A DNA stretch of 64,000 nucleotides from Deferrisoma camini S3R1 (GTDB lineage: Bacteria > Desulfobacterota > Deferrisomatia > Deferrisomatales > Deferrisomataceae), in NCBI RefSeq assembly GCF_000526155.1, contig NZ_JAFN01000001.1:1182501-1246500 (forward strand), in the 5' to 3' direction. The notes under the pieces are model-generated. The model saw only the letters and a program-made list of their open reading frames with translations. It did no database searches and was not told the DNA's origin. Numbering within the stretch: the first letter of the stretch is position 1; every line of letters starts with the position of its first letter. Both the position numbers and the translations under genes were made by a program. This document shows positions 1 to 64,000 of the stretch, piece after piece.

Positions 1-508
1 CCATCTCGTAGGTGTCGGGGAAGAGGTAGCCTTCGAGGGTCGGGCCCGGCAGCCCCCACCGCCCGGCCGAGCCGGGCGCGTAGCACAGGGCCTCGAACCG
101 GTCCGGGTCCGTGACTCCGGCCCGGCCGAGGATCCGGGCCATCTCCCGGGCGGTCAGCCCCTCGGGCAGCACGACCCGCACCAGCGCCACCCGGCCCGCC
201 TCGACCGCGGCCAGCACCCCGGCCGCGGAGACGGGGCCCTCGAACCGGTACGTGCCCGCCTTCAGGCCGCGGGGGTCGCTCCACAGGGCCACGGCGGCCC
301 GGGCCACCCAGGGGTGGGGGAACAGCCCCGCACCCGCCAGCACCCCGGCCACCTCCCGGGCCGTGGCCCCCCGGGGGACGGTGAGCTCGGCCGACCCCAG
401 GGCTCGGGGCCGGGTCACCCCGGTGGCGAACCAAACGGCCGCCACCCATCCCAGACCGGCGGCCAGGGCGGCCGCGGTCCACCACCCCTGGCGGCGTGCC
501 GCGGCCAT
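1..508 (-). CDS. mltG: Endolytic murein transglycosylase MltG/YceG, N-terminal part
   Basis: The frame starts with ATG at 508 and runs off the left edge, so only about 169 residues are seen. A short basic N-terminus is followed by one membrane segment (roughly residues 8-28, WWTAAALAAGLGWVAAVW) and then a region rich in the pattern AELTVPRGATAREVAGVLAGAG, the LysM-like first domain of the YceG/MltG family. Later blocks (VVLPEGLTAREMARIL and LPGPTLEGYLFPDTYEM) are typical family motifs that lead into the catalytic domain. MltG cleaves nascent peptidoglycan glycan strands at the inner membrane. It starts 4 bp after the sdhB stop, so it is probably read through from the sdh operon; no functional link to respiration is implied. 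The catalytic glutamate lies outside the window. Confidence 0.85.
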   Translation of the reverse strand, partial: MAAARRQGWWTAAALAAGLGWVAAVWFATGVTRPRALGSAELTVPRGATAREVAGVLAGAGLFPHPWVARAAVALWSDPRGLKAGTYRFEGPVSAAGVLAAVEAGRVALVRVVLPEGLTAREMARILGRAGVTDPDRFEALCYAPGSAGRWGLPGPTLEGYLFPDTYEM

Positions 509-512
509 GGCG

Positions 513-1259
513 TCAGCGCTGGAACCAGTTGCGCAGGAAGTACCAGGTGGTGTCGCCGTTGAGCTTGGCGATCGCCGTGGTGAGCGGGACCTCCTTGGGG
601 CACACCTTGACGCAGTTCTGGGCGTTGCCGCACTCGGTGATCCCGCCGTCGCCCATGATCGCCTCGAGCCGCTCCTCGGCCAGCGACCGCCCGATCGGGG
701 AGATGTTGAAGTACAGCGCCTGGGCCAGGGCGGCCGGGCCGATGAAGTTGGTGCGGCGGTTCACCTGGGGGCACGCCTCCATGCAGCACCCGCAGGTCAT
801 GCACCGGCTCAGGCGGTACCCGAACTGCCGGCGCTTCTCGGCCAGCCGAGGCCCGGGGCCTAGATCGTAGGTCCCGTCGATGGGCACCCAGCCCTTGATC
901 CGCTTGAGGTTCTCGAACATGACCGTGCGGTCCACCATCAGGTCGCGGATCAGGGGGAACTTGGACAGGGGCTCCAGCACGATGGGCTGGGGCAGCTCGT
1001 CCACCAGGGCCGAGCAGGCCTGGCGGGCCCGGCCGTTGATCACCATGGTGCACGCCCCGCACACCTCCTCGAGGCAGTTGCAGTCCCACACCACCGGCGT
1101 GGTGGCCTTCCCCTGGGCGTCCACCGGGTTGCGCTGGATCTCCTGCAGGCAGGTGATCACGTTCATGTGGGGGTAGTGGGGGACCGCGAACTCCTCCCAC
1201 CGGGAGGGCGCGTCGGGGCCGTCCTGGCGTCGGATCCGAAGCCGTACCGTGCGGCTCAT
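513..1259 (-). CDS. sdhB: Succinate dehydrogenase/fumarate reductase iron-sulfur subunit
   Basis: This 248-residue protein carries the three iron-sulfur clusters that pass electrons between flavin and quinone/heme. The cysteine blocks are visible: CNCLEEVCGACTMVINGRA with a later C for the [2Fe-2S] cluster, CMTCGCCMEACP, and CGNAQNCVKVCP for the [4Fe-4S]/[3Fe-4S] clusters. Length fits the family (about 240-260). The start ATG at 1259 overlaps the sdhA stop by 4 bp (ATGA), which fixes the start against a longer in-frame extension. It is the last gene of sdhCAB. Sequence alone does not say whether the complex runs as succinate oxidase or fumarate reductase. Confidence 0.95.
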   Translation of the reverse strand: MSRTVRLRIRRQDGPDAPSRWEEFAVPHYPHMNVITCLQEIQRNPVDAQGKATTPVVWDCNCLEEVCGACTMVINGRARQACSALVDELPQPIVLEPLSKFPLIRDLMVDRTVMFENLKRIKGWVPIDGTYDLGPGPRLAEKRRQFGYRLSRCMTCGCCMEACPQVNRRTNFIGPAALAQALYFNISPIGRSLAEERLEAIMGDGGITECGNAQNCVKVCPKEVPLTTAIAKLNGDTTWYFLRNWFQR

Positions 1260-3010
1260 CCCATGGTCTCCTTCTTGTCCACGTCGTACTTCCGAGGCCT
1301 CGGGGGGATGTACTGGATGTCCACGTCCTCGTAATCGATCCGGGGCCCGTCCGCGGTGTAGGCGGCCAAGGTGGTCTTCAGGAACCGCTCGTCGTCCCGG
1401 TCGGGGAACTCGGGCTTGTAGTGGGCGCCCCGGCTCTCGTCCCGCAGCCGGGCCCCGAGGGTGATCACGTGGGCCAGCTCGAGCATGTAGTAGAGCTGGC
1501 GCGCGAAGTGCAGGGACTGGTTGGCTCGGGCCCCGCTGTCGGGCGGCCGCAGGTTCGTCCACCGCTCCTTGAACTCGGCGATCCGCTCCAGGGTGGCGTC
1601 CAGCCGGTCGTTGTGGCGCACCACGGTCACGTTCTCGGTCATCACCTCGCCGAGCTCCCGGTGGAGCACGTAGGGGTTCTCGTCGCCGTCCATGGCTCGG
1701 ATCCGGTCCAGGAACTCCCTCTGGCGGGTGGCCTCGAGCTCCCCGTGGCGGGCCGGGTCGGTGTCCGGGGCCTTGTCCAGGGCCCACTCCATGGCCTTCT
1801 GCCCGGCCACCTGGCCCCCGTAGATGCACGACAGGAGGCTGTTGGCCCCCAGCCGGTTCGCGCCGTGGTACTGGTACTCGCACTCACCGGCCGCGAACAG
1901 CCCCGGGATCGCGGTCATCTGGTCGTAGTCCACCCACAGCCCGCCCATGGAGTAGTGGACCGCGGGGAACACCTTCATGGGCACCTTGGCCGGGTCGTCC
2001 CCCATGAACTTCCGGTAGATCTCCAGGATGCCCCCGAGCTTCACCTCCAGCTCGTCGGCCGGGATGTGGGTCAGGTCGAGGTACACCTGGTTCTTCCCGT
2101 CCACGCCCAGGCCCTGGTTGACGCACACGTCGAAGATGGCCCGGCTGGCGATGTCGCGGGGCACCAGGTTGCCGTAGGCCGGGTACATCTCCTCGAGGAA
2201 GTACCACCGCTCGCCGTTGCGCGGCACCCACACCCGGCCCCCCTCGCCCCGGGCCGACTCGCTCATGAGCCGCAGCTTGTCCGGGCCGGGGATCGCGGTG
2301 GGGTGCACCTGGATGAACTCGCCGTTGGCGAACCGGGCGCCCTGGGTGTACACGCTGCCCGCGGCCGCTCCGGTGTTGATGACCGAGTTGGTGGACTTGC
2401 CAAAGATCATCCCCAGGCCCCCGGTGGCCAGGATCACGGCCCGGCCGGGGAACGCCCGCACCTCGCCCGAGACCAGGTCGGCCGCCACCACCCCTCGGCA
2501 CACCCCGGCGTCGTCCACGATGGCCGACAGGAACTCCCACCCCTCGAACTTGGTGACCCGGCCGGCCGCCTCGTACCGCCGCACCTGCTCGTCCAGGGCG
2601 TACAGGAGCTGCTGGCCCGTGGTGGCCCCGGCGAACGCCGTGCGGTGGTACTTGGTGCCGCCGAACCGCCGGAAGTCCAGCAACCCCTCCGCGGTGCGGT
2701 TGAACATCACCCCCATTCGGTCGAACAGGTAGATGATGCCGGGGGCGGCCTCGCACATCCGCTTGACCGGGGTCTGGTTCGCCAGGAAGTCCCCGCCGTA
2801 GATCGTGTCGTCGAAGTGCTCCCAGGGGCTGTCGCCCTCGCCCTTGGTGTTCACCGCGGCGTTGATGCCGCCCTGGGCGCACACCGAGTGGGAGCGCCGC
2901 ACGGGCACCAGGCTGAACAGGTCCACGTGGAAGTTCTGCTCGGCGATGCGCACGGCGGCCATGAGGCCCGCCAGACCGCCGCCCACCACGATCACGTTTT
3001 GCCTTTGCAC
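1256..3010 (-). CDS. sdhA: Succinate dehydrogenase/fumarate reductase flavoprotein subunit
   Basis: A 584-residue flavoprotein that interconverts succinate and fumarate. The N-terminus has the FAD dinucleotide motif VVGGGLAGLMAAVRIAE. The block RSHSVCAQGGINAA contains the histidine that covalently binds FAD in this family. Substrate-domain motifs follow: HRTAFAGATTGQQLLYAL, VHPTAIPG, SESARGEGG and, near residue 390, HGANRLGANSLLSCIYGG. Length is normal. The gene lies 69 bp after sdhC and overlaps sdhB by 4 bp, giving the order C-A-B known for the quinone-reactive type with one diheme membrane subunit. Confidence 0.96.
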   Translation of the reverse strand: MQRQNVIVVGGGLAGLMAAVRIAEQNFHVDLFSLVPVRRSHSVCAQGGINAAVNTKGEGDSPWEHFDDTIYGGDFLANQTPVKRMCEAAPGIIYLFDRMGVMFNRTAEGLLDFRRFGGTKYHRTAFAGATTGQQLLYALDEQVRRYEAAGRVTKFEGWEFLSAIVDDAGVCRGVVAADLVSGEVRAFPGRAVILATGGLGMIFGKSTNSVINTGAAAGSVYTQGARFANGEFIQVHPTAIPGPDKLRLMSESARGEGGRVWVPRNGERWYFLEEMYPAYGNLVPRDIASRAIFDVCVNQGLGVDGKNQVYLDLTHIPADELEVKLGGILEIYRKFMGDDPAKVPMKVFPAVHYSMGGLWVDYDQMTAIPGLFAAGECEYQYHGANRLGANSLLSCIYGGQVAGQKAMEWALDKAPDTDPARHGELEATRQREFLDRIRAMDGDENPYVLHRELGEVMTENVTVVRHNDRLDATLERIAEFKERWTNLRPPDSGARANQSLHFARQLYYMLELAHVITLGARLRDESRGAHYKPEFPDRDDERFLKTTLAAYTADGPRIDYEDVDIQYIPPRPRKYDVDKKETMG

Positions 3011-3079
3011 GGTTTCTCGCCTCCTAGGCCGGCCCCGCCCGGGGGCGGCGGCCGGTGTGTGTCCGGGCCTCGGCCCGGG

Positions 3080-3616
3080 TCAGAACTCGGCCAGGGTCTG
3101 CAGCCCGTAGACCGCCAGGATCACGAACGCGGCAAAGCTCACCCCCACGAACACCCGCTGGCTGTGGGGCCCCACGGTGAAGCCCCAGTCGATGGCCGCG
3201 CCGAAGATGCCGTTGGCCAGGTGGTACACGGCCGACAGAAGCCCCGCGTACCACACCGCCATGTACCACCCGGCGTCCGCGAACGCCGCCCCGTTCATGG
3301 CCGCCACGTGGAGCACCAGGAACGGCACCAGGAACAGCCCGGTGACCCGCTGGCCGAAGTACATCCAGTTTCGGAGCTCGGGGTACCGGATGTTGTTGGG
3401 CTGGGACTCGTACGTGATGTAGAGCCCGTACAGGCTGTGGTACAGGAGCGGCAGATACAGGAACAGAACCCGCAGCACCGGGCTCTCGTAGGCCCCCTCG
3501 CCCCGCACGTGCAGGCACAGGAAGTACCCCAGGAACAAGAACCCGGTCAAACTGTGCAGCTTCCGCATCCAGAACTGGGTGGACGCGACCTTTCCACTCG
3601 CGGCTCCCACGGTCAT
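3080..3616 (-). CDS. sdhC: Succinate dehydrogenase/fumarate reductase cytochrome b subunit
   Basis: A 178-residue hydrophobic protein with about five membrane segments, the size of the single-chain diheme cytochrome b anchors (B. subtilis SdhC / Wolinella FrdC type). Histidines that could bind heme lie near SLTGFL, LHVRGEGAYE, YHSLYGLYI, LVLHVAAMNG and VYHLANGIFG. No separate SdhD is present, consistent with that type. It is first in the operon and starts at ATG 3616. The 5' region holds a dispersed R1 repeat starting 14 bp upstream of the start codon. Confidence 0.88.
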   Translation of the reverse strand: MTVGAASGKVASTQFWMRKLHSLTGFLFLGYFLCLHVRGEGAYESPVLRVLFLYLPLLYHSLYGLYITYESQPNNIRYPELRNWMYFGQRVTGLFLVPFLVLHVAAMNGAAFADAGWYMAVWYAGLLSAVYHLANGIFGAAIDWGFTVGPHSQRVFVGVSFAAFVILAVYGLQTLAEF

Positions 3617-3629
3617 GGCAACACTCCTG

Positions 3630-3706
3630 ACTTCGGTCGTTGGTCGATTGGGCCTTCGGCCCGCTAGAAGACTAGAAGGCTAGAAGGCTGGGAAGCTAGG
3701 AGGCTT
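3630..3706 (+). repeat. R1 dispersed intergenic repeat, copy 1 (upstream of sdhC)
   Basis: The block begins ACTTCGGTCGTTGGTCG, continues through a GGGCC-TTC-GGCCC type hairpin, and ends in a tandem tail of GCTAGAAG-like 7-8-mers. The same order of parts recurs near 9171, 13480 (reverse), 16420, 23482, 28136 (reverse) and 50506. The rest of 3617-3915 holds only a terminator candidate and no gene. Confidence 0.75.
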
Positions 3707-3847
3707 AAAACCTCATTGCTTTCCAAGTGTTCCAAGCATGGCCCAGCCTCTTTGGCGTCACCTCACGTCACCCGTCACGCCCCTCCCCGTTGAGAGACTT
3801 CTGGAAAACGGGTGTATTCTGTCGCCGATCCCCCACCCAACGCAAAA

Positions 3848-3868
3848 GGCGGGCCGCCCGGACCCGCC
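3848..3868 (-). terminator. Possible intrinsic terminator after the membrane-protein gene
   Basis: On the minus strand GGCGGG and CCCGCC pair across a 9-base loop and are followed by TTTT. It lies about 48 bp past the stop at 3916 and would end the korDABC-xre transcript before the sdh operon. Confidence 0.45.
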
Positions 3869-3915
3869 CGCGAAGACTACACCTTCGGTCGGTCTTTCTC
3901 AAGAATCGGCCGGGG

Positions 3916-4371
3916 TCAGAGCTCGGACTCCACCCCCGAGAGCGCCTTGGCCGCCCGGTCGACCCGCTCGGCCAACTCGGGGGGCAGGGTTTCGCGCAGG
4001 GCCCGCAGGTCCGCGCGGATCCGTCCGAGGGCGGCCCGGTTGCGCGCCCGGGTCTCGTCCGCCAGGGACGCCTCCACCCGGTCCAGCCGGGCCTGCAGGC
4101 CCGAGATCTGGCGCCGCATTCCCCACAGGGCCGTACCCCCGATCCACAGGAACACCAGCATCACGGCCACCAGGACCACGGCCAGGAGAAACGTGCGGTC
4201 CCGCTCGGGCTCGGCCCCCGGGCCCTGGGGCCCCTGGGCCGGCCGGGTCGCGGCCTCGGAAACGGCCTCGTCGTCCGCCGTGGCGGCGTCGATGCCGGCG
4301 GGCTCCTCCTCCGCCTGGGGGGGTTCGGGCGACGGCGCCGCGGCGGCGCCGGGTTGGGTGGGATCGGTCAT
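3916..4371 (-). CDS. Small single-pass membrane protein, unknown function
   Basis: The protein has 151 residues. Residues 1-58 are Pro/Ala/Glu-rich and probably disordered. A single strong membrane segment follows (about 60-84, FLLAVVLVAVMLVFLWIGG) and then a helical, charged C-terminal part (about 88-150) likely to form a coiled coil. No family is recognised. It starts 68 bp after the XRE-cupin gene and is probably the last gene of that transcript. Confidence 0.6.
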   Translation of the reverse strand: MTDPTQPGAAAAPSPEPPQAEEEPAGIDAATADDEAVSEAATRPAQGPQGPGAEPERDRTFLLAVVLVAVMLVFLWIGGTALWGMRRQISGLQARLDRVEASLADETRARNRAALGRIRADLRALRETLPPELAERVDRAAKALSGVESEL

Positions 4372-4439
4372 GACTCGCCTCCGGGGTCCCGAAACGCGGC
4401 GATCCTACGGACGGGCCCCGGCGGTGTCAACCGGGAGCC

Positions 4440-5036
4440 TCACCCCTCCCCTTCCGATCGGCCGGGGGTCCAGATCACGGCCAGCACCCGGGCCGGCTCG
4501 TCCCCGTGGCAGGTGACCCGGTGGGGCAGGCTCGCGTCGTAGAGGATGGAGTCCCCGGGCTCCAGCACGTCGGTGTGGCCGGCCAGGTGCACCTCCATCC
4601 GGCCCTCGAGCACGAACAGGAACTCCTCGCCCTCGTGCACCGACGGCTTCGGGTGGGGCACCGTGGGCGGCTCGAGGGTGATCAGGAACGGCTCCACCCG
4701 CCGGTCCTTCTTGCCGAACCCCAGGGACTCGTAGGTGTACCCGTAGGACACCCCCTCCTTGGAGGCGAACCGGGACACCTGCCGCCGCTCCCCCCTCCGG
4801 ACGATGGTGTAGGGCTCGCCCGGGCCCTCACCCCACAGGTCGCCCAGACGCACGCCCAGGGCCTGGGCGATCCGGCCCAGGGCGCCCAGGGGCGGGCTCA
4901 CCAGATGGTTCTCGATCTGGTTCAGGAGGGCGGAGGTGTATCCGGTGCGGTCGGCCAGCTCCTGCAGCGTGACCCCGGCCCTCTCCCGCACCTGCCGGAT
5001 CCGCTCGCCCACGGTGGTTTCGTTGACCTCGGCCAT
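4440..5036 (-). CDS. XRE-family regulator with C-terminal cupin domain
   Basis: A 198-residue two-domain regulator. Residues about 8-65 form a Cro/XRE helix-turn-helix (VGERIRQVRERAGVTLQELA then SALLNQIENHLVSPPLGAL). Residues about 115-190 form a small cupin barrel with HEGEEFLFVLEGRMEVHLAG and SILYDASLPHRVTCHGDEPA, which probably binds a small effector. ATG 5036 was chosen because the HTH begins shortly after it; a longer in-frame extension overlaps korC. It follows korC by 20 bp, so it is likely cotranscribed and may control the 2-oxoacid oxidoreductase operon (inference). Confidence 0.88.
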   Translation of the reverse strand: MAEVNETTVGERIRQVRERAGVTLQELADRTGYTSALLNQIENHLVSPPLGALGRIAQALGVRLGDLWGEGPGEPYTIVRRGERRQVSRFASKEGVSYGYTYESLGFGKKDRRVEPFLITLEPPTVPHPKPSVHEGEEFLFVLEGRMEVHLAGHTDVLEPGDSILYDASLPHRVTCHGDEPARVLAVIWTPGRSEGEG

Positions 5037-5056
5037 GGTCCCCTCCGGTTCGTCCC

Positions 5057-5608
5057 TCACGCCCCCGCCCGGCCGGCGCCGGCCTCCAGGGCCTTCTGGT
5101 TCAAGGGAATCAAGCGGTGCACCTTCTCCGGCAGGACCTCGGGCAGCACCTCGGCCACCGCCTCCACCGGGAGCACCCCGCTCGCGGCCACGTAGGCGCC
5201 CAGGGCCACCATGCTGGCGAGCCGCGGGTCTCCCAGCTCTGCGGCCACGTCGTTGCACGGCACCCGAACCACCCGCACGTCCTCCCGCTCCAGCACGCCG
5301 TCGGGCACGATGGAGGCGTTCACCACCACCACGCCGCCGGCCCGCACCCGGGGCCCGAACTTGACCAGGGACGGCTCGTTCATCGCCACCAAGCCCAGCG
5401 GCCGGGCCGTGACCGGGCTGCCGATCTCCCGGTCGGAGACGGTCACCGTGCAGTTGGCCGTGCCCCCCCGCATCTCCACCCCGTATGCCGGGAAGAAGGT
5501 GACCCGGTAGCCCTGCCGCAGGGCGCCCACGGCCAGAAGGTTGCCGATCATCAGGATTCCCTGCCCCCCGAACCCTGCCATGACGATATCGTGATGCATC
5601 GTTTTCAC
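5057..5608 (-). CDS. 2-oxoacid:ferredoxin oxidoreductase gamma subunit
   Basis: A 183-residue gamma subunit of the pyruvate/2-oxoacid:ferredoxin oxidoreductase superfamily. The N-terminus DIVMAGFGGQGILMIGNLLA is the hallmark of this domain, followed by FFPAYGVEMRGGTANCTV, which contacts the other chains in this family. It completes a four-gene set (delta, alpha, beta, gamma). Such enzymes decarboxylate 2-oxoacids to acyl-CoA with reduction of ferredoxin. Several ATGs lie at the N-terminus; 5608 is the longest plausible. Confidence 0.9.
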   Translation of the reverse strand: MKTMHHDIVMAGFGGQGILMIGNLLAVGALRQGYRVTFFPAYGVEMRGGTANCTVTVSDREIGSPVTARPLGLVAMNEPSLVKFGPRVRAGGVVVVNASIVPDGVLEREDVRVVRVPCNDVAAELGDPRLASMVALGAYVAASGVLPVEAVAEVLPEVLPEKVHRLIPLNQKALEAGAGRAGA

Positions 5609-5663
5609 TCGTTCTGTGGCCCGCAGCGCGGGAGGACTCCCGCCGGGCGGGGTCCGAACCGGG

Positions 5664-6412
<749 letters not shown>

Positions 6413-6416
<4 letters not shown>

Positions 6417-7489
6417 GCCGCCTCCTCCCCGGCGGGCAGGCGCCGCACGATCTCGTCGTAGATGTCGTCGGGGCTCGGCAGGTACCCCGGCGGGTACCCG
6501 GCGAAGTGCACCGGCGCCCGGCCCTCCACGGCCAGGCGCACGTCCTCCACCATCTGGCCGGTGTTCAGCTCGACCGTGAGCAGCGGCACCCCCTGCTCGG
6601 CCACCCGCCGGATCGCCTCGTCCGGGAACGGCCACAGGGTGATGGGCCGCACGTACCCCACCCGCCGGCCCTCGTCGTTCAGGCGGTCCACCGCGCTTTT
6701 GGCGATGCGGGCGGCGGACCCGAACGCCACCACGGCCAGCTCGCACCCCTCGGGCAGCTCGGTCTGGACCCGGGTCTCCTCCCGACGGATCCGCTCGTAC
6801 TTCTGGGCCAGCTTCCAGTTGTGCTCGGCCAGCTCGCCATCGCCCAGGTACAGCGACTTGATCCGCCGGCCCGGCCGCCCCGCGGCGCCGGTGGCGGCCC
6901 AGTCGTCCTTGGACGGCTCCGGGCTCTGGGGCACCCACTCCTCCAGCGGCTCCTTCATCATGCCGATCATGGCGTCCGCCAGCACCATCACCGGTGTGCG
7001 GTAGGTGTCGGCCAGGTCGAAGGCGAGCACGGTGAGGTCGTACATCTCCTGCACCGACGCCGGGGCCAGGACGATCACCCGGTAGTCCCCGTGCCCCCCC
7101 CCGCGGGTGGCCTGGAAGTAGTCGCCCTGGCTCGGGGCGATGCCGCCCAGGCCCGGGCCGGAGCGCTGCACGTTCACGATCACCCCGGGTACCTCGCTGC
7201 CGGCCATGTAGCTGATGCCCTCCTGCTTCAGGCTGATGCCGGGGCTGGAGGAGCTGGTCATGGCCCGCTTGCCGGTGGCGCCGGCGCCCAGCAGCATGTT
7301 GATGGAGGCCACCTCGCTCTCGGCCTGCACGAACTGGCCGCCGACCCGCGGCAGCACCCCGCTCAGGTACTCGGGGATGTCGCTCTGGGGGGTGATGGGG
7401 TACCCGAAGTAGTACCGGCACCCGGCCGCCACCGCCGCCTTGGCCAGGGCCACGTTCCCCTTTTCGAAGGTCACCTTGCTGTCGCTCAT
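6413..7489 (-). CDS. 2-oxoacid:ferredoxin oxidoreductase alpha subunit (KorA/VorB type)
   Basis: A 358-residue alpha subunit. The N-terminal block [20 protein letters not shown], then [20 protein letters not shown] and the run [19 protein letters not shown], are strongly typical of subunits annotated KorA or VorB. The C-terminal part ([19 protein letters not shown]) is the transketolase C-terminal-like domain. ATG 7489 overlaps the stop of the delta subunit (ATGA), which rejects the longer in-frame start. The sequence resembles the branched-chain (VOR) set at least as much as 2-oxoglutarate enzymes, so no gene symbol is assigned. Confidence 0.93.
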
Positions 7490-7689
7490 TTCCAGACCTC
7501 GATCACCACCTCGGGGCACATCCGGGCGCAGATCGCGCACCCGGTGCACGCCTCGGGGTCCCGGAGCCCCACCGGCCGATATCCCAAAGGATTCAGGCGG
7601 TCGGTGATCTCCAGGCAGTCCTTGGGGCAGAACTCCACACAGATGCTGCAACCCTTGCAGCGGTCGTCCCGGATCACCAGTTTCGGCAT
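7486..7689 (-). CDS. 2-oxoacid:ferredoxin oxidoreductase delta (2x[4Fe-4S]) subunit
   Basis: A 67-residue ferredoxin-like subunit with two cluster motifs, [12 protein letters not shown] and [12 protein letters not shown]. It is the first gene of the operon, 4 bp overlap with alpha. A TTGACA box lies about 53 bp upstream on the minus strand. Confidence 0.93.
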
Positions 7690-7717
7690 ACCACTCCTCC
7701 GTCCGATGGAGCCGCGG

Positions 7718-7747
7718 ACCTTACCAGCGGCCCCGCCGGGGTGTCAA
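7718..7747 (-). promoter_or_regulatory. Candidate sigma70 promoter for the 2-oxoacid oxidoreductase operon
   Basis: On the minus strand a perfect TTGACA (7742-7747) is followed after 18 bp by TAAGGT (7718-7723). The -35 is strong, the -10 weak. The start codon of the delta subunit is about 29 bp further on. Confidence 0.5.
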
Positions 7748-7920
7748 TCGTCCCAACCGCCCGCCGCACCAGCGTTTCTTGCGGCCACAATCGGTTTGAC
7801 TCTCACAAAATCGCAAAAACCTCGCCCTCCCCCTTCCCAAAACCGGAAACCGGGCTAAACTATGAGACAAACTTCGTTTTACATCATCCGAACCGTGATG
7901 GAACGGAAAGGAGGAGCGAG

Positions 7921-8319
7921 ATGGCCACGGCAGCCAACAAGAGAGGACCCAGGATCCGAGCCCCCATGCCCGTGCTGCTGCGACTGCGGGGGCTGGCCCC
8001 GGAACTGGCGCGGTTCGTGAGCGAGGCCGGGGAAGAGGTGGAAGCGGTGCCCTGCGGCAGCGGGGTGTGCGCCCTGGTGGGATCGCCCCCCGATCGCTTC
8101 CGGATCGTGTGGATCGACGGGAAGGGCCGTCGGTGCCTGGACGACGAGCTCCCGGCCGAGCAGCTCGAGCAGATCCGCGACCGGATCCGCGAGGCGTACT
8201 TCCACACCCCGTGGGACACCCGCTACCTGAGCGAGGCCGGGAACCGCACGTTCCTGGTGGCGGTGTCCGACGATCTGGCCGACGCGATCCGGGACGCCTG
8301 CGGCGGCGCGATCGCCTGA
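7921..8319 (+). CDS. Conserved-looking hypothetical protein, 132 residues
   Basis: ATG 7921 has a good ribosome binding site (AAAGGAGGAGCG just upstream); the longer in-frame frame upstream is rejected for that reason. The protein is soluble, without signal or membrane segment: basic N-terminus, then RLRGLAPELARFVSEAGEEVEA, a central FRIVWIDGKGRRCLDDEL block and a C-terminal half with DTRYLSEAGNRTFLVAVSDDL. No family is recognised. It stands alone on the plus strand, convergent with the kinase gene at 8364. The 230 bp before it holds the minus-strand promoter listed above and an AT-richer stretch with no clear feature. Confidence 0.65.
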   Translation: MATAANKRGPRIRAPMPVLLRLRGLAPELARFVSEAGEEVEAVPCGSGVCALVGSPPDRFRIVWIDGKGRRCLDDELPAEQLEQIRDRIREAYFHTPWDTRYLSEAGNRTFLVAVSDDLADAIRDACGGAIA

Positions 8320-8363
8320 CGCTCGGTCCTCCGGTCGAAGCGAAAACGGGGGAGGGGGGACGG

Positions 8364-9167
8364 CTACCCCTCCCGTCCGCTTTCGGGATCCACCTTGAGC
8401 GCCCCCAACCGAACCGCGCACACCCGGCCGAGGTCCACGGGGCTGTGAACCGCCCGGCGTTCCCCCCACCGGGCCACCACCCCCAGGCCGAGGCAGAACC
8501 CATCCCCGTCCAGCAGCCCCACCAGCCGCCCCCGTGCGACGGCCCCCATGCCGTACACCGGCGTCTCCCGGGGCAGGAGCACCTCCCGCCCCCCGGCCAG
8601 ATGTTCCCGAAACCGCTGGGCACGGGCGGCGGCTCGCTCTTCGAAGCTGCGGCGCCGCACCCCCGAACCCGGGGGGATCCGAACCACCTCGAACCGGGGG
8701 TCCCCCTCCATGGGCCCCAGGATCGGCTCCAGCTCGCCGTCCACCTCCAGCCCCACCACCGCGCAAGGGGCCAGGGCCTCGGCCTTCCAGATCTTGAGCG
8801 CCACGCCCCCTTCGGAAGGCGCCACGAGCCCCGTGGTGTCCACCACCACCCGGCCGCACCCCTCCTCCCGGGCCCGGGCCGCCAGCCGCAGCACCCCGAC
8901 CACGCAGGGCAGCATGTGGGCCCGCGGGGAGGTGCTCCCCACAAACCACCGGGCCACCACCTGGGGGTCCCGGCCCGGCCGGCAGACGGCCACGGACTGG
9001 ACCGCAGGGGGCCCGAGCACCCCCTGGCCCACGTCCGCGTCCACCCACCCCACGGTCTCTCCCCGGGACGTCCAGCGCTCGATCAGGGTCCGGACCCAGG
9101 TGGTCTTCCCCCGGTCGGTCCGGCCCACCACCAGGACGGTGGAGGCGTCCACGGCCCTTTCCGTCAT
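8364..9167 (-). CDS. Clp1/Grc3-type polynucleotide 5'-hydroxyl kinase-like P-loop protein
   Basis: The 267-residue protein starts with a Walker A motif GRTDRGKTTW (residues 15-24) and then WVDADVGQGVLGPPA, which matches the P-loop domain of the Clp1/Grc3/NOL9 polynucleotide kinase family, where the DxDxGQ segment is diagnostic. A later VVVDTTGLV is a Walker B-like strand. Such enzymes phosphorylate RNA 5'-OH ends with ATP; bacterial members are poorly studied. ATG 9167 is followed at once upstream by an R1 repeat. It lies downstream of iorB on the same strand, separated by 300 bp of repeat, so it may be its own transcript. Confidence 0.75.
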   Translation of the reverse strand: MTERAVDASTVLVVGRTDRGKTTWVRTLIERWTSRGETVGWVDADVGQGVLGPPAVQSVAVCRPGRDPQVVARWFVGSTSPRAHMLPCVVGVLRLAARAREEGCGRVVVDTTGLVAPSEGGVALKIWKAEALAPCAVVGLEVDGELEPILGPMEGDPRFEVVRIPPGSGVRRRSFEERAAARAQRFREHLAGGREVLLPRETPVYGMGAVARGRLVGLLDGDGFCLGLGVVARWGERRAVHSPVDLGRVCAVRLGALKVDPESGREG

Positions 9168-9170
9168 GGC

Positions 9171-9236
9171 AACTTCGGTCGTCGGTCGTCGGTCTGGGGC
9201 CTTCGGCCCGCTGGGCGGCTAGGCGGCCAGGCGGCT
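9171..9236 (+). repeat. R1 dispersed intergenic repeat, copy 2
   Basis: AACTTCGGTCGTCGGTCGTC is followed by the GGGGCCTTCGGCCC hairpin, CGCTGG and the tail GCGGCTAGGCGGCCAGGCGG. It abuts the start codon of the kinase gene and is followed directly by an R2 copy. Confidence 0.8.
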
Positions 9237-9259
9237 CTCGAACCGCGCCAAAGCTCGGG

Positions 9260-9443
9260 GGGCATGGGGTCTGCTGGAGCGCCGGGCGCGGCCCCTTCGC
9301 TCGCCGCGCAGCGCCTCCAACGCCCGCACCGTGAATTCGTTCGTGCCCCGCCGAACTGCCATGAAGTCACCGCCGGTGCCCCGTGCCTGCGCGGCGAATC
9401 TCATGCCCGGCTTCGCGCGCGGCCGGAAGCAGGCCCCATGCCC
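9260..9443 (+). repeat. R2 structured repeat, copy A
   Basis: The 184 bp element has paired ends: GGGCATGGGGTCTGCT (9260-9275) against AGCAGGCCCCATGCCC (9428-9443), 16 positions with one G-T. Inside it carries GCCGGGCGCGGCCCCTT and CTCGCCGCGCAGCGCCTC and, near the far end, GTGCCTGCGCGGCGAATC and CCCGGCTTCGCG. These inner blocks recur almost unchanged at 23611 and 59336. With R1 it fills the 302 bp between iorB and the kinase gene. Confidence 0.85.
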
Positions 9444-9469
9444 GCACCATGGCAATACTCCTAACACGG

Positions 9470-10102
9470 TCAGCAAAAGGGCTTTCCGGCGAGCTCCCGG
9501 CCCAGGGCGAAGGCCTCTCGGTTGGCGTCGAACCCGGGCAGCCGCTCCCGAACGGTCTCGAGCAGGGCCTCGTCCGGCACCGGCAGTTGGCCCAGGGCCG
9601 AGGCGAGCCCCAACGCGATCACGTTCACCTGCCGAAGCGACCCGAACCGCTCCCGGGACGCGGCCTCCATCCCCACCAGGCACACCCGGGGGGTCACCTC
9701 GGCGATCCAGTCGCGGATCCGCTCCACCGGTGGGTACTCGGCGCTCCCCAGCCGCACCGCCGTGGGCGTGCGGGGCGCGACCTCGCTGATGACCACCGTG
9801 TCCGGGTTCATGAGCGCCAGGCTCCGGGCCGCTTCCAGGGGCTCCAGGGCGATCACCATGTGGGCCCCGCCCCGGGGGATCAGGCCCGAGAACGCCTGCC
9901 TGCGGGGGTTCTCCGCCTCCTCCGGCTCCAGGGTCCGGTAGCGCACGTGGGAGGTGACCCGCCCCTCCCGCTGGGCCCCGCCCCGGCGCTCGGCGCCCGT
10001 GACCTCCACCCCGGCCCGGATCGCGGCCAGCTTGAGCAGGGTGCCCAGGGTGATCACCCCCTGGCCCCCGATGCCGGCGATCAGGATGTCGTAGCGCCTC
10101 AT
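9470..10102 (-). CDS. iorB: Indolepyruvate:ferredoxin oxidoreductase beta subunit
   Basis: A 210-residue gamma-type domain protein: DILIAGIGGQGVITLGTLLK at the N-terminus, TGAERRGGAQREGRVTSHVR next, and a C-terminal FGSLRQVNVIALGLASALGQ. This is the standard IorB pattern. IorAB oxidises aryl 2-oxoacids (indolepyruvate, phenylpyruvate) to aryl-acetyl-CoA and reduces ferredoxin. ATG 10102 overlaps the iorA stop by 4 bp. Confidence 0.92.
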   Translation of the reverse strand: MRRYDILIAGIGGQGVITLGTLLKLAAIRAGVEVTGAERRGGAQREGRVTSHVRYRTLEPEEAENPRRQAFSGLIPRGGAHMVIALEPLEAARSLALMNPDTVVISEVAPRTPTAVRLGSAEYPPVERIRDWIAEVTPRVCLVGMEAASRERFGSLRQVNVIALGLASALGQLPVPDEALLETVRERLPGFDANREAFALGRELAGKPFC

Positions 10103-12000
10103 GCCGCCCTCCCCCGTCGCACCCGGGTCCGGGTGATGGCCGAGTTGGGACAGATTTCCTCGCACACCCCGCACCGCTGGCACAGCCCCGGGTCGATCAC
10201 ATACACCGGCCCTTCGGCCCCCTCGTCCTCGCGGATCGCGGGGCAGGCCAGCTCCCGGTAGCATCGGTGACACCGTTGGCACCGTTCGGGGTCCAGGTCC
10301 ACCCACTCCTCCTGGAGCGGCGGAGCGGCCTTCCCGCGCCGCTCGGACTGCAGGGCGCACTCGCCCTCCACCACGATCACCCGCACGCCCGAGCCGGCCA
10401 GGGCCTCCCGGAGCAGCACCTCCAGGGGGCGCACGCGGAAGGCGTCGGCCCGGCGGACCCACTCCACCCCCAGGCTCCGGACGAACCCCACCAGGTCCAC
10501 CGCCTTGCGGGGCGTCCCGTCCACCAGCCGGTCGGTGGTGGGGCTCGGCTGGTGGCCGGTCATGGCCACCCACCGGTTGTCCAGGATCAGCAGCACCAGG
10601 TCGGCGCCGTTCTGGATCGCGTTGAGCAGGGTGGGCACGCCGGAGTGGAAGAACGTGGAGTCCCCCACCAGGGCCACCACCGGCTCGTCCGAGACCTGGG
10701 CAATGGCCTGGCCGCTGCCGGCGCCGCAGTTCATGCAGGTCACCCAGTCCGACACCCGAAACGGGGGCAGCACCGACAGGGTGTAGCAGCCGATGTCCCC
10801 GGCGAACACGGTGTCGGGCCCGGCCGCCCGGCGCAGGGCGAAGTTGGTGGCCCGGTGGGGGCATCCCGGGCAGAACGCCCCCTGCCGGGGGGGCATCTCG
10901 GCCCGGTGCCGCGCCAGGGCCTCGGCGCCCCGGCGCCGGCCGTGGGGCAGCCGGCCGCCCAGGGCCTCGGCCAGGGCGTCGGTCACCCGGTCCACGTCCA
11001 CCTCGCCGGTGGCTGGGAACAGCTCCTTGCCCACGATGGGGGTGCGCACCCCGGCGTCGTAGGCCCAGCGCTTGGCCTGGAACTCCAGGAACCCCTCCAG
11101 CTCCTCCACGAAAACGGCCCGGTCCAACCCCTCGAGGAACCGGATCACCAGCCGGGGGTCCAGGGGGTAGCTCATGCCCACCTTGAGCACCGGCACGTCG
11201 TCCAGGCCCAGGATCTCCAGGGCCTCCATCGTGTAGGCGAACAGCAGGCCCGAGCACACGATCCCCACCCGCCTCCGGCCCGGGATCACCCGGTTCAGGC
11301 CCAGCCGGCCGGCGTCGGCCCGAAGCCGCTCCACATTGGCCAGGCACCGGCCGTGGTTCTGCACCGCGAAGTCGAACAGGTTCAGGTACCGCTCGGGGTT
11401 TCGCTCGAACCGGCCCCGGTACGTCACCCGCTCCGGCAGCGGGCCCAGCCGCAGGGTGCCGATGTTGTGGCACAGCTTGGAGGGGGCGTTCACCACGAAC
11501 GGCAGGTCGTAGGTCTCCGACAGTTCGAAGGCCTGCCGGGTCATCTCCTTGGCCTCCTGGATGTCGGCCGGCTCCAGCACGGGCAGGTGGGTGTGCAGGC
11601 TGTACCACCGATCGTCCTGCTCGCCGGTGGAGCTGGTGGCCCCCGGATCCGACCCCAGCACCACCACCATGCCGGCCCGGACCCCGGTGTACCCGGCGAA
11701 GTGGAACGGCTCGGCCGCCACGTTCATGCCCACGTGCTTCATGGCCACCATGGAGCGCACCCCGGCCCAAGAGGCGCCCAGGGCGCCCAGGGCGGCCACG
11801 TGCTCGTTGGTGCTGATCTCGGCGTACAGGCCGGGGAACTCCTCGCGCAGGCCCTGGAGCACCGTGCCCACCTCGCTGGCCGGGGTGCCCGGGTAGGTGG
11901 AGAAGTAGCCCAGGCCCGCCTCGATGCCCCCCCGGGCCAGGGCCTCGTTGCCCATGGCCAGCACGGCCCGGCCGCTCTCGGCAGACGCCAGGGGGTTCAC
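10099..12000 (-). CDS. iorA: Indolepyruvate:ferredoxin oxidoreductase alpha subunit
   Basis: A 633-residue fused alpha-beta-delta chain. The N-terminal half has YFSTYPGTPASEVGTVL and SMVAMKHVGMNVAAEPF. The TPP part has FCPGCPHRATNFAL, TVFAGDIGCYTLSVLPPF and VALVGDSTFFHSG. The C-terminus has two ferredoxin motifs, CQRCHRCYRELACP and CQRCGVCEEICP. The start chosen is GTG 12000, which overlaps the upstream stop by 4 bp (GTGA); the next ATG is at about 11955. Length is normal for IorA. Confidence 0.93.
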   Translation of the reverse strand: MNPLASAESGRAVLAMGNEALARGGIEAGLGYFSTYPGTPASEVGTVLQGLREEFPGLYAEISTNEHVAALGALGASWAGVRSMVAMKHVGMNVAAEPFHFAGYTGVRAGMVVVLGSDPGATSSTGEQDDRWYSLHTHLPVLEPADIQEAKEMTRQAFELSETYDLPFVVNAPSKLCHNIGTLRLGPLPERVTYRGRFERNPERYLNLFDFAVQNHGRCLANVERLRADAGRLGLNRVIPGRRRVGIVCSGLLFAYTMEALEILGLDDVPVLKVGMSYPLDPRLVIRFLEGLDRAVFVEELEGFLEFQAKRWAYDAGVRTPIVGKELFPATGEVDVDRVTDALAEALGGRLPHGRRRGAEALARHRAEMPPRQGAFCPGCPHRATNFALRRAAGPDTVFAGDIGCYTLSVLPPFRVSDWVTCMNCGAGSGQAIAQVSDEPVVALVGDSTFFHSGVPTLLNAIQNGADLVLLILDNRWVAMTGHQPSPTTDRLVDGTPRKAVDLVGFVRSLGVEWVRRADAFRVRPLEVLLREALAGSGVRVIVVEGECALQSERRGKAAPPLQEEWVDLDPERCQRCHRCYRELACPAIREDEGAEGPVYVIDPGLCQRCGVCEEICPNSAITRTRVRRGRAA

Positions 12001-12551
12001 GGCGACGCCTCCAGGGGCACCAGGTCCCCGCCGGGCCCCCGGCGCACCAGGGTGAGGCCCGGGATCGGCTCGGGCGGCTCGGCCCCCGCGGGCACGATCC
12101 ACCGGCTGACCCCGGCCCCGGCCAGGGTCGCGGCCCGGGCCCGCTCGGCCGGGGTGGTGAGCCGACCCGATGCCCAGAGCTCCAGCCCGACCCCGGCCTC
12201 CCGGAGCACCCCGGCCAGCACGGCGGGGTCCAGCTCGTACACCGCCGCCGCCTCCCCCGGCCCCGGGGATCCGGTCAGGAGCCACAGCCCCCGGCACCCC
12301 AGGGCCTCGGCGCCCCTGGCCTCGGCCACCAGGGCCGTGCGGTTGCGGTCCCGGCACACCAGGGGCACCACCACGGGTCGGTCCGGGGTCTCCGACCGCA
12401 CCCGGGCCGCCAGGGCGAGGGCATGCACCCCCTCCGCCGGATCCCCAAGCACCACCCCGACCCCCGGGGCCAGCTCCCGGAGTCCGGCGCACACCCGGTC
12501 CACTCCCTCGGGCCCGACCCGACCCACCAACACCCAGGATGCCGCGCTCAT
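11997..12551 (-). CDS. Short MetF-like protein (degenerate methylene-THF reductase fold)
   Basis: The protein has 184 residues, against about 290 for MetF. The block VVVPLVCRDRNRTALVAEAR followed by GCRGLWLLTGSPGPGE corresponds to the central strands of MetF proteins. Where MetF enzymes have the catalytic Glu of the N-terminal E-F-x-P-P motif this one reads VGRVGPEG, and the conserved Asp of the LxGD segment is Ser (LTGSP). The C-terminal third of the barrel is missing. It overlaps metV by ATGA and iorA by GTGA, so all are translated together. It may be a structural partner of MetV or a decayed enzyme; catalysis as a MetF is doubtful. Confidence 0.6.
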   Translation of the reverse strand: MSAASWVLVGRVGPEGVDRVCAGLRELAPGVGVVLGDPAEGVHALALAARVRSETPDRPVVVPLVCRDRNRTALVAEARGAEALGCRGLWLLTGSPGPGEAAAVYELDPAVLAGVLREAGVGLELWASGRLTTPAERARAATLAGAGVSRWIVPAGAEPPEPIPGLTLVRRGPGGDLVPLEASP

Positions 12552-13192
12552 CTCGTCCTCCGTCCCGTGGACCGGGGCCGGCGCACCGGGGGGGCGGGCG
12601 GCCGCACCGTCCCGAACGCCTCGGCTCGGCCCAACGCCTCCAGCCGCTCCCAGATCCGCTCCCACACACACTCCAGGCCGGGCTCGGCCTCGCAGGCGCC
12701 CGCGTTGGCCTCTTCACACGGCCCGTTGCGCAGGCCCTTGGGGCAGCCCGTCACCGGGCAGATCCCGGCGGTCTCGTTGAGCACGCACGCTCCGCACAGG
12801 GCGCACTGCTCGTGGAACACCCCCACCCGCTCCACGGTGCCCACGAAGTGGGCGTCGAGCCCGGCCACCACCGGCTTGCCCACCAGCTCGGCCACCGCCT
12901 GCACGCCCCCACCGCAGGTGAGGCACACCACCCCGTCGGCCGCCTCCAGCTCCCGGGCCACCCGCTTCAGGTCCCGGCGGGTGAGCCTGCGGTCGCAGGG
13001 CGACGGCAGGTCGACCCGGGCCAGCACCTCGAATCCCTCGTCCTGCATCCGTTCGGCCAGTTCGTCCACCTGGGACGAGCCGCCCGTCTGGCACACGGCC
13101 GCGCAGTCCGCGCAGCCCATCACCACCCACCGCTTCCCGTCCCCCAGGGCGAACCGGACCTCGTCCCAGGGCTTCGGCGTCGTCACGACCAT
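12548..13192 (-). CDS. metV: MetV-like methylenetetrahydrofolate reductase C-terminal zinc/iron-sulfur protein
   Basis: A 214-residue cysteine-rich protein of the MTHFR_C (MetV) family. Cysteine clusters are CADCAAVC, CLTCGGG and CALCGACVLN, followed by the family signature GICPVTGCPKGLRNGPC. In acetogens MetV pairs with MetF. ATG 13192 is chosen over the ATG at 13213 because an AGGAGG lies 9-10 bp upstream of it, inside the codons that would follow the earlier ATG. First gene of the metV-metF-like-iorA-iorB run. The residues after about 185 are a Pro/Arg-rich tail. Confidence 0.83.
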   Translation of the reverse strand: MVVTTPKPWDEVRFALGDGKRWVVMGCADCAAVCQTGGSSQVDELAERMQDEGFEVLARVDLPSPCDRRLTRRDLKRVARELEAADGVVCLTCGGGVQAVAELVGKPVVAGLDAHFVGTVERVGVFHEQCALCGACVLNETAGICPVTGCPKGLRNGPCEEANAGACEAEPGLECVWERIWERLEALGRAEAFGTVRPPAPPVRRPRSTGRRTR

Positions 13193-13294
13193 CTGGAAAG
13201 AACCTCCTCTCATGGAAGCTAGGAGGCTAGGATGCCAAAGAACCTCTTTCATCTCCTAGCGTTCCGTTCCGCAAAAAAGCATATCCTTTGCGGC

Positions 13295-13443
13295 GGTGGG
13301 GCTGGGGGCTCCGACGAAGCGCGACGGCCGAGCCGCCCGGCGCGAGCGGTGCGGCCGCGGCGCGAGCGCTGACGCGCTGCAGCGGACCGCGCCGGGGCGG
13401 CCCCTGCGAGGCCGTTCAGCGAAGGGGGGGCCCCAGCCCAACC
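13295..13443 (-). repeat. R2-like structured repeat, divergent copy E, in the metV leader
   Basis: Arms GGTGGGGCTGGGGGCTCC (from 13295) and GGGGCCCCAGCCCAACC (ending about 13443) pair with a few mismatches, enclosing a very GC-rich interior of short inverted repeats. The interior differs from copies A-C, but position next to a reversed R1 copy and overall layout are the same. Confidence 0.5.
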
Positions 13444-13479
13444 CCCTCGGGGAATGCGCGAACTTGCGAGCCATGACCC

Positions 13480-13529
13480 CAGCGGGCCGAAAGCCCCCGA
13501 CCGACGACTGACGACCGTGGCCCGAAGTT
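13480..13529 (-). repeat. R1 dispersed intergenic repeat, reversed copy
   Basis: Read on the minus strand: CAACTTCGGGCCACGGTCG, two more GTCG units, GGGGGCTTTCGGCCCGCTGG. It precedes the R2-like copy E in the same order as on the plus strand elsewhere, so the R1-R2 pair has been inverted as a unit. Confidence 0.7.
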
Positions 13530-13533
13530 GCGG

Positions 13534-13562
13534 TAATAGCATCCGGCCCGGGAACCGGTCAA
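13534..13562 (-). promoter_or_regulatory. Candidate sigma70 promoter for metV-iorAB
   Basis: On the minus strand TTGACC (13557-13562), a 17 bp spacer and CTATTA (13534-13539). Transcription from here would place the R1 and R2-like repeats inside a leader of about 330 nt before metV. Confidence 0.5.
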
Positions 13563-13596
13563 CGCGCGGCCGGCGCCCTCCCCGGCCCTCGATTCC

Positions 13597-13624
13597 TTGA
13601 CTCGGCGGACCAGGGGCGTAGAAT
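13597..13624 (+). promoter_or_regulatory. Candidate sigma70 promoter for trkH-trkA-trkA
   Basis: TTGACT (13597-13602), 16 bp, TAGAAT (13619-13624). It faces the metV promoter back to back and lies about 63 bp before the trkH start. Confidence 0.6.
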
Positions 13625-13687
13625 GGCGCCGTTTTTTGGCCCGGCCCCTCCAGTTTCCCCATCTTCACCGACGGATCGAACGACCCC

Positions 13688-15076
13688 GTGCGACTCTCCT
13701 CCGTCTCCCCTGCCGCCGTTCTGGAGCGGATCCTCCACCCGGCCCAGGTGCTGGCGCTGTCCTTCGGCGCGGCCATCCTGGTGGGTGCCGGCCTGCTGAT
13801 GACCCCCTGGGCCTCCACCGGAACCCCGCTGGGCTTTGTGGACGCCCTGTTCACGGCCACCTCGGCCACCTGCGTCACGGGATTGGTGGTGGTGGACACG
13901 GGCACGGCCCTGACCCGGTTCGGCCAGGGGGTGGTGCTGACCCTCATCCAGCTCGGCGGGCTGGGAATCATGACCTACTCGAGCGTGTTCCTCCTGCTGG
14001 CCGGCCGGGGCCTGTCGTTCCGGGGCGAGGCCCTGGTGGAGGAGACCCTGGGCCAGAAGCACCGCACCTCGCCCCACCGGCTCGTGCGCGACGTGTTCCG
14101 GTTCACCCTGATCATCGAGGCCGTGGGCGCGGCGGTGCTGTACACGGTGTTCTCCCGGTCCCAGCCCTGGGACGAGGCCCTGTACTCGGCCGTGTTCCAC
14201 AGCGTGTCCGCGTTCTGCAACGCCGGGTTCTCCCTGTACGCAACCAGCTTCACGGCGTACCGGGGCGACTGGGTGCTGAACCTCACCATCATGGCCCTGA
14301 TCACCCTAGGGGGACTGGGGTTCCTGGTGCTGGAAGACCTGGCCGACGCGTGGAAGGACCGCCGGGCCGGCCGGCCGGCCCGGCTGGGGCTCCACACCAA
14401 GGTGGTTCTGGCCACCTCCGCGGTCCTCACGTTCGGCGGAGCCGCCGGAGTGTGGTTCTTCGAGGCCCCGAACACCCTGGCCGGCCTCCCCTGGCAGGAC
14501 CAGGTGCTGGCCAGCCTGTTCCAGTCGGTCACGGCCCGCACGGCCGGGTTCAACACCCTGGACTACGGGGCCCTCACCAACACCACGTTGTTTCTCACGA
14601 TCCTCCTCATGTTCGTGGGGGCCAGCCCGGGGTCGTGCGGCGGCGGGATCAAGACCACCACCTTCGCGGTGGTGGTGGGGCTGTTCCGGGACCGGCTGCG
14701 GGCCCGGGAGCGGGTGAGCCTGTACCGCCGCACCCTGCCCGAGGCCACCGTGGCCCGGGCGGTGTCCCTGCTGATGGCATCGTTCACGTTCGTCACCTTG
14801 GTGGTGTTCGCGCTGCTGGTCACCGAGATCGGCCCGGTGCCCCACCGGGCGGGCGGGGGAAGGTTCCTGGAGATCTTCTTCGAGGCGGTCAGCGCGTTCG
14901 GCACCGTGGGGCTCTCCACGGGAATCACCTCCTCGGTGTCCACGGCCGGCCGGCTCCTGCTGACCCTGACTATGTTCGTGGGCCGGGTGGGCCCGCTGAC
15001 CCTGGCCATCGCCGTGGGCCGGAAGCGGGAGCCGGGCCGGTTCCTGTACGCAGAAGAGAACCTGATGGTGGGATGA
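13688..15076 (+). CDS. trkH: TrkH/KtrB family potassium channel subunit
   Basis: A 462-residue polytopic protein, the length of KtrB-type subunits. The first pore repeat is seen in FTATSATCVTGLVVVDTG, and later pore loops in FHSVSAFCNAGFSLYA, FQSVTARTAGFNTLD, GASPGSCGGGIKTTTF and FEAVSAFGTVGLSTGI, giving the four selectivity-filter regions of the family. The GTG start at 13688 has no clear ribosome binding site; the first in-frame ATG would lose the first helix. It forms the membrane channel for K+ (or Na+-coupled K+) uptake and overlaps the first RCK gene. Confidence 0.9.
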   Translation: MRLSSVSPAAVLERILHPAQVLALSFGAAILVGAGLLMTPWASTGTPLGFVDALFTATSATCVTGLVVVDTGTALTRFGQGVVLTLIQLGGLGIMTYSSVFLLLAGRGLSFRGEALVEETLGQKHRTSPHRLVRDVFRFTLIIEAVGAAVLYTVFSRSQPWDEALYSAVFHSVSAFCNAGFSLYATSFTAYRGDWVLNLTIMALITLGGLGFLVLEDLADAWKDRRAGRPARLGLHTKVVLATSAVLTFGGAAGVWFFEAPNTLAGLPWQDQVLASLFQSVTARTAGFNTLDYGALTNTTLFLTILLMFVGASPGSCGGGIKTTTFAVVVGLFRDRLRARERVSLYRRTLPEATVARAVSLLMASFTFVTLVVFALLVTEIGPVPHRAGGGRFLEIFFEAVSAFGTVGLSTGITSSVSTAGRLLLTLTMFVGRVGPLTLAIAVGRKREPGRFLYAEENLMVG

Positions 15077-15732
15077 TGGCCAAACGATTCGCCGTGATCG
15101 GTCTGGGGAACTTCGGCATGGCCCTGGCCGCCGAGCTGGCCGCCCTGGGTGGGCGCGTGCTGGCCGTGGACGTGAACGCCGAGCGGGCCCGCGAGGCCCA
15201 GGCCTTCGTGGATCAGGCCGTGGTCACCGACGCCACCGAGATCACGAACCTCAAGGCCGTGGGCCTGGCGGAGACCGATGTGGCCACCGTGAGCCTGGGC
15301 GGCCGCATGGAGGCCTCGATCCTGGTGGTGCTCCACCTGACCCGGCTCGGGGTGCCCGAGATCGTGGCCAAGGCCCTCACCGAGGACCACGGCGAGATCC
15401 TCCGGCGGGTGGGCGCGACCCGGGTGGTGTTCCCGGAGAAGGAGATGGCCCACCGGGTGGCCGAGCGGGTCAGCTCGCGCAACGTGCTGGACTACCTGTC
15501 CCTGGCGTCCGGGTTCGGGGTGCTGGAGCTGGCCCCGCCCCAGGAGATGGTGGGGAAGAGCCTGTCGGAGCTGGACCTCACCCGCCGGTTCGGGGTCCAG
15601 GTGGTGGCGGTGAAGGAGCTGGTGCCGGAGCGGATCCACATCACCCCGCCCCCGGACCGGGTGGTGAAGGACAGCGACATCCTGGTCGTGTACGGCCCCA
15701 GGGAGGCCGTGCGCAAGCTCAAGGAAGCCTGA
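15073..15732 (+). CDS. trkA: KtrA/TrkA RCK regulatory subunit 1
   Basis: A 219-residue cytosolic gating subunit. RFAVIGLGNFGMALAAEL is the Rossmann GxGxxG nucleotide site of RCK_N, with LAVDVN at the strand end; residues about 135-219 form RCK_C (VLELAPPQEMVGKSLSELDL). ATG 15073 overlaps the trkH stop; ATG 15076 is equally possible. It is followed 2 bp later by a second, diverged RCK gene. Confidence 0.9.
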   Translation: MMAKRFAVIGLGNFGMALAAELAALGGRVLAVDVNAERAREAQAFVDQAVVTDATEITNLKAVGLAETDVATVSLGGRMEASILVVLHLTRLGVPEIVAKALTEDHGEILRRVGATRVVFPEKEMAHRVAERVSSRNVLDYLSLASGFGVLELAPPQEMVGKSLSELDLTRRFGVQVVAVKELVPERIHITPPPDRVVKDSDILVVYGPREAVRKLKEA

Positions 15733-15734
15733 TC

Positions 15735-16409
15735 ATGGAACGCCGGCGATTCGCGGTGATCGGCCTGGGTAGCTTCGGCTTCCACCTGGCCCGGTACCTG
15801 TACGAGATGGGCCACGACGTGCTGGCCGTGGACCGCAACGCCCGGGCCGTGGACGCGGTGGAGCCGTTCTGCTCGCGGGCCCGGGTGGCCGACGCCTCCG
15901 ACAAGGAGGACCTGGAGGCGGCAGGGGTGCACAACGCCGAGGTGGCCGTGGTGAGCCTGGGCACCCGGATCGACTCCTCGATCCTGGCCACCCTGTACCT
16001 GAGGGAGTTCGGGGTCGGCGAGATCCTGGTGAAGGCGGTGTCCCACGATCACGCACGGATCCTAGAACGCATCGGGGCCACCGAGGTGATCCAGCCCGAG
16101 CGGGACATGGCCGTGCAGGTGGCCCAGCGCCTGGCCGAGCCCGACGTGCTGGACCGCCTGCCGTTCCTCGAGGGCTACGTGCTTGTGGAGATCCGGGCCC
16201 CCAAGGGCCTGTGGGGCCGCACCCTGGCCGAGTCCCACCTGAGACGCAGGTGGGGTCTGTCGGTGGTGCAGGTGCGGCGGTGGGAAGCCGGAAAGGAGCA
16301 GGCCCTGTTCGCCAGCCCCGACCTGGAGCTGCGCCAGGGCGACGTGCTGGTGGTGCTGGCCAAGCCCGAGGACGTGGAGCGGTTCCGAAAGGACCACCCG
16401 GGCCACTGA
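15735..16409 (+). CDS. KtrA/TrkA RCK regulatory subunit 2
   Basis: A 224-residue paralog of the preceding gene: RFAVIGLGSFGFHLARYL at the nucleotide site, DVLAVDRN, and a C-terminal RCK_C domain (RAPKGLWGRTLAESHLRRRW). Having two different RCK chains behind one channel suggests a hetero-oligomeric gating ring or alternative partners (inference). Ends the operon; an R1 repeat follows the stop. Confidence 0.88.
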   Translation: MERRRFAVIGLGSFGFHLARYLYEMGHDVLAVDRNARAVDAVEPFCSRARVADASDKEDLEAAGVHNAEVAVVSLGTRIDSSILATLYLREFGVGEILVKAVSHDHARILERIGATEVIQPERDMAVQVAQRLAEPDVLDRLPFLEGYVLVEIRAPKGLWGRTLAESHLRRRWGLSVVQVRRWEAGKEQALFASPDLELRQGDVLVVLAKPEDVERFRKDHPGH

Positions 16410-16419
16410 GCCGGTAGCA

Positions 16420-16490
16420 ACTTCGGTCGACGGTCAACGGTCGTCGGTCTGGGGCCTCCGGCCCGCTGGGCGGCTAGGCAGCTAGGCGGC
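16420..16490 (+). repeat. R1 dispersed intergenic repeat, copy 3
   Basis: ACTTCGGTCGACGGTCAACGG with further GGTCGTC units, the hairpin GGGGCCTCCGGCCC, and a tail of GGCTAGGCAGCTAGGCGG. No R2 follows. Confidence 0.78.
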
Positions 16491-16499
16491 CGGGCCGCG

Positions 16500-16529
16500 T
16501 TGACCCCCTCTTCGGCCATCGAGTAGCAT
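16500..16529 (+). promoter_or_regulatory. Possible promoter for the alaC-hom operon
   Basis: TTGACC (16500-16505), 18 bp spacer, TAGCAT (16524-16529), about 40 bp before alaC. Moderate match. Confidence 0.4.
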
Positions 16530-16569
16530 ACGAGTCCGGCCGAAATCCGGGCGGGGAGGAGGTTTTCCC

Positions 16570-17763
16570 ATGTGGGTCGACGAGTCGGTGTTCCACCGGA
16601 TCCAGCGTCTGCCGCCCTACGTGTTCAAGGTGGTGGACGACCTCAAGATGGAGGCGCGCCGGCGGGGCGAGGACATCATCGACCTGGGCATGGGCAACCC
16701 CGACCGCCCCACCCCGGCCCACATCGTGGACAAGCTGGTCGAGGCGGCCCAGAAGCCGAAGAATCACCGTTACAGCGTGTCGCGGGGCATCTACAAGCTC
16801 CGGCTCGCCATGGCCAAGTGGTACGAGCGGCGCTACGGCGTGGCCCTCGACCCCGAGAGCGAGGTGTGCGTGACCCTGGGGGCCAAGGAGGGGCTGGCCC
16901 ACCTGGTCATGGCGATCCTCGGCTCGGGGGACGTGGCGTTCGTGCCGAACCCCACCTACCCGATCCACTCGTACTCGGTGGTCCTGGCCGACGGGGACCT
17001 GCGCGCCATCGAGCTGGGCGAAGGCGGCGACGAGTTCCTGGGGCGGCTCGAACGGGAGATGAAGACCGTCTGGCCCCGGCCCAAGCTGCTGATCCTGAAC
17101 TTTCCCCAGAACCCCACGACCCAGATCGCGGATCTGGGGTTCTTCGAGAAGGTGGTGGGGTTCTGTCGGGAGAACCGGATCCTGCTGATCCACGACCTGG
17201 CGTACGCCGACATCTGCTTCAACGGGTACCGGGCCCCCAGCATCCTGGAGGTGCCGGGCGCCAAGGACCTGGCGGTCGAGTTCGTGAGCCTGTCGAAGAG
17301 CTACAACATGGCCGGGTGGCGGGTGGGGTTCTGCGTGGGCAACCCCGCCATGATCCACGCCCTCACCCGGATCAAATCGTACCTGGACTACGGCATGTTC
17401 CAACCGGTGCAGATCGCCTCGGTGATCGCCCTGGAGACCCCGGACGAGGTGGTGCAGGAGATCGCCGAGGTGTACCGCGTCCGGCGGGACAAGCTGGTGG
17501 AAGGGCTCGGCCGCGCGGGCTGGCCCGTGGAGAAGCCCAAGGCCACCATGTTCGTATGGGCCCCGATCCCGGAGCCGTTCCGGGGTATGGGCAGCCTGGA
17601 GTTCGCCAAGCTGCTCCTGCGGGAGGCCAAGGTGGCGGTGAGCCCGGGGATCGGGTTCGGCCAGTTCGGCGACGACCACGTGCGGTTCGCCCTGGTGGAG
17701 AACGAGCACCGGATCCACCAGGCCGTGGCGGGCATCCGGGGGATGATGCGCCGCCTGGCCTGA
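16570..17763 (+). CDS. alaC: Alanine aminotransferase AlaC-type PLP enzyme
   Basis: A 397-residue class I/II aminotransferase. The beginning ([20 protein letters not shown], then [19 protein letters not shown]) and [14 protein letters not shown], whose lysine binds PLP, match E. coli AlaC very closely along the length. AlaC makes alanine from pyruvate using glutamate. RBS GGAGGAGG is well placed before ATG 16570. It is followed by hom; the pairing is common in deltaproteobacteria, but LL-diaminopimelate aminotransferase relatives are close, so the in vivo substrate is likely rather than certain. Confidence 0.85.
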
Positions 17764-17820
17764 GCGCGCCTCTTTCACGACGAACGTCACACGACAAACG
17801 ACCAACGGAGAAAACCACAT

Positions 17821-19128
17821 ATGAACGAGATCGGCGTTGGGGTCATCGGTATGGGAACGGTGGGCGCCGGCGTGGTCCAGATCCTTCTGGAGAACGCCGA
17901 CGAGATCGCCCGCCGGCTCGGATTCGGGCTTCGGCTGGTCAAGGTGGCGGACAAGGACCTGGACACCGACCGGGGGATCCAGGTGGACCGCTCGCTCATG
18001 ACCACGGACGCGGCAGAGGTGATCGGCCACCCCGAGGTCCAGGTGATCGTGGAGCTGATCGGCGGGTACGAGCCGGCCAAGACCTTCCTGCTCGAGGCGA
18101 TCCGGGCCGGCAAGTCGGTGGTCACGGCCAACAAGGCGCTGCTGGCGGTCCACGGCGACGAGATCTTCGGCGAGGCCCGGGCCAGGGGCGTGGACGTGGG
18201 GTTCGAGGCCAGCGTGGGCGGCGGCATCCCGATCCTCCGGGCCGTGCGCGAGGGGCTGGCGTCCGACCGCATCGAGCGGGTGTACGGCATCCTCAACGGC
18301 ACCACCAACTACATCCTGACCGAGATGAAGGAGAAGGGGGAGTCGTTCGACCGGGTTCTCCGGGAGGCCCAGCGCCTGGGGTACGCCGAGGCCGACCCCA
18401 CCTTCGACGTGGACGGCGTGGACGCGGCCCACAAGATCACGATCCTCACCTCCATGGCCTTCGGATGCCGGGTGCCGTTCGACCAGGCCTACACCGAGGG
18501 CATCCGGGACCTCACCCCGCAGGACATCGAGTACGCGGCGGAGTTCGGGTACGACGTCAAGCTGCTGGGCATCGCCAAGCGCGACGGCGGCCGGGTGGAG
18601 GTGCGGGTGCACCCCACCATGATCCCCTCGGACCACCTGCTGGCCAGCGTGCGGGGCGTGTACAACGCGGTGTTCGTGGAGGCCGAGTTCCTGGGGCCCA
18701 CCCTCTACTACGGCCAGGGCGCCGGCCGCCGGGCCACGGCGAGCGCGGTGGTGGCCGACGTGGTGGAGATCGCCCGGAACCTGGCCAAGGGGGGGGCGTG
18801 CCGGGTGCCGGCCCGCGCGTTTCCGGAGGATTCCATGGAACCGGCCGCGCTCAAGCCCATCGAGGACGTGGTGTGCCAGTACTACCTGCGGTTCACGGCG
18901 CTGGACCGGCCGGGGGTGCTCTCGAAGATCGCGGGCGTGCTGGGGGCCTACGGCATCTCGATCGAGAGCGTGGTCCAGAAGGGACGCGACGCGGGCCAGG
19001 CCGTGCCGCTCGTGATCATGACCCACGAGGCCCGGGAGGCCGACGTGCGCCACGCCCTGGGCGAGATCGACTCCCTGGGCGTCACCCTCGGCCGGCCGTC
19101 CCTGATCCGCATCGAGAGCGCCCTGTGA
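17821..19128 (+). CDS. hom: Homoserine dehydrogenase with C-terminal ACT domain
   Basis: A 435-residue enzyme of threonine/methionine synthesis that reduces aspartate semialdehyde to homoserine. NAD(P) site: GVGVIGMGTVGAGVVQILLE. Catalytic domain: VTANKALLAVHGDEIF, EASVGGGIPILRAVREGL, GILNGTTNYILTEM and AHKITILTSMAFGC. Residues about 355-435 form an ACT domain (YYLRFTALDRPGVLSKIAGV), usually the threonine feedback site. The gene overlaps the next one by GTGA. Confidence 0.95.
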   Translation: MNEIGVGVIGMGTVGAGVVQILLENADEIARRLGFGLRLVKVADKDLDTDRGIQVDRSLMTTDAAEVIGHPEVQVIVELIGGYEPAKTFLLEAIRAGKSVVTANKALLAVHGDEIFGEARARGVDVGFEASVGGGIPILRAVREGLASDRIERVYGILNGTTNYILTEMKEKGESFDRVLREAQRLGYAEADPTFDVDGVDAAHKITILTSMAFGCRVPFDQAYTEGIRDLTPQDIEYAAEFGYDVKLLGIAKRDGGRVEVRVHPTMIPSDHLLASVRGVYNAVFVEAEFLGPTLYYGQGAGRRATASAVVADVVEIARNLAKGGACRVPARAFPEDSMEPAALKPIEDVVCQYYLRFTALDRPGVLSKIAGVLGAYGISIESVVQKGRDAGQAVPLVIMTHEAREADVRHALGEIDSLGVTLGRPSLIRIESAL

Positions 19129-20339
19129 AGGTGGTGGTCCTGCTGGGGGACGGCATGGCCGACCGCCGTCACCCCGGCTACGGCGACCGAACGGCCCTCG
19201 AGGCGGCCCACACCCCCGAGATGGACGCCCTGGCCCGGCAGGGGGATCTGGGCCTGGCCCGCACCGTGCCGCCGGGCCTTCCGCCGGGGTCGGACGTGGC
19301 CAACCTGTCGGTGCTGGGGTACGACCCGGCCCGGTGCTACACGGGGCGGGCTCCGTTGGAGGCGGCGGCCATGGGGGTGGAGCTGGGGCCCGACGACGTG
19401 GCCTACCGGATGAACCTGGTCACCCTGCTGCCGGGAACCGACCGGGTGTACATGCACGACTTCTCGGCCGGCCACATCTCGTCGGAGGAGGCCCGCGCGA
19501 TCGTGCAGACCCTGGCGCGGGAGCTCGGGGACGACGGGTTCGAGTTCTACCCCGGGGTGGGATACCGCCACCTCATGGTCTGGCGCAACGGCCGGGACGG
19601 CGCGAGCACCACCCCTCCCCACGACATCCAGGGCCAACCGATCCACGAGCACCTGCCCCGGGGCGAGGGCGCCGAGGAGCTGGTGCACCTGATCACCGGC
19701 AGCCAGATCCTCCTCAAGGACCACCCCGTCAACCGGGCCCGGCGGGAGCGAGGCCAGAAGGAGGCCAACTCCGTGTGGCTGTGGGGCCAGGGCCGGCGCC
19801 CCACCCTCGAGCCCTACCGGAGCCGGTTCGGGCTGTCGGGCGCGGTGGTCTCGGCCGTGGACCTGCTCAAGGGCATCGCCCACCTGGCCGGGCTCGACGC
19901 CCCCCGGGTGCCGGGGGCCACGGGGTACCTCGACACCGACTACGAGGGGAAGGTCACGGCCCTGCTGGCCGCACTCGACCGGGGGGACTTCGGGTTCGTC
20001 CACGTGGAGGCGCCGGACGAGGCGGCCCACGCCGGCAACCCCGAGCACAAGGTCCGGGCGATCGAGGACTTCGACGCCCGGGTGGTGGGGCCCGTGCGCA
20101 GGGCTCTGGAGGAGCGCGGCGAGCCCTACCGGCTGCTGGTGCTGCCCGACCATCCCACCCCCCTGGAGCTCCGCACCCACACGGACGAGCCGGTTCCGTT
20201 CGTGCTGTACGACTCTACCCGGCCGGCCACCCGGCCGGGGGCGGCGTTCACCGAGGCCGAGGCCCGGGCCACCGGCCTGGTGGTGGACGAGGCCCATCGG
20301 CTCGTGGCCCACATGAGCGGGAGGGTCCGGCTGTGGTGA
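19125..20339 (+). CDS. ApgM-like phosphomutase family protein, proposed alternative homoserine kinase
   Basis: A 404-residue member of the alkaline-phosphatase-like ApgM family. Motifs: VVLLGDGMADRRHPGYGDRT (metal-binding Asp and the nearby region), PPGSDVANLSVLGYDP with the active-site Ser, GYLDTDYEGK, HVEAPDEAAHAGNPEHKVRA and VLPDHPTPLELRTHT. The GTG start at 19125 overlaps the hom stop by 4 bp, and VKVVVLL reads straight into the family's N-terminus. Members next to hom in species lacking ThrB have been proposed to be homoserine kinases; the position here fits that, but phosphoglycerate mutase activity cannot be excluded. Confidence 0.8.
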   Translation: MKVVVLLGDGMADRRHPGYGDRTALEAAHTPEMDALARQGDLGLARTVPPGLPPGSDVANLSVLGYDPARCYTGRAPLEAAAMGVELGPDDVAYRMNLVTLLPGTDRVYMHDFSAGHISSEEARAIVQTLARELGDDGFEFYPGVGYRHLMVWRNGRDGASTTPPHDIQGQPIHEHLPRGEGAEELVHLITGSQILLKDHPVNRARRERGQKEANSVWLWGQGRRPTLEPYRSRFGLSGAVVSAVDLLKGIAHLAGLDAPRVPGATGYLDTDYEGKVTALLAALDRGDFGFVHVEAPDEAAHAGNPEHKVRAIEDFDARVVGPVRRALEERGEPYRLLVLPDHPTPLELRTHTDEPVPFVLYDSTRPATRPGAAFTEAEARATGLVVDEAHRLVAHMSGRVRLW

Positions 20340-20752
20340 TCGAGACGACCTACCGGGTGATCTACGGCGACACCGACAACATGGGGGTGATGTACTACGG
20401 CACGTATCTGCGGCTGTTCGAGATCGGCCGCAACGAGTACATGCGCGCCCGGGGCCTGACCTATCGCGAGGTGGAGGCCCGGGGCATCCAGCTCCCCGTG
20501 ACCGAGGCGGTGTGCCGATACCTGCGGCCGGCCCGGTACGACGACCGGGTCACCATCGCCACGGCCGTGGTCCACGCCCGGGGCGCCCGCGTGCGGTTCG
20601 CCTACCAGATCCGGGACGAGGCGGGCACAGTGCTGGCCCGCGGACACACCGAGCACGGTAGCATCGGCCCCACGGGCCGGCCCATCCGGCTGCCCCCGGA
20701 CGTGGTCGAGGCCCTGGCCCCGGGCGAGGATCCGTTCCCCCCGGAGCGCTGA
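20336..20752 (+). CDS. YbgC-type acyl-CoA thioesterase (hotdog fold)
   Basis: A 138-residue single hotdog domain. RVIYGDTDNMGVMYYGTYLR contains the catalytic Asp and the conserved Tyr pattern, followed by LFEIGRNEYMRARG. It hydrolyses short to medium acyl-CoA in known members. GTG 20336 overlaps the previous stop (GTGA). Confidence 0.88.
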   Translation: MIETTYRVIYGDTDNMGVMYYGTYLRLFEIGRNEYMRARGLTYREVEARGIQLPVTEAVCRYLRPARYDDRVTIATAVVHARGARVRFAYQIRDEAGTVLARGHTEHGSIGPTGRPIRLPPDVVEALAPGEDPFPPER

Positions 20753-20788
20753 TCCGAGGTGCGCCGGGCATCCCCAGGGTGAGCCCCC

Positions 20789-23038
20789 ATGGCCGACCCC
20801 TTCCCACCCGACATCGAGAACGCGGCCTACGACTGGACGGCCCGCCTCCTGGGCGTGCTCGAGCGGGTCCTGCGGTTGCGGATCCGGCTGAACGGGGACC
20901 CCGGGGTGCTGGAGGCGGGGGACATCTTCGTGTTCAACCACTTCGCCCGGGTCGAGACCTTCATCCCCCCCTACCTGATCCACCGGCACACCGGGGCCCA
21001 CTGCCGCACGGTGGCCGCAGCCGAGCTGGTGCGGTCCACCGGCCCCCTGGGCCGGTACCTGGCCGCGTTGGGCGCGGTGCCCAACGACCAGGAGGGGTTG
21101 CTGGCGTTCCTGGCGACCGAGGTGATCCGGGGCCACCGGGTGGTGGTGTTCCCGGAGGGCGGCATGGTCAAGGACCGCCGGGTCCTGGACGAGGGGGGCC
21201 GGTACCGCGTCTACTCCCGCACCACCCGGGAGCGGCGCAAGCAACACACCGGCGCCGCCGTGCTGGCCCTGGCCGTGGCCGCGTTCCGCCGGACGGTGCG
21301 CCAGGCCGAGGCCCAGGGCGAGACCGAACGGATCGAGGCCTGGGTCGAACGCCTCGGTCTGCCCGATCCCGAGGCCCTCCTGGCCGACGCCCGCCGGCCC
21401 ACGGTGATCGTGCCGGCCAACATCACCTTCTACCCCATGCGGGTGTCCGAGAACCTGCTGGAGTGGGCCGCCCACCGGTTCGTGCACGGCCTGAGCCCCC
21501 GGCTGGCCGAGGAGATCCGGATCGAGGGCAACCTGCTCCTGCGCGACACGGACATGGACGTGCGCCTGGCCCCACCGATCCGGGTGGAGGCGTTCCTGAC
21601 CCCGTGGGACCGGGCCCTGGCCCGGATCGCCGCGACCGACCCCGAGGGCCCCCAGGACTTCCTGGGCCGCGCAAGCGGCATCGGCCGGCTCTGGGGCCGG
21701 CGCCGGCGCCGCCTTTCGCTGCGGATCCGCGACCGGTACATGGTGGCGATGTACCAGGCGGTCACCGTGAACCTGTGCCACCTGGCCTCGCGAATCGTGC
21801 AGCGGTGGGTCGATGCGGGAGAGACCGAGGTCCCTGCCGACCGGTTCCACCGGGCGCTGTACCGGGCGATCAAAGCGGTGCAGGCCGAGCCCGATGTCAA
21901 CCGCCACGAGAGCGTGGACCATCCGGACGAGTACGCCGGGCTCCTTCGGGGCTCGTGCCCGGGGCTGGAGACGTTCACCACCACCGCCTCGGCCGCCGGC
22001 CTGATCGAGCGGGACGAAGGCTCCTACCGGTTCTCGGGCAAGCTCTGCCAGGAGTTCGGCCTGGACGAGATCCGCCTGGAGAACCCCGTGGCCGTGTACG
22101 CCAACGAGGTGGCCCCCCTGCCCGGGGTGCGGCGGGCGGTGGACGCGGCGCTGTCGGCCCTGGACCGGCCGGACCCGCTCGGATGGCTGCGGGCGCGGTT
22201 CGATGACGAAGAGCGCCTGTACGCCCTGGAACGGGCGTCGTTCTGCCGGCCCGACACGGACGAGATCACCCGGGTCGAGGGCACCAAGGTCCCGGGGGAG
22301 CCGTATCTCCTGGTGCCCAAGGCGCCCCGGTCGCCGGCCGTGCTGCTGGTGCACGGGTTCACGGCCTCGCCCGCCGAGCTCCGACCGTTCGGCGAGAGGC
22401 TGGCATCCCTCGGCCACCCGGTGCTCGGGATCCGGCTGCGCGGCCACGGCACCTCGCCCTGGGACCTGAGGGAGCGGACCTGGGAGGAGTGGCTGGACTC
22501 GGTGCGGCGGGGGTTCGAGGCCCTCAGGGAGGCGTGGGACCGGGTGGCGGTGGTGGGTTTCTCGGCCGGCGGGATCCTAGCCCTCAGGCTCGCGGCCGAC
22601 CGGCCCGAGGGGCTCGACCGGGTGGCCGCGGTGGCCGCACCGGTTCGGGTGCGGGACCGGGGTATGCGGCTCGTGCCCCTGGTGCACGGGGCCAACGTGG
22701 TGGCCCACACCCTGGGGGCCCCCGACCTGATGCGGTTCCACCGGTCCTCGCCCGAGCACCCCGAGATCAACTACATCCACGTGCCGGTGAAGGCCCTGTA
22801 CGAGCTGGGCCGGCTGATCGACGACACCCTGGACCGGCTCGGAGACGTGGCCTGCCCCGTGCTGCTCGTGCAGGGGAGCGAGGACCCCACCGTGGACCCG
22901 GAGAGCGGCGAGATCCTCTACGAGCATATCCCGGTCCGGGACAAGGCCCTGGTGCTGATCCCGTCGGACCGCCACGGCATCCTGCGCGAGGACATCGGCG
23001 ACACCCAGGGCCGGGTGATTCATTTCTTGGGGGGGTAG
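20789..23038 (+). CDS. Fusion of a PlsC-like acyltransferase and an alpha/beta hydrolase
   Basis: The protein has 749 residues. The N-terminal half contains acyltransferase-like blocks: FNHFARVETF (H-x4-E where the usual motif is H-x4-D) and VVVFPEGGMVKDR (the FPEG motif). A long middle region carries more acyltransferase-like text and helices. Residues about 505-749 are an alpha/beta hydrolase: LLVHGFTASPAELRPFG (oxyanion region), VVGFSAGGILAL (nucleophile Ser), GSEDPTVDPESG (acid) and SDRHGILRED (His), most like monoacylglycerol-lipase/carboxylesterase types. No signal peptide. It may remodel lipids by both acylation and hydrolysis. It follows the thioesterase by 36 bp. Confidence 0.8.
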   Translation: MADPFPPDIENAAYDWTARLLGVLERVLRLRIRLNGDPGVLEAGDIFVFNHFARVETFIPPYLIHRHTGAHCRTVAAAELVRSTGPLGRYLAALGAVPNDQEGLLAFLATEVIRGHRVVVFPEGGMVKDRRVLDEGGRYRVYSRTTRERRKQHTGAAVLALAVAAFRRTVRQAEAQGETERIEAWVERLGLPDPEALLADARRPTVIVPANITFYPMRVSENLLEWAAHRFVHGLSPRLAEEIRIEGNLLLRDTDMDVRLAPPIRVEAFLTPWDRALARIAATDPEGPQDFLGRASGIGRLWGRRRRRLSLRIRDRYMVAMYQAVTVNLCHLASRIVQRWVDAGETEVPADRFHRALYRAIKAVQAEPDVNRHESVDHPDEYAGLLRGSCPGLETFTTTASAAGLIERDEGSYRFSGKLCQEFGLDEIRLENPVAVYANEVAPLPGVRRAVDAALSALDRPDPLGWLRARFDDEERLYALERASFCRPDTDEITRVEGTKVPGEPYLLVPKAPRSPAVLLVHGFTASPAELRPFGERLASLGHPVLGIRLRGHGTSPWDLRERTWEEWLDSVRRGFEALREAWDRVAVVGFSAGGILALRLAADRPEGLDRVAAVAAPVRVRDRGMRLVPLVHGANVVAHTLGAPDLMRFHRSSPEHPEINYIHVPVKALYELGRLIDDTLDRLGDVACPVLLVQGSEDPTVDPESGEILYEHIPVRDKALVLIPSDRHGILREDIGDTQGRVIHFLGG

Positions 23039-23045
23039 CCGGAGA

Positions 23046-23468
23046 TCACACGTCGAACACCACCCGGACCCGCCACCCCCCCGTCTCCGGGTCGGGCCCC
23101 CAAAGCAGGTCGTGGTAGGTGGCCGCCTTGACCTCCAGGTCGAAGGGATGGCGCGCGGGGTCCCGGGCCTCGCCCCGGGCCGCGCCCCGGAACACGGAGC
23201 CCCGGGCCGAGGCCGCCTCCACCCGGGCCGGCATCCAGCCGCGCACGTTCACGTGGTACAGAAGCTCGTTCAGGAACCCCACCAGGGCCTCGGCCGGGTC
23301 GAGCCCCTCCACCTCTAGGCCCACCTCCTCCCGCTCATCCACCCGCCCCGGGTCCGTGATCTGGTGGACGAGCCCGTCGCACAGGGCCTCCAGCGCCTTC
23401 TCGGGGGTCTCCCCCCACGCCTCGATGGCCAGGTCGGCCGTATGGTCCAAGGTGCGCCATCTGCCCAT
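23046..23468 (-). CDS. Archease
   Basis: A 140-residue archease: RTLDHTADLAIEAWGETPEK at the N-terminus, LVGFLNELLYHVNVRGWMP in the middle and EVKAATYHDLLWG, with the acidic residues that bind metal in this family. Archease activates the RNA ligase RtcB, which joins 5'-OH ends. No rtcB is visible in this window. The gene ends 8 bp from the convergent acyltransferase-esterase gene, and its start is next to an R1 repeat. Confidence 0.9.
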   Translation of the reverse strand: MGRWRTLDHTADLAIEAWGETPEKALEALCDGLVHQITDPGRVDEREEVGLEVEGLDPAEALVGFLNELLYHVNVRGWMPARVEAASARGSVFRGAARGEARDPARHPFDLEVKAATYHDLLWGPDPETGGWRVRVVFDV

Positions 23469-23481
23469 CGGATCTCCTTTG

Positions 23482-23557
23482 GCTTCGGTCGTTGGTCGTC
23501 AGTCGTTGGTCGTTGGTCTGGGGCCTTCGGCCCGCTGGATGCTAGGAGGCTAGGACG
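23482..23557 (+). repeat. R1 dispersed intergenic repeat, copy 4
   Basis: CTTCGGTCGTTGGTCGTC with four or five 7-mer units in all, GGGGCCTTCGGCCC hairpin, CGCTGG, and tail GATGCTAGGAGGCTAGGACGG. This copy has the most GGTCGTT units in the window. Confidence 0.8.
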
Positions 23558-23610
23558 GTGGGAGGGTTCGAAGCAAAACCAAGCCTTTACGCCACCACCT
23601 GACGGTCCGG

Positions 23611-23797
23611 GGGGCAAGGGACCTGTCGGAGAGCCGGGCGCGGCCCCTTGGCTCGCCGCGCAGCGCCTCTGACGCTCGGACCGCGAAATGGTTCGGACTC
23701 CACCGAGTCGTCACGAAACCAACTCTTCTGTCCTGTGCCTGCGCGGCGAATCTCGATGCCCGGCTTCGCGCCCGGCCGGAGGCAGGTCCCTTGCCCC
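23611..23797 (+). repeat. R2 structured repeat, copy B
   Basis: The 187 bp element has ends GGGGCAAGGGACCTG (23611-23625) and CAGGTCCCTTGCCCC (23783-23797), a perfect 15 bp pairing. Inner blocks GCCGGGCGCGGCCCCTT, CTCGCCGCGCAGCGCCTC and GTGCCTGCGCGGCGAATC match copies A and C. Confidence 0.87.
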
Positions 23798-23921
23798 GCC
23801 CTCCGAAGTGATGTGTCTATTTTGTCGCCGGGTCGACAATGTGGAACCTTCGGCCGGCTGGGCCGGCCGCGCTTGTTCCCGGTCCGGGGACCTGATAGCC
23901 TCGCGGCCCCGCGAGGAGCCC

Positions 23922-25262
23922 ATGACACCCAACCCCCACCAGGATCTCACCGCCCGGCGCATCGCGGCCTTCTGGGCCCCGCTCGCGGCCACCTGGATCA
24001 TGATGAGCGTGGAGGGGCCGTTTCTGGCCGCCGTGGTGGCCCGGCTGCCCGCGCCCAAGGAGAACCTGGCGGCCTTCGGGGTGGCGTTCTCCCTGGCCCT
24101 GGTGTTCGAGGCGCCGGTGATCATGTTGATGGCCGCCGTGACCGCCCTGGCCCGGGACGGGGTCTCCACCGAGCGGCTGCGGCGGTTCAGCTACGCCCTG
24201 TCGGTCGGCGTGACCGTGGTCATGGCGGTGGCCGTCGTCCCACCGGTGTTCCGGGTGCTCGCCGGGCCGGTGCTGGGCCTGCCCGAGGGCGTCGCCCGGC
24301 TGACCCACCCCGCCCTCGTGCTCCTCCTGCCCTGGCCCGGGGTCATCGGGTACCGGAGGTTCCTCCAAGGGGTGCTCATCCGCACGGGCCGCACCCGCCG
24401 GGTGGGCACCGGCACGGCGGTGCGATTGGCCGGCATGGCCGCCACCGCCCTGGTGCTGGCCCCCACGGGACTGGCCGGGGCGCTGGTCGGCGCCGCGGCC
24501 CTGTGCGCCGGGGTGGTGGCCGAGGCCGCCGCGGTGCGGGCCATGACCGGCAGCAGCCTGCGAGAGCTTCGTGCCACGGCCGAGCAGGCGCCCGCCCCCT
24601 CGTATCGACAGATCGCCCGGTTCTATGCGCCCCTGGCCCTGAGCACCCTGCTGACCCTGGCCGTGCACCCCACCGTGACCTTCTTTCTGGCCCGGGCTCG
24701 GGAGCCGGTGGGCAGCCTCGCCGTGTTCCCGGTGGTGCGCTCCCTGGTGTTCCTGTTCAGCTGCCTCGGCCTCTCGTTCCAGGAGGTGGCCATCGCCCTG
24801 ATGGGCGAACGCTGGGAGGGGTACCGGCCCCTGCGGCGGTTCGCCCTGGGCCTGGCCCTGGCCACGTCGGCCGGGCTCGGCCTGGTGGCCTTGACCCCCC
24901 TGGGCCGGGTCTGGTTCCAGGACGTCTCCGGCCTCCGGCCCGACCTCGTGGCCCTGGCCATCCTGCCCGCGGCCCTGCTCGTGCCCGTGCCGGCGCTTAC
25001 GGTGATGCTCTCGTTCCTGCGGGCCGCGTTCGTGCACGCGGGCCGCACCGGCCCGATCACCGGCTCCACCGCCGTGGAGGTGACCGCCATTGCCGCGGCC
25101 CTGGCCGTCGGCATCGCCGGGTTCGACTGGGTCGGCGTGGTGGCCGGCGCGGCAGCCCTGGACGTGGGCCGGGTAACCTCGGCCCTGGTGCTCGCCTGGG
25201 CCGCGCGGCGGCTGTGGACAGCGCGGGACCATGCCGCTATCCTAACCGAAAAGCTCCCATAA
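23922..25262 (+). CDS. Multispanning transporter of the MATE/MOP type (family tentative)
   Basis: A 446-residue protein with about 12 membrane helices and almost no soluble domain. ATG 23922 has a GAGGAG site just upstream; the longer frame through the R2 repeat is rejected. The layout of two six-helix halves (second half beginning near SYRQIARFYAPLALSTLL) and blocks such as LPWPGVIGYRRFLQGVLIR fit the multidrug/oligosaccharide-lipid/polysaccharide (MOP) exporter superfamily; resemblance to ANK-type proteins is also possible. Substrate unknown. Followed 16 bp later by the amidohydrolase. Confidence 0.6.
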   Translation: MTPNPHQDLTARRIAAFWAPLAATWIMMSVEGPFLAAVVARLPAPKENLAAFGVAFSLALVFEAPVIMLMAAVTALARDGVSTERLRRFSYALSVGVTVVMAVAVVPPVFRVLAGPVLGLPEGVARLTHPALVLLLPWPGVIGYRRFLQGVLIRTGRTRRVGTGTAVRLAGMAATALVLAPTGLAGALVGAAALCAGVVAEAAAVRAMTGSSLRELRATAEQAPAPSYRQIARFYAPLALSTLLTLAVHPTVTFFLARAREPVGSLAVFPVVRSLVFLFSCLGLSFQEVAIALMGERWEGYRPLRRFALGLALATSAGLGLVALTPLGRVWFQDVSGLRPDLVALAILPAALLVPVPALTVMLSFLRAAFVHAGRTGPITGSTAVEVTAIAAALAVGIAGFDWVGVVAGAAALDVGRVTSALVLAWAARRLWTARDHAAILTEKLP

Positions 25263-25278
25263 CGCCGAGTCCCCCTCG

Positions 25279-26133
25279 ATGATCCTCGACGCCCACACCC
25301 ACATCGCCCCACCCGAGCTTCGGCAGGACCGCCGCTCCTTCTTCGCCGGCGAGCCGGACTTCGAGCTGCTGTACCGGGACCCCAAGGCCCGCCTGATCGG
25401 GGCCACCGACCTGGTGGAGTACCTGGACGCCAACCGCATCCAGGCCGCCTGCTCCTTCGGGTTCCCGTGGAACGACGACGGAAAGACCCGCCTGTGCGAC
25501 GACTACGTGCTCGACGCGGCGGCCCGGTACCCGGGCCGGATCGTGCCGTTCGCCTGCGTGAACCCCCTACGGGGCCGGCAGGCGGTGCGGGAGGCCGAGC
25601 GGTGCCTGTCGGCCGGAGCCCGGGGGCTCGGGGAGATCGCCACGTGCGGGGCGGGGCTGGGGCCGGAGGTGCGCTCGGGTCTCGCGCCCCTGGCCGAGCT
25701 GGCGGCCGAGGCCGGGGTGCCGGTGCTGCTCCACACCAACGAGGCCGTCGGACACTCGTACCCGGGCAAGGCCCCGATGAGCCTGGAGGAGATCTACCAG
25801 CTGGTGCGCAGGCACCCCCGGACCCGGTGGATCCTGGCCCACTGGGGCGGGGGCCTGTTCGTGTACCACCTGCTGCGGCGCGAGGCCGACGACGTGCTGG
25901 CCAACGTGTGGTACGACACCGCCGCCGGCCCGTTCCTGTACAAGCCCGACGTGTTCCGCCGGTTCCTGAACATCGCGGGCGCCGACCGGCTCGTGTTCGG
26001 GAGCGACTACCCCCTGCTGGGGCTCCCCCGGTACCTGCGCGAGATGGACGCGGCCGGCGTGCGGGGACCCGAGCGCGAGGCCGTGCTGGGCGGGAACCTG
26101 GCCCGGCTGCTGGGCCTGGGGGAGGGAGCATGA
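25279..26133 (+). CDS. Metal-dependent amidohydrolase (amidohydrolase_2 family)
   Basis: A 284-residue TIM-barrel hydrolase. MILDAHTHIAPPE gives the HxH metal ligands, HTNEAVGH and ILAHWGGGL supply further ligands, and LVFGSDYPLLG the catalytic Asp. Family members act as decarboxylases or hydrolases on small acids; the substrate is not predicted. The stop overlaps the next start by ATGA. Confidence 0.85.
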   Translation: MILDAHTHIAPPELRQDRRSFFAGEPDFELLYRDPKARLIGATDLVEYLDANRIQAACSFGFPWNDDGKTRLCDDYVLDAAARYPGRIVPFACVNPLRGRQAVREAERCLSAGARGLGEIATCGAGLGPEVRSGLAPLAELAAEAGVPVLLHTNEAVGHSYPGKAPMSLEEIYQLVRRHPRTRWILAHWGGGLFVYHLLRREADDVLANVWYDTAAGPFLYKPDVFRRFLNIAGADRLVFGSDYPLLGLPRYLREMDAAGVRGPEREAVLGGNLARLLGLGEGA

Positions 26134-26858
26134 TGCGCGCCACGGTGCTCGCCCTAGCGCTCGCCCTGGCGGTTCCGGCATGGGGTGGCGGGTTTTCGGC
26201 CCTGCTGGACTCGGTGGTCGAGGCCTACGGCGGCCCCCGGGCCGCCGCCCGGCTCGAGTCGTTCCGGGCCGAGGCCGAGATCACGGCCCGGATGCGGGGC
26301 ATGCGGGGCCGCATGGTCCGGGAGTTCCTGGCCCCGGACCGGCTCCGGGTCGAGATCACCTATCCCCGGTCCACCGAGGTGCGCGTCCTGAACGGCGACC
26401 GGGGCTGGCGGGGCGACGCGGGCCGGCTCCAGCGGGTGGAGGGGCTGCCATTGCTCGCCATGCGCTACCAGCTCCTGCGCTCGGCCGTTCCCTGGGTGTT
26501 CACGGCCCACCGGAGGCTCCTGGAGGACCGGGGCACCCGCCGCCGCAACGGGGTGGACTACCGGCTGGTGGGTCTGCCGTGGAGCATGGGGCTGGATCTC
26601 GTCTACTGGATCGACCCCGTCACCCGCAGGGTGGACCTGGTGGAGGGCACCCTGCGGGCCCGGGGCGGCGCAGCCCCCTTTGCCACCGAGTACTCGGACT
26701 TCCGCCGGGTGGACGGGGTGCTCGTGCCGTTCCACGAGGAGAACTACGCCAGCGGCCGCCATACCGGCACCACCCGGCTCGTGTCCGTGCGCTTCGGCAC
26801 CCAGGGCCTGGGGCCGTTCGACCCCACCCGGGACGCGGGGGGGCACCGCTATTATTAA
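26130..26858 (+). CDS. Secreted LolA-like outer-membrane lipoprotein-sorting family protein; stop codon altered by IS630
   Basis: A 242-residue protein with a Sec signal peptide (MMRATVLALALALAVPAWGG) and a body of the LolA/LolB-like half-barrel type: VEAYGGPRAAARLESFRAEA, FLAPDRLRVEITYPRS and VYWIDPVTRRVDLVEG. Probably periplasmic. Its last codons read cgc-tat-tat-taa; the final t and the stop come from the IS630 element that begins at 26855. Removing the element and one TA gives cgc-tat-taa, so the insertion only added one Tyr. Confidence 0.75.
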   Translation: MMRATVLALALALAVPAWGGGFSALLDSVVEAYGGPRAAARLESFRAEAEITARMRGMRGRMVREFLAPDRLRVEITYPRSTEVRVLNGDRGWRGDAGRLQRVEGLPLLAMRYQLLRSAVPWVFTAHRRLLEDRGTRRRNGVDYRLVGLPWSMGLDLVYWIDPVTRRVDLVEGTLRARGGAAPFATEYSDFRRVDGVLVPFHEENYASGRHTGTTRLVSVRFGTQGLGPFDPTRDAGGHRYY

Positions 26859-27961
26859 CCCGGCGATTAAATAGGCGCACTAGGCGGCTGCGTATCGAAT
26901 CTTCGGGTGACGGAAGTACGAGCGCACGCGGTCGGGCAACTTCTGGAGCTTGCGCAAGTGGGAGATCGCCTTCGCCCGGAGTTGCTCTCCCGTGCGTGCC
27001 GGCGGTCCCGAGTGCACACCGGCCTTGAGGTCGCAGTTCAGATACTCGTCCGGATTCAGCTCTGGCGAGTACGAAGGCAGGTAGAACACCTCGATCTCCT
27101 CCCGGTGCTTCTCCAACCAGGCCTTCACCGGCTTACTGTGGTGCACTCGGAGATTGTCCAAGATGAGAAACACCTTCCGGTCCGCGTCCTTGATCAGTCT
27201 CCGGAGGAACCGGATCAACGTCCGACTGTTCATCGCGCCCCGGTAGGTCATGAACCGAACCTTGCCCTGGTTGGTGATGCTGGAGATCAGGCTGATGGAT
27301 TCACGTTTGGCGTTGAGCCGAACCACCGGCGTTTTTCCCCGAGGCGCGTAGGAGCGTCCATGTTGGCTGTCCGAACGAAGTCCCGTTTCGTCGCCCCAAT
27401 GAATCTCTGCGTTTTCTCGCTTCGCACGGGCGACAATGGCGGGGTAGTCCTCATCCAGCCACTTCTGGACCGCCTGAGGGTTTTGCTCATAGGCCCGCCG
27501 CAACGGCTTTTGCGGCGTGAATCCCCAGCGCTTCAGGTAGTCCCCGATCGTGCGCACCGGCATCTCGATACCCCATCGGCGCCGGATCAGCTCCTGGATG
27601 TTTCGACGCGTCCACAGGGCAAAGGGCATCTTGAGCTGCTCGGGGGTTTTGTCGGTGATGAGCCGCCGGAGTTCCTGTTCCAGTTCGCGGCTCAACGTTC
27701 GTTTTTGCCCGGGCTTCCGCCCCCGTTTCTTGAGGCGGATTCCTTGGGTACCGTCGCGTTCATAGATCTTCCACCACTTGCGCACCGTGGAAGGATGAAC
27801 GCCGACGATCTCGGCAATCTCTGCGAAGGTCCGACCGGCCTTTCGCAAGCGGATCGCCTGGCGGCGTAAGGTCTGCTGGGCCTCTCGGCTGATGCTGCGA
27901 GCATCGACTTTGTCCATGACAACAGTGTACCATAATCGCGCCTATTTAGCCACCTGGTTAA
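26855..27961 (-). mobile_element. IS630-family insertion sequence, 1107 bp
   Basis: The element begins TTAACCCGGCGATTAAATAGG and ends, on the other strand, TTAACCAGGTGGCTAAATAGG, giving about 26 bp imperfect inverted repeats. It is flanked by TA at 26853-26854 and 27962-27963, the target duplication typical of IS630/Tc1 elements. One transposase gene fills it. Confidence 0.93.
26880..27917 (-). CDS. IS630-family transposase
   Basis: A 345-residue transposase, apparently complete. The N-terminal part is a helix-turn-helix (FAEIAEIVGVHPSTVRKWW, about 31-49) with a linker rich in Lys/Arg. The DDE catalytic triad is visible as HWGDETG (D176), LILDNLRVHH (D254) and SPELNPDEYLN (E291). Base composition is lower in GC than the neighbours. 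No frameshift. Confidence 0.95.
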   Translation of the reverse strand: MDKVDARSISREAQQTLRRQAIRLRKAGRTFAEIAEIVGVHPSTVRKWWKIYERDGTQGIRLKKRGRKPGQKRTLSRELEQELRRLITDKTPEQLKMPFALWTRRNIQELIRRRWGIEMPVRTIGDYLKRWGFTPQKPLRRAYEQNPQAVQKWLDEDYPAIVARAKRENAEIHWGDETGLRSDSQHGRSYAPRGKTPVVRLNAKRESISLISSITNQGKVRFMTYRGAMNSRTLIRFLRRLIKDADRKVFLILDNLRVHHSKPVKAWLEKHREEIEVFYLPSYSPELNPDEYLNCDLKAGVHSGPPARTGEQLRAKAISHLRKLQKLPDRVRSYFRHPKIRYAAA

Positions 27962-28017
27962 TAAAGACCTGCAAACGTATTGCCAGGGTACGGGGTAGGG
28001 GTCCGGTTCCGGCCAGC

Positions 28018-28062
28018 TAGAAACTAGAAACTAGAGACTAGAGACTTAGAGACTAGAGAAAT
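28018..28062 (+). repeat. Tandem CTAGARA 7-mer repeat
   Basis: About six head-to-tail units of CTAGAAA/CTAGAGA. It resembles the variable tail of the R1 elements and lies next to a reversed R1/R2 remnant. Confidence 0.7.
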
Positions 28063-28090
28063 TCCGGGTAGCTCGGCCCGTTGGGCGGGC

Positions 28091-28174
28091 GCTCCACCAG
28101 ACCCCATGCCCCCGGCTCCGATGTCGGGGCGGGCTTTCGACCAAAGTCCGTCGACCGGCGACCGTTGACCGAAG
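28091..28174 (-). repeat. R1 plus truncated R2 remnant, reversed
   Basis: On the minus strand: ACTTCGGTCAACGGTCGCCGG just after the stop of the next gene (28136-28174), then GGGGGCATGGGGTCTGGTGG (28094-28113), the 5' arm of R2. The matching 3' arm is absent. Together with the 7-mer array this fills the gap 27962-28174. Confidence 0.6.
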
Positions 28175-29593
28175 TCAGCGCTTGAACAACCCCTTGAAGA
28201 ACCCCTTCACCTCTTCCTTCACCGACTCCCGCACGGACCGTTTGGCCTCGTTGCGGGTGTCGTCCACCACGTCGCCGGTGACCTCCTTGGCGTCCTTCAC
28301 GATCACGTTCTCGTCTTCACCGGCGGCCGGGGCCCGGTCCGCCGGGGGCTCGCGGTAGGCGTCTTCCGCGGGCCCCGGTCCGGCGGAGGCGGCGTCGCCT
28401 GCCAGGCCTTCAGGGGGGGTGCCCCCCTCCCAGTACCCCAGCACGATCCGGGTCCTCGCACCCGGCAGGTCCAGCAACATGAGATCCATCCCCTGCCCCC
28501 CGGTCTTCTGGATCGACACGTAGGGCGGCACCATGGGCCCGGCCCCCTTCGGCCGGTACAGGACCGAGCCGTCGGGCTGCTGCTCGCGCTGCCAGTCCTC
28601 CGGAAGGCGCCGACGGTACCAGGCGTCCACCCCCTGGAACGGCTCGGTGGTCACCAGGTAGGCCTCCCGGATCGGCTTGCCCATGCCGGAGGTCCCAGTG
28701 GAGGACATGGTGAAGTACGCGCCCGGCATGGCCGGCAGCCCCACCTCGTCCCGGAGCGGGACCTCACGGAGCCGGTCGGCCTCGGTCATGCCCTTCATCT
28801 CCAGGATCTGCCGGCCGCTGGAGTTCAGCGGCGCGGGCGGCGCGATCAGGTCGTCCACCTCCGGTGGGGGCCCCGTGTACGCCGGTTCGGCCTCCCCTTC
28901 CCCGCCGCCCATCACCCGGGCGAGGGGCACCTGGCGGTACCCGGGGGGCGGCTCGAACGAGCTGTCGGGCACCTCGCGCACCTCGATGGCCGTGACCGGG
29001 GCGCCGTCGTCGCTGGGGCGGCCGTCCGCGTACGACACCTGGCGCACGGGCACCCCTTTCCGGTACACCTCCCGGTAGGCGAGGATCGCTTCCTCACGAC
29101 CGGTCACGCACGACATGAAGTCCGCCGCGATCTTCCCCAGATCGAGCGTCTCCTGCTCGATCGCCCGGCCCGTGGCCACCCACAGGTCGGTCTCGGCCTC
29201 GCCGTTCCTCAGGATCCGGTACCCGCTCACGGCGAACCCCGAGACCGGCTCGCCCCTGCCCAGGGGCTGGACCTCGTAGCGGGCGGGTTCCTCCGGCGCG
29301 GCCGCTTCGCCCTGCGCCAGGCCCGCAAGCGCCTGGCGCAGCTTCTCGAACATCTCGCAGTACTCCGTCAGGGGCCCCTGGGCGTACAGCTTCGCCCCGG
29401 GGTTGATCACGAGATAGGTGCGCTCCCGGCCGTTGAGGACCGTTTTCACCTCGTCGGCCGGCATGGCGATGCGCTCCCGGGAGATGAGCGTCTCGCCCTC
29501 GCGGCTTTGGAGCACCAGCCCAGCGTGGGCCGTTCCCGCCAGGCTCCCCGCCACGAGCACCAGGACCACCGCGGCCGTTCGTTTCGCGTTCAT
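28175..29593 (-). CDS. Secreted protein with DUF4412-like region, unknown function
   Basis: The protein has 472 residues. A Sec signal peptide (MNAKRTAAVVLVLVAGSLAGTAHAG begins at residue 1) is followed by a beta-rich domain LVLQSREGETLISRERIAMP and RTYLVINPGAKLYAQGPL that resembles the DUF4412 type. A Pro-rich central linker, a second domain (YFTMSSTGTSGMGKPIREAY, then a WYRRRLPEDW block like PA2794-type repeats), and a charged tail (KRSVRESVKEEVKGFFKGLF) follow. Function not known. It and the next gene upstream (29690) are both exported and probably one operon. Confidence 0.6.
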   Translation of the reverse strand: MNAKRTAAVVLVLVAGSLAGTAHAGLVLQSREGETLISRERIAMPADEVKTVLNGRERTYLVINPGAKLYAQGPLTEYCEMFEKLRQALAGLAQGEAAAPEEPARYEVQPLGRGEPVSGFAVSGYRILRNGEAETDLWVATGRAIEQETLDLGKIAADFMSCVTGREEAILAYREVYRKGVPVRQVSYADGRPSDDGAPVTAIEVREVPDSSFEPPPGYRQVPLARVMGGGEGEAEPAYTGPPPEVDDLIAPPAPLNSSGRQILEMKGMTEADRLREVPLRDEVGLPAMPGAYFTMSSTGTSGMGKPIREAYLVTTEPFQGVDAWYRRRLPEDWQREQQPDGSVLYRPKGAGPMVPPYVSIQKTGGQGMDLMLLDLPGARTRIVLGYWEGGTPPEGLAGDAASAGPGPAEDAYREPPADRAPAAGEDENVIVKDAKEVTGDVVDDTRNEAKRSVRESVKEEVKGFFKGLFKR

Positions 29594-29689
29594 CGTTCGC
29601 TCTCCTCTCGCTCTTCGCACCTCGTGTTTCAGGGGTCTGGGGGGGGCCGGGAGCCGATCGTGATCTCGGCCCCGGAACCCCACACGGGG

Positions 29690-30514
29690 TCAGTCCAGCA
29701 GCGAACGGATCCCCCCAAGATCCAAAAGGTCCCTCGCATACCGGTCCACCACCGCCTCTTCGCCGGCAAGCTCCAAGGAGATGGTCATCACCTTCAAGTG
29801 GTTGGCGGGAACGTAGTCCCCGCGAAACGCCTGGACCTTCCAGTTGGATTGGCGCGAGCTCACGTCCCACCGGCCCAGGTAGTAGGTGCGGTAGGCCTGC
29901 CCCTCTTTCCCCCCGGCCACGCGAAACGCCTTGAGCACGCCTGGAACCGCGACCTCGTATTTCTTTCCGATGGTCTGGCCTTGGCCGTTGACCACCACAT
30001 TCACGCTGAAACGGGACGGGCTCTCGGTGGGCCGCGACGGCGCAGCGCCCGCGGCCTGGCCCATCGGGCCCTCCAGCACCTGGGATCGCACCAACGCGCC
30101 GAGCTGCTGCTGAAGCTCCTCCACCCGCGCCGTGTCCCCTCGCATCGCCGCGGCGATCATCTCCTGTTGGAGCTCCTCCGCATTCTTCCTCGCGGCCGCC
30201 TGTTTCCTCTCGGTCTCCGTGATCTTCGAGAACCAGAACAGGAGATGGATCCTCAGGGGCCCCTTCCAGGCGCGGTAGAAGATCCGGACGGGCTCCCCCT
30301 CCAGCACCGGGTAGCCCGACACGACGACCTCCGCCTCCCGTTTCCAACCGGCCGGCACCGGCAGGGAGGCCTCCACCCGTTTGACCACCATCTCCAGGAA
30401 CCGAAGCTCTCCTGCGGTGGCAGGCACGTCTTCCCCATCGGTACCCAACGGGTCGGCGACGGCCGACCCCCACGCGAACACCGACAGAACAACCGCCGCC
30501 ATCACGGTCCACAT
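29690..30514 (-). CDS. Secreted hypothetical protein, 274 residues
   Basis: A signal peptide MWTVMAAVVLSVFAWGSAVA at ATG 30514 decides the start; the longer upstream frame has no signal and is basic. The mature part has a charged helical stretch (KITETERKQAAARKNAEELQ) likely coiled coil, and a C-terminal beta-rich part (TYYLGRWDVSSRQSNWKVQA). No family recognised. Lies 96 bp upstream of the DUF4412-like gene on the same strand. Confidence 0.6.
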   Translation of the reverse strand: MWTVMAAVVLSVFAWGSAVADPLGTDGEDVPATAGELRFLEMVVKRVEASLPVPAGWKREAEVVVSGYPVLEGEPVRIFYRAWKGPLRIHLLFWFSKITETERKQAAARKNAEELQQEMIAAAMRGDTARVEELQQQLGALVRSQVLEGPMGQAAGAAPSRPTESPSRFSVNVVVNGQGQTIGKKYEVAVPGVLKAFRVAGGKEGQAYRTYYLGRWDVSSRQSNWKVQAFRGDYVPANHLKVMTISLELAGEEAVVDRYARDLLDLGGIRSLLD

Positions 30515-31699
30515 TCGGCGCTTGCCCTGCGGGCGTTGGGCCCACCCGTTCCGCCCCGGCGAGCCGGGTACGCGTTCTTCCCCGCATCTGCCGACGGAAG
30601 GAACCCGCCGCCTCCCGGACACGGGGCGGCCTCCCCGATCACGCGTTCCCACGAAGAGCGCCCCCGTGCAGCAAGGTTCCATGTGGCCTCCTGCTGCTCC
30701 TTCCAGCATTACTCATCCCGACAGAACCATTGTCAGAACCCCGGCGTTGACAAGGGAACCAGCGGGTTGGGGGCTGGTGGAGGGCCGGATGCGGCCCCCC
30801 GTTTTCCGGAACCGGCCTGATTGCGCGTCTCTCAACGCGGCCCGCCGGCCGTCGAGCGGGGTGTGCCGCCCCCCATGCGGGGCCAGGAGGGATTCGAGGC
30901 AGGCGTTCGGACCGATCCTTGATCGGAGCGGTAGTGTTTTCGTCTGTGTGTACCGTCAGGACGCGCCCGTGTCAACCCGCGTTTCAAAAACTCGGATTTC
31001 CATGATCCCTCCCAGCGGATCCACCCGCACGTTGACCACAAAGGGCGCGTTTCCGTACTTTGCTCCTTCGTTTGGCGAGCGTCTGGTGGCGCACGAGGAG
31101 AGGGCCATAGGGCGGCCCGCGGCCGCCGGACAGGAGACGGCGGGGGTCGGCGGTGATGCTTCCAGCGGGTGGCGGAGCCGGCGGTCCGATCGCCTCGTGT
31201 TCGGCTGGGCGCCCGGCAGGCCGGGATCACGTGCCGTTGGGAGCTTCTCCCCCCTCCCCGGGTGGGGATCTTCCGCCAGGCCCCGGGCGCGGCTCCGCAG
31301 CTCGCCGCGCCCGCCTGAGCCGAGATCCAACCCCGCCCTACGGGAATGCTGTGGAGTGGTTTCGCATCAGCCTGCCCACAGCCGTAAGGATCCGAAAGTT
31401 TCCGGCTTGACAATGGATAAGCTGGGAAAAAACTTCCTTACAATGGGAATGGTTTTCCCCAGTAGACCGTTCCGCACTCCTGCGAGTTCGAGCCCCCCAA
31501 AAAAGCGGGTAAACCCGACCCAGCTTCTCGGCATCTTTCTTGCTTGGCAACTCGGCACCGCCACCGGCGTCCTTCCGGAGCCGCCTGGGCGGCGGTCCGT
31601 TGCCGAGTTGGCCCAGCGGTCCCGGGCCCCCGTGGCACCGGGGAGCCGAGGCGACCGAACCGGATTCGCTCTCGGGGCAGGGCGAAGGGAGAAGACGCG
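30515..31699. other. 1.2 kb noncoding stretch with repeat-like and hairpin sequence
   Basis: No convincing gene on either strand; frames here show erratic Arg/Pro/Gly-rich translations. About 30763-30800 resembles the start of an R2 arm (GGGGGCTGGTGGAGGGCCGG), and 31265-31310 resembles the R2 interior (CCGGGCGCGGCTCCGCAGCTCG), both diverged. A strong inverted repeat sits at 31548-31610 (separate entry). Confidence 0.5.
31548..31610 (+). promoter_or_regulatory. Strong 63 bp hairpin before the lipoprotein gene
   Basis: CAACTCGGCA (31548-31557) pairs perfectly with TGCCGAGTTG (31601-31610) and, inside, CCGCC (31558-31562) with GGCGG (31591-31595). There is no T-tract, so it is unlikely to be a terminator. 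It lies 90 bp before ATG 31700. Confidence 0.5.
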
Positions 31700-33229
31700 A
31701 TGGAGATCAGGTGGTGGACGTTTAGTGGAGTGGTGGGCCTCGCCCTGTTGGCCGTGACCGCGGTGAACTGCGGAACCGGGGGCGGCTCCGGAGCCGGCAC
31801 CCCCACGGATCAGCAGACCGGAGACACCGTAGGAGCCACCGACGGATCGAGTTCCGGCGGCATTGACGGGACGTCCGGATCCGGCTCAGACGGCTCGGCC
31901 GACGCCGGTGGTGGGGGGCAGCAGGGAACGGGGAGCTCCGGCGGTGGGGCGACCCAGCCCCCGGAAACCGGCTCCGGTGGGTCCGCAGCGGTGAGCGACT
32001 ACTCTGCCGAGGCCAAGCGGATCGCCCAGGGCCTGTGGGATCCCTCTGCCGATGCGGACGCCGTGGAGAGCCTTCTTTTGGACGCGTTCCGGGCCCTGGG
32101 GCTGGGCGTGTACGACGCCGACGACAACCCGGTGCTGGAGGGTTCGGGAAGCCCGGCGGACGGAGGGGTCTACCTGCGTGATTACGAGGTGAAGCTCCTG
32201 GCGCGCGCATTCGTGCGGTTTCGGGACAACTGGGACACCCTGCGCATCCCCTTGGACGGGATCCTCGCCTGGGGGGGAGACGAGGTGGGGGTCACCCTTT
32301 ACGACGACAGCTGCAGCCCGGTGGACCTTACGTTGGCCAACGTGCGGGACATCCTCCAGACCCAGTACGCAACCTGGCAGCTGGCGGGGATGCCCGATCG
32401 GGATTTCTTCCTGGGCGACCTGGTGACCGAGCTGGAGCGACGGAACCCGAACAAAACCGTCCTTTCAAACGAGCTGCCCGCCTTCGACGACCTGGACCCC
32501 CTCCAGGCGTTCCTGATCGCTTTGGACTGGCTCACCGAGCCCTTGGAGAGCGATTTCACCTACGCAATCTCCCCGTGCGACCTGCCGGGTGCTCCAAGCC
32601 TCCCCGGGCAGGCGGACCGGCGCGCCCCGGGCGTGGTGTCGGCCCTATCGGGCGCGTGGGGGTGGGTGCGGGCGGGCGGGCGGGTCGTGTCCAAGGTGAC
32701 GAACCCGATCAACTTACTGAGAGCCGAGATGATCGTGTACGGCACCAAGATCCGGATCAACGGCCCGACGGAAGCCATGCACTACCGCCATACGGACTCG
32801 GCCACCGAGGGGCGTTACGAGATCACGGCCACGGTGGAGTTCATCGACGATTACGGAGCCACCCTGTCCGGCACGGCGGTTCCGGAGAAGGGTCCGATCG
32901 AGGGTGCGTACGTTCGGTTCGACACCTCGGACCTGGAGACCCACGGCACCGTGATCGGCGGCCTGCTGGGCGCGTGGTCCCCGCCCCTCGGGCTGTCCCT
33001 CGCGTGGGACGCATCGACCGATCAGAACGGGCAGGCCTCGTTCGTGTTCCAAACCCGCCTGGAAGACCCCATCGGGAACTTTGTGGCGGTCGGCCCCACC
33101 CACGTCTGGGCCTACGCGAACCCGCTGAGCCCCACGTACTGGCACGGCCAGATCGCCATGCTCCTGTTCCCGATCCAGGAGATCGCGTTCTTCAATGTGT
33201 CGTGGCACGACCTGGTCCACGGCATCTGA
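31700..33229 (+). CDS. Probable lipoprotein with low-complexity Ser/Gly/Thr linker
   Basis: The protein has 509 residues. The N-terminal helix ends in a lipobox-like AVNC (Cys about 24). Residues about 25-110 are Gly/Ser/Asp-rich and probably disordered. The rest is a globular domain of unknown family; a region near EMIVYGTKIRINGPTEAMHYRH and later VRFDTSDLETHGTVIGG looks beta-rich, perhaps carboxypeptidase-regulatory or Ig-like. Likely outer-membrane anchored. It starts 90 bp after a strong hairpin and ends 12 bp before the O-antigen-ligase-like gene. Confidence 0.6.
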   Translation: MEIRWWTFSGVVGLALLAVTAVNCGTGGGSGAGTPTDQQTGDTVGATDGSSSGGIDGTSGSGSDGSADAGGGGQQGTGSSGGGATQPPETGSGGSAAVSDYSAEAKRIAQGLWDPSADADAVESLLLDAFRALGLGVYDADDNPVLEGSGSPADGGVYLRDYEVKLLARAFVRFRDNWDTLRIPLDGILAWGGDEVGVTLYDDSCSPVDLTLANVRDILQTQYATWQLAGMPDRDFFLGDLVTELERRNPNKTVLSNELPAFDDLDPLQAFLIALDWLTEPLESDFTYAISPCDLPGAPSLPGQADRRAPGVVSALSGAWGWVRAGGRVVSKVTNPINLLRAEMIVYGTKIRINGPTEAMHYRHTDSATEGRYEITATVEFIDDYGATLSGTAVPEKGPIEGAYVRFDTSDLETHGTVIGGLLGAWSPPLGLSLAWDASTDQNGQASFVFQTRLEDPIGNFVAVGPTHVWAYANPLSPTYWHGQIAMLLFPIQEIAFFNVSWHDLVHGI

Positions 33230-33241
33230 TCCCCTGACGGG

Positions 33242-35020
33242 ATGAACGAAGGCGTTGGCGCGCAGGCCCGTGGCAGGGCCTGGACGGGAAACCTCCGGGC
33301 CGGCGTCGCCGCCCTGCCTCTGGCGGGGGCGTGCGTGGGGCTGGCCCCCACGGCACCCTACGACCCGTCGAGGTGGGGTCTGGCCGCCCTGGCGACCGCC
33401 GGATTTCTGGTGCTGCGTTCCTCCCCGGCCTCCGGCGGCGCGCCTCGGCGCCTGGCCCCCTTTGCCGCGCTCACGGCCCTGCTGGTCGCCGTTCCCGCGG
33501 GGTTCACCCCGTATGCCGTCGCCCACGCCTCCGGTGCGCTGCGCTGGTCGGTGGGGCTCGCCCTGGCCTGGGCGGTTCACCGCAAGGCTTCCTTGGCGAG
33601 GAGGGGGATTCCCTGGATCCTGGGTCTCGGGGTGGCCGAGGCCCTTCTCATCCTCCTCCAGGTTGCCGGACTTTCCTGGCCGTTTCCAGCCGGGCTGACC
33701 GCCCGGCTGGGAGGCCCCGGCACCTTTTCGAACCCCAACTGGGCCGCGGCCGTCCTGGCCCCCCTCATCCCCCTGGCCCTCTACCGCGCCCGCGCCGGGC
33801 ACGGGGGGAGACCGGGGTGGGAACCGGCGGCGGCGGTGGTGATGGCGGTGGGGCTCGTCGCCACCCGATCCCGGGGCGGCATGGCCGCAGCCGCCGTTGG
33901 ACTCGTCGGGTTGGCCGTGGCGTCGGCCTGGTCCAGGTTCTCGGCCCGTCAACGCCTGGCGGCTGCCGGGGCCGCGCTCGCGGTCGTCGGGGTGGCAGGG
34001 GCCCGGATCGGGGTCCGGCCGGGCGAGATCGCGGGGATGGAGGGCCGGCTCTTCCTTTGGAGAAGCGCCCTGGTCATGGCAAGGGAGAACCCGTGGGCCG
34101 GTGTGGGGCTCGGAGGCTTCGCGCCCGCATACCCGGGAGCCGCCGCCGCCGTATTGAAAGCCCACCCCGGGGCCCAACTCCCCCTCGGGGCGGTGGAGGT
34201 GGCCCACGGCTCGTTCCTCCAGATGGCGGCAGAGGCCGGGATTCCGGCGGCCCTGGGTTTTACCGGACTCACCGGACTCACCGCTTTGCGGGCCTTGGCT
34301 GCGGGGGCCGGATTTCCGGCAGCGGTGGGGGCGTCGCTCCTCGCCCTGTCAGCCCACGCGGTGATCGACGCTCCCCTCCAGACCGCCGGGGGGTTCGTGC
34401 TGTACTGGTATCTCGTCGGGCTGGCGACTGCCGGGGGGATCCGCCGGCCGCCGGATCGGGATCGGGGAAGGAATCCCGGTCGCAGCTGGAGCTGGGTCTT
34501 GGTCCTGGTGGCCGGGGTTGCGGCGGCCAACGGCGTGCGCCTCGTCACCGCAGCCCTTCTCTGGCAGGGCGCCCGAACGGCCCGGTCGGCGGGGGACCTG
34601 GCCCGAGGTCGCGTCCTGTCGGGCTGGGGCGCCGTGGCGGCCCCGGAGGTGGGCCCCTTGCGGTCTTTTCGCGCCCAGGTTCTGGCCGCCTCAGGAGAAC
34701 CGGTGCGAGCCCTGGAGGAACTGAAGGCCGCCCGCGCCCTTTCGTTCTCGTTCCAGGACATGTTCCTGTACGGCGGGCTTCTCCGCCAGACCCGAGGCCG
34801 TGGCCCTGCCCTCGAGTACTGGCGGGACATCGCCCGTTTGTTTCCCCAGCTCCTCCGCCCCCGCTTCGAGATGGGGCGGATCTACGAAGAAATGGGGATG
34901 CACAACGACGCGATCCGAGAGTACCGAGCCGTGGTCGCCTCGCCCCAGCCCACCGGGGCCGCCCAGGCCCTGCGTCGGGTCGCCCGCAAGAGGCTCCGGC
35001 GACTCGGCGCGGCTCGTTGA
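33242..35020 (+). CDS. O-antigen ligase/polymerase-like (Wzy_C) membrane protein with C-terminal repeats
   Basis: A 592-residue protein: about 10-12 membrane helices (residues 15-430) with family motifs FSNPNWAAAVLAP, GRLFLWRSALVMARENPWAG with VGLGGFAPAYP, and AHGSFLQMAAEAGIPAALG, the periplasmic loop typical of the O-antigen ligase family. A C-terminal soluble part (about 450-592) has TPR-like helices (ALEELKAARAL, GRIYEEMGMHNDAIREYRA). Probably joins or polymerises surface glycan, or glycosylates protein. Substrate not inferable. Confidence 0.8.
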   Translation: MNEGVGAQARGRAWTGNLRAGVAALPLAGACVGLAPTAPYDPSRWGLAALATAGFLVLRSSPASGGAPRRLAPFAALTALLVAVPAGFTPYAVAHASGALRWSVGLALAWAVHRKASLARRGIPWILGLGVAEALLILLQVAGLSWPFPAGLTARLGGPGTFSNPNWAAAVLAPLIPLALYRARAGHGGRPGWEPAAAVVMAVGLVATRSRGGMAAAAVGLVGLAVASAWSRFSARQRLAAAGAALAVVGVAGARIGVRPGEIAGMEGRLFLWRSALVMARENPWAGVGLGGFAPAYPGAAAAVLKAHPGAQLPLGAVEVAHGSFLQMAAEAGIPAALGFTGLTGLTALRALAAGAGFPAAVGASLLALSAHAVIDAPLQTAGGFVLYWYLVGLATAGGIRRPPDRDRGRNPGRSWSWVLVLVAGVAAANGVRLVTAALLWQGARTARSAGDLARGRVLSGWGAVAAPEVGPLRSFRAQVLAASGEPVRALEELKAARALSFSFQDMFLYGGLLRQTRGRGPALEYWRDIARLFPQLLRPRFEMGRIYEEMGMHNDAIREYRAVVASPQPTGAAQALRRVARKRLRRLGAAR

Positions 35021-35142
35021 GCCCCTGCCCCCCGGAATCGGGCCCACGGGCTGCCGTCGCAACTCAAGCGGCGAAGTGACGCAAACCCCGGGGTCCGACC
35101 ACACCCGCCCCGGTGCCCTCATGGCGTCTTCACGAAACAACA

Positions 35143-35171
35143 AAGGGGCTAGCCGCATCGGCTAACCCCTT
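35143..35171 (-). terminator. Former tRNA-Thr terminator hairpin at the island's left end
   Basis: AAGGGG-TAGCC and GGCTA-CCCCTT pair across a 5-base loop. On the minus strand it follows the tRNA 3' fragment, so it is the host terminator left outside the island. Confidence 0.65.
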
Positions 35172-35229
35172 GAAATCACTGGAGCCGGGAATCGGACTCG
35201 AACCGACGACCTGCTGATTACGAATCAGC
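35167..35229 (-). repeat. Left attachment repeat: 3' tRNA-Thr fragment
   Basis: 63 bp identical to 48047-48109. It covers the 3' CCA side to the anticodon stem of tRNA-Thr; the 5' half is missing, so it cannot give a tRNA. Confidence 0.93.
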
Positions 35230-35343
35230 CAAACCAACCGCTCCTCCCGTCTCCCTTTGTCTCCACATGCAATATAACTACATATTTTAGCTTGACTTTT
35301 CTCCTGGCGAAGGATAGGCTGCGTCTCAGCAAATCTCGGCAAG

Positions 35344-35385
35344 TGCCACTTCAGCACACCAAAAACTGCCACTGTAGCTGCCACT
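35344..35385 (+). promoter_or_regulatory. Candidate integrase arm-type sites, left
   Basis: TGCCACT occurs at 35344-35350, 35367-35373 and 35379-35385, the last two 12 bp apart and preceded by AAAAAC. A matching pair with the same 12 bp spacing and A-run is at 47983-48001, near the other end. Confidence 0.5.
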
Positions 35386-35417
35386 GCGCCTACCATAAAG
35401 CGAGAGGAGGCGGCCGG

Positions 35418-36743
35418 GTGAGGTACAAACTAACCGACGTCAGGATTCGCCAGACCAAGGCAGACAAAGGGCGACGTGAACTCCGGGATGGTGGAGGGTT
35501 GGGCTTGTGGATTTACCCAAGCGGCCAAAAGGTATGGTTTTTTGAGTATTGGCTTCCTGGCGTGAACGGAGAGAAACAACGCCATCGGTGGTCCTTCGCC
35601 GAATACCCCACGGTGGGGTTGCAGGAGGCCCGCAAGCGTCATCAGGAGTACCGGGAACTCGTCCGGAGAGGAATCGATCCCAAAGCAGAACTGGAGCAGA
35701 AAAAACGCGAAGAAGCGGCGAAGCGCCAAGCGGCGGCGACAGAACTCACGGTTGAGGAACTTTGCCGCTCGTACATGGAGATCCACGCGGCACCCAACAA
35801 GCGCAGCTTCAAGGAGGACCAGAGGCAGATCCGCCGTTACATCCTTCCCGCCTTGGGGAGCCAAAAGGCAAAGGAAATCACACGGAGGGACGTCCAAGCA
35901 CTCCTCGATTCCGTTGGGAGGCGTGCTCCGATACAAAGCAACCGTCTCCGGGCCCTAATGAGCCGACTGTTCCGTTGGGCGATGGCGCGGGGCCACGTAG
36001 ACCACAACCCCGTGGAAGGAACGGAGAGGGTGGGAAAGGAAGTCCCTCGCACCAGGACATTAACAGTGGAGGAAATCCGAATCTTTTGGCAGGGCCTCGA
36101 TAACACTGCGTTGTCAGATTCGGTGAAACAGGTATTACGGCTTCTCCTCGTCCTCGGCCAACGCCCTGGGGAGATCGCTGGCATGCAGTATGAGGAACTG
36201 AGAATACAGGGTGGGATCCCGGTGTGGACGATACCGGGCGGGCGCAGAAAAAACGGACGCCCTCACGAGGTACCTCTCCCCGCCCTGGCGCTAGATATTA
36301 TCGGCCCCTGGCAAGGAAAAACCGGCTATGTGTTCCCTGGCCCGAAGGGTACGCCGGTAACCGTGGAAGCACTTTCGCGTGCGTTGCGGAGGAATTTGGG
36401 GGAACCCGAGAAAGCCCCACCCAAAAAACACGGCAAAAGGCAAGCGGAGAAAATTCCGATCCACCCACCCTTCACGCCACACGATCTCCGGCGAACCGTT
36501 GCCACACGCATGAGCGAGGCGGGCGTGTCTAAACTATTGAAGCCCATCGTACTGGGGCACACCCCCCAAGACGTGACCAGCAAACACTATGACCTGTTCG
36601 AATATCTTGAGGAGAAAACTGGAGCACTCAACATGTGGGCCAATTATTTAATTGGCATCCTTAAAGGGAAAGAAGAGCCTTCCAATATCATACAACTCCA
36701 GAACCACAAACGACTCAAAAAGTCAACTCAGCACATAGATTAA
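35418..36743 (+). CDS. int: Tyrosine recombinase/integrase
   Basis: A 441-residue phage-type integrase. An N-terminal DUF4102-like arm-binding region (KLTDVRIRQTKADKGRRELR, LWIYPSGQKVWFFEYWLPG) is followed by a core-binding domain (about 110-200) and the catalytic domain with R249 (LGQRPGEIAG), H355 and R358 (HDLRRTVATRM), H381 (LGHTPQDVT) and Y391 (SKHYDLF). The GTG at 35418 has a GAGAGGAGG site 7 bp upstream, which favours it over the ATG at 35292. It lies next to the left attachment repeat, as expected for tRNA-integrating elements. Confidence 0.93.
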   Translation: MRYKLTDVRIRQTKADKGRRELRDGGGLGLWIYPSGQKVWFFEYWLPGVNGEKQRHRWSFAEYPTVGLQEARKRHQEYRELVRRGIDPKAELEQKKREEAAKRQAAATELTVEELCRSYMEIHAAPNKRSFKEDQRQIRRYILPALGSQKAKEITRRDVQALLDSVGRRAPIQSNRLRALMSRLFRWAMARGHVDHNPVEGTERVGKEVPRTRTLTVEEIRIFWQGLDNTALSDSVKQVLRLLLVLGQRPGEIAGMQYEELRIQGGIPVWTIPGGRRKNGRPHEVPLPALALDIIGPWQGKTGYVFPGPKGTPVTVEALSRALRRNLGEPEKAPPKKHGKRQAEKIPIHPPFTPHDLRRTVATRMSEAGVSKLLKPIVLGHTPQDVTSKHYDLFEYLEEKTGALNMWANYLIGILKGKEEPSNIIQLQNHKRLKKSTQHID

Positions 36744-36777
36744 AACCAGGACCAAAAACAACAGGAGCCAGATTGTG

Positions 36778-37251
36778 TTATGCATCCATTTTGGTTTTTC
36801 CATGCTCTGCCAAAGCGGTTGCCACTGTGGCCAGGATCATGAGCCGATCCACATCTAATCTACCTAGAGCCTTAATAATATCATTTACCGCCTCATTTGC
36901 TTTCTTGCCGCTATTGTAAACGACCTCCAAGGCGCGCAGCACATCTTTGTCCTTTGTAATCCGCTCCACTACCTGCTGAGCAGCGGGGGAAAGGCCGGCC
37001 CAGAGCTCTTTTGCCTTGACCCGCACCTTAGGCCGATAAGGGCTCCCCACCCCGTAGCACAGCCAGTCCAGCGACAGGCCGTGCCGATCCGCTAATGCCT
37101 CCAAGTGCTCCAGAGGAATCCTGCGGCGGCGCTTCCACTGGCTGACGGCCGTTGGGACCACCTGAAATAACTCGGCCCACCCCTCCCGATCCAGTTCCCC
37201 GAACACTTCCACGAGCCGGGCTAAAACCTCTTGGGTCTCCAGGCGCTGCAT
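36778..37251 (-). CDS. CI-like phage repressor with helix-turn-helix
   Basis: A 157-residue regulator transcribed toward the integrase gene. The N-terminal domain (VLARLVEVFGELDREGWAEL, then VVPTAVSQWKRRRRIPLEHL) is a phage CI-type HTH, with LADRHGLSLDWLCYGVG next. The remainder is helical (PAAQQVVERITKDKDVLRAL); no LexA-like serine protease domain is seen, so it is probably not RecA-cleaved. ATG 37251 has AAGGAG 8 bp upstream; the GTG at 37284 is less likely. It probably keeps the early genes off. Confidence 0.85.
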   Translation of the reverse strand: MQRLETQEVLARLVEVFGELDREGWAELFQVVPTAVSQWKRRRRIPLEHLEALADRHGLSLDWLCYGVGSPYRPKVRVKAKELWAGLSPAAQQVVERITKDKDVLRALEVVYNSGKKANEAVNDIIKALGRLDVDRLMILATVATALAEHGKTKMDA

Positions 37252-37304
37252 CTCCTCCTCTCCTTTTCTCTGGCGCTTAGCCACCCCTTGACTAGTGCTT
37301 CACG

Positions 37305-37322
37305 GTCACCTATATTAGTGAC
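37305..37322. promoter_or_regulatory. Candidate repressor operator 1
   Basis: GTCAC-8 bp-GTGAC inverted repeat with an AT-rich centre, 54 bp upstream of the repressor gene in the divergent control region. Confidence 0.4.
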
Positions 37323-37385
37323 GCATTTTCACTCTCACGGACAACGGCCGTCTCGTTGTCTCCGCGGGCAACTCGGTATCGTCAT

Positions 37386-37395
37386 GTGACGTCAC
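37386..37395. promoter_or_regulatory. Candidate repressor operator 2
   Basis: GTGACGTCAC is a perfect 10 bp palindrome made of the same GTGAC half-site, on the rightward side of the control region. Confidence 0.4.
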
Positions 37396-37419
37396 TCAAG
37401 ATTGCATGGGAGGTTCGGG

Positions 37420-37698
37420 ATGTCAACACCTCCACAACGGGTTGGCGGGAGAAAAGTTTTCCGGGTCCGAGAACAGTACTGGGGCACCAACCATTCAGAG
37501 GTTTCCGAGAAAGCCAGGCCAACCTGTCGTGCCCCTCCCAGAGGGGGCCGCATCGACAGCTCTACTGTCCATAAAGCACGGGAGTTCTCCCGACCAGGAA
37601 AGGATACAAAAGGACTTGCCGGTGGACTATTTTCATTATCGTTGCCGTCAGACCTTTCAGGGGCATCCTCATTCTTTTCATCGTATCGACTCATCTGA
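37420..37698 (+). CDS. Possible small early gene (doubtful)
   Basis: ATG 37420 has GGGAGG 6 bp upstream and opens a 92-codon frame (starts MSTPPQRVGGRKVF, polar, basic, no membrane segment). Codon use is mixed like the rest of the island. It sits just right of candidate operator 2, where early genes are expected. Overlapping frames on both strands of similar length weaken the call. Confidence 0.3.
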   Translation: MSTPPQRVGGRKVFRVREQYWGTNHSEVSEKARPTCRAPPRGGRIDSSTVHKAREFSRPGKDTKGLAGGLFSLSLPSDLSGASSFFSSYRLI

Positions 37699-37730
37699 TT
37701 TGATCAAGGAGAAATCAAGGAGAAATCAAG

Positions 37731-37928
37731 ATGACGAGAGCAATTCTTAGACCTAAGCAAGCCGCTGAATATCTCGGCATTTCCAGAGCGCAACTTTATA
37801 GGCTCGCATGTCGTGGCGACCTGCCGGCACCCATCAAGATCTCTTCGCGGGCATCTGGCTGGCTTGTGACTGACCTCGATAGCTTCATAGAGAGAAAAAA
37901 AGATGGGCGCTATGAGCACGGTGACTAG
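37731..37928 (+). CDS. AlpA-family/excisionase-like small DNA-binding protein
   Basis: A 65-residue protein with a MerR/AlpA-type winged helix: LRPKQAAEYLGISRAQLYRL, PAPIKISSRASGWLV and TDLDSFIERKK. Such proteins act as excisionases or activate the integrase gene in P4-like elements. RBS AAGGAGAAATCAAG is tandemly duplicated just upstream. Its end overlaps the primase start by 26 bp. Confidence 0.85.
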   Translation: MTRAILRPKQAAEYLGISRAQLYRLACRGDLPAPIKISSRASGWLVTDLDSFIERKKDGRYEHGD

Positions 37929-39009
37929 AAGGACACTACATGGCCGGCTCTCTCCGAGACGGTTCAGCAAAGAATCGTTGGAGACTCGGTCGATCAATCT
38001 GCATGGACCAAATGGCTACCGTTGTCTTTCCGCCCTCCACGTCAAAGCGGCAATTAGAGGCCGCTGGATGGAAGTGCACCCTGCGCTTTCCCCCGAACTG
38101 CGGCCTGCCGTGGAACGATGGCCCCGACACGTCCCTTGCCCCATCCATGGGGGGAAGGACGGCTTCCGGCTCTTTAACGACGCACCTCAAACCGGAGGGG
38201 GCATTTGTAACACCTGCGGCCCTCGGCCAAACGGCTTCGCCCTGCTCGCCTGGGTAAATGGGTGGACCTTCCGGGAGACCCTGGAAGCCGTGGCCGGGGT
38301 GCTGGGCATGGTCAATGGAACGCCGCCCCCAGGCCGTGCACCTACCCAGCCCCCTACCCCCAAGCCCCCACAGCCGACCCGCAACGGCCGGCGGCTGGCC
38401 TTTCTGCGCCGGACCTGGGCCGAGTCGCGGCCCCTGGCCGGCGTACCGGATGTTGTAGTCTACCTCAAAGCTCGTGGTGTGCTGCCCTCCGACCTAACGC
38501 CCCTCCGAGACCTGCGCGCCCACCCAGATCTTACATTCCGGGACGGCGGAGGCCGCACCCGCGGCCGCTGGCCCGCGCTGGTGGCCCTAGTGCGCAACCC
38601 CCAGGGGCAACCAGCGGGTTTGCACCTGACCTGGGTTGACCCCGCCTCCCCGGGCCAGAAGGCCCCCGTTACGCCGCCAAGGAAACTTTTCGTGGTGCAC
38701 TCCAGGGCGACACTGGGTGGGGCTGTGCGCCTGTTCGCCCCGGCCGACGGGCTGGCCGTGGCGGAGGGGATCGAAACGGCCCTGGCCGTGCACGCGCTGA
38801 CCGACCGGCCCGCATGGGCCGCGCTCTCGGCCGGGGGCGTGGAGCGGATGGTGCTACCCACCACGATCCGAGAGGTTCTGGTTGCCGCGGACAACGACCC
38901 GTCCGGCGTTGGGCAAAGAGCCGGGGATGCCTTGGCCGGGCGGTTGTTTCGTGAGGGCCGAAAAGTCCTCGTGGCCGTGCCGCCCAAACCGTGTCACGGA
39001 TCGCCCTAA
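37903..39009 (+). CDS. Toprim/zinc-ribbon primase-like protein, 3' end replaced by IS21
   Basis: The surviving frame is 368 residues. A zinc-ribbon of the phage primase type (CPIHGGKDGFRLFND and GGGICNTCG) is followed by a short linker and a toprim domain (VAEGIETALAVHALTDRPA, then VLVAADNDPSGVGQRAGDAL). The last residues CHGSP are encoded by the IS21 end that begins at 38992. The lost C-terminus (GMDWADHIREVRGEVAR) is still readable at 41791-41844. The toprim core is intact, so activity may survive. ATG 37903 or 37912 could be the start. Confidence 0.85.
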   Translation: MGAMSTVTRRTLHGRLSPRRFSKESLETRSINLHGPNGYRCLSALHVKAAIRGRWMEVHPALSPELRPAVERWPRHVPCPIHGGKDGFRLFNDAPQTGGGICNTCGPRPNGFALLAWVNGWTFRETLEAVAGVLGMVNGTPPPGRAPTQPPTPKPPQPTRNGRRLAFLRRTWAESRPLAGVPDVVVYLKARGVLPSDLTPLRDLRAHPDLTFRDGGGRTRGRWPALVALVRNPQGQPAGLHLTWVDPASPGQKAPVTPPRKLFVVHSRATLGGAVRLFAPADGLAVAEGIETALAVHALTDRPAWAALSAGGVERMVLPTTIREVLVAADNDPSGVGQRAGDALAGRLFREGRKVLVAVPPKPCHGSP

Positions 39010-39141
39010 TGGAGCCACCCATGATCGGCCTAATGGAGCCAGTTTGGGGGTGCCATGATCGGGCTAATGGAGCCGGGTCATGATCGCCGTAATGGAGCCA
39101 CTCGGACCGACCTACCTCAGAGGGTCCCGGCGGTGTTGACC

Positions 39142-39924
39142 CTACCCCTTTCGACGCGTCGAGGCAACGACCTCCTGGGGGGCGTCGTCCGGCAGGGGTC
39201 GGGGTGATCGGTAGCTCTGGCCCTCCAGGACGATCCGGTAGGCGCCGTGGCGGATCCGGTCGATGGTGGCGGCCCCCAGCAGGCGGTTGGGGAAGGCCTG
39301 GCCCCACTCGCCCAAATCGAGGTTGCTGGTGAGGATGGTGGAGGCGCGCTCGTAGCGTTCGTTCATGAGGTCGTGGAAGTCCTCGTCCTGGGGAGGGCGC
39401 AGGGGTTTGAGGCCGAAGTCGTCGATGATGAGCAGATCGACCCGTGCCAGGGCGGCGAAGCGGCGTTCGTAGGTATCGGTGGCCCGGGCGGCATGGAGCG
39501 AGCCCAGGAGCTTGGAGGCGGAGGTAAACAGCACATCGTGGCCCTGGCGGATGGCGCAGTGGCCGATGGCCTGGGCGAGATGGCTTTTGCCGGTGCCGGT
39601 GGGGCCGACGATGAGGACACAGACCTTTTCGTGGAGGAAGCGGCAGGTGGCGACATCGAGGATGAGGGCCTTGTTGACGCCGGGGTTGAAGGCGAAGTCG
39701 AAGTTCTCGATGGTTTTTTCGCCGCGGAAGCCGGCGCGCCGGAACCTGAGGGCGAGCTTTTTGTGCTCGCGGCGGGCGATCTCGTCCTGGATGAGCAGGG
39801 AGAGGAACTCGGTGTAGGAGAGCTGATGCTCCACGGCCTGACGGTTTCGGGCCTCGAGGGAGTCGAGGATACCAGAGAGGCGAAGCTGCTTGAGCAAGGG
39901 GGCGAGCTGGGGCATGGGGTTCAT
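39142..39924 (-). CDS. istB: IS21 transposition helper ATPase IstB
   Basis: A 260-residue AAA+ protein: Walker A VGPTGTGKSHLAQAIG, Walker B LLIIDDFGLKPL, and the SNLDLGEWG sensor region. The N-terminus LKQLRLSGILDSLEARNRQA is the IS21 family helix. Start MNPMPQL at ATG 39924 is chosen over a longer frame through the istA-istB gap. Confidence 0.95.
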   Translation of the reverse strand: MNPMPQLAPLLKQLRLSGILDSLEARNRQAVEHQLSYTEFLSLLIQDEIARREHKKLALRFRRAGFRGEKTIENFDFAFNPGVNKALILDVATCRFLHEKVCVLIVGPTGTGKSHLAQAIGHCAIRQGHDVLFTSASKLLGSLHAARATDTYERRFAALARVDLLIIDDFGLKPLRPPQDEDFHDLMNERYERASTILTSNLDLGEWGQAFPNRLLGAATIDRIRHGAYRIVLEGQSYRSPRPLPDDAPQEVVASTRRKG

Positions 39925-39983
39925 GGTCTGGTCTCCGTTGCGTGAAGGGGTGGAAGGCACAGGCTCGGCAGCGCGGCGGGAAC

Positions 39984-41573
39984 TCAGAGGGTTTCGCCGG
40001 GGCCCCGCCGCTGGGGGGCCGGGGGCGGATCCCACAGGAGCAGTTGGGCGGCATCGCGGCAGAAGCGGCCCTTGCCGGTGTAGGCCTCGGCGAGGGCGGA
40101 GGGCTCGGCCGGTTCGGGCTCCTGATCGAGGCCCTTTTGGAGGATGGTCTTCACGGTGCGGTAGCGGGGATCATCGAAGCGAAGGGCCCGGCGGCACGCG
40201 GCCTCCAGGCGCTCGTGCCCGAAGCGCTGGGCCAGGCGGATCACCCCCTGGGCGGCACGGAGGTTGTCGAGGACGCGGTGGGCGAAGAGGCGCTCGACGA
40301 GCTCATGGGTGGAGGGCCCGAGGGCTCGGGCCTTCTTGAGGCACCACTGGGGGTCTTGCATCTGGTAGGCCACCGCCTCCGGGGGGAGGTGGTCTTGGAC
40401 GGTGGAGCGCTCGCCGGGGCGAGCCAGGCGGGGGTGGGAGGCGACGAGCTCGTGGTCGAGGTAGAGCTCCACGGTCGAGGGGGTGGCGCGCAGCCACAGA
40501 TGCTGGCGCACGAGGCGAAAGGGGGCGGAGTAGTAGGCCTTCTCGAAGGTGACGTGGCAGTTGCCGTGGAGCTTCACGCGGGTCCACACGCCGAGGATGG
40601 GGGGCACGTCGGGCAGGGGCCTGAGCACGTGGCGCTCCACCTCGACGAACCGGGTGAGGGGTCGCTCGTGGGTGGTGCCGTGAAGGCGGTTGCCGGCGGT
40701 GGAGCGGATCCACTCGTGGAGCTGGCGGTTGGCGTCGACCCGGTCTCGGAACTCGCGAAGGGGCAGAAACGAGCGCTTGATGTACTTCACCCCGGACTCC
40801 ACCCGGCCCTTCTTCTTGGGGTCCCGGACGGGACAAGGGGCGATGCGGAACCCGTAGCCCTCGGCCAGCTCGGCATAGGAGCGCTGGACCTCGGGATCGT
40901 GGTAGCAGGCGCGGACAATGGCGCACTTGGCGTTGTCGATGATGATCCGGGCAGGAACGCCGCCAAACCACTCGAAGGCCCGGCGGTGGCAGGCGATCCA
41001 TGTGGAGACCTTCTGGTCGGGGACGATCTCGGCGTACTGATGGCGGCTCCAGGCAAGCGTCATCACGAAGACCCAGGTGAGTTGGGGCTCGCCGGTGAGG
41101 GGATGGGGGATCGTGGGGCCCTTGCCGAAGTCGACCTGGGCGGCCTCGCCGGGGGCGAACTCCAGCATGACGGTGGCCTGGGGGTTGGCCTTCCGGATGC
41201 CTTGGAGGAATCGCCGTACCGAAGAGTAGTGGCCGGTGTAGCCGTGCTTTCGGCACAGGGCCTCGTGGATGGTGGTGCCCTGGATGCCGAGCTCGACCCA
41301 GCGGGTGATCTCGTCGCGGTAGCGCTCGAGGGAGGAACCGGCCCGCGGGGTGGCCCGTGCAGGGGAGGAGCCGAGGGCCTGGGCGATGGCGGCCTCGTCG
41401 GGCACGGGGGAGTCGGGGTCGAGCCAGCCGTTGTGGGCGGCGAGCTCACGGAAGGCAGAGGCCTTGCGGCGGCCCATGAGGCCGGCTTTGGCGATCTGGC
41501 GGTTGGAGTCTCCAAGCCGCATGCGAACGAGGACGTGTCGGTACTGGTGCATCTCGAACCTCCGGTTGGCCAT
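39984..41573 (-). CDS. istA: IS21 transposase IstA
   Basis: A 529-residue DDE transposase. HTH near the N-terminus (RLGDSNRQIAKAGLMGRRKA), catalytic core with QVDFGKGPTIPH, IIIDNAKCAIV and KKKGRVESGVKYIKRS (D, D, E). The C-terminal part has the usual IstA blocks. Appears complete, as does istB, so the element may still be active. Confidence 0.95.
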   Translation of the reverse strand: MANRRFEMHQYRHVLVRMRLGDSNRQIAKAGLMGRRKASAFRELAAHNGWLDPDSPVPDEAAIAQALGSSPARATPRAGSSLERYRDEITRWVELGIQGTTIHEALCRKHGYTGHYSSVRRFLQGIRKANPQATVMLEFAPGEAAQVDFGKGPTIPHPLTGEPQLTWVFVMTLAWSRHQYAEIVPDQKVSTWIACHRRAFEWFGGVPARIIIDNAKCAIVRACYHDPEVQRSYAELAEGYGFRIAPCPVRDPKKKGRVESGVKYIKRSFLPLREFRDRVDANRQLHEWIRSTAGNRLHGTTHERPLTRFVEVERHVLRPLPDVPPILGVWTRVKLHGNCHVTFEKAYYSAPFRLVRQHLWLRATPSTVELYLDHELVASHPRLARPGERSTVQDHLPPEAVAYQMQDPQWCLKKARALGPSTHELVERLFAHRVLDNLRAAQGVIRLAQRFGHERLEAACRRALRFDDPRYRTVKTILQKGLDQEPEPAEPSALAEAYTGKGRFCRDAAQLLLWDPPPAPQRRGPGETL

Positions 41574-41790
41574 GGGGATCTCCTCTCGGCTCCTGGGAAA
41601 GGGGAGCGGGGAGGATACCCCGGTGGATGGAAGTCCGAGACCCTCGGGCAGGCAGATCAGGTGGCTCGATTACCCCGATCCTGGGGTGGCTCCATTAGGT
41701 GATCATCGGGTGGCCCCATTAGGCGATCATGAGGTGGCTCCATTACGGCGATCCTCGAATGGCTCCATATTGGCGATCAGCAACAAACCG

Positions 41791-41844
41791 GGGATGGACT
41801 GGGCCGATCATATCCGGGAGGTCCGGGGGGAGGTTGCGCGATGA
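41791..41844 (+). pseudogene. Stranded C-terminal codons of the primase
   Basis: After the IS21 target repeat the frame GMDWADHIREVRGEVAR-stop continues exactly in register with VAVPPKP at the left junction. Its stop TGA overlaps the next start (ATGA). Confidence 0.9.
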
Positions 41845-43601
41845 GCAAAGGCGTGATCGACATCCAGGAGGCCGCCCCGTGGCTTGAGGCCGAGACCCCG
41901 CCGGGGTGGCGAGTGAACCAAGAAGGGGTGTTCCGTGTGCCAGACGACCCCGAAAAGGACCCTGTACTCGTGTCCGGCCCCGTGTGGGTAGCCGGGCTGA
42001 CCCGTGACGAAAACGGTTCCGACTGGGGGGTGCTGGTACGGTGGATTGACCTGGACAGGGAGCTCCGGAAGTGGGCAATGCCGAGGGCTCGCTTGCACGA
42101 CCAAGGGGCGGGAGTCGCCCAGGACTTGGCCCGGGGCGGGCTTTTCGTGGCACCCGGGCGGGAGCGCGACCTTGCGCGGTACCTGGGGAGCGCCCGACCC
42201 GAAAGGCGGTTCCGATGCGTGACCCGGCTCGGCTGGGTCGACACCACGGACGGACGGCTTCTATTCGTGCTGCCCCATGAAGTGATCGGAACCCGAGTGG
42301 GCGAGGCCGAGGAAGTGGTGTTTCAGGCGGAAAAGTACGCCCCCACTCACGCCTTCCGGGCAGAGGGCGACCTGGCCGCCTGGCGCGAGGCTGTGGCGAA
42401 GCCGTGTGGGGATCACCCGGCCCTGGTGTTCGCACTCTGCTGGGCGCTCGCCGCCCCGCTTTTGAAGCCGGCTGGGATCGGAGGTGCTGGCGCCCACTTC
42501 TTCGGTGCGAGTTCCACCGGCAAGACCACTCTCGCACAGGTCGCGGCGTCCGTGTGGGGGTGCGGCGCTGATCCGGCGGCGGCTCCGGAGCTTTCCATGG
42601 TGCGGACTTGGCGGACCACAGCAAATGCTCTGGAAGGAATCGCCGCTACTCACTGTGACACCCTTCTCCCCCTAGATGAACTCGGGTTGTGTGCAGCATC
42701 TGACGTGGGTGCGGTGGTGTACGAACTAGCTGGAGGTGCCGGAAAAGCCCGTATGAGCGACTCGGCCCGGCTCCAGAAAACTCGGACTTGGCGGACCCTT
42801 TTTCTGTCCACAGGTGAGATTTCGATTCGCCAGAAGATTGAGGAGCGCGGCCGCATGGCTCATGCAGGGCAACTGGTGCGAGCCCTCGACATACCCGCCG
42901 AGGCTGGGATTATCCGCGCACCGAACGGGGCGGCGCCCCGAGAGATCGCCGACCGGTTGAAGGCTGCTGCTGGAACCTTCTACGGAACCGCCGGGCCGGA
43001 GCTCGTGCGGCGACTCGTAGCCGAAACTAAAGAGTTCGGGACGCTACGGGGGGAAGTACGCACCATACTCGATCTCTTGGCCCGAGACCTTACCCCGGCC
43101 CAGGCCCGGCCCGACCAAGCCCGGGCGGTTCGCTTGCTCGCCCTGGCTGGCACGGCCGGGTTCCTGGCCCAGGAACTCGGGGTGCTTCCGTGGGATAACG
43201 AGGTGATCGTTGGAGCCTTGCGGTTCGTGCTGGATGCTTGGACGGACGTCGCGCCTCACCTGTCCGACGCTGCCCGTGGGGTGGAGCGGGTGAGGGAGTT
43301 CATCCTGCGTCATCGTGCCCGGTTTCAGGCTCTGGCGGACCCGAGTGCGGATGTCCCCAGGGATCGGGCCGGGTTCGTAACGGCAGACGGTGACTTCCTC
43401 ATTCTCCCTTCTGCGTTCGCCGAGGCCGTGGGTGACCTTGATCACCGGGCCGTTGCCCGGGAGCTCCTGGCCCGCCAACTGCTCAAGGTGGACCAATCTG
43501 ACCGACTCGTGAGCAAGGCCCCCAGAAGTGCGGACGCGGGACGGCCGCCTGTGTATTGGGTGCGTGCTGCCCTCCTAGAGGAGGAAGGGGATGCCCCATG
43601 A
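41841..43601 (+). CDS. DUF927-family P-loop ATPase/helicase-like protein
   Basis: A 586-residue protein of the DUF927 type found beside mobile-element primases. N-terminal recognition part (about 1-190), then ATPase with FFGASSTGKTTLAQVAASVW (Walker A, near residue 215) and LLPLDELGLCAASDVG (Walker B). A C-terminal helical part follows with VYWVRAALLEEE at the very end. It probably unwinds DNA in element replication with the primase (inference). Overlaps both neighbours by ATGA. Confidence 0.85.
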   Translation: MSKGVIDIQEAAPWLEAETPPGWRVNQEGVFRVPDDPEKDPVLVSGPVWVAGLTRDENGSDWGVLVRWIDLDRELRKWAMPRARLHDQGAGVAQDLARGGLFVAPGRERDLARYLGSARPERRFRCVTRLGWVDTTDGRLLFVLPHEVIGTRVGEAEEVVFQAEKYAPTHAFRAEGDLAAWREAVAKPCGDHPALVFALCWALAAPLLKPAGIGGAGAHFFGASSTGKTTLAQVAASVWGCGADPAAAPELSMVRTWRTTANALEGIAATHCDTLLPLDELGLCAASDVGAVVYELAGGAGKARMSDSARLQKTRTWRTLFLSTGEISIRQKIEERGRMAHAGQLVRALDIPAEAGIIRAPNGAAPREIADRLKAAAGTFYGTAGPELVRRLVAETKEFGTLRGEVRTILDLLARDLTPAQARPDQARAVRLLALAGTAGFLAQELGVLPWDNEVIVGALRFVLDAWTDVAPHLSDAARGVERVREFILRHRARFQALADPSADVPRDRAGFVTADGDFLILPSAFAEAVGDLDHRAVARELLARQLLKVDQSDRLVSKAPRSADAGRPPVYWVRAALLEEEGDAP

Positions 43602-44569
43602 ACCGGGACCACCTCACCCCCCTTGCTTCGGCCGGGACCAACGGGACCGGCGGGACCAAGCCCGAAAACACTGGGAGTCAGGTGGTCCCGTTGGCCGAAT
43701 CGGGGCCGGGATCACCGGGACCATTAAAAGCTGGCAAGGTCCTTTTTGGTCCCGGTGGTCCCGACGCGGAAACCGGGACCGGGACCGACAAAAGCCGCTT
43801 GGAGCAAGGCCGTGTCCCGGTGGTCCCTACGGTCTCGACCGAAAACAGGGTATCAGGATCAGTTCGGGACCTGGACCAACGTTCCGGCCTCGCTGCCCGC
43901 ATCCTGGCCAGGTTGAACCTGGGAGCCGAAAAAGGGGGCCGGGGAGTCAAGACTCTGAAGACCATCCAGGGGGAAAGGGAACGGCCGCGCGTCGCGTCCT
44001 CCTCGGCGGGCGGCCTCCAAACTCGCCGCCAGGTCCACTGGGAAGCTCCCCGAGGCCGCTCCACCCCACCCCATCCTCCGGGGCAGCCCCCATGCGAGGC
44101 AGATCCCCCTTATTCTTGTGACCTGGACGGAGCGGCCCGCTACTGCCGCGACTACTGCCGACCGTCCTACGCCGGCCCCCATCCCTGGGGCCTTAATCCG
44201 ACGGACTGGATCGAAGCATCCCCCCAAACAGAGCCCGCGGCCCCCTCGACGCTACCTGCGCCCAACTTCCTGGCCCCCTGTCCGGCCGACGTGGGTAAAA
44301 TCCGGGAGACCGTAAAAACCTGGCCCCAATCGTTCGCCCAAACGTGGGGCGAACTCGTGGTATCCGCCATGGTGGCCGGTCGCGACCAGCACGAAGCCGA
44401 GCGCCTGGCGTTCCAGCCCCTGGCCGAAGACGCACCACGGTGGGCGCGGGAATCCGGGGAAGCTCCCGGGCCCTGGCCGCCCACGCCATACCCGGATCTC
44501 ATGCAGGAGGACGTCAATGCCCGTACAGCACACGTTCAAAACCGTCGGCGGAAAACTGAAAACCCGTAA
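43598..44569 (+). CDS. Island protein with low-complexity N-terminus, unknown function
   Basis: A 323-residue protein. ATG 43598 overlaps the DUF927 stop (ATGA). Residues about 10-90 are Gly/Thr/Pro-rich (GTNGTGGTKPEN, FGPGGPDAETGTG), encoded by a run dense in GGGACC/GGTCCC. A middle part has DLDGAARYCRDYCRP, and the C-terminal part is helical (PQSFAQTWGELVVSAMVAGR) and may be the conserved domain. No family is recognised. Confidence 0.6.
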   Translation: MNRDHLTPLASAGTNGTGGTKPENTGSQVVPLAESGPGSPGPLKAGKVLFGPGGPDAETGTGTDKSRLEQGRVPVVPTVSTENRVSGSVRDLDQRSGLAARILARLNLGAEKGGRGVKTLKTIQGERERPRVASSSAGGLQTRRQVHWEAPRGRSTPPHPPGQPPCEADPPYSCDLDGAARYCRDYCRPSYAGPHPWGLNPTDWIEASPQTEPAAPSTLPAPNFLAPCPADVGKIRETVKTWPQSFAQTWGELVVSAMVAGRDQHEAERLAFQPLAEDAPRWARESGEAPGPWPPTPYPDLMQEDVNARTAHVQNRRRKTENP

Positions 44570-44795
44570 TCTCACCCCCCTGAGTGCCATACGGGAGGCC
44601 TGCATCCACTGTTGCCAGGGCGTCCACGCGGTGCGGGACTGCGGGGGCGAGACGTGCCCCCTCTACCCGTTCCGGATGGGGCGTCGGTGTTCTTCGAGAC
44701 CGTCGCGAAATCGCCGAAAAACCGGCCGTTCGAGCTCGGAAATCGGGAGCCTCCCCCTCGGGTCAACCCGCAGGCCCCGCGAACGCCGCAGGTGA
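44517..44795 (+). CDS. Small Cys-rich phage-type protein
   Basis: A 92-residue protein with CIHCCQGVHAVRDCGGETCPLYPFRMG (about 30-55, five or six Cys), a metal-binding motif common in small phage proteins of unknown role. RBS AGGAGG is 8 bp upstream. The remaining C-terminus is Arg/Ser-rich and may be a frameshifted tail. Overlaps the previous gene by 53 bp. Confidence 0.65.
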   Translation: MPVQHTFKTVGGKLKTRNLTPLSAIREACIHCCQGVHAVRDCGGETCPLYPFRMGRRCSSRPSRNRRKTGRSSSEIGSLPLGSTRRPRERRR

Positions 44796-44960
44796 AGGCA
44801 ACCAGCGAAAAAACCGGGCTTTGGCGGTCGCGATCAGAGGGGCGGTCCTTCCCGCCGAAGCGGCTTACGCCCCCCCCACACCACCGGGTCGTGTGATTTC
44901 CTGTTTCCCCTTGGCCGCCTCGGACGTCCGTTGGCCAAGCCGCAACCTTCCCCGAGCCTG

Positions 44961-45002
44961 AAAAAATGAAGGGGAGGCGCCGACAACGCTGCCGACGCCT
45001 CC
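44961..45002 (-). terminator. Intrinsic terminator of the clostripain-like gene
   Basis: On the minus strand GGAGGCG and CGCCTCC pair with further inner pairing, then TTCATTTTTT. It follows the stop at 45070. Nothing gene-like was found in 44796-45069 otherwise. Confidence 0.65.
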
Positions 45003-45069
45003 GCCACGTTGGTGCTGCGCTCAAGCGCTTGGTTCGACTGCAAGGGCGGGATACGGCCGACATCCCCTG

Positions 45070-47061
45070 TCAGCGGGGATCGCAGGCAGTCCCCCGCAGC
45101 TTTTCGCAGAGAACGGCCTTGGCCGCCTCCGGCATGGGATGGGGTTCGCCGGCCGCCCTCGTGAGGAGGGCGGCACGACCCCCCTTGGCCGCTCGCCCCG
45201 CAGCGGGGGTGTACACCTCGTAGAGCTCCCCTTGTGAAAACTGCCAGTTACCGCTTGCGTCTTCCGCGTACAGGTAAACGTAGTAGTAGCCGTCGGGGAG
45301 TTCTCCGAACTCAAAAAGCGGGCCGGTCGTGACCTCGAAATCATCCCCGACGTACTCCTCCCAAGAGGGTATCTCGGTCCAGATGGGCGTGATCAAGTCG
45401 CCGGGTTTGAGTTCGATTGTCTCGCGTGCCAGCGGTTCGTCCTCTCCCGCCGTCGGATACGCCCCTATCGTGGTGATCTCTCCCGTGGTCCTATCCAAGC
45501 GGGACAGAATTTCAACCTCCTCGCCGCTCAGAAGGGCGGGCGTCGAAAGCCACCAGTGGTTTTCATCTTCCCTTTCCGCGAACACTGGCACAACATCGCC
45601 GCCAAGGGTCACCCATACTGTATCTATCACCGTCTCCACGTACCCGGTGCCGCCTTGAACGGTCAAACTGTCCACCGGCAAGGAACCGACCAACCATTCG
45701 CCCCCGGTGGACTCGTCGTACGCCGTGATCACAGCATAGACTTCGCGGAGGTTCGGATCGTACACCTCGGCTGTGATGTCCCCGGAATCCCCGAACGAAA
45801 CGTCAACGAACACGGGGGGTGTGACATCCTGGGTCACGTACTCCCAATACATCGTGGCCAGTTCGTAGTAGAACGACTGGACCACCGACCAGGCATACGC
45901 AAATGCGAAGTCGGTTGAAACGTATGTGGCGCCATCCCAAAGATCATAAAACGCCAGTCCGTTCGCATTGGGTACCCAATCGCCTTTGATAGAGTACACC
46001 ACAGCACTGCGCGCGGCCTCGGCGACCTCTGCGGCTAGTGAGTATTCCTCTTCCAGGAGATTCATGGAGTGGATGAGATCGGTTGTTTCTATCGAAGCCT
46101 TCTGGAATCCGGCTGGGAATTTGGTTGATTTTGTGGCGGTGTCCATCAACACAGGCACCACTTGAACGGGATTTTGCTGAAAATCAGCAACAAGACCAGA
46201 CATCAGATCGTCAAGAGCCGTTTTAACGTCCGATATCTTCGACAGGTCAATGACGGACAATGTTGTCGTTTTCGCCTCCAACGGGCTGGATTGCTCTATA
46301 TGCCTTTTGTAGGCGTCTGCCACCGCCTTGCCGAAATCCACGCCGTTCATTTCCGGGCGCGCCGAGACGGCCGCAGCCACGGCTTCATGGTCCCATCCTT
46401 GCCCAGGTTCCGTGTTTTCCGAAGCGATCAGGTAGCGCCCGAAGTCCTGGAGCGTAAGCGCCACCTCCAGCGTGGCCATCGAGCACGCGTCGAATCCGAT
46501 GGTCTCGAACACCACCCCCGTTTCGCCCTTCGCCGCCGAAAACGCCGCCTGCAACTCTTCCAGGGTGAGCGTGTCGCCCCCAAACACCTCGTCCAACCCG
46601 AAACCGCGTCGCCCCGCCCCGTGGTCCCAGAGGATCACGTGGTAGGAGTCCGCCGGATAGGTCCTCACACCCCAGACCAGAAAGTCTTCCAGCGTCTGGG
46701 CCTCCCCCATGTTCCGGGCGCCGAGGTCCGCCAACCTCTCCTGGCGTGCCGCCGTAATCCGCCAGCGGGCCACCGTGCGCCACCCGTCTTTGTTCGCCCC
46801 TCCGGTGGTAATGATCCAGTTCACGCGGTCGCCCGAGACACCGCGTTTCATCTCCTCGATGTCGGTGCTGCCCGCGTTCCCCTGGCTCTCCAGATCAGAC
46901 CCGATCATGTAGACGAGAACGGTTGCCGTTTTGCCGGTGGGGGGTTGATTCTGAATGTTCTCCGTTTGCTGGGTCGGACCGCCGCCACCTCCGCCGCCTC
47001 CGCCGCAGCCGAAAAGGGCAGCCAGAAGGAAAACCAGTCCAATTGCCACTCCCTTTCGCAT
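45070..47061 (-). CDS. Clostripain-family (C11) cysteine peptidase lipoprotein
   Basis: A 663-residue secreted protein. Signal peptide with lipobox LAALFGC, then a poly-Gly run. Catalytic domain about 50-400: VLVYMIGSDLESQGNAGSTD, SYHVILWDHGAG (His) and TIGFDACSMATLEVALTLQ (Cys), as in clostripain/gingipain-like peptidases. The C-terminal part (VDVSFGDSGDITAEVYD and after) looks like beta-sandwich repeats. ATG 47061 has AGGAGG 9 bp upstream; ATG 47067 is close behind. It is cargo inside the island and may be exported to the surface. Confidence 0.87.
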   Translation of the reverse strand: MRKGVAIGLVFLLAALFGCGGGGGGGGGPTQQTENIQNQPPTGKTATVLVYMIGSDLESQGNAGSTDIEEMKRGVSGDRVNWIITTGGANKDGWRTVARWRITAARQERLADLGARNMGEAQTLEDFLVWGVRTYPADSYHVILWDHGAGRRGFGLDEVFGGDTLTLEELQAAFSAAKGETGVVFETIGFDACSMATLEVALTLQDFGRYLIASENTEPGQGWDHEAVAAAVSARPEMNGVDFGKAVADAYKRHIEQSSPLEAKTTTLSVIDLSKISDVKTALDDLMSGLVADFQQNPVQVVPVLMDTATKSTKFPAGFQKASIETTDLIHSMNLLEEEYSLAAEVAEAARSAVVYSIKGDWVPNANGLAFYDLWDGATYVSTDFAFAYAWSVVQSFYYELATMYWEYVTQDVTPPVFVDVSFGDSGDITAEVYDPNLREVYAVITAYDESTGGEWLVGSLPVDSLTVQGGTGYVETVIDTVWVTLGGDVVPVFAEREDENHWWLSTPALLSGEEVEILSRLDRTTGEITTIGAYPTAGEDEPLARETIELKPGDLITPIWTEIPSWEEYVGDDFEVTTGPLFEFGELPDGYYYVYLYAEDASGNWQFSQGELYEVYTPAAGRAAKGGRAALLTRAAGEPHPMPEAAKAVLCEKLRGTACDPR

Positions 47062-48009
47062 CTGCATTGTCCTCCTTTCTGCGATGCGATCAGCAGCCAC
47101 CAACAAGCGAAAATCCTGAAAGCGTCGAATTCGGTCAAACGATACCCATGGCGCCCCTCCTTTCCTGGAATATGAGCCCTCTCTGCTGGTCTTTCGCAGT
47201 CTCACGACCCGGCCGCGCGGCGTGCCGTTTCGGAACTTGGTGAGGCCGCCCACGGGCTTTCGCCGCGAGTGCTATCGCCCTACGAACCGGCGCGATTGGC
47301 CTGGCAGGCGGCCTGTGGCCTCCGGGCGAATGCTTAGATTGTACCTCCCCCTCGCCCCGCCATGGCTCCCTCCCGTCCTGAATGGTGGTTCACTATGGTA
47401 CGGAAATCCCCGGGACGGGGCAACGCGGGGTGGGGGAATCGCGGTCAGATCCTGTCCGACAAACGGGTCCGCCGCTCTCCGCTCCACGACATGTGGTTCT
47501 CCACCAAGCCGTTGGAGGCATTTTTCGAACGCAAAAAAACTGCGTGGACCTCGCAAATGGTTTGGTCGACAGGGCCAAGCGAGAAACGGCGGGTTTGTCC
47601 GAGGCGTGGGGTTTGATATTCCCCTTGGCCTTTCACCTCGTTAAGGTGTAATTTCGCTGCCTCCCCATCCTCCTCCCTGTTTCCCGCGAATCAATGGCAC
47701 CACGGGGTACGATTGTCGGCCACTGTCGGACCGGAACCCCTCTCCTGCCCTGAGACCCCGACCCCTTCCACACCCTGCTGAGATGCCTTTGACTAAACTG
47801 AGAAACAATCCCCAAGTACCGCTTGTGACTAGATGTCACCAGGAGAAGGGGTCACCAGGAGAAGGGGCGTTCCCACTCGAACGCCCCGGGGACCCGAGTC
47901 CCCTTGTCGGGATTGGATCGCCATTTCGGCCACAGGTTTACCAATCCGCGATTCCAGGCGGAAGCCCCAGGGGCGAAAAAACTGCCACCACAACTGCCAC
48001 TCTAACCCG
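47062..48009. other. About 1 kb noncoding right arm of the island
   Basis: Short frames show no credible gene. It holds a 16 bp tandem duplication (47835-47850 and 47851-47866, GTCACCAGGAGAAGGG), a GTGAC-5 bp-GTCAC inverted repeat (47825-47839), a GGGGCGTT/AACGCCCC hairpin (47864-47887) and the arm-type sites listed next. Confidence 0.6.
47983..48001 (+). promoter_or_regulatory. Candidate integrase arm-type sites, right
   Basis: TGCCACC (47983-47989) and TGCCACT (47995-48001), 12 bp apart, preceded by AAAAAAC. Same motif and spacing as at 35367-35385 near the left end. Confidence 0.5.
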
Positions 48010-48050
48010 AAAAGAGAAAAAGGGCCTACGGGGTGCAACCCGTAAGCCCT
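48010..48050 (-). terminator. Terminator of tRNA-Thr
   Basis: Minus strand: GGGC-TACGGG and CCCGTA-GCCC pair with a 6-base loop, then a T-rich run. It is supplied by the island end. Confidence 0.65.
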
Positions 48051-48109
48051 TGAAATCACTGGAGCCGGGAATCGGACTCGAACCGACGACCTGCTGATTA
48101 CGAATCAGC
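48047..48109 (-). repeat. Right attachment repeat inside tRNA-Thr
   Basis: 63 bp identical to the left repeat. It supplies the 3' part of the intact tRNA gene. Confidence 0.93.
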
Positions 48110-48135
48110 TGCTCTACCGACTGAGCTATCCCGGC
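48060..48135 (-). tRNA. tRNA-Thr (anticodon CGT)
   Basis: A 76 nt cloverleaf: acceptor GCCGGGA with TCCCGGC, anticodon stem GCTGA/TCAGC with loop TTCGTAA (anticodon CGT, codon ACG), TPsiC arm GTCGG-TTCGAGT-CCGAT region, encoded CCA. Its 3' half is shared with the island repeat, so the integration has rebuilt a whole gene. Confidence 0.97.
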
Positions 48136-48149
48136 TCGTGAAGGGGCGC

Positions 48150-48178
48150 TTTATAGCAGGTGGCGGCCGACGTGTAAA
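48150..48178 (-). promoter_or_regulatory. tRNA-Thr promoter
   Basis: Minus strand TTTACA (48173-48178), 17 bp, TATAAA (48150-48155), 14 bp before the tRNA start. Confidence 0.7.
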
Positions 48179-48192
48179 GCCTCCGGCCCGGG

Positions 48193-49644
48193 TTAGCCCT
48201 TGGCGGTCTGGGCCGCCAGGGGGATCAGGTTCCCCAGGGCCGAGAGGCTCTCGACCTCTTCGTCGTCGAAGGGTTCGTCGTCGTCCTCCCGGTCGGCGTA
48301 CAGGATCCAGCGCACGGCCCCCTCGGGCCCCAGGGGGAGGAGCACGAAGCAGCGGGCGTCGAACGCCTCGGCCTCGGCCGGGGTGAGGACCCGGTGGTAG
48401 TAGGGGAGGTCCCGGTCCACCACGCACAGCGGCTCCCCTTGCAGCACCGTGGTCACGGCGCCCCCCGGTTCCGGGGAGAGCGCCAGAGCCTCCAGGAAGT
48501 CGGGGGTCACGTCGCCGAACGAGGCAGCCGGCTTCAGGCGGCCGGCGTCGACTTGCAGGGCCACCAGCCGGGCCGCGCCCACGATGTCGGCGGCCCGACG
48601 CAGCACCAGGGCGGCCACGTCCGCCGTGTCGCGGCCCTCGAGGATCCGGCCGTGGATCTCGCGAATCGCGGCCAGCTCGGCCTCCCGGCGCTCGGCCCGG
48701 CGGCGTTCGGCCTCGCGGTCGGCGAACACCTCCTGGAGCCTCTGGTTCTCCTGCTCCACCCACAGGGTGTACGTCTTCAGGTCCTCCACCTGGATTTCGA
48801 AGAACCGGGCGTACTCCCGGACCTTGGCCGGCACCCGGCCCAGGGCGTCCAGCACCATACCCACGGGCTTGCGAAGCACCCGGGCCATGGACGCCGCTAG
48901 ATCCCGGTGGGGCTCGGCCCCCGCCCACAGGGGCTCTGCCAGGGCCTTGGCCACCACCACCAGGAACGCCAGCCGGTCGGCACGCTCGGCCGGGGGCGCG
49001 TGGTAGGTGCGGTGGTGGCGGGCCAGGGCCGCCTGGAGCACCTCGGGCAGCTCCCAGCGCCGGGCCAGCTCGGTGCCGGTCTCCACGTGGTCCACCCCGA
49101 ACGCCCGGTTCTCGGCCTTGAGCAGGGCCGGCCCCCGCAGCCCGACGCCGTACACCTCCGCCGCCCTGTCGGGCCACCGGTGGGCCAGCACCAGCTTTCC
49201 CACGTCGTGGAGGAGCCCCGCCACGAACGCCTCCTCGGGCACGTCGTAGCGCAGGAGGTCCGCGAGCTCCTGGGCCACCACGGCCGTGCCCACGGCGTGG
49301 GTCCAGAACCCCCGCACGATCTCCCCGCCCTTCCGCAGGCTCGACAGCAGGTGGTAGGCCCCGATCCCCAGGGCGATGGCTCGGACCGACTCGAAGCCCA
49401 GCAGCACCACGGCCCGGGACACGGTGGTGACCCGGGCGGAGGTCACGGCGTACCGCGCCGAGTTGGCGACCCGAAGCACCTTCATGGTCAGGGCTTGATC
49501 TTTGAGAATCACGCCGGCCAGGTCGCCGGCGTTGGAGGTCGGGTCCGAGGCCACCCGCGACACGCCCACCAGCACCTGAGGCAGGCTGGGCAGCTCTTGG
49601 ATCTCGTCGAGAAACGCGAACCGATCCGGAGACGGGGCGTTCAT
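48193..49644 (-). CDS. HDOD-domain signalling protein with coiled coil and GAF-like domain
   Basis: A 483-residue protein. Residues about 10-210: HDOD with LPSLPQVLVGVSRVASDPTS, DQALTMKVLRVANSARYAV and AFVAGLLHDVGKLVLAHRW (the HD is present). A coiled-coil helix about 300-350 (WVEQENQRLQEVFADREAER), then a GAF-type sensory domain to the end. Likely a signal-transduction regulator. It overlaps the upstream HDOD gene by ATGA. Confidence 0.85.
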   Translation of the reverse strand: MNAPSPDRFAFLDEIQELPSLPQVLVGVSRVASDPTSNAGDLAGVILKDQALTMKVLRVANSARYAVTSARVTTVSRAVVLLGFESVRAIALGIGAYHLLSSLRKGGEIVRGFWTHAVGTAVVAQELADLLRYDVPEEAFVAGLLHDVGKLVLAHRWPDRAAEVYGVGLRGPALLKAENRAFGVDHVETGTELARRWELPEVLQAALARHHRTYHAPPAERADRLAFLVVVAKALAEPLWAGAEPHRDLAASMARVLRKPVGMVLDALGRVPAKVREYARFFEIQVEDLKTYTLWVEQENQRLQEVFADREAERRRAERREAELAAIREIHGRILEGRDTADVAALVLRRAADIVGAARLVALQVDAGRLKPAASFGDVTPDFLEALALSPEPGGAVTTVLQGEPLCVVDRDLPYYHRVLTPAEAEAFDARCFVLLPLGPEGAVRWILYADREDDDEPFDDEEVESLSALGNLIPLAAQTAKG

Positions 49645-50423
49645 GCAGCTCCCTCCTCGGCCACGCCGGCGGCCACCACCTCCTGGATCTCCGCTAGGAT
49701 CTCCGCATGCTCCTCGGCCACGGTCGGCGGGGCCGGCGGCGGCGCGCCCACCCCCGGTGCCGAACCCCACGCCACCGCATCCCCCAACGCGGCGACCGCG
49801 GCCAGGCCCTCGGCAGGAGCGTGGTGGCCGCCCACGGCCACGGCCAGGCCGGCCGGGAGGGTCCACCGCTCCAGGAGCAGCCGTCCCAGCTCGGCGTGGT
49901 CGAACCCCAGGGCCTTGGCCTCGCCCTCGACGCCCGGCGCCCCTTCCTCGTAGAGCCGGGGAAATCGCACCGCGATCACCCCCTTGCCCACGTCGTGGAA
50001 CAGCCCGGCCAGGAACGCCTCGTCCGGGTCCGAGACCCCAGGGGGGCGTACCCGGCGCACCCACTCCCGGCAGGCCAGGCCCGCGCCGTAGGAGTGGAGC
50101 CACAGGGGCTGAGCCAGCCGGCCGGCTCCGGCCAACACCCGGTGCACGGCCGAGCTCATGATCAGGGTCTTGAGGGTGCGGAATCCCAGGAACACGATGG
50201 CGGCCGACAGCGACCGGATCTCCCGGGAACGGCGATAGTACGCCGAGTTGGCCAGCCGGAGCACCCGAAGGGACAGGGCGGGGTCCCGGGCCAGGACCTG
50301 CTCGAGGGCTTCGGGCTCGGTGGAGGCGTCGGCCAGTAGGGCCAGGGCCTCCTGGGCCACGGACGGCAGTTGGGGAAGGTCGTCGATCAGCCGGGCCACC
50401 CGTTCGGCCAGGGGATTGGGCAT
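49641..50423 (-). CDS. HDOD-domain protein
   Basis: A 260-residue protein. HDOD pattern as in its neighbour: LPQLPSVAQEALALLADAST, DPALSLRVLRLANSAYYRR and EAFLAGLFHDVGKGVIA. The C-terminal 50 residues are Ala/Pro/Glu-rich. The two HDOD genes are one operon, and the pair may work as a complex (inference). Confidence 0.83.
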   Translation of the reverse strand: MPNPLAERVARLIDDLPQLPSVAQEALALLADASTEPEALEQVLARDPALSLRVLRLANSAYYRRSREIRSLSAAIVFLGFRTLKTLIMSSAVHRVLAGAGRLAQPLWLHSYGAGLACREWVRRVRPPGVSDPDEAFLAGLFHDVGKGVIAVRFPRLYEEGAPGVEGEAKALGFDHAELGRLLLERWTLPAGLAVAVGGHHAPAEGLAAVAALGDAVAWGSAPGVGAPPPAPPTVAEEHAEILAEIQEVVAAGVAEEGAA

Positions 50424-50505
50424 GGGCAGGATCTCCGTCGAGGAAAGGGGGCGCTTCTAAAACGTTTCGTCCGGCCGCGTGCGGATCTCAAGCCCTTGCC
50501 GGAAA

Positions 50506-50557
50506 ACTTCGGTCGTTGGTTGTTGGTCGTTGGTCGGGGGCCTTCGGCCCGCTGGAA
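50506..50557 (+). repeat. R1 dispersed intergenic repeat, copy 5
   Basis: ACTTCGGTCGTTGGTTGTT and one more GGTCGTT unit, GGGGGCCTTCGGCCC hairpin, CGCTGGAAGG. No R2 follows; lies between the HDOD operon start and tRNA-Ala terminator. Confidence 0.75.
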
Positions 50558-50571
50558 GGAGGCTTTCACGA

Positions 50572-50602
50572 AAAAGCCCCGGCGCCGGGCGCCGGGGCTT
50601 TT
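50572..50602 (-). terminator. tRNA-Ala terminator
   Basis: AAAAGCCCCGGCGC pairs with GCGCCGGGGCTTTT around a 3-base loop; T-rich on the minus strand. Confidence 0.85.
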
Positions 50603-50611
50603 CGGTTGGGG

Positions 50612-50687
50612 TGGTGGAGATGAGCGGGATCGAACCGCCGACCTCTGCGTTGCGAACGCAGCGCTCTCCCAGCTGAGCTACATCCCC
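50612..50687 (-). tRNA. tRNA-Ala (anticodon CGC)
   Basis: A 76 nt cloverleaf: acceptor GGGGATG with CATCTCC (one G-T), anticodon stem CTGCG/CGCAG region with loop TTCGCAA (anticodon CGC, codon GCG), encoded CCA. Confidence 0.96.
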
Positions 50688-50700
50688 ACGAAGGGCCGAG

Positions 50701-50729
50701 TGTATAGCACACCGCGGCGACCGGATCAA
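50701..50729 (-). promoter_or_regulatory. tRNA-Ala promoter
   Basis: Minus strand TTGATC (50724-50729), 17 bp, TATACA (50701-50706), 13 bp before the tRNA. Confidence 0.75.
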
Positions 50730-50765
50730 TAGGGAACCGTCCGGGAACGCCCCTCCGACGGTCGG

Positions 50766-50794
50766 TTGACACTGCCGCGGCAAAGCTGCTATTT
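50766..50794 (+). promoter_or_regulatory. Promoter of the trpS leader
   Basis: TTGACA (50766-50771), 17 bp, CTATTT (50789-50794). The expected start of transcription, about 50800-50802, is only a few bases before the leader ATG at 50804. Confidence 0.6.
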
Positions 50795-50803
50795 CCTCCG
50801 ATC

Positions 50804-50881
50804 ATGGACGCGACGACCCCCCTTCTGCCCTTCTGGTGGTGGCGCTGGCGGACCCGGGACCCGCGGGGCCGACCGGCGTGA
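50804..50881 (+). CDS. Tryptophan leader peptide of trpS
   Basis: A 25-codon ORF, MDATTPLLPFWWWRWRTRDP continuing to a TGA at 50879-50881. Four of five consecutive codons 11-15 are TGG (50834-50842 and 50846-50848), extremely unlikely by chance next to trpS. It has no Shine-Dalgarno, and with the promoter above would be nearly leaderless. Ribosome stalling on these codons under tryptophan shortage would control the attenuator downstream. Too short for standard gene callers. Confidence 0.85.
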   Translation: MDATTPLLPFWWWRWRTRDPRGRPA

Positions 50882-50966
50882 TGCGTCGTCTTCCGGGCCG
50901 CGGGACCTCGCCCGCGGCCGGGCCGAACGGGCCGCGGGCTCCCGAACGGAGCGCGCGGCCCTTTTT
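50860..50966 (+). promoter_or_regulatory. trpS ribosome-mediated transcription attenuator
   Basis: Five mutually exclusive segments are visible. S1 CCCGCGG (50860-50866, just after the Trp codons), S2 GGCCGCGGG (50896-50904), S3 CCCGCGGCC (50911-50919), S4 GGCCGCGGG (50930-50938, identical to S2) and S5, the 3' arm of the terminator. S4-S5: GGGCCGCG/CGCGGCCC and GCTCC/GGAGC, then TTTTT (50962-50966). With stalling on Trp, S1 pairs S2 and S3 pairs S4, so no terminator; with Trp plentiful the ribosome reaches the stop codon and covers S1, S2 pairs S3, and S4-S5 terminates. Pairings are read by eye, energies are not computed. Confidence 0.8.
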
Positions 50967-51014
50967 CGTTGTTCCCAACCCGACCATTCCCACACACGAG
51001 GAGGAGACACGGCG

Positions 51015-51992
51015 ATGAAACGGGTGCTGTCGGGGATCCAACCCTCCGGTGCGCTGCACATCGGAAACTACTTCGGCATGATGCGCAAGATGATCCAGTA
51101 CCAGAACGAGGCGGACCTGTTCTGCTTCATCGCCAACTACCACGCCATGACCTCGGTGGTGGACGGCGCCGCGCTGGCCCAGGGCACCCGGGACGCGGCG
51201 GCCGCGTTCCTGGCCCTGGGGCTCGACCCGGCCAAGGCCACCTTCTGGGTGCAGTCGGACGTGGTGGAGGTGCAGGAGCTGACCTGGGTGCTCTCCACCC
51301 TGACCCCCATGGGGCTGCTGGAGCGGTGCCACTCCTACAAGGACAAGGTGGCCAAGGGGCTCCAGCCCAACCACGGTTTGTTCGCCTACCCCGTGCTGAT
51401 GGCGGCGGACATCCTGCTCTACCAGTCCGACGTGGTGCCGGTGGGCCGGGACCAGAAGCAGCACCTGGAGGTCACCCGGGACATCGCCCAGAAGTTCAAC
51501 CACGCCTTCGGGGAGACCTTCGTGATCCCGGACGCCGAGATCGACGACGAGGTGGCGGTGATCCCCGGCACCGACGGCCGCAAGATGTCCAAGTCCTACG
51601 GCAACACGATCGACATCTTCACGGACCGAGCCACCCTGAAGAAGCGGGTCATGTCGATCGTGACCGACGCCACGCCGATCGAGGCCCCGAAGGACCCGGA
51701 CACGTGCAACCTGTTCGCCATCTACCGGCTGTTCCTGAACAAGCCCGGGGTGGAGGCCCTGCGGGACCGCTACCTCGCGGGCGGGCTCAAGTACTCCGAC
51801 GTGAAGAAGGAGCTGATCGACGTGATCTGGGAGTACTTCGCCCCCCACCGGGCCCGGTTCGAGGAGCTGAGGAAGCGGCCCGATGAGCTGAACGACATCC
51901 TGCGGGAGGGCGCGCGCAAGGCCCGGGAGGTGGCCGGGGCCACCATGGAGGAGGTGCGGCAACGCACGGGGCTCGCGTACTGGACGGCCTAA
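51015..51992 (+). CDS. trpS: Tryptophanyl-tRNA synthetase
   Basis: A 325-residue class I synthetase, normal length. HIGH-type motif in SGALHIGNYFGMM near residue 14, KMSKS in GRKMSKSYGNTIDI near residue 195, and VPVGRDQKQHLEVTRDIAQK. Charges tRNA-Trp. ATG 51015 has GAGGAG 8 bp upstream. It is downstream of the attenuator and precedes the TrpXYZ transporter genes. Confidence 0.97.
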   Translation: MKRVLSGIQPSGALHIGNYFGMMRKMIQYQNEADLFCFIANYHAMTSVVDGAALAQGTRDAAAAFLALGLDPAKATFWVQSDVVEVQELTWVLSTLTPMGLLERCHSYKDKVAKGLQPNHGLFAYPVLMAADILLYQSDVVPVGRDQKQHLEVTRDIAQKFNHAFGETFVIPDAEIDDEVAVIPGTDGRKMSKSYGNTIDIFTDRATLKKRVMSIVTDATPIEAPKDPDTCNLFAIYRLFLNKPGVEALRDRYLAGGLKYSDVKKELIDVIWEYFAPHRARFEELRKRPDELNDILREGARKAREVAGATMEEVRQRTGLAYWTA

Positions 51993-52009
51993 GCACATTC
52001 AAACTATTT

Positions 52010-52038
52010 TTGACATCAACAAACGAACGGGGTATAAC
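52010..52038 (+). promoter_or_regulatory. Promoter of trpXYZ
   Basis: TTGACA (52010-52015), 17 bp, TATAAC (52033-52038), a near-consensus promoter in the 90 bp trpS-trpX gap. No leader peptide or terminator was seen between it and trpX. Confidence 0.75.
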
Positions 52039-52082
52039 CGGGCTCCGACCGTCTCGACCTTCACCGAACAGGAGGAAACCCC

Positions 52083-53036
52083 ATGCGACGAGTGCTGACC
52101 GCCCTGCTGGTTTGCGCCCTGGTGGCCCCCAGCGCCTTTGCCAAGCCGATCCGGATCGGCATCACCCAGATCGTGGAGCACCCCGCCCTGGACGCCAACC
52201 GCCAGGGCGCGATCGACCGGCTGACCGAGCTGGGGTACGTGGAGGGCAAGGACATCGTGTACGACGTGCAGATCGCCCAGGGCAACCCGGCCACCGCCAC
52301 CCTGATCGCCAAGAAGTTCGTGGGCGAGGGCGTGGACCTGATCCTGGCCATCGCCACCCCCACGGCCGTGGCAGCGGCCAAGGCCACCCGAGACATCCCC
52401 ATCGTGATCTCGGCCATCACCGACCCGGTGGGTGCGAAGCTGGTGGAGTCGCTGGAGCGGCCCGGCCGAAACGTCACGGGCACCACCGACCTCTCGCCGG
52501 TGGGCGAGCAGCTCAAGCTGTTTCGCACCGTGGCTCCCGGGGCCAAGCGGATCGGCATCATCTACAACGCGGGCGAGCCCAACTCGGTGACCCTGGTGAA
52601 CCTGGCCAAGAAGGCCGGGGCCGAGCTGGGGTACGAGATCGTGGAGGCCACGGTGGCCAACTCGGCCGGGGTGATGGCCGCGGCCAAGAGCCTGGTGGGC
52701 CGGGCCGACGCGGTGTACGTGCCCACCGACAACACCGTGGTGTCGGCCCTGGAGGCCGTGGTGCGGGTGTGCCAGGAGGCCAAGATGCCCCTGGTCACCG
52801 GCGACACCGACTCGGTGAAGCGGGGTGCCGTGGCCGCCATCGCCATCGACTACTACCAGCTGGGCCGCCAGACCGGTGACATGATCGACCGGATTCTGAA
52901 GGGCGCGAACCCGGCCGAGATGCCGGTGGAAACCCTCAAGAACTTCGAGCTGCACGTGAACAAGAAGGCGGCCGCGGCCATGGGCGCCACGCTGCCGGCG
53001 GAGTTCGTGAAGCGCGCCGCCAAGGTGTATGAGTAG
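52083..53036 (+). CDS. trpX: ABC transporter substrate-binding protein, TrpX type
   Basis: A 317-residue periplasmic binding protein of the ABC_sub_bind family. Sec signal MRRVLTALLVCALVAPSAFA. Blocks GITQIVEHPALDANRQGAID, LTELGYVEGKDIVYD, SAITDPVGAKLVESLERPG and TDLSPVGEQLKLFRTVAPGA match TrpX proteins, predicted to bind tryptophan. RBS AGGAGG. Adjacent to trpS, which supports tryptophan as substrate. Confidence 0.88.
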   Translation: MRRVLTALLVCALVAPSAFAKPIRIGITQIVEHPALDANRQGAIDRLTELGYVEGKDIVYDVQIAQGNPATATLIAKKFVGEGVDLILAIATPTAVAAAKATRDIPIVISAITDPVGAKLVESLERPGRNVTGTTDLSPVGEQLKLFRTVAPGAKRIGIIYNAGEPNSVTLVNLAKKAGAELGYEIVEATVANSAGVMAAAKSLVGRADAVYVPTDNTVVSALEAVVRVCQEAKMPLVTGDTDSVKRGAVAAIAIDYYQLGRQTGDMIDRILKGANPAEMPVETLKNFELHVNKKAAAAMGATLPAEFVKRAAKVYE

Positions 53037-53037
53037 A

Positions 53038-53146
53038 GGCTGGAAGGCTAGAAGGCTGGGAAGCCTCCGGCCGCATGGTTTCGGCGGAGGGGCGTGGGGC
53101 CTGGTGGAGAGCTGGGCGCGGCCGGAACCAGGCCCCATGCCCCTCC
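53038..53146 (+). repeat. R1 tail plus compact R2 hairpin (copy D) between trpX and trpY
   Basis: GGCTGGAAGGCTAGAAGGC (R1 tail) is followed by arms GGAGGGGCGTGGGGCC (from 53086) and GGCCCCATGCCCCTCC (to 53146), about 20 paired positions with one G-T, enclosing only about 21 bp. The R2 interior is missing. It lies inside the trpXYZ operon. Confidence 0.7.
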
Positions 53147-53202
53147 AAGAGCTCGGCTGCAACCCGCAGTCTGGCCAGCCGCCCAGCCAATAGGAGACCG
53201 CA

Positions 53203-54102
53203 TTGAGCTTCTACACCTTCATGGGAGCCCTGGAGCAGGGGTTCGCCTACGCCCTGATGGCGCTGGGCGTGTACCTGACGTTCCGGGTGCTCGACTTCCC
53301 CGACCTGACGGTGGACGGGTCGCTGCCCCTGGGGGCTGCCGTGTCAGCCACCTGGATCACCACCGGCGGCGACCCGTACGTCTCGATCGCGCTGGGGGTG
53401 GTCGCGGGCATGGTGGCCGGATGGGTCACCGCGTTTCTGGCCACCAAGCTCAAGATCCTGCACCTGCTGGCCTCGATCCTCACGATGATCGCCCTGTACT
53501 CGGTGAACCTGCGGGTGATGGGCCGGCCCAACATCACCCTGCTCACCGAGCCCACGGTGTTCGCCCCCCTGGAGGGTCGGGGGCTGCCCAACCACATCCT
53601 CTACCCCCTGGTGTTCGCGGCGGTGGTGCTGGTGTGCGGCGTGCTGCTGTGGTGGTTCCTCCACACCGAGCTGGGCCTGGCCCTGCGGGCCACCGGCGAC
53701 AACCCGGCCATGATCACCGCCCAGGGCGTGAACACCACGTTCACGGTGATGCTGGGGCTGGCCCTTTCGAACGGCCTGGTGGCCCTGTCGGGGGCCCTGG
53801 TGGCCCAGAGCCAGGGCTCGGCCGACGTGGGCATGGGGGTGGGCACCATCGTGGCCGGGTTGGCCTCGGTGATCCTGGGGGAGGCGCTGGTGGGAGACGG
53901 GTCGGTGGGCCGGGCGCTTCTGGGGGTGGTGCTCGGGTCGGTGGTGTACCGGCTGGCCATCGCCACGGCCCTATCGGTGCGGTTCGGCGACCTGGCGCTC
54001 ACCCCCAGCGACCTGAACCTGATCACGGCCGTGCTCGTGGTCGTGGCCCTGGGGGTGCCGGGGCTGCGGTCCAAGCTGTTGCGGCGGAGGGCGGTGGCGT
54101 GA
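53203..54102 (+). CDS. trpY: ABC transporter permease, TrpY type
   Basis: A 299-residue permease of the branched-chain-amino-acid-type family with about 8-9 helices. Motifs: LDFPDLTVDGSLPLGAAVSA, LKILHLLASILTMIALYSVN, ALRATGDNPAMITAQGVNT. The start is TTG 53203 (SD TAGGAG 9-10 bp upstream), unusual but supported by the family N-terminus. Overlaps trpZ by GTGA. Confidence 0.87.
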   Translation: MSFYTFMGALEQGFAYALMALGVYLTFRVLDFPDLTVDGSLPLGAAVSATWITTGGDPYVSIALGVVAGMVAGWVTAFLATKLKILHLLASILTMIALYSVNLRVMGRPNITLLTEPTVFAPLEGRGLPNHILYPLVFAAVVLVCGVLLWWFLHTELGLALRATGDNPAMITAQGVNTTFTVMLGLALSNGLVALSGALVAQSQGSADVGMGVGTIVAGLASVILGEALVGDGSVGRALLGVVLGSVVYRLAIATALSVRFGDLALTPSDLNLITAVLVVVALGVPGLRSKLLRRRAVA

Positions 54103-54896
54103 TCCAGATCGAAGGGCTCGTCAAGATCTTCCACCGGGGCAGCGTGAACGAGAACGTGGCCCTGTCGGGGGTGGACCTGCACGTGGCCGACGGGGACTTC
54201 GTCACCGTGATCGGGTCGAACGGCGCGGGCAAGTCCACCCTCTTGAACGCCGTGGCCGGCGCCTTCCCGGTGGACGCGGGTGCGATCCGGATCGACGGCC
54301 GCGACGTGACCCGCCTGCCCGAGCACGTGCGGGCCCGGCACATCGGCCGGGTGTTCCAGGACCCACTGAAGGGCACGGCCGCCTCCATGACCATCGAGGA
54401 GAACCTGGCGATCGCGGCCCGCCGCGGGCTGCGCCGGGGCCTGGCCCCGGGCGTGAGGGGCGGCGACCGGGAGGAGTTCCGGGCCCTGCTCGCCAGCCTC
54501 GGCCTGGGCCTGGAGAACCGCCTCAGGGACCCGGTGGGGCTGCTGTCGGGGGGGCAGCGTCAGTCCATCACCCTGCTGATGGCCACCATCCGCCGGCCCA
54601 AGATCCTGCTCCTGGACGAGCACACCGCCGCCCTGGACCCCAAGACCGCCCACCTGGTGATGGACCTCACCGACCGGCTCGTGGAGCGCGACCGGCTCAC
54701 CACTCTGATGGTCACCCACAACATGGAGCAGGCCCTGCGCCACGGCAACCGGACCATCATGATGCACCGGGGCCGGATCATCCTGGACGTGTCGGGGGAG
54801 GAGCGCCGGGGCCTGACCGTGAAGGACCTGCTCGACAAGTTCCACGAGGTCCGCACCGACGACGAGGGGCTGTCGGACCGGATGCTCCTGGCCTGA
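54099..54896 (+). CDS. trpZ: ABC transporter ATPase, TrpZ type
   Basis: A 265-residue ATPase with Walker A IGSNGAGKSTLLNAVAG, signature LSGGQRQSITLLMA, Walker B ILLLDEHTAAL and H-loop TLMVTHNMEQAL. GTG 54099 overlaps the permease stop. Completes a predicted tryptophan importer with TrpX and TrpY. Confidence 0.9.
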   Translation: MIQIEGLVKIFHRGSVNENVALSGVDLHVADGDFVTVIGSNGAGKSTLLNAVAGAFPVDAGAIRIDGRDVTRLPEHVRARHIGRVFQDPLKGTAASMTIEENLAIAARRGLRRGLAPGVRGGDREEFRALLASLGLGLENRLRDPVGLLSGGQRQSITLLMATIRRPKILLLDEHTAALDPKTAHLVMDLTDRLVERDRLTTLMVTHNMEQALRHGNRTIMMHRGRIILDVSGEERRGLTVKDLLDKFHEVRTDDEGLSDRMLLA

Positions 54897-55023
54897 CCAA
54901 ACCCCGTTCGCATACGGTTGCTCATTCCCTCCCCTTTCTTCCCTACCGTCCGTTTGGTATGCTGTGCGCCCCGGTTCACATGAGGCGGGCGAACCGCGTT
55001 TTCGAAGCGAGAGGAGGAGCACC

Positions 55024-56154
55024 ATGGCAGAGATCAAGAAGGTCGGCATTGTCGGTTTCGGGGTGATGGGCTCGGCCATCGGGCTGAACGCCGCGTCCTC
55101 GGGCTACGACGTGGTGTACAAGGAGCTCAACGACGAGCTGGTCCAGAAGATGTACGACCGGTTCGTGGTGGGAGCCCTGCGCAAGCGCGTGGAAAAGGGT
55201 AAGATGACCCAGGAGCAGATGGACCAGATCACCTCCCGGATCACCGGCACCAGCTCCTACGAGGGCCTGGCCGAGTGCGACCTGGTGATCGAGGCCGCGG
55301 TCGAGAAGATGGACCTGAAGATCCAGGTGTTCGAGGACCTGTCGAAGCACTGCCGGCCCGACGCGATCCTGGTGAGCAACACCTCCACCTTCCTGATCGA
55401 GAAGCTCATGGAACGGGTGGACCGGCCCGAGCGCACCGCTGGCCTCCACTACTTCTTCCCGGCCAACGTGAACAAGCTGGTGGAGGTGATCCGCTCGAAG
55501 CACACCTCGGACGAGACCTATCAGGCCCTCATGGAGTTCGCCCGCCAGAACCGCAAGGTGGCGATCACGGTCAAGGACTTCCCCGGGTTCGCGATCAACC
55601 CGATCTTCATCGCCAGCTACAACGTGCTCGATTCGTTCTACGACGGCCAGACCTACAACGTGGCCACCCTGGACGACATCTCCAAGGAGGCCCTGGGGGT
55701 CCGGTTCGGGATCATGTGGGTGCAGAACGGCTCGGGTCTGGGCACGGCCTACCACGCGGCCGTGTCCATGGTGGAGTACCTGGGCGACACCGACATCGGG
55801 TACCCCCCGGTGCCCGAGGCCCTCAAGCGCCAGTTCGAGTCGGGCCAGCCCTGGAACCTGGAGGACGGCCCGGTGAGCACCGACCCCGAGGTGCGGGCCC
55901 GGGTACGCGACCGGCTCCTCGGTGCCATCTTCTCGATCGCCACCCACCTGGTGGACCGGGAGGTGGTGAGCCTGGGCGACCTGGAGCTGGGGGTGAAGAC
56001 CGCCCTGGCCTGGCCCAAGGGCCCGTTCGCCCTGATGAACGAGCTGGGCATGGACGAGGCCGCCCGGCTGGTGCGGCTGGCCGACGAGGAGGGGTACTTC
56101 CGGGTGCCGGCCCGGTTCAAGGACGGGGTGCCCGCCCCCTGGGACCTGGGCTGA
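55024..56154 (+). CDS. 3-hydroxyacyl-CoA dehydrogenase
   Basis: A 376-residue NAD-dependent dehydrogenase. Rossmann [71 protein letters not shown] (catalytic His in HYF), and [16 protein letters not shown]. Oxidises 3-hydroxyacyl-CoA in beta-oxidation or an aromatic degradation route. RBS GAGGAGG. It is monocistronic: a terminator follows. Confidence 0.9.
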
Positions 56155-56181
56155 CCCGGGCAACGTCCCCTGGGCCGCTTC

Positions 56182-56216
56182 GACGGGCTGCCGGGTGCCG
56201 GCAGCCCGTCTTTTCT
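56182..56216 (+). terminator. Strong intrinsic terminator
   Basis: GACGGGCTGCCGG pairs perfectly with CCGGCAGCCCGTC around GTG, then TTTTCTTTT. Confidence 0.92.
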
Positions 56217-56240
56217 TTTGGGGCGCCCCCACTTTTTTCC

Positions 56241-56269
56241 TTGACACCCACCGGCCGGGCCCGTATAAA
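56241..56269 (+). promoter_or_regulatory. fusA promoter
   Basis: TTGACA (56241-56246), exactly 17 bp, TATAAA (56264-56269). The best promoter in the window; the leader to ATG 56378 would be about 100 nt. Confidence 0.85.
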
Positions 56270-56377
56270 GCCCGACTCTTTTCGCGCCGGGCCGGGCCGT
56301 TCTTCGGGGGGAACCGAAAAGCGGCGCCGGGCCGGGCGAAAAGGGAAATCTTTGGAACCATTCTAGGAGCAGAGGAC

Positions 56378-58468
56378 ATGATCAAGGACATCTCCAAGAT
56401 CCGCAACATCGGCATCTCGGCCCACATCGACTCGGGCAAGACCACCCTGACCGAGCGCATCCTGTACTACACCAACCGGATCCACGCGATCCACGAGGTG
56501 CGCGGCAAGGACGGCGCCGGCGCCACCATGGACTTCATGGAGCTCGAGAAGGAGCGCGGCATCACCATCCAGTCCGCCGCCACCTTCTGCGAGTGGGCCG
56601 ACCACTTCATCAACATCATCGACACCCCGGGCCACGTGGACTTCACCATCGAGGTGGAGCGGGCCCTGCGGGTGCTCGACGGCGCGATCCTGGTGCTGTG
56701 CGCGGTGGGCGGGGTGCAGAGCCAGTCCATCACCGTGGACCGCCAGATGAACCGGTACAAGGTGCCCCGGGTGGCGTTCGTGAACAAATGCGACCGCACC
56801 GGCGCCAACCCCTACCGGGTGCTGGAGCAGCTGCGGGAGAAGCTCCAGCACAACGCCGTGCTGATGCAGATCCCCATCGGGCTCGAGGCCGACCACGAGG
56901 GCGTGGTGGACCTGGTGCGGATGAAGGCCGTGTACTTCGACGGCGACAACGGCGAGCGGATTCGCTACGAGGAGATCCCCGAGGAGCTGATGGAGGAGGC
57001 CCTGGCCCGGCGGGAGGAACTGCTGGACGCGGCCAGCATGTTCGACGACGAGCTGATGGAGGCCGTGCTCGAGGACCGGGCCACGGAGGAGATGATCCAC
57101 GCGGCCATCCGAAAGGGCGTGCTCTCTCGGGAGATGACCCCGGTGTTCATGGGCTCGGCCTACAAGAACAAGGGCGTGCAGCCGTTGTTGGACGCGGTGG
57201 TCCGCTACCTGCCCAGCCCCTACGACATCCGCAACGCGGCCCTGGACATGGAGAACGACGAGGCCGAGGTGCCCCTGGAGTCCGATCCGGAAAAGCCCAC
57301 CGTGGGCCTGGCGTTCAAGCTGGAGGACGGCCGTTACGGCCAGCTCACCTACGTGCGGGTGTACCAGGGCGTGATCCGCAAGGGCGACACCCTGGTCAAC
57401 GCGCGCACGGGCAAGAAGTTCAAGGTGGGCCGGCTGTGCCGGATGCACGCCAACCAGATGGAGGAGATCGAGGCCTCCAACTCGGGCGACATCGTGGCCA
57501 TGTTCGGGATCGACTGCGCCTCGGGCGACACCTTCTGCGCCGAGGGGCTGCGGCTGACCATGACCTCGATGCACGTGCCCGAGCCGGTGATCAGCCTGGC
57601 CGTGTACCCCAAGGACTCCAAGAGCCAGGTGAACATGTCCAAGGCCCTGAACCGGTTCAGCAAGGAGGACCCCACGTTCCGGGCGTTCGTGGACCCCGAG
57701 AGCGGCGAGACCATCATCCAGGGCATGGGCGAGCTGCACCTGGACGTGTACGTGGAGCGGATGCGCCGGGAGTACAAGGCCGAGGTCACAACGGGCCAGC
57801 CCCAGGTGGCGTACCGGGAGGCCATCTCCCAGCGGGCCGAGTTCGACTACCTCCACAAGAAGCAGACCGGCGGCTCCGGTCAGTACGGCCGGGTGGCCGG
57901 GTACATGGAGCCCCTGGAGGAGGGCGAGTACGAGTTCGTGGACCAGATCGTGGGCGGGGTGATCCCCCGGGAGTACATCCCCTCGTGCGACAAGGGGTTC
58001 CAGGCCTGCCTGAAGAAGGGTAACCTGATCGGCGCCCCCATCACCGGCGTGCGGATCGTGATCAACGACGGCGCGGCCCACTCGGTGGACTCCTCCGACA
58101 TGGCGTTCCAGCAGGCCGCCATCGGCGCCTTCCGCCAGGCCTACCCCAAGGCCAAGCCGATCATCCTGGAGCCCGTGATGAAGGTGGTGGTGGAGACCCC
58201 CTCCGAGTTCCAGGGCGCGGTGCTGGCCACCCTGAACCAGCGCCGCGGCATGATCGTGGGCACCTCGGAGGACGGGCTCTACAGCGTGATCGAGGCCGAG
58301 GTGCCGCTGGCCGAGATGTTCGGGTACTCGACCGTGCTGCGGTCCTCGACCCAGGGCAAGGCCGAGTTCACGATGGAGTTCTCCCGGTACCGGCCGGTGC
58401 CCCAGGGCGTGGCCGAGGAACTCAAGAAGAAGTATCAGGAGGAGCTCAAGAAGGAGTCGGCGGCGTAA
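56378..58468 (+). CDS. fusA: Elongation factor G, spdEFG1/mitochondrial-like lineage
   Basis: A 696-residue translational GTPase that moves mRNA and tRNA through the ribosome. G1 [20 protein letters not shown], where most EF-Gs read HIDAGKTT; switch [23 protein letters not shown]3 [23 protein letters not shown] as G4 ([16 protein letters not shown]), where NKMD is usual. Domains II-V follow with [20 protein letters not shown] and [20 protein letters not shown]. These variants match the spdEFG1/mtEFG1 lineage. ATG 56378 has AGGAGCAGAGG upstream. Confidence 0.92.
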
Positions 58469-58521
58469 CGGAAGGCCGTCCGATGGGCTCTCTCATCCGA
58501 CTGAGCGACAGGAGTTCCCGC

Positions 58522-59214
58522 ATGTTGAAAAGCGAACTGGTGGCCCGCAATCCGCTGCGGGTCCTCGATCAGACCCGGGACGGCGGCCTGGTGCCCGGGG
58601 GCCTGGGCCTGGTGGCGGCCCGGGCCGGCACCGGAAAGACCGCCTTCCTGATCCAGGTGGCCCTGGACAACCTGTTTCGGGACACCCCGGTGCTCCACGT
58701 GAGCGTCGGCGACACCGTGAGCCACGTGAAGGCCTGGTACGAGGAGCTGTTCCGGGACCTGGCCGAGGGCTACGACCTGGAGCGGGCCCGGGAGGTATGG
58801 GCCGAGGCCGAGCGCAACCGCATGATCATGACCTTCCGGGTCCAGAGCTTCACGGTCCAGAAGCTCGAAGAGCGGCTGACCGACCTGGTGGAGCAGGACA
58901 TCTTCGCGCCGCGCACCGTGGTGGTGGACGGCCTCGACGCCGAGTCCGACAACCTGGGCGGGGTGCTAGACGAGCTGGCCGAGTTCGCCCGCACCCGTGG
59001 GCTGAAGGTCTGGGCGGCCGTGCGCACCCACCGGGACAAGGGCGACCTGCGCCAGGCCGTGGACCCCCTGCTGCCCAAGGTGCAGCTGGCCCTGGGCCTG
59101 CAGCCCGGCGAGGGTGGGGTCGAGCTCCACGTGCTCCAGGCCCCGGGCGCGGCCGAGGGCGCACCGCCCCTGGTGCTGGACCCGCGCACGTTCCTGCTCA
59201 AAGCATCGAGCTAG
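58522..59214 (+). CDS. RecA/KaiC-like P-loop ATPase, unknown function
   Basis: A 230-residue single-domain ATPase. Walker A VAARAGTGKTAFLIQVALDN, an early HVSVGDTVSHVKAWYEEL block, Walker B TVVVDGLDAES. Resembles RecA-superfamily KaiC/RadA domains without other domains. ATG 58522 has AGGAG 8 bp upstream and is preferred over 58483. Follows fusA by 53 bp and probably shares its transcript up to the terminator. Confidence 0.75.
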   Translation: MLKSELVARNPLRVLDQTRDGGLVPGGLGLVAARAGTGKTAFLIQVALDNLFRDTPVLHVSVGDTVSHVKAWYEELFRDLAEGYDLERAREVWAEAERNRMIMTFRVQSFTVQKLEERLTDLVEQDIFAPRTVVVDGLDAESDNLGGVLDELAEFARTRGLKVWAAVRTHRDKGDLRQAVDPLLPKVQLALGLQPGEGGVELHVLQAPGAAEGAPPLVLDPRTFLLKASS

Positions 59215-59252
59215 CTCGAAACAATCTTCCTCCGTCCCTTCCCCCCGAAGAG

Positions 59253-59297
59253 CGGGCCCCGGTGGAGTCCTCTGCCTCCCTGGGGCCCGTTTTTTTT
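59253..59297 (+). terminator. Intrinsic terminator after the ATPase gene
   Basis: CGGGCCCC and GGGGCCCG pair, with inner GGAG/CTCC help, then eight T. Confidence 0.88.
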
Positions 59298-59335
59298 CGT
59301 TCATACCGAGCTGCAAACTATCAGCCCCCCGAACC

Positions 59336-59527
59336 GGCGGGGCGAGGGGCCTGCCGGAGCGCCGGGCGCGGCCCCTTAGCTCGCCGCGCAGCGCCTCTGA
59401 TGCTCGAACCTCGAAATGGCTTGGATTCCACTAAGTTGTCTGGAAGCTGAACTTCTGCCCCGTGCCTGCGCGGCGAATCCCGATGCCCGGCTTCGCGCCC
59501 GGCCGGAGGCAGGCCCCTCGCCCCGCC
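59336..59527 (+). repeat. R2 structured repeat, copy C
   Basis: 192 bp with ends pairing over 20 perfect positions: GGCGGGGCGAGGGGCC (59336 on) against GGCCCCTCGCCCCGCC (to 59527). Inner blocks GCCGGGCGCGGCCCCTT, CTCGCCGCGCAGCGCCTC, GTGCCTGCGCGGCGAATC are shared with copies A and B. No R1 precedes it. Together with the terminator it fills 59215-59561. Confidence 0.88.
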
Positions 59528-59561
59528 CCCCGAGGGCTCTCGGTTGGGATGCAACCCGGTA

Positions 59562-60203
59562 TCACAGCCCCAGGGGTTCGGCCACCAGGATCACGCCCAG
59601 GTCGGTGAGCCGGGGCCGCCGCTCCAGCACCTGGACGATGCGGCAGATCCGGTCCGGGCTGCGGCAGTCCACGCACCGCCCGGTCTCGGCGCAGGGGGTC
59701 CGGAACCCGAGCCTGCGGGCGTTGGGCGGGGCCGCCCAGGCCCGCACCCGGGCCAAGGCCTCGTCCACCGACCCCACCACCTTGTTGGCTCCGGCCACCA
59801 CCCGGACCTTCCGGGGCCCGAACGCCAGGGCGCCCACCCGGTTGCCGGTGGCGTCCACGTTCACGATCCGGCCGTCCAGGGTCACGGCGTTCGCCCCGCA
59901 CAGGAACAGGTCACAGGTGAGCTGGCGGCGCATGATCTCGACCCGCTCGTCCAGGGACAGGCCCGGTGCGCCGTGGATCAGGCACTCCTTGCCCAGCGAG
60001 GCCATTCGGTCGGGCAGCCCCAGCTCCACCAGGGACACCGACCCCCCGAACCCCACCGTGCGGGCGCCGTCGGCCTCGGCCACGATCCGTTCCGCCGCCT
60101 CGCGCCGGTCCCGGCACACCCACACGGCGAACCCGTTCTCCTCCAGCGCCCCGGCCGCGGCCTCCAGCCGCCGCTCCGTCTGCCACCGCGCGTGCTCGTT
60201 CAT
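59562..60203 (-). CDS. LUD-domain protein (lactate-utilisation family)
   Basis: A 213-residue LUD/DUF162 protein: GARTVGFGGSVSLVELGLPD, FLCGANAVTLDGRIVNVDAT and VRVVAGANKVVGSVDEALAR are family motifs. A Cys group RTPCAETGRCVDCRSPDRIC near the end may bind a metal cluster. Related to LutC but often standalone with unknown role. Starts 21 bp downstream of tyrA on the same strand. Confidence 0.82.
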   Translation of the reverse strand: MNEHARWQTERRLEAAAGALEENGFAVWVCRDRREAAERIVAEADGARTVGFGGSVSLVELGLPDRMASLGKECLIHGAPGLSLDERVEIMRRQLTCDLFLCGANAVTLDGRIVNVDATGNRVGALAFGPRKVRVVAGANKVVGSVDEALARVRAWAAPPNARRLGFRTPCAETGRCVDCRSPDRICRIVQVLERRPRLTDLGVILVAEPLGL

Positions 60204-60224
60204 GGCTGCCTCCTTTCTGGGCCG

Positions 60225-61370
60225 TCAGAACCGCTCCACCAACTTCTCGATGAGATAGGAGCTCTCCCGGATGGCCTGGCCCCCGAAGGGCCCGAACCAC
60301 TCGGCCACCCGGCGGAACTCCCGGATCAGCTCCCCGCGGCCCCCCTCGTCCAGGAACCGGGCCGTGTCCGCGGCCTCGTCCAGGAACCGCTTGAGCAGCC
60401 GGCGCCGCTGGGGGGTGGCCAGCATGATGTCCGCGTACAGCTCGGGGTCCTGGGCGAACAGCCGGCCCACCATGCCCAGCTCCAGCCGGTAGATCGGGCT
60501 CGACACCTCCAGGGTGCGATCCAGGTCCACCCCGGCCCGGGACAGGAACCGGCCGAACACGAAGGTGGCGAAGTGCCGCAGGGCCTGCACCACCCCCATG
60601 ATCTCGTCGTGCTCCTCCGGGGTGGCCCGGACCACCACCGCGCCCCAGGCGCTCAGCTGCTCCAGGACCCATTCCGACCGCTCCGGGAACCGGGCCGGGG
60701 TGGCCACCACCACCTGCTTGTCCAGGCTCTGGGTGGTGGGGCCGAACATGGGGTGCAGCCCCAGCACCGGGCCGGGGTGCGCCTCGAGCATGGCCCGGAC
60801 CGGCTCGGCCTTCAGGCTGGCCAGATCCGACAGCACGCACCCCTCGGGCAGGTGGGGCGCCAGGCGGGCCGCCACCTCGGCCGTGGCTCGGATGGGCACG
60901 GCCAGCACGGCCAGGTCCGCACCGCGGGCCTTCTGGGCCGCCCGGTCCCACTCGTCCCGCTCGAGCACCTCGGTGGGGTAGCCGGCGGCCGAGAACCACT
61001 CCACGACCCGGGTCCCCATGGCCCCCCTGCCCCCCACCACCAGCACCCGCGCCCCCCGCCGCACCCCCGGGGCCCGGAGCCCCTTGGCCTGGACCACCCG
61101 GGAGGCCCGCACGATGCTCCGGAACACGTCCTCCACCAGGTCGGGGTCCAGCCCGGCCGCCCGGGCCTGGTCCCGACGCCGGGAGATCAGGTCCTCCTCG
61201 CGGGCGGGGTGGTACACGGGAAGCCCCTTCCGTCGCTTGTGCTCGGCCACCCGCCCCACCACCTCTCGGCGTTCGGCCAAGAGCTGCACTAGGGCCCGGT
61301 CGATCCGGTCGATCTCGGCCCGGAGGCGGTCCAGGGACTCTTCGGTTGCGTCACGGTCGTTCGGGGCCAC
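60225..61370 (-). CDS. tyrA: Bifunctional chorismate mutase/prephenate dehydrogenase
   Basis: A 381-residue enzyme of tyrosine synthesis. Residues about 14-95: AroQ chorismate mutase (LRAEIDRIDRALVQLLAERR, YHPAREEDLISRRRD). From about 105: dehydrogenase Rossmann VLVVGGRGAMGTRVVEWF, LAVLAVPIRATAEVA, LSDLASLKAEPVRAM and LGLHPMFGPTTQSLDKQVVV. Order and length match E. coli TyrA. GTG start 61370. Divergent from wzi. Confidence 0.92.
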   Translation of the reverse strand: MAPNDRDATEESLDRLRAEIDRIDRALVQLLAERREVVGRVAEHKRRKGLPVYHPAREEDLISRRRDQARAAGLDPDLVEDVFRSIVRASRVVQAKGLRAPGVRRGARVLVVGGRGAMGTRVVEWFSAAGYPTEVLERDEWDRAAQKARGADLAVLAVPIRATAEVAARLAPHLPEGCVLSDLASLKAEPVRAMLEAHPGPVLGLHPMFGPTTQSLDKQVVVATPARFPERSEWVLEQLSAWGAVVVRATPEEHDEIMGVVQALRHFATFVFGRFLSRAGVDLDRTLEVSSPIYRLELGMVGRLFAQDPELYADIMLATPQRRRLLKRFLDEAADTARFLDEGGRGELIREFRRVAEWFGPFGGQAIRESSYLIEKLVERF

Positions 61371-61534
61371 GGTTCGTCGCTCCGGCTGCTCGGTCGGCCC
61401 GGTGTGGGGCCGGGCTCGGTTCGAGGGGAGCCCCCTTCATACCACGCCAGACCCGGAGCTCCAACCGGGTTCCCCGGAGGGAGCGTCCTATGCTATAAGG
61501 CCGCACTTCCACCCTCCCCTCTCGAGGACCGCTC

Positions 61535-63100
61535 ATGGCACGCACGGATCGCACGGCAGCCTGGATCGTGGCGGCACTCCTGGCGACCCTGTGGCCCGGG
61601 ACGAGCCGGGCGCTCGTGGACATCCCCGTCTGGGAGCGGGGGGCCCTCGCCGTGGAGGACCTGGCCGCCTCGTCCGGGGTGGCCCGGCCGGCCGACCCTG
61701 CGGCCGGCCCCCTGGACGACGCCCTGTACCTGGAGGCCCACCGGGCCCTGGCGGGCCGCGGCTTGATGGACCCCCTCGGGGAACGCCTGGCCCGGTGGGC
61801 CCGGCTGCGCTCCGACGGGCGGCTCCACTGGAGCAGCCTGCGGCCCGACCTGTCCGTGCGCGCCTACTGGGCCAACGACGACACCACCGACCGCCCCCTG
61901 TACCACACCGCCGCCGACACTCTGGACTCCGGGTGGACCACGTTCGTGAACGCCTCGGGGGCCGCGTTCTGGGGGGACCGGGTGGCCGGCGTGTACGAGC
62001 TCCAGTTCGCCCGGGAGCCCGGGGACTTCGCCTTCCGGGTCAAGCGGCTCTACCTCAAGGGGGTGTGGGGCAAGTGGTCCCTCAAGGTGGGCCGGGACGC
62101 CGAGCGGCTCGGGCCGGGGTACCACGGCGGCCTGCTGCTGGACGACAACGCCCCCACCTACGACTACTGGCGGATCCGCACGGAGGAGCCCCTGTTCCTG
62201 CCCGGCCGGTGGGCGAGCCTGGGCGGCTTTCGGTTCCTCGTGTTCAACGCCTATCTCTCGGACGACGACCCACGCCCGGCCGACGGCCGCTACGGCAACG
62301 GCGAGGACCCCGTCCACGACCCCCGCCTTCTGGTCATGCGGGCCTCGTACCACCCCAGCTCCTGGCTCGACCTGGGGGTGAGCCGGGCCATCCTGTACGG
62401 GGGCAAGGGCCGGGAGGTGTACGACCGGCCGGCCGACTGGTGGGAGCTGTTCACGGCCACCGACGAGAACGTGAAGCCCGGCGGGAGCCACCGCTACGAC
62501 AACGACCAGTACGTGGCCCTGGACTTCACGGTGCGGCTCCCGTTCCTGAACGGCTGGGGCCCGCTCAAGGGGGGCAAGGTCTACTGGGAGTACGCCGCCA
62601 CCGACATCATCTCGAAGTGGCAGGGGGAGGACACGGGCAACTGGGAGCCGTTCCAGCTCAACCGTGTCGCCAACCTCGGGGGGCTGTACCTCACCACCGC
62701 CGTGACGGACTTCCGGTTCGAGTTCGCCGAGACCGACGTCCCTTGGTACCGCAACGGCCAGTACCCCCAGGGGTACACCTACCGGGGTCGGCCCCTGGGC
62801 CACCACATGGGGGGGGACGCCCGGAACTGGTACCTGGAGGTGTCCCGCTACCTCGGCCCGGCCTGGCGGGCCACCGTGAGCCTCGACCTGGAGGAGCGGG
62901 CCCGCAGCACGGCCACCGAGGAGCGGCGGGCCGAGTGGGGACTGGACGTGGAGGCCCGGCGCATCACCCTGTGGGGGGTCCCCGTGGAGCTCAAGGCCCA
63001 GGGGTTGTGGGCCAAGGTGGCCAACGCCCTCGACGACCCCGCGCGGGAGGACCGCACCGAGGTGGTGGTCGGGCTCCTGCTCACGGCCCGGTCCGACTGA
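61535..63100 (+). CDS. wzi: Wzi-family capsule-associated outer-membrane protein
   Basis: A 521-residue protein with a signal peptide (AAWIVAALLATLWPGTSRA) and then an outer-membrane beta-barrel pattern of alternating strands: VAGVYELQFAREPGDFAFRV, LKVGRDAERLGPGYHGGLLL, WLDLGVSRAILYGG, YLEVSRYLGPAWRATVSLDL. Wzi-type capsule assembly proteins anchor polysaccharide at the surface. Followed 62 bp later by another exported gene. Confidence 0.85.
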   Translation: MARTDRTAAWIVAALLATLWPGTSRALVDIPVWERGALAVEDLAASSGVARPADPAAGPLDDALYLEAHRALAGRGLMDPLGERLARWARLRSDGRLHWSSLRPDLSVRAYWANDDTTDRPLYHTAADTLDSGWTTFVNASGAAFWGDRVAGVYELQFAREPGDFAFRVKRLYLKGVWGKWSLKVGRDAERLGPGYHGGLLLDDNAPTYDYWRIRTEEPLFLPGRWASLGGFRFLVFNAYLSDDDPRPADGRYGNGEDPVHDPRLLVMRASYHPSSWLDLGVSRAILYGGKGREVYDRPADWWELFTATDENVKPGGSHRYDNDQYVALDFTVRLPFLNGWGPLKGGKVYWEYAATDIISKWQGEDTGNWEPFQLNRVANLGGLYLTTAVTDFRFEFAETDVPWYRNGQYPQGYTYRGRPLGHHMGGDARNWYLEVSRYLGPAWRATVSLDLEERARSTATEERRAEWGLDVEARRITLWGVPVELKAQGLWAKVANALDDPAREDRTEVVVGLLLTARSD

Positions 63101-63161
63101 GCCCGGCCTTCGTGTCCAGACGGCTTCGCGCCCCACCCAACGTCCACGAAAAAGGCAACCG

Positions 63162-64000
63162 ATGAGAATGCGCGTCCGACGAATCGTTCTGGCCATGATC
63201 CTGGCGGTCGCATGGGGGCTCCCCGCGGCCGCCCCCGCCGCGCCGCCCCTCCCCTCTCCGGCCCAACTGGGCAAGGGCCTGCGGGGACTTCCGCCGGGGG
63301 TGGACGTGAACCGGCTGCTCCAGCAGCTCGACAAGGGGGCCGCGCCGGTTCCCGCGCCCAAGGAGGAGGCCGTCCCTCCCAAGGGTGCGGCTCCCGAGAA
63401 GCCGGTGGGTATCGACGCGTTCAAAGCCGAGGCCCGCCGGATCCTCTGGGACGGACGGCTCACCCCGGAGCGGGAGACCAAGCTCACGGCTCGGGCCCAA
63501 GAGTTTGGGGTTCCTTTGGCGCAAGCGCGTCCTTTGTGGCGTCGAATTGCGGCCGGCAGAGCCAAGCTCCTGAAACGGGCCACGGAGGACGTGAAGGCCC
63601 TGCGGCGTGGAGGAAGCCTGTCGGAGACGGACCGGGCGTGGCTCGTGCGCAAGTGGATGGACGCGGGTCAGTCGCAAGATGAGGCCCGGCGGCTTTTGGA
63701 CTACGCCCTGGACCGGTTGCACCGCCTGGATGTTTACCGTTCCCTCTTAGAGGCTTTTCAAGCCGACGGCGTGGTCACGAGCACCGAAGAGGCCATACTA
63801 AAGGAACGCCGGCGACAGCTCGGGCTCACCCAGCAGGACGACGCGGCTGTGCGCAAAGAGCTCCGAGCCCAGGGGCACGAGCCCGTGCAGGACGTGTTTG
63901 AGAAGCTGAGGAAGGAGGCCGCCGCCCGACAGCCTGTAGAGCCCCCGTTGGAGCTCTACGGAAAGAAGGTGTTCGAGGCCCCCCCGGAGGCGTTCGCCCC
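63162..64000 (+). CDS. Exported protein, probable capsule/exopolysaccharide export SLBB family, 3' end beyond window
   Basis: An open frame from ATG 63162 runs off the right edge (about 279 codons seen, no stop). Signal peptide RRIVLAMILAVAWGLPAAAP. Then a Pro-rich linker, a helical region (LTARAQEFGVPLAQARPLWR, then KWMDAGQSQDEARRLLDYAL) and a block LELYGKKVFEAPPEAFAP just before the edge, which is how polysaccharide export (Wza/SLBB-like) proteins typically begin their export domain. Next to wzi, so a capsule locus likely continues outside. Confidence 0.6.
   Translation, partial: MRMRVRRIVLAMILAVAWGLPAAAPAAPPLPSPAQLGKGLRGLPPGVDVNRLLQQLDKGAAPVPAPKEEAVPPKGAAPEKPVGIDAFKAEARRILWDGRLTPERETKLTARAQEFGVPLAQARPLWRRIAAGRAKLLKRATEDVKALRRGGSLSETDRAWLVRKWMDAGQSQDEARRLLDYALDRLHRLDVYRSLLEAFQADGVVTSTEEAILKERRRQLGLTQQDDAAVRKELRAQGHEPVQDVFEKLRKEAAARQPVEPPLELYGKKVFEAPPEAFA

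Follow-up and report, generated by a model that had tools for sequence, protein, structure and literature searches.

A divergent 2-oxoacid oxidoreductase co-encoded with MetV and a putatively non-catalytic MetF relative in Deferrisoma camini

Introduction

The indolepyruvate:ferredoxin oxidoreductase IorAB usually delivers its electrons to diffusible ferredoxin.

MetV, which has been described as an electron transfer module and carries the motif NGPCGG (PMC8515935), pairs with MetF in the MTHFRs of types II to IV (MetVF, MetVF-RnfC2 and MetVF-HdrCBA-MvhD), and the redox modules attached to known MetVF pairs are RnfC2, HdrCBA-MvhD or NuoEFG-like (PMC8760232, PMC8515935). Ferredoxin donates electrons to MetVF in vitro, and which partner serves MetVF in the cell has yet to be settled for the bioenergetics of acetogens (PMC8760232). 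In the E. coli MTHFR MetF, kcat is reduced to roughly 0.01% by the Glu28Gln substitution and to 0.3% by Asp120Asn (PMC11094777). Our literature search found no paper joining MetV with an indolepyruvate ferredoxin oxidoreductase, or presenting IorAB as the partner of MetVF.

Here we describe an operon that resembles the MetVF-type MTHFRs in that metV lies directly upstream of a gene for a MetF relative, the MetV cysteines and the R-D-x-N-R motif of MetF are kept and a redox module is attached. It differs from them in that its MetF is shrunken and devoid of active-site residues, the MetV motif is altered, and a TPP-dependent 2-oxoacid oxidoreductase takes the place of RnfC2 or Hdr as partner.

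Results

The window is the whole stretch of 64,000 nucleotides of the D. camini S3R1 genome that was analysed (contig NZ_JAFN01000001.1, positions 1,182,501 to 1,246,500; positions without a unit are those of the window). The operon runs on its minus strand from 13192 to 9470 and comprises the following features.

12548..13192, minus strand: metV-like gene for a 214-aa Fe-S protein, PF12225 (DUF5981), Pfam E=8.7e-29; ATG start set by conservation
11997..12551, minus strand: pseudo-metF, coding for a 184-aa protein predicted to form a reduced MTHFR-type barrel that lacks the catalytic residues (HHalign, model/Foldseek, dN/dS)
10099..12000, minus strand: iorA-like gene with a GTG start, for a 633-aa 2-oxoacid oxidoreductase large subunit of a divergent subfamily (TIGR03336, altered residues, tree stem)
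9470..10102, minus strand: iorB-like gene for a 210-aa subunit with a POR gamma domain (PF01558, E=1.3e-25; TIGR03334)
12548..12551, minus strand: metV/pseudo-metF overlap of 4 bp (ATGA), -4 in G000, G001, G003 and G007
11997..12000, minus strand: pseudo-metF/iorA overlap of 4 bp (GTGA), -4 in G000, G001, G003 and G007
10099..10102, minus strand: iorA/iorB overlap of 4 bp (ATGA), -4 in G000, G001, G002, G003 and G007

A sequence-only reading of the window had taken these four genes, each overlapping the next by 4 bp, for a single translational unit. All three junctions are indeed exactly 4 bp, and the preservation of the set across two families with every overlap bears out the single unit. For metV, the ATG at 13192 is preceded by GAGGAGG, and both distant orthologues (G003 and G007) share the start residue; the start at 13252 given by the ORF tool finds no support.

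The same genes, in the same order and with the same three overlaps, occur in 4 of the 12 genomes of the order: the host (G000), G001 from the same genus, G003 from the same family and G007 from another family. The complete set occurs in only three genera. The short MetF measures 184 aa in G000 and G001, 207 aa in G003 and 213 aa in G007, and none of these carriers has a full-length MetF at the locus or an altered gene order, the two outcomes that the sequence-only reading had named as refuting it. In G002 a contig end cuts the operon, leaving iorA, iorB and only the 27 C-terminal residues of the short MetF, for which reason this genome is counted among the 8 of 12 without a whole short MetF. 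The surroundings of the operon differ between the families, with trk genes beside it in the first and uvrC in G007. In a sample of 395 genomes of the phylum, the short MetF and the clade of the operon iorA are confined to the same genomes, all five carriers of the iorA clade having the short MetF either whole or, in G002, in part. A phylum-wide profile search revealed no further short MetF, the scores falling from 281 bits to 49 bits, where ordinary MetFs start. A single contig scan reaching beyond the phylum, with one protein as query, found only a near relative, matching G001.

Several other features lie close to the operon. A CLP1-type P-loop (polynucleotide kinase-like) protein is encoded just downstream of iorB (8364-9167, minus strand); its gene accompanies the operon in G001 and G002 and was not found there in G003 or G007. 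About 2 kb from the ior genes, a second 2-oxoacid:ferredoxin oxidoreductase of VorB/A/C-like type (5057-7651, minus strand) adjoins an ORF for an XRE/cupin-like regulator. A repeat of some 150-200 bp, dispersed over intergenic sites throughout the chromosome, occupies 13300-13500 (at least 40 copies scored, the other copies being 82-89% identical; 341 first-look candidates). Since part of this repeat sits inverted on the far side of the operon (arms at 9176-9215 and 13478-13517), its copies bracket the operon.

The MTHFR ancestry of the second gene product emerged from profile comparison. The 184-aa protein has no Pfam match and does not reach PF02219, a Pfam search extended to all four orthologues was uninformative, and PDB sequence searches with the pseudo-MetF, its alignment and MetV as queries returned no meaningful match. 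Against NF006396, a bifunctional model of homocysteine methyltransferase/MTHFR, it gives E=5.7e-5, a score far under the model's own cut-off. However, HHalign of a profile of the four orthologues against a profile of 53 MetFs gave a probability of 98.2% (E=2.9e-14 for a single comparison, over 108 columns), consistent with the earlier call of a MetF-like protein of 184 residues. The four pseudo-MetFs and 38 MetFs (42 aligned sequences) all share D37, R67, D68, N70 and R71, as well as A81, G94, V104 and G147, and the stretch CRDRNR is common to the pseudo-MetF and the MetV-partnered MetF of the host. An AlphaFold2 model of the 184-aa protein (pLDDT 82.6, pTM 0.82) shows a barrel of eight strands in which the last helices are short or missing, and its top PDB match by Foldseek is 1zrq, the E. 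coli MTHFR (TM 0.59-0.62); because MetFs were in the modelling alignment, this fold lends support without being wholly independent. For the 213-aa orthologue of G007 the model is poorer (pLDDT 76, residues 156-186 unreliable). Profile and predicted fold together identify the pseudo-MetF as a true MTHFR relative. The C-terminal third had been described as lacking: the last helices are reduced, but with all eight strands kept this part is compressed rather than lost outright.

Despite this likeness to the E. coli enzyme, the pseudo-MetF has no equivalents of Glu28 and Asp120. The Glu of the MetF motif AELGPP aligns to Arg/Gly in the 184-aa protein, and the position of the catalytic Glu28, which is Glu in 95% of MetFs, reads Arg/Arg/Pro/Arg in the four orthologues. 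The pterin-binding Asp120 is changed to Ser, His or Arg, SGD being replaced by TGS, AGH or SGR. Alignment thus confirmed both substitutions first read from the host sequence, Gly/Arg for the catalytic Glu and Ser for the catalytic Asp. Moreover, the conserved KK pair has become TL/VL/TL/SL, and the TQ motif is absent from all four orthologues. Judged by these residues, the pseudo-MetF is almost certainly inactive as a reductase.

Such losses raise the question of whether an old metVF pair was at some point joined to an ior operon and left the pseudo-MetF as a degenerating relic, in which case only MetV and IorAB would matter. Pseudo-metF does evolve fastest of the four genes (45% protein identity across families, compared to 65-78% for the other three), and in the genus of the host its product is the shortest of all and has lost C-terminal helices. 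Between G000 and G001, omega is 0.26 for pseudo-metF, 0.13 for metV and 0.11 for iorA; the value for iorB, based on few changes, is 0.39. Over long distances, omega for pseudo-metF is 0.5-0.8, in GC-rich sequences near saturation; given this value and the fastest change of the four, the constraint on it is modest. Nevertheless, the gene is intact wherever the operon is complete, in two families, without stops and with all overlaps kept; the within-genus omega and the invariance of R-D-x-N-R and other scaffold residues likewise speak against decay. We regard the relic as improbable.

The operon MetV scores 99.5 bits against PF12225 (cut-off 23) and keeps all 12 cysteines (Fe-S/Zn sites) of the canonical MetV of the host. 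In place of NGPCGG it has NGPCEE in the genus and NGPCEG in G003 and G007. The operon MetVs form a clade with 100/100 support on a stem of 1.41, in a different group from the MetV of the host; by its place in the tree, the operon MetV did not arise by recent duplication of the latter. The regions around those metVF loci whose MetV groups with the operon MetV contained no 2-oxoacid oxidoreductase. The search for a normal metF elsewhere in the genome was successful: a full-length metVF at 1.84 Mb sits inside an HdrA/HdrCB-type cluster (complete HdrCBA-MetVF type). A third MTHFR-type gene, at 0.226 Mb (L039, about 5.9-7.6 kb), codes for a natural 563-aa fusion of MetF with a C-terminal domain of MetV type.

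These data bear on whether the operon could encode a new MTHFR type, in which the pseudo-MetF would sense folate or flavin, or reduce methylene-THF via other residues, with IorAB as donor. The MetV and MetF ancestry and the addition of redox modules to MetVF in known MTHFR types would fit, and an "indolepyruvate oxidoreductase" was among several contaminants of MetVF preparations from S. ovata (PMC9430772). However, the catalytic Glu, the pterin-binding Asp, KK and TQ are gone in all four orthologues, the two E. coli substitutions cited above show how severe single changes at such sites are, and the host already has its complete HdrCBA-MetVF-type cluster. With the pterin- and flavin-site residues gone, a folate function for the four-gene unit is unlikely, and we consider this reading very improbable.

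The oxidoreductase had been assigned as acting on aryl-pyruvates. The operon IorAB shares with indolepyruvate:ferredoxin oxidoreductase the order POR_N, TPP_C and two [4Fe-4S] sites in IorA and the POR domain of IorB, and its IorA keeps E66, YPGTP, TGHQ, the TPP motif GDS and the [4Fe-4S] motifs CxxCxxCxxxxCP and CxxCxxCxxxCP. Unlike that enzyme, it is translationally tied to metV and pseudo-metF, and both subunits fall below the equivalog cut-offs (IorA 567 bits for TIGR03336, indolepyruvate cut-off 651; IorB 119 bits for TIGR03334, cut-off 206). Five positions, at each of which 98-100% of 49 other IorAs agree, have changed in all five members of the operon IorA clade (K67H, D97E, D117S/A, R171N and CMG to CMNCG). 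No stem in the tree is longer than that of this clade (1.5), and plasmid relatives of the operon IorA are all less than 60% identical. Among the four IorA-type genes of the host, one, at 3.67 Mb with iorB beside it, exceeds the TIGR03336 cut-off. The missed cut-off, the altered near-invariant positions and this ordinary iorAB leave the aryl-pyruvate assignment unsupported. On the strength of its sequence, the operon IorA is not an ordinary indolepyruvate oxidoreductase, a point new to the present analysis, and its substrate pocket is probably changed. No metV adjoins the other IorA loci in the twenty regions checked, the sole metV match there being a separate canonical metVF in G003 that lies some 6.6 kb away from an ior gene.

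Three genomes of the order carry another divergent IorA subfamily, on a stem of 1.15 (L117 in G000 at 0.437 Mb, L116 in G003, L121 in G006), which has YYGMVEQD instead of the SSQNEQD motif.

Discussion

We favour, with moderate confidence, the reading that the operon encodes a 2-oxoacid oxidoreductase complex of a new subfamily, in which an MTHFR pseudoenzyme devoid of catalysis serves to dock MetV onto a re-specialised IorAB. The proposal of a new electron-transfer complex with a folate-type module survives in part: the data are best read as a redox complex, but a folate role is unlikely. Co-translation of the four genes suggests a physical complex, and the long stems of MetV and IorA are as expected if both diverged together.

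A looser arrangement, in which MetV and the pseudo-MetF form a small soluble carrier pair that shuttles electrons from IorAB like a dedicated ferredoxin, with no stable four-part complex, would agree with the usual use of diffusible ferredoxin by IorAB, with the matched amounts that co-translation yields and with the uptake of electrons from ferredoxin by MetVF in vitro (PMC8760232). The strict 4-bp coupling of four genes and the matching long stems favour direct contact instead, making the carrier pair rather unlikely.

In the four-part complex that we favour, the products of the four genes would form a single soluble assembly with MetV as its dedicated electron-transfer subunit, held by the pseudo-MetF. 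As its family and TPP motifs suggest, the TPP of IorA would attack a 2-oxo acid, and CoA and IorB would finish the oxidative decarboxylation or the reverse carboxylation. Electrons would flow to the two C-terminal [4Fe-4S] clusters of IorA, for which the motifs are present, and from there perhaps to the [4Fe-4S] clusters of MetV, whose cysteines are present. The pseudo-MetF, an MTHFR scaffold that retains R-D-x-N-R but lacks the active site, would dock MetV to IorAB; we infer that R-D-x-N-R contacts MetV. More speculatively, MetV could exchange electrons, in either direction, with ferredoxin, flavodoxin or the Hdr-MetVF complex of the host.

If this model is correct, the electron-transfer module MetV can be recruited outside folate chemistry, and an MTHFR that has lost catalysis but kept its MetV-type motif would set docking by MetF apart from the chemistry of the enzyme. 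The operon would then offer a compact system in which to trace electron transfer by MetV, and would add a subfamily with an altered active site to the 2-oxoacid oxidoreductases.
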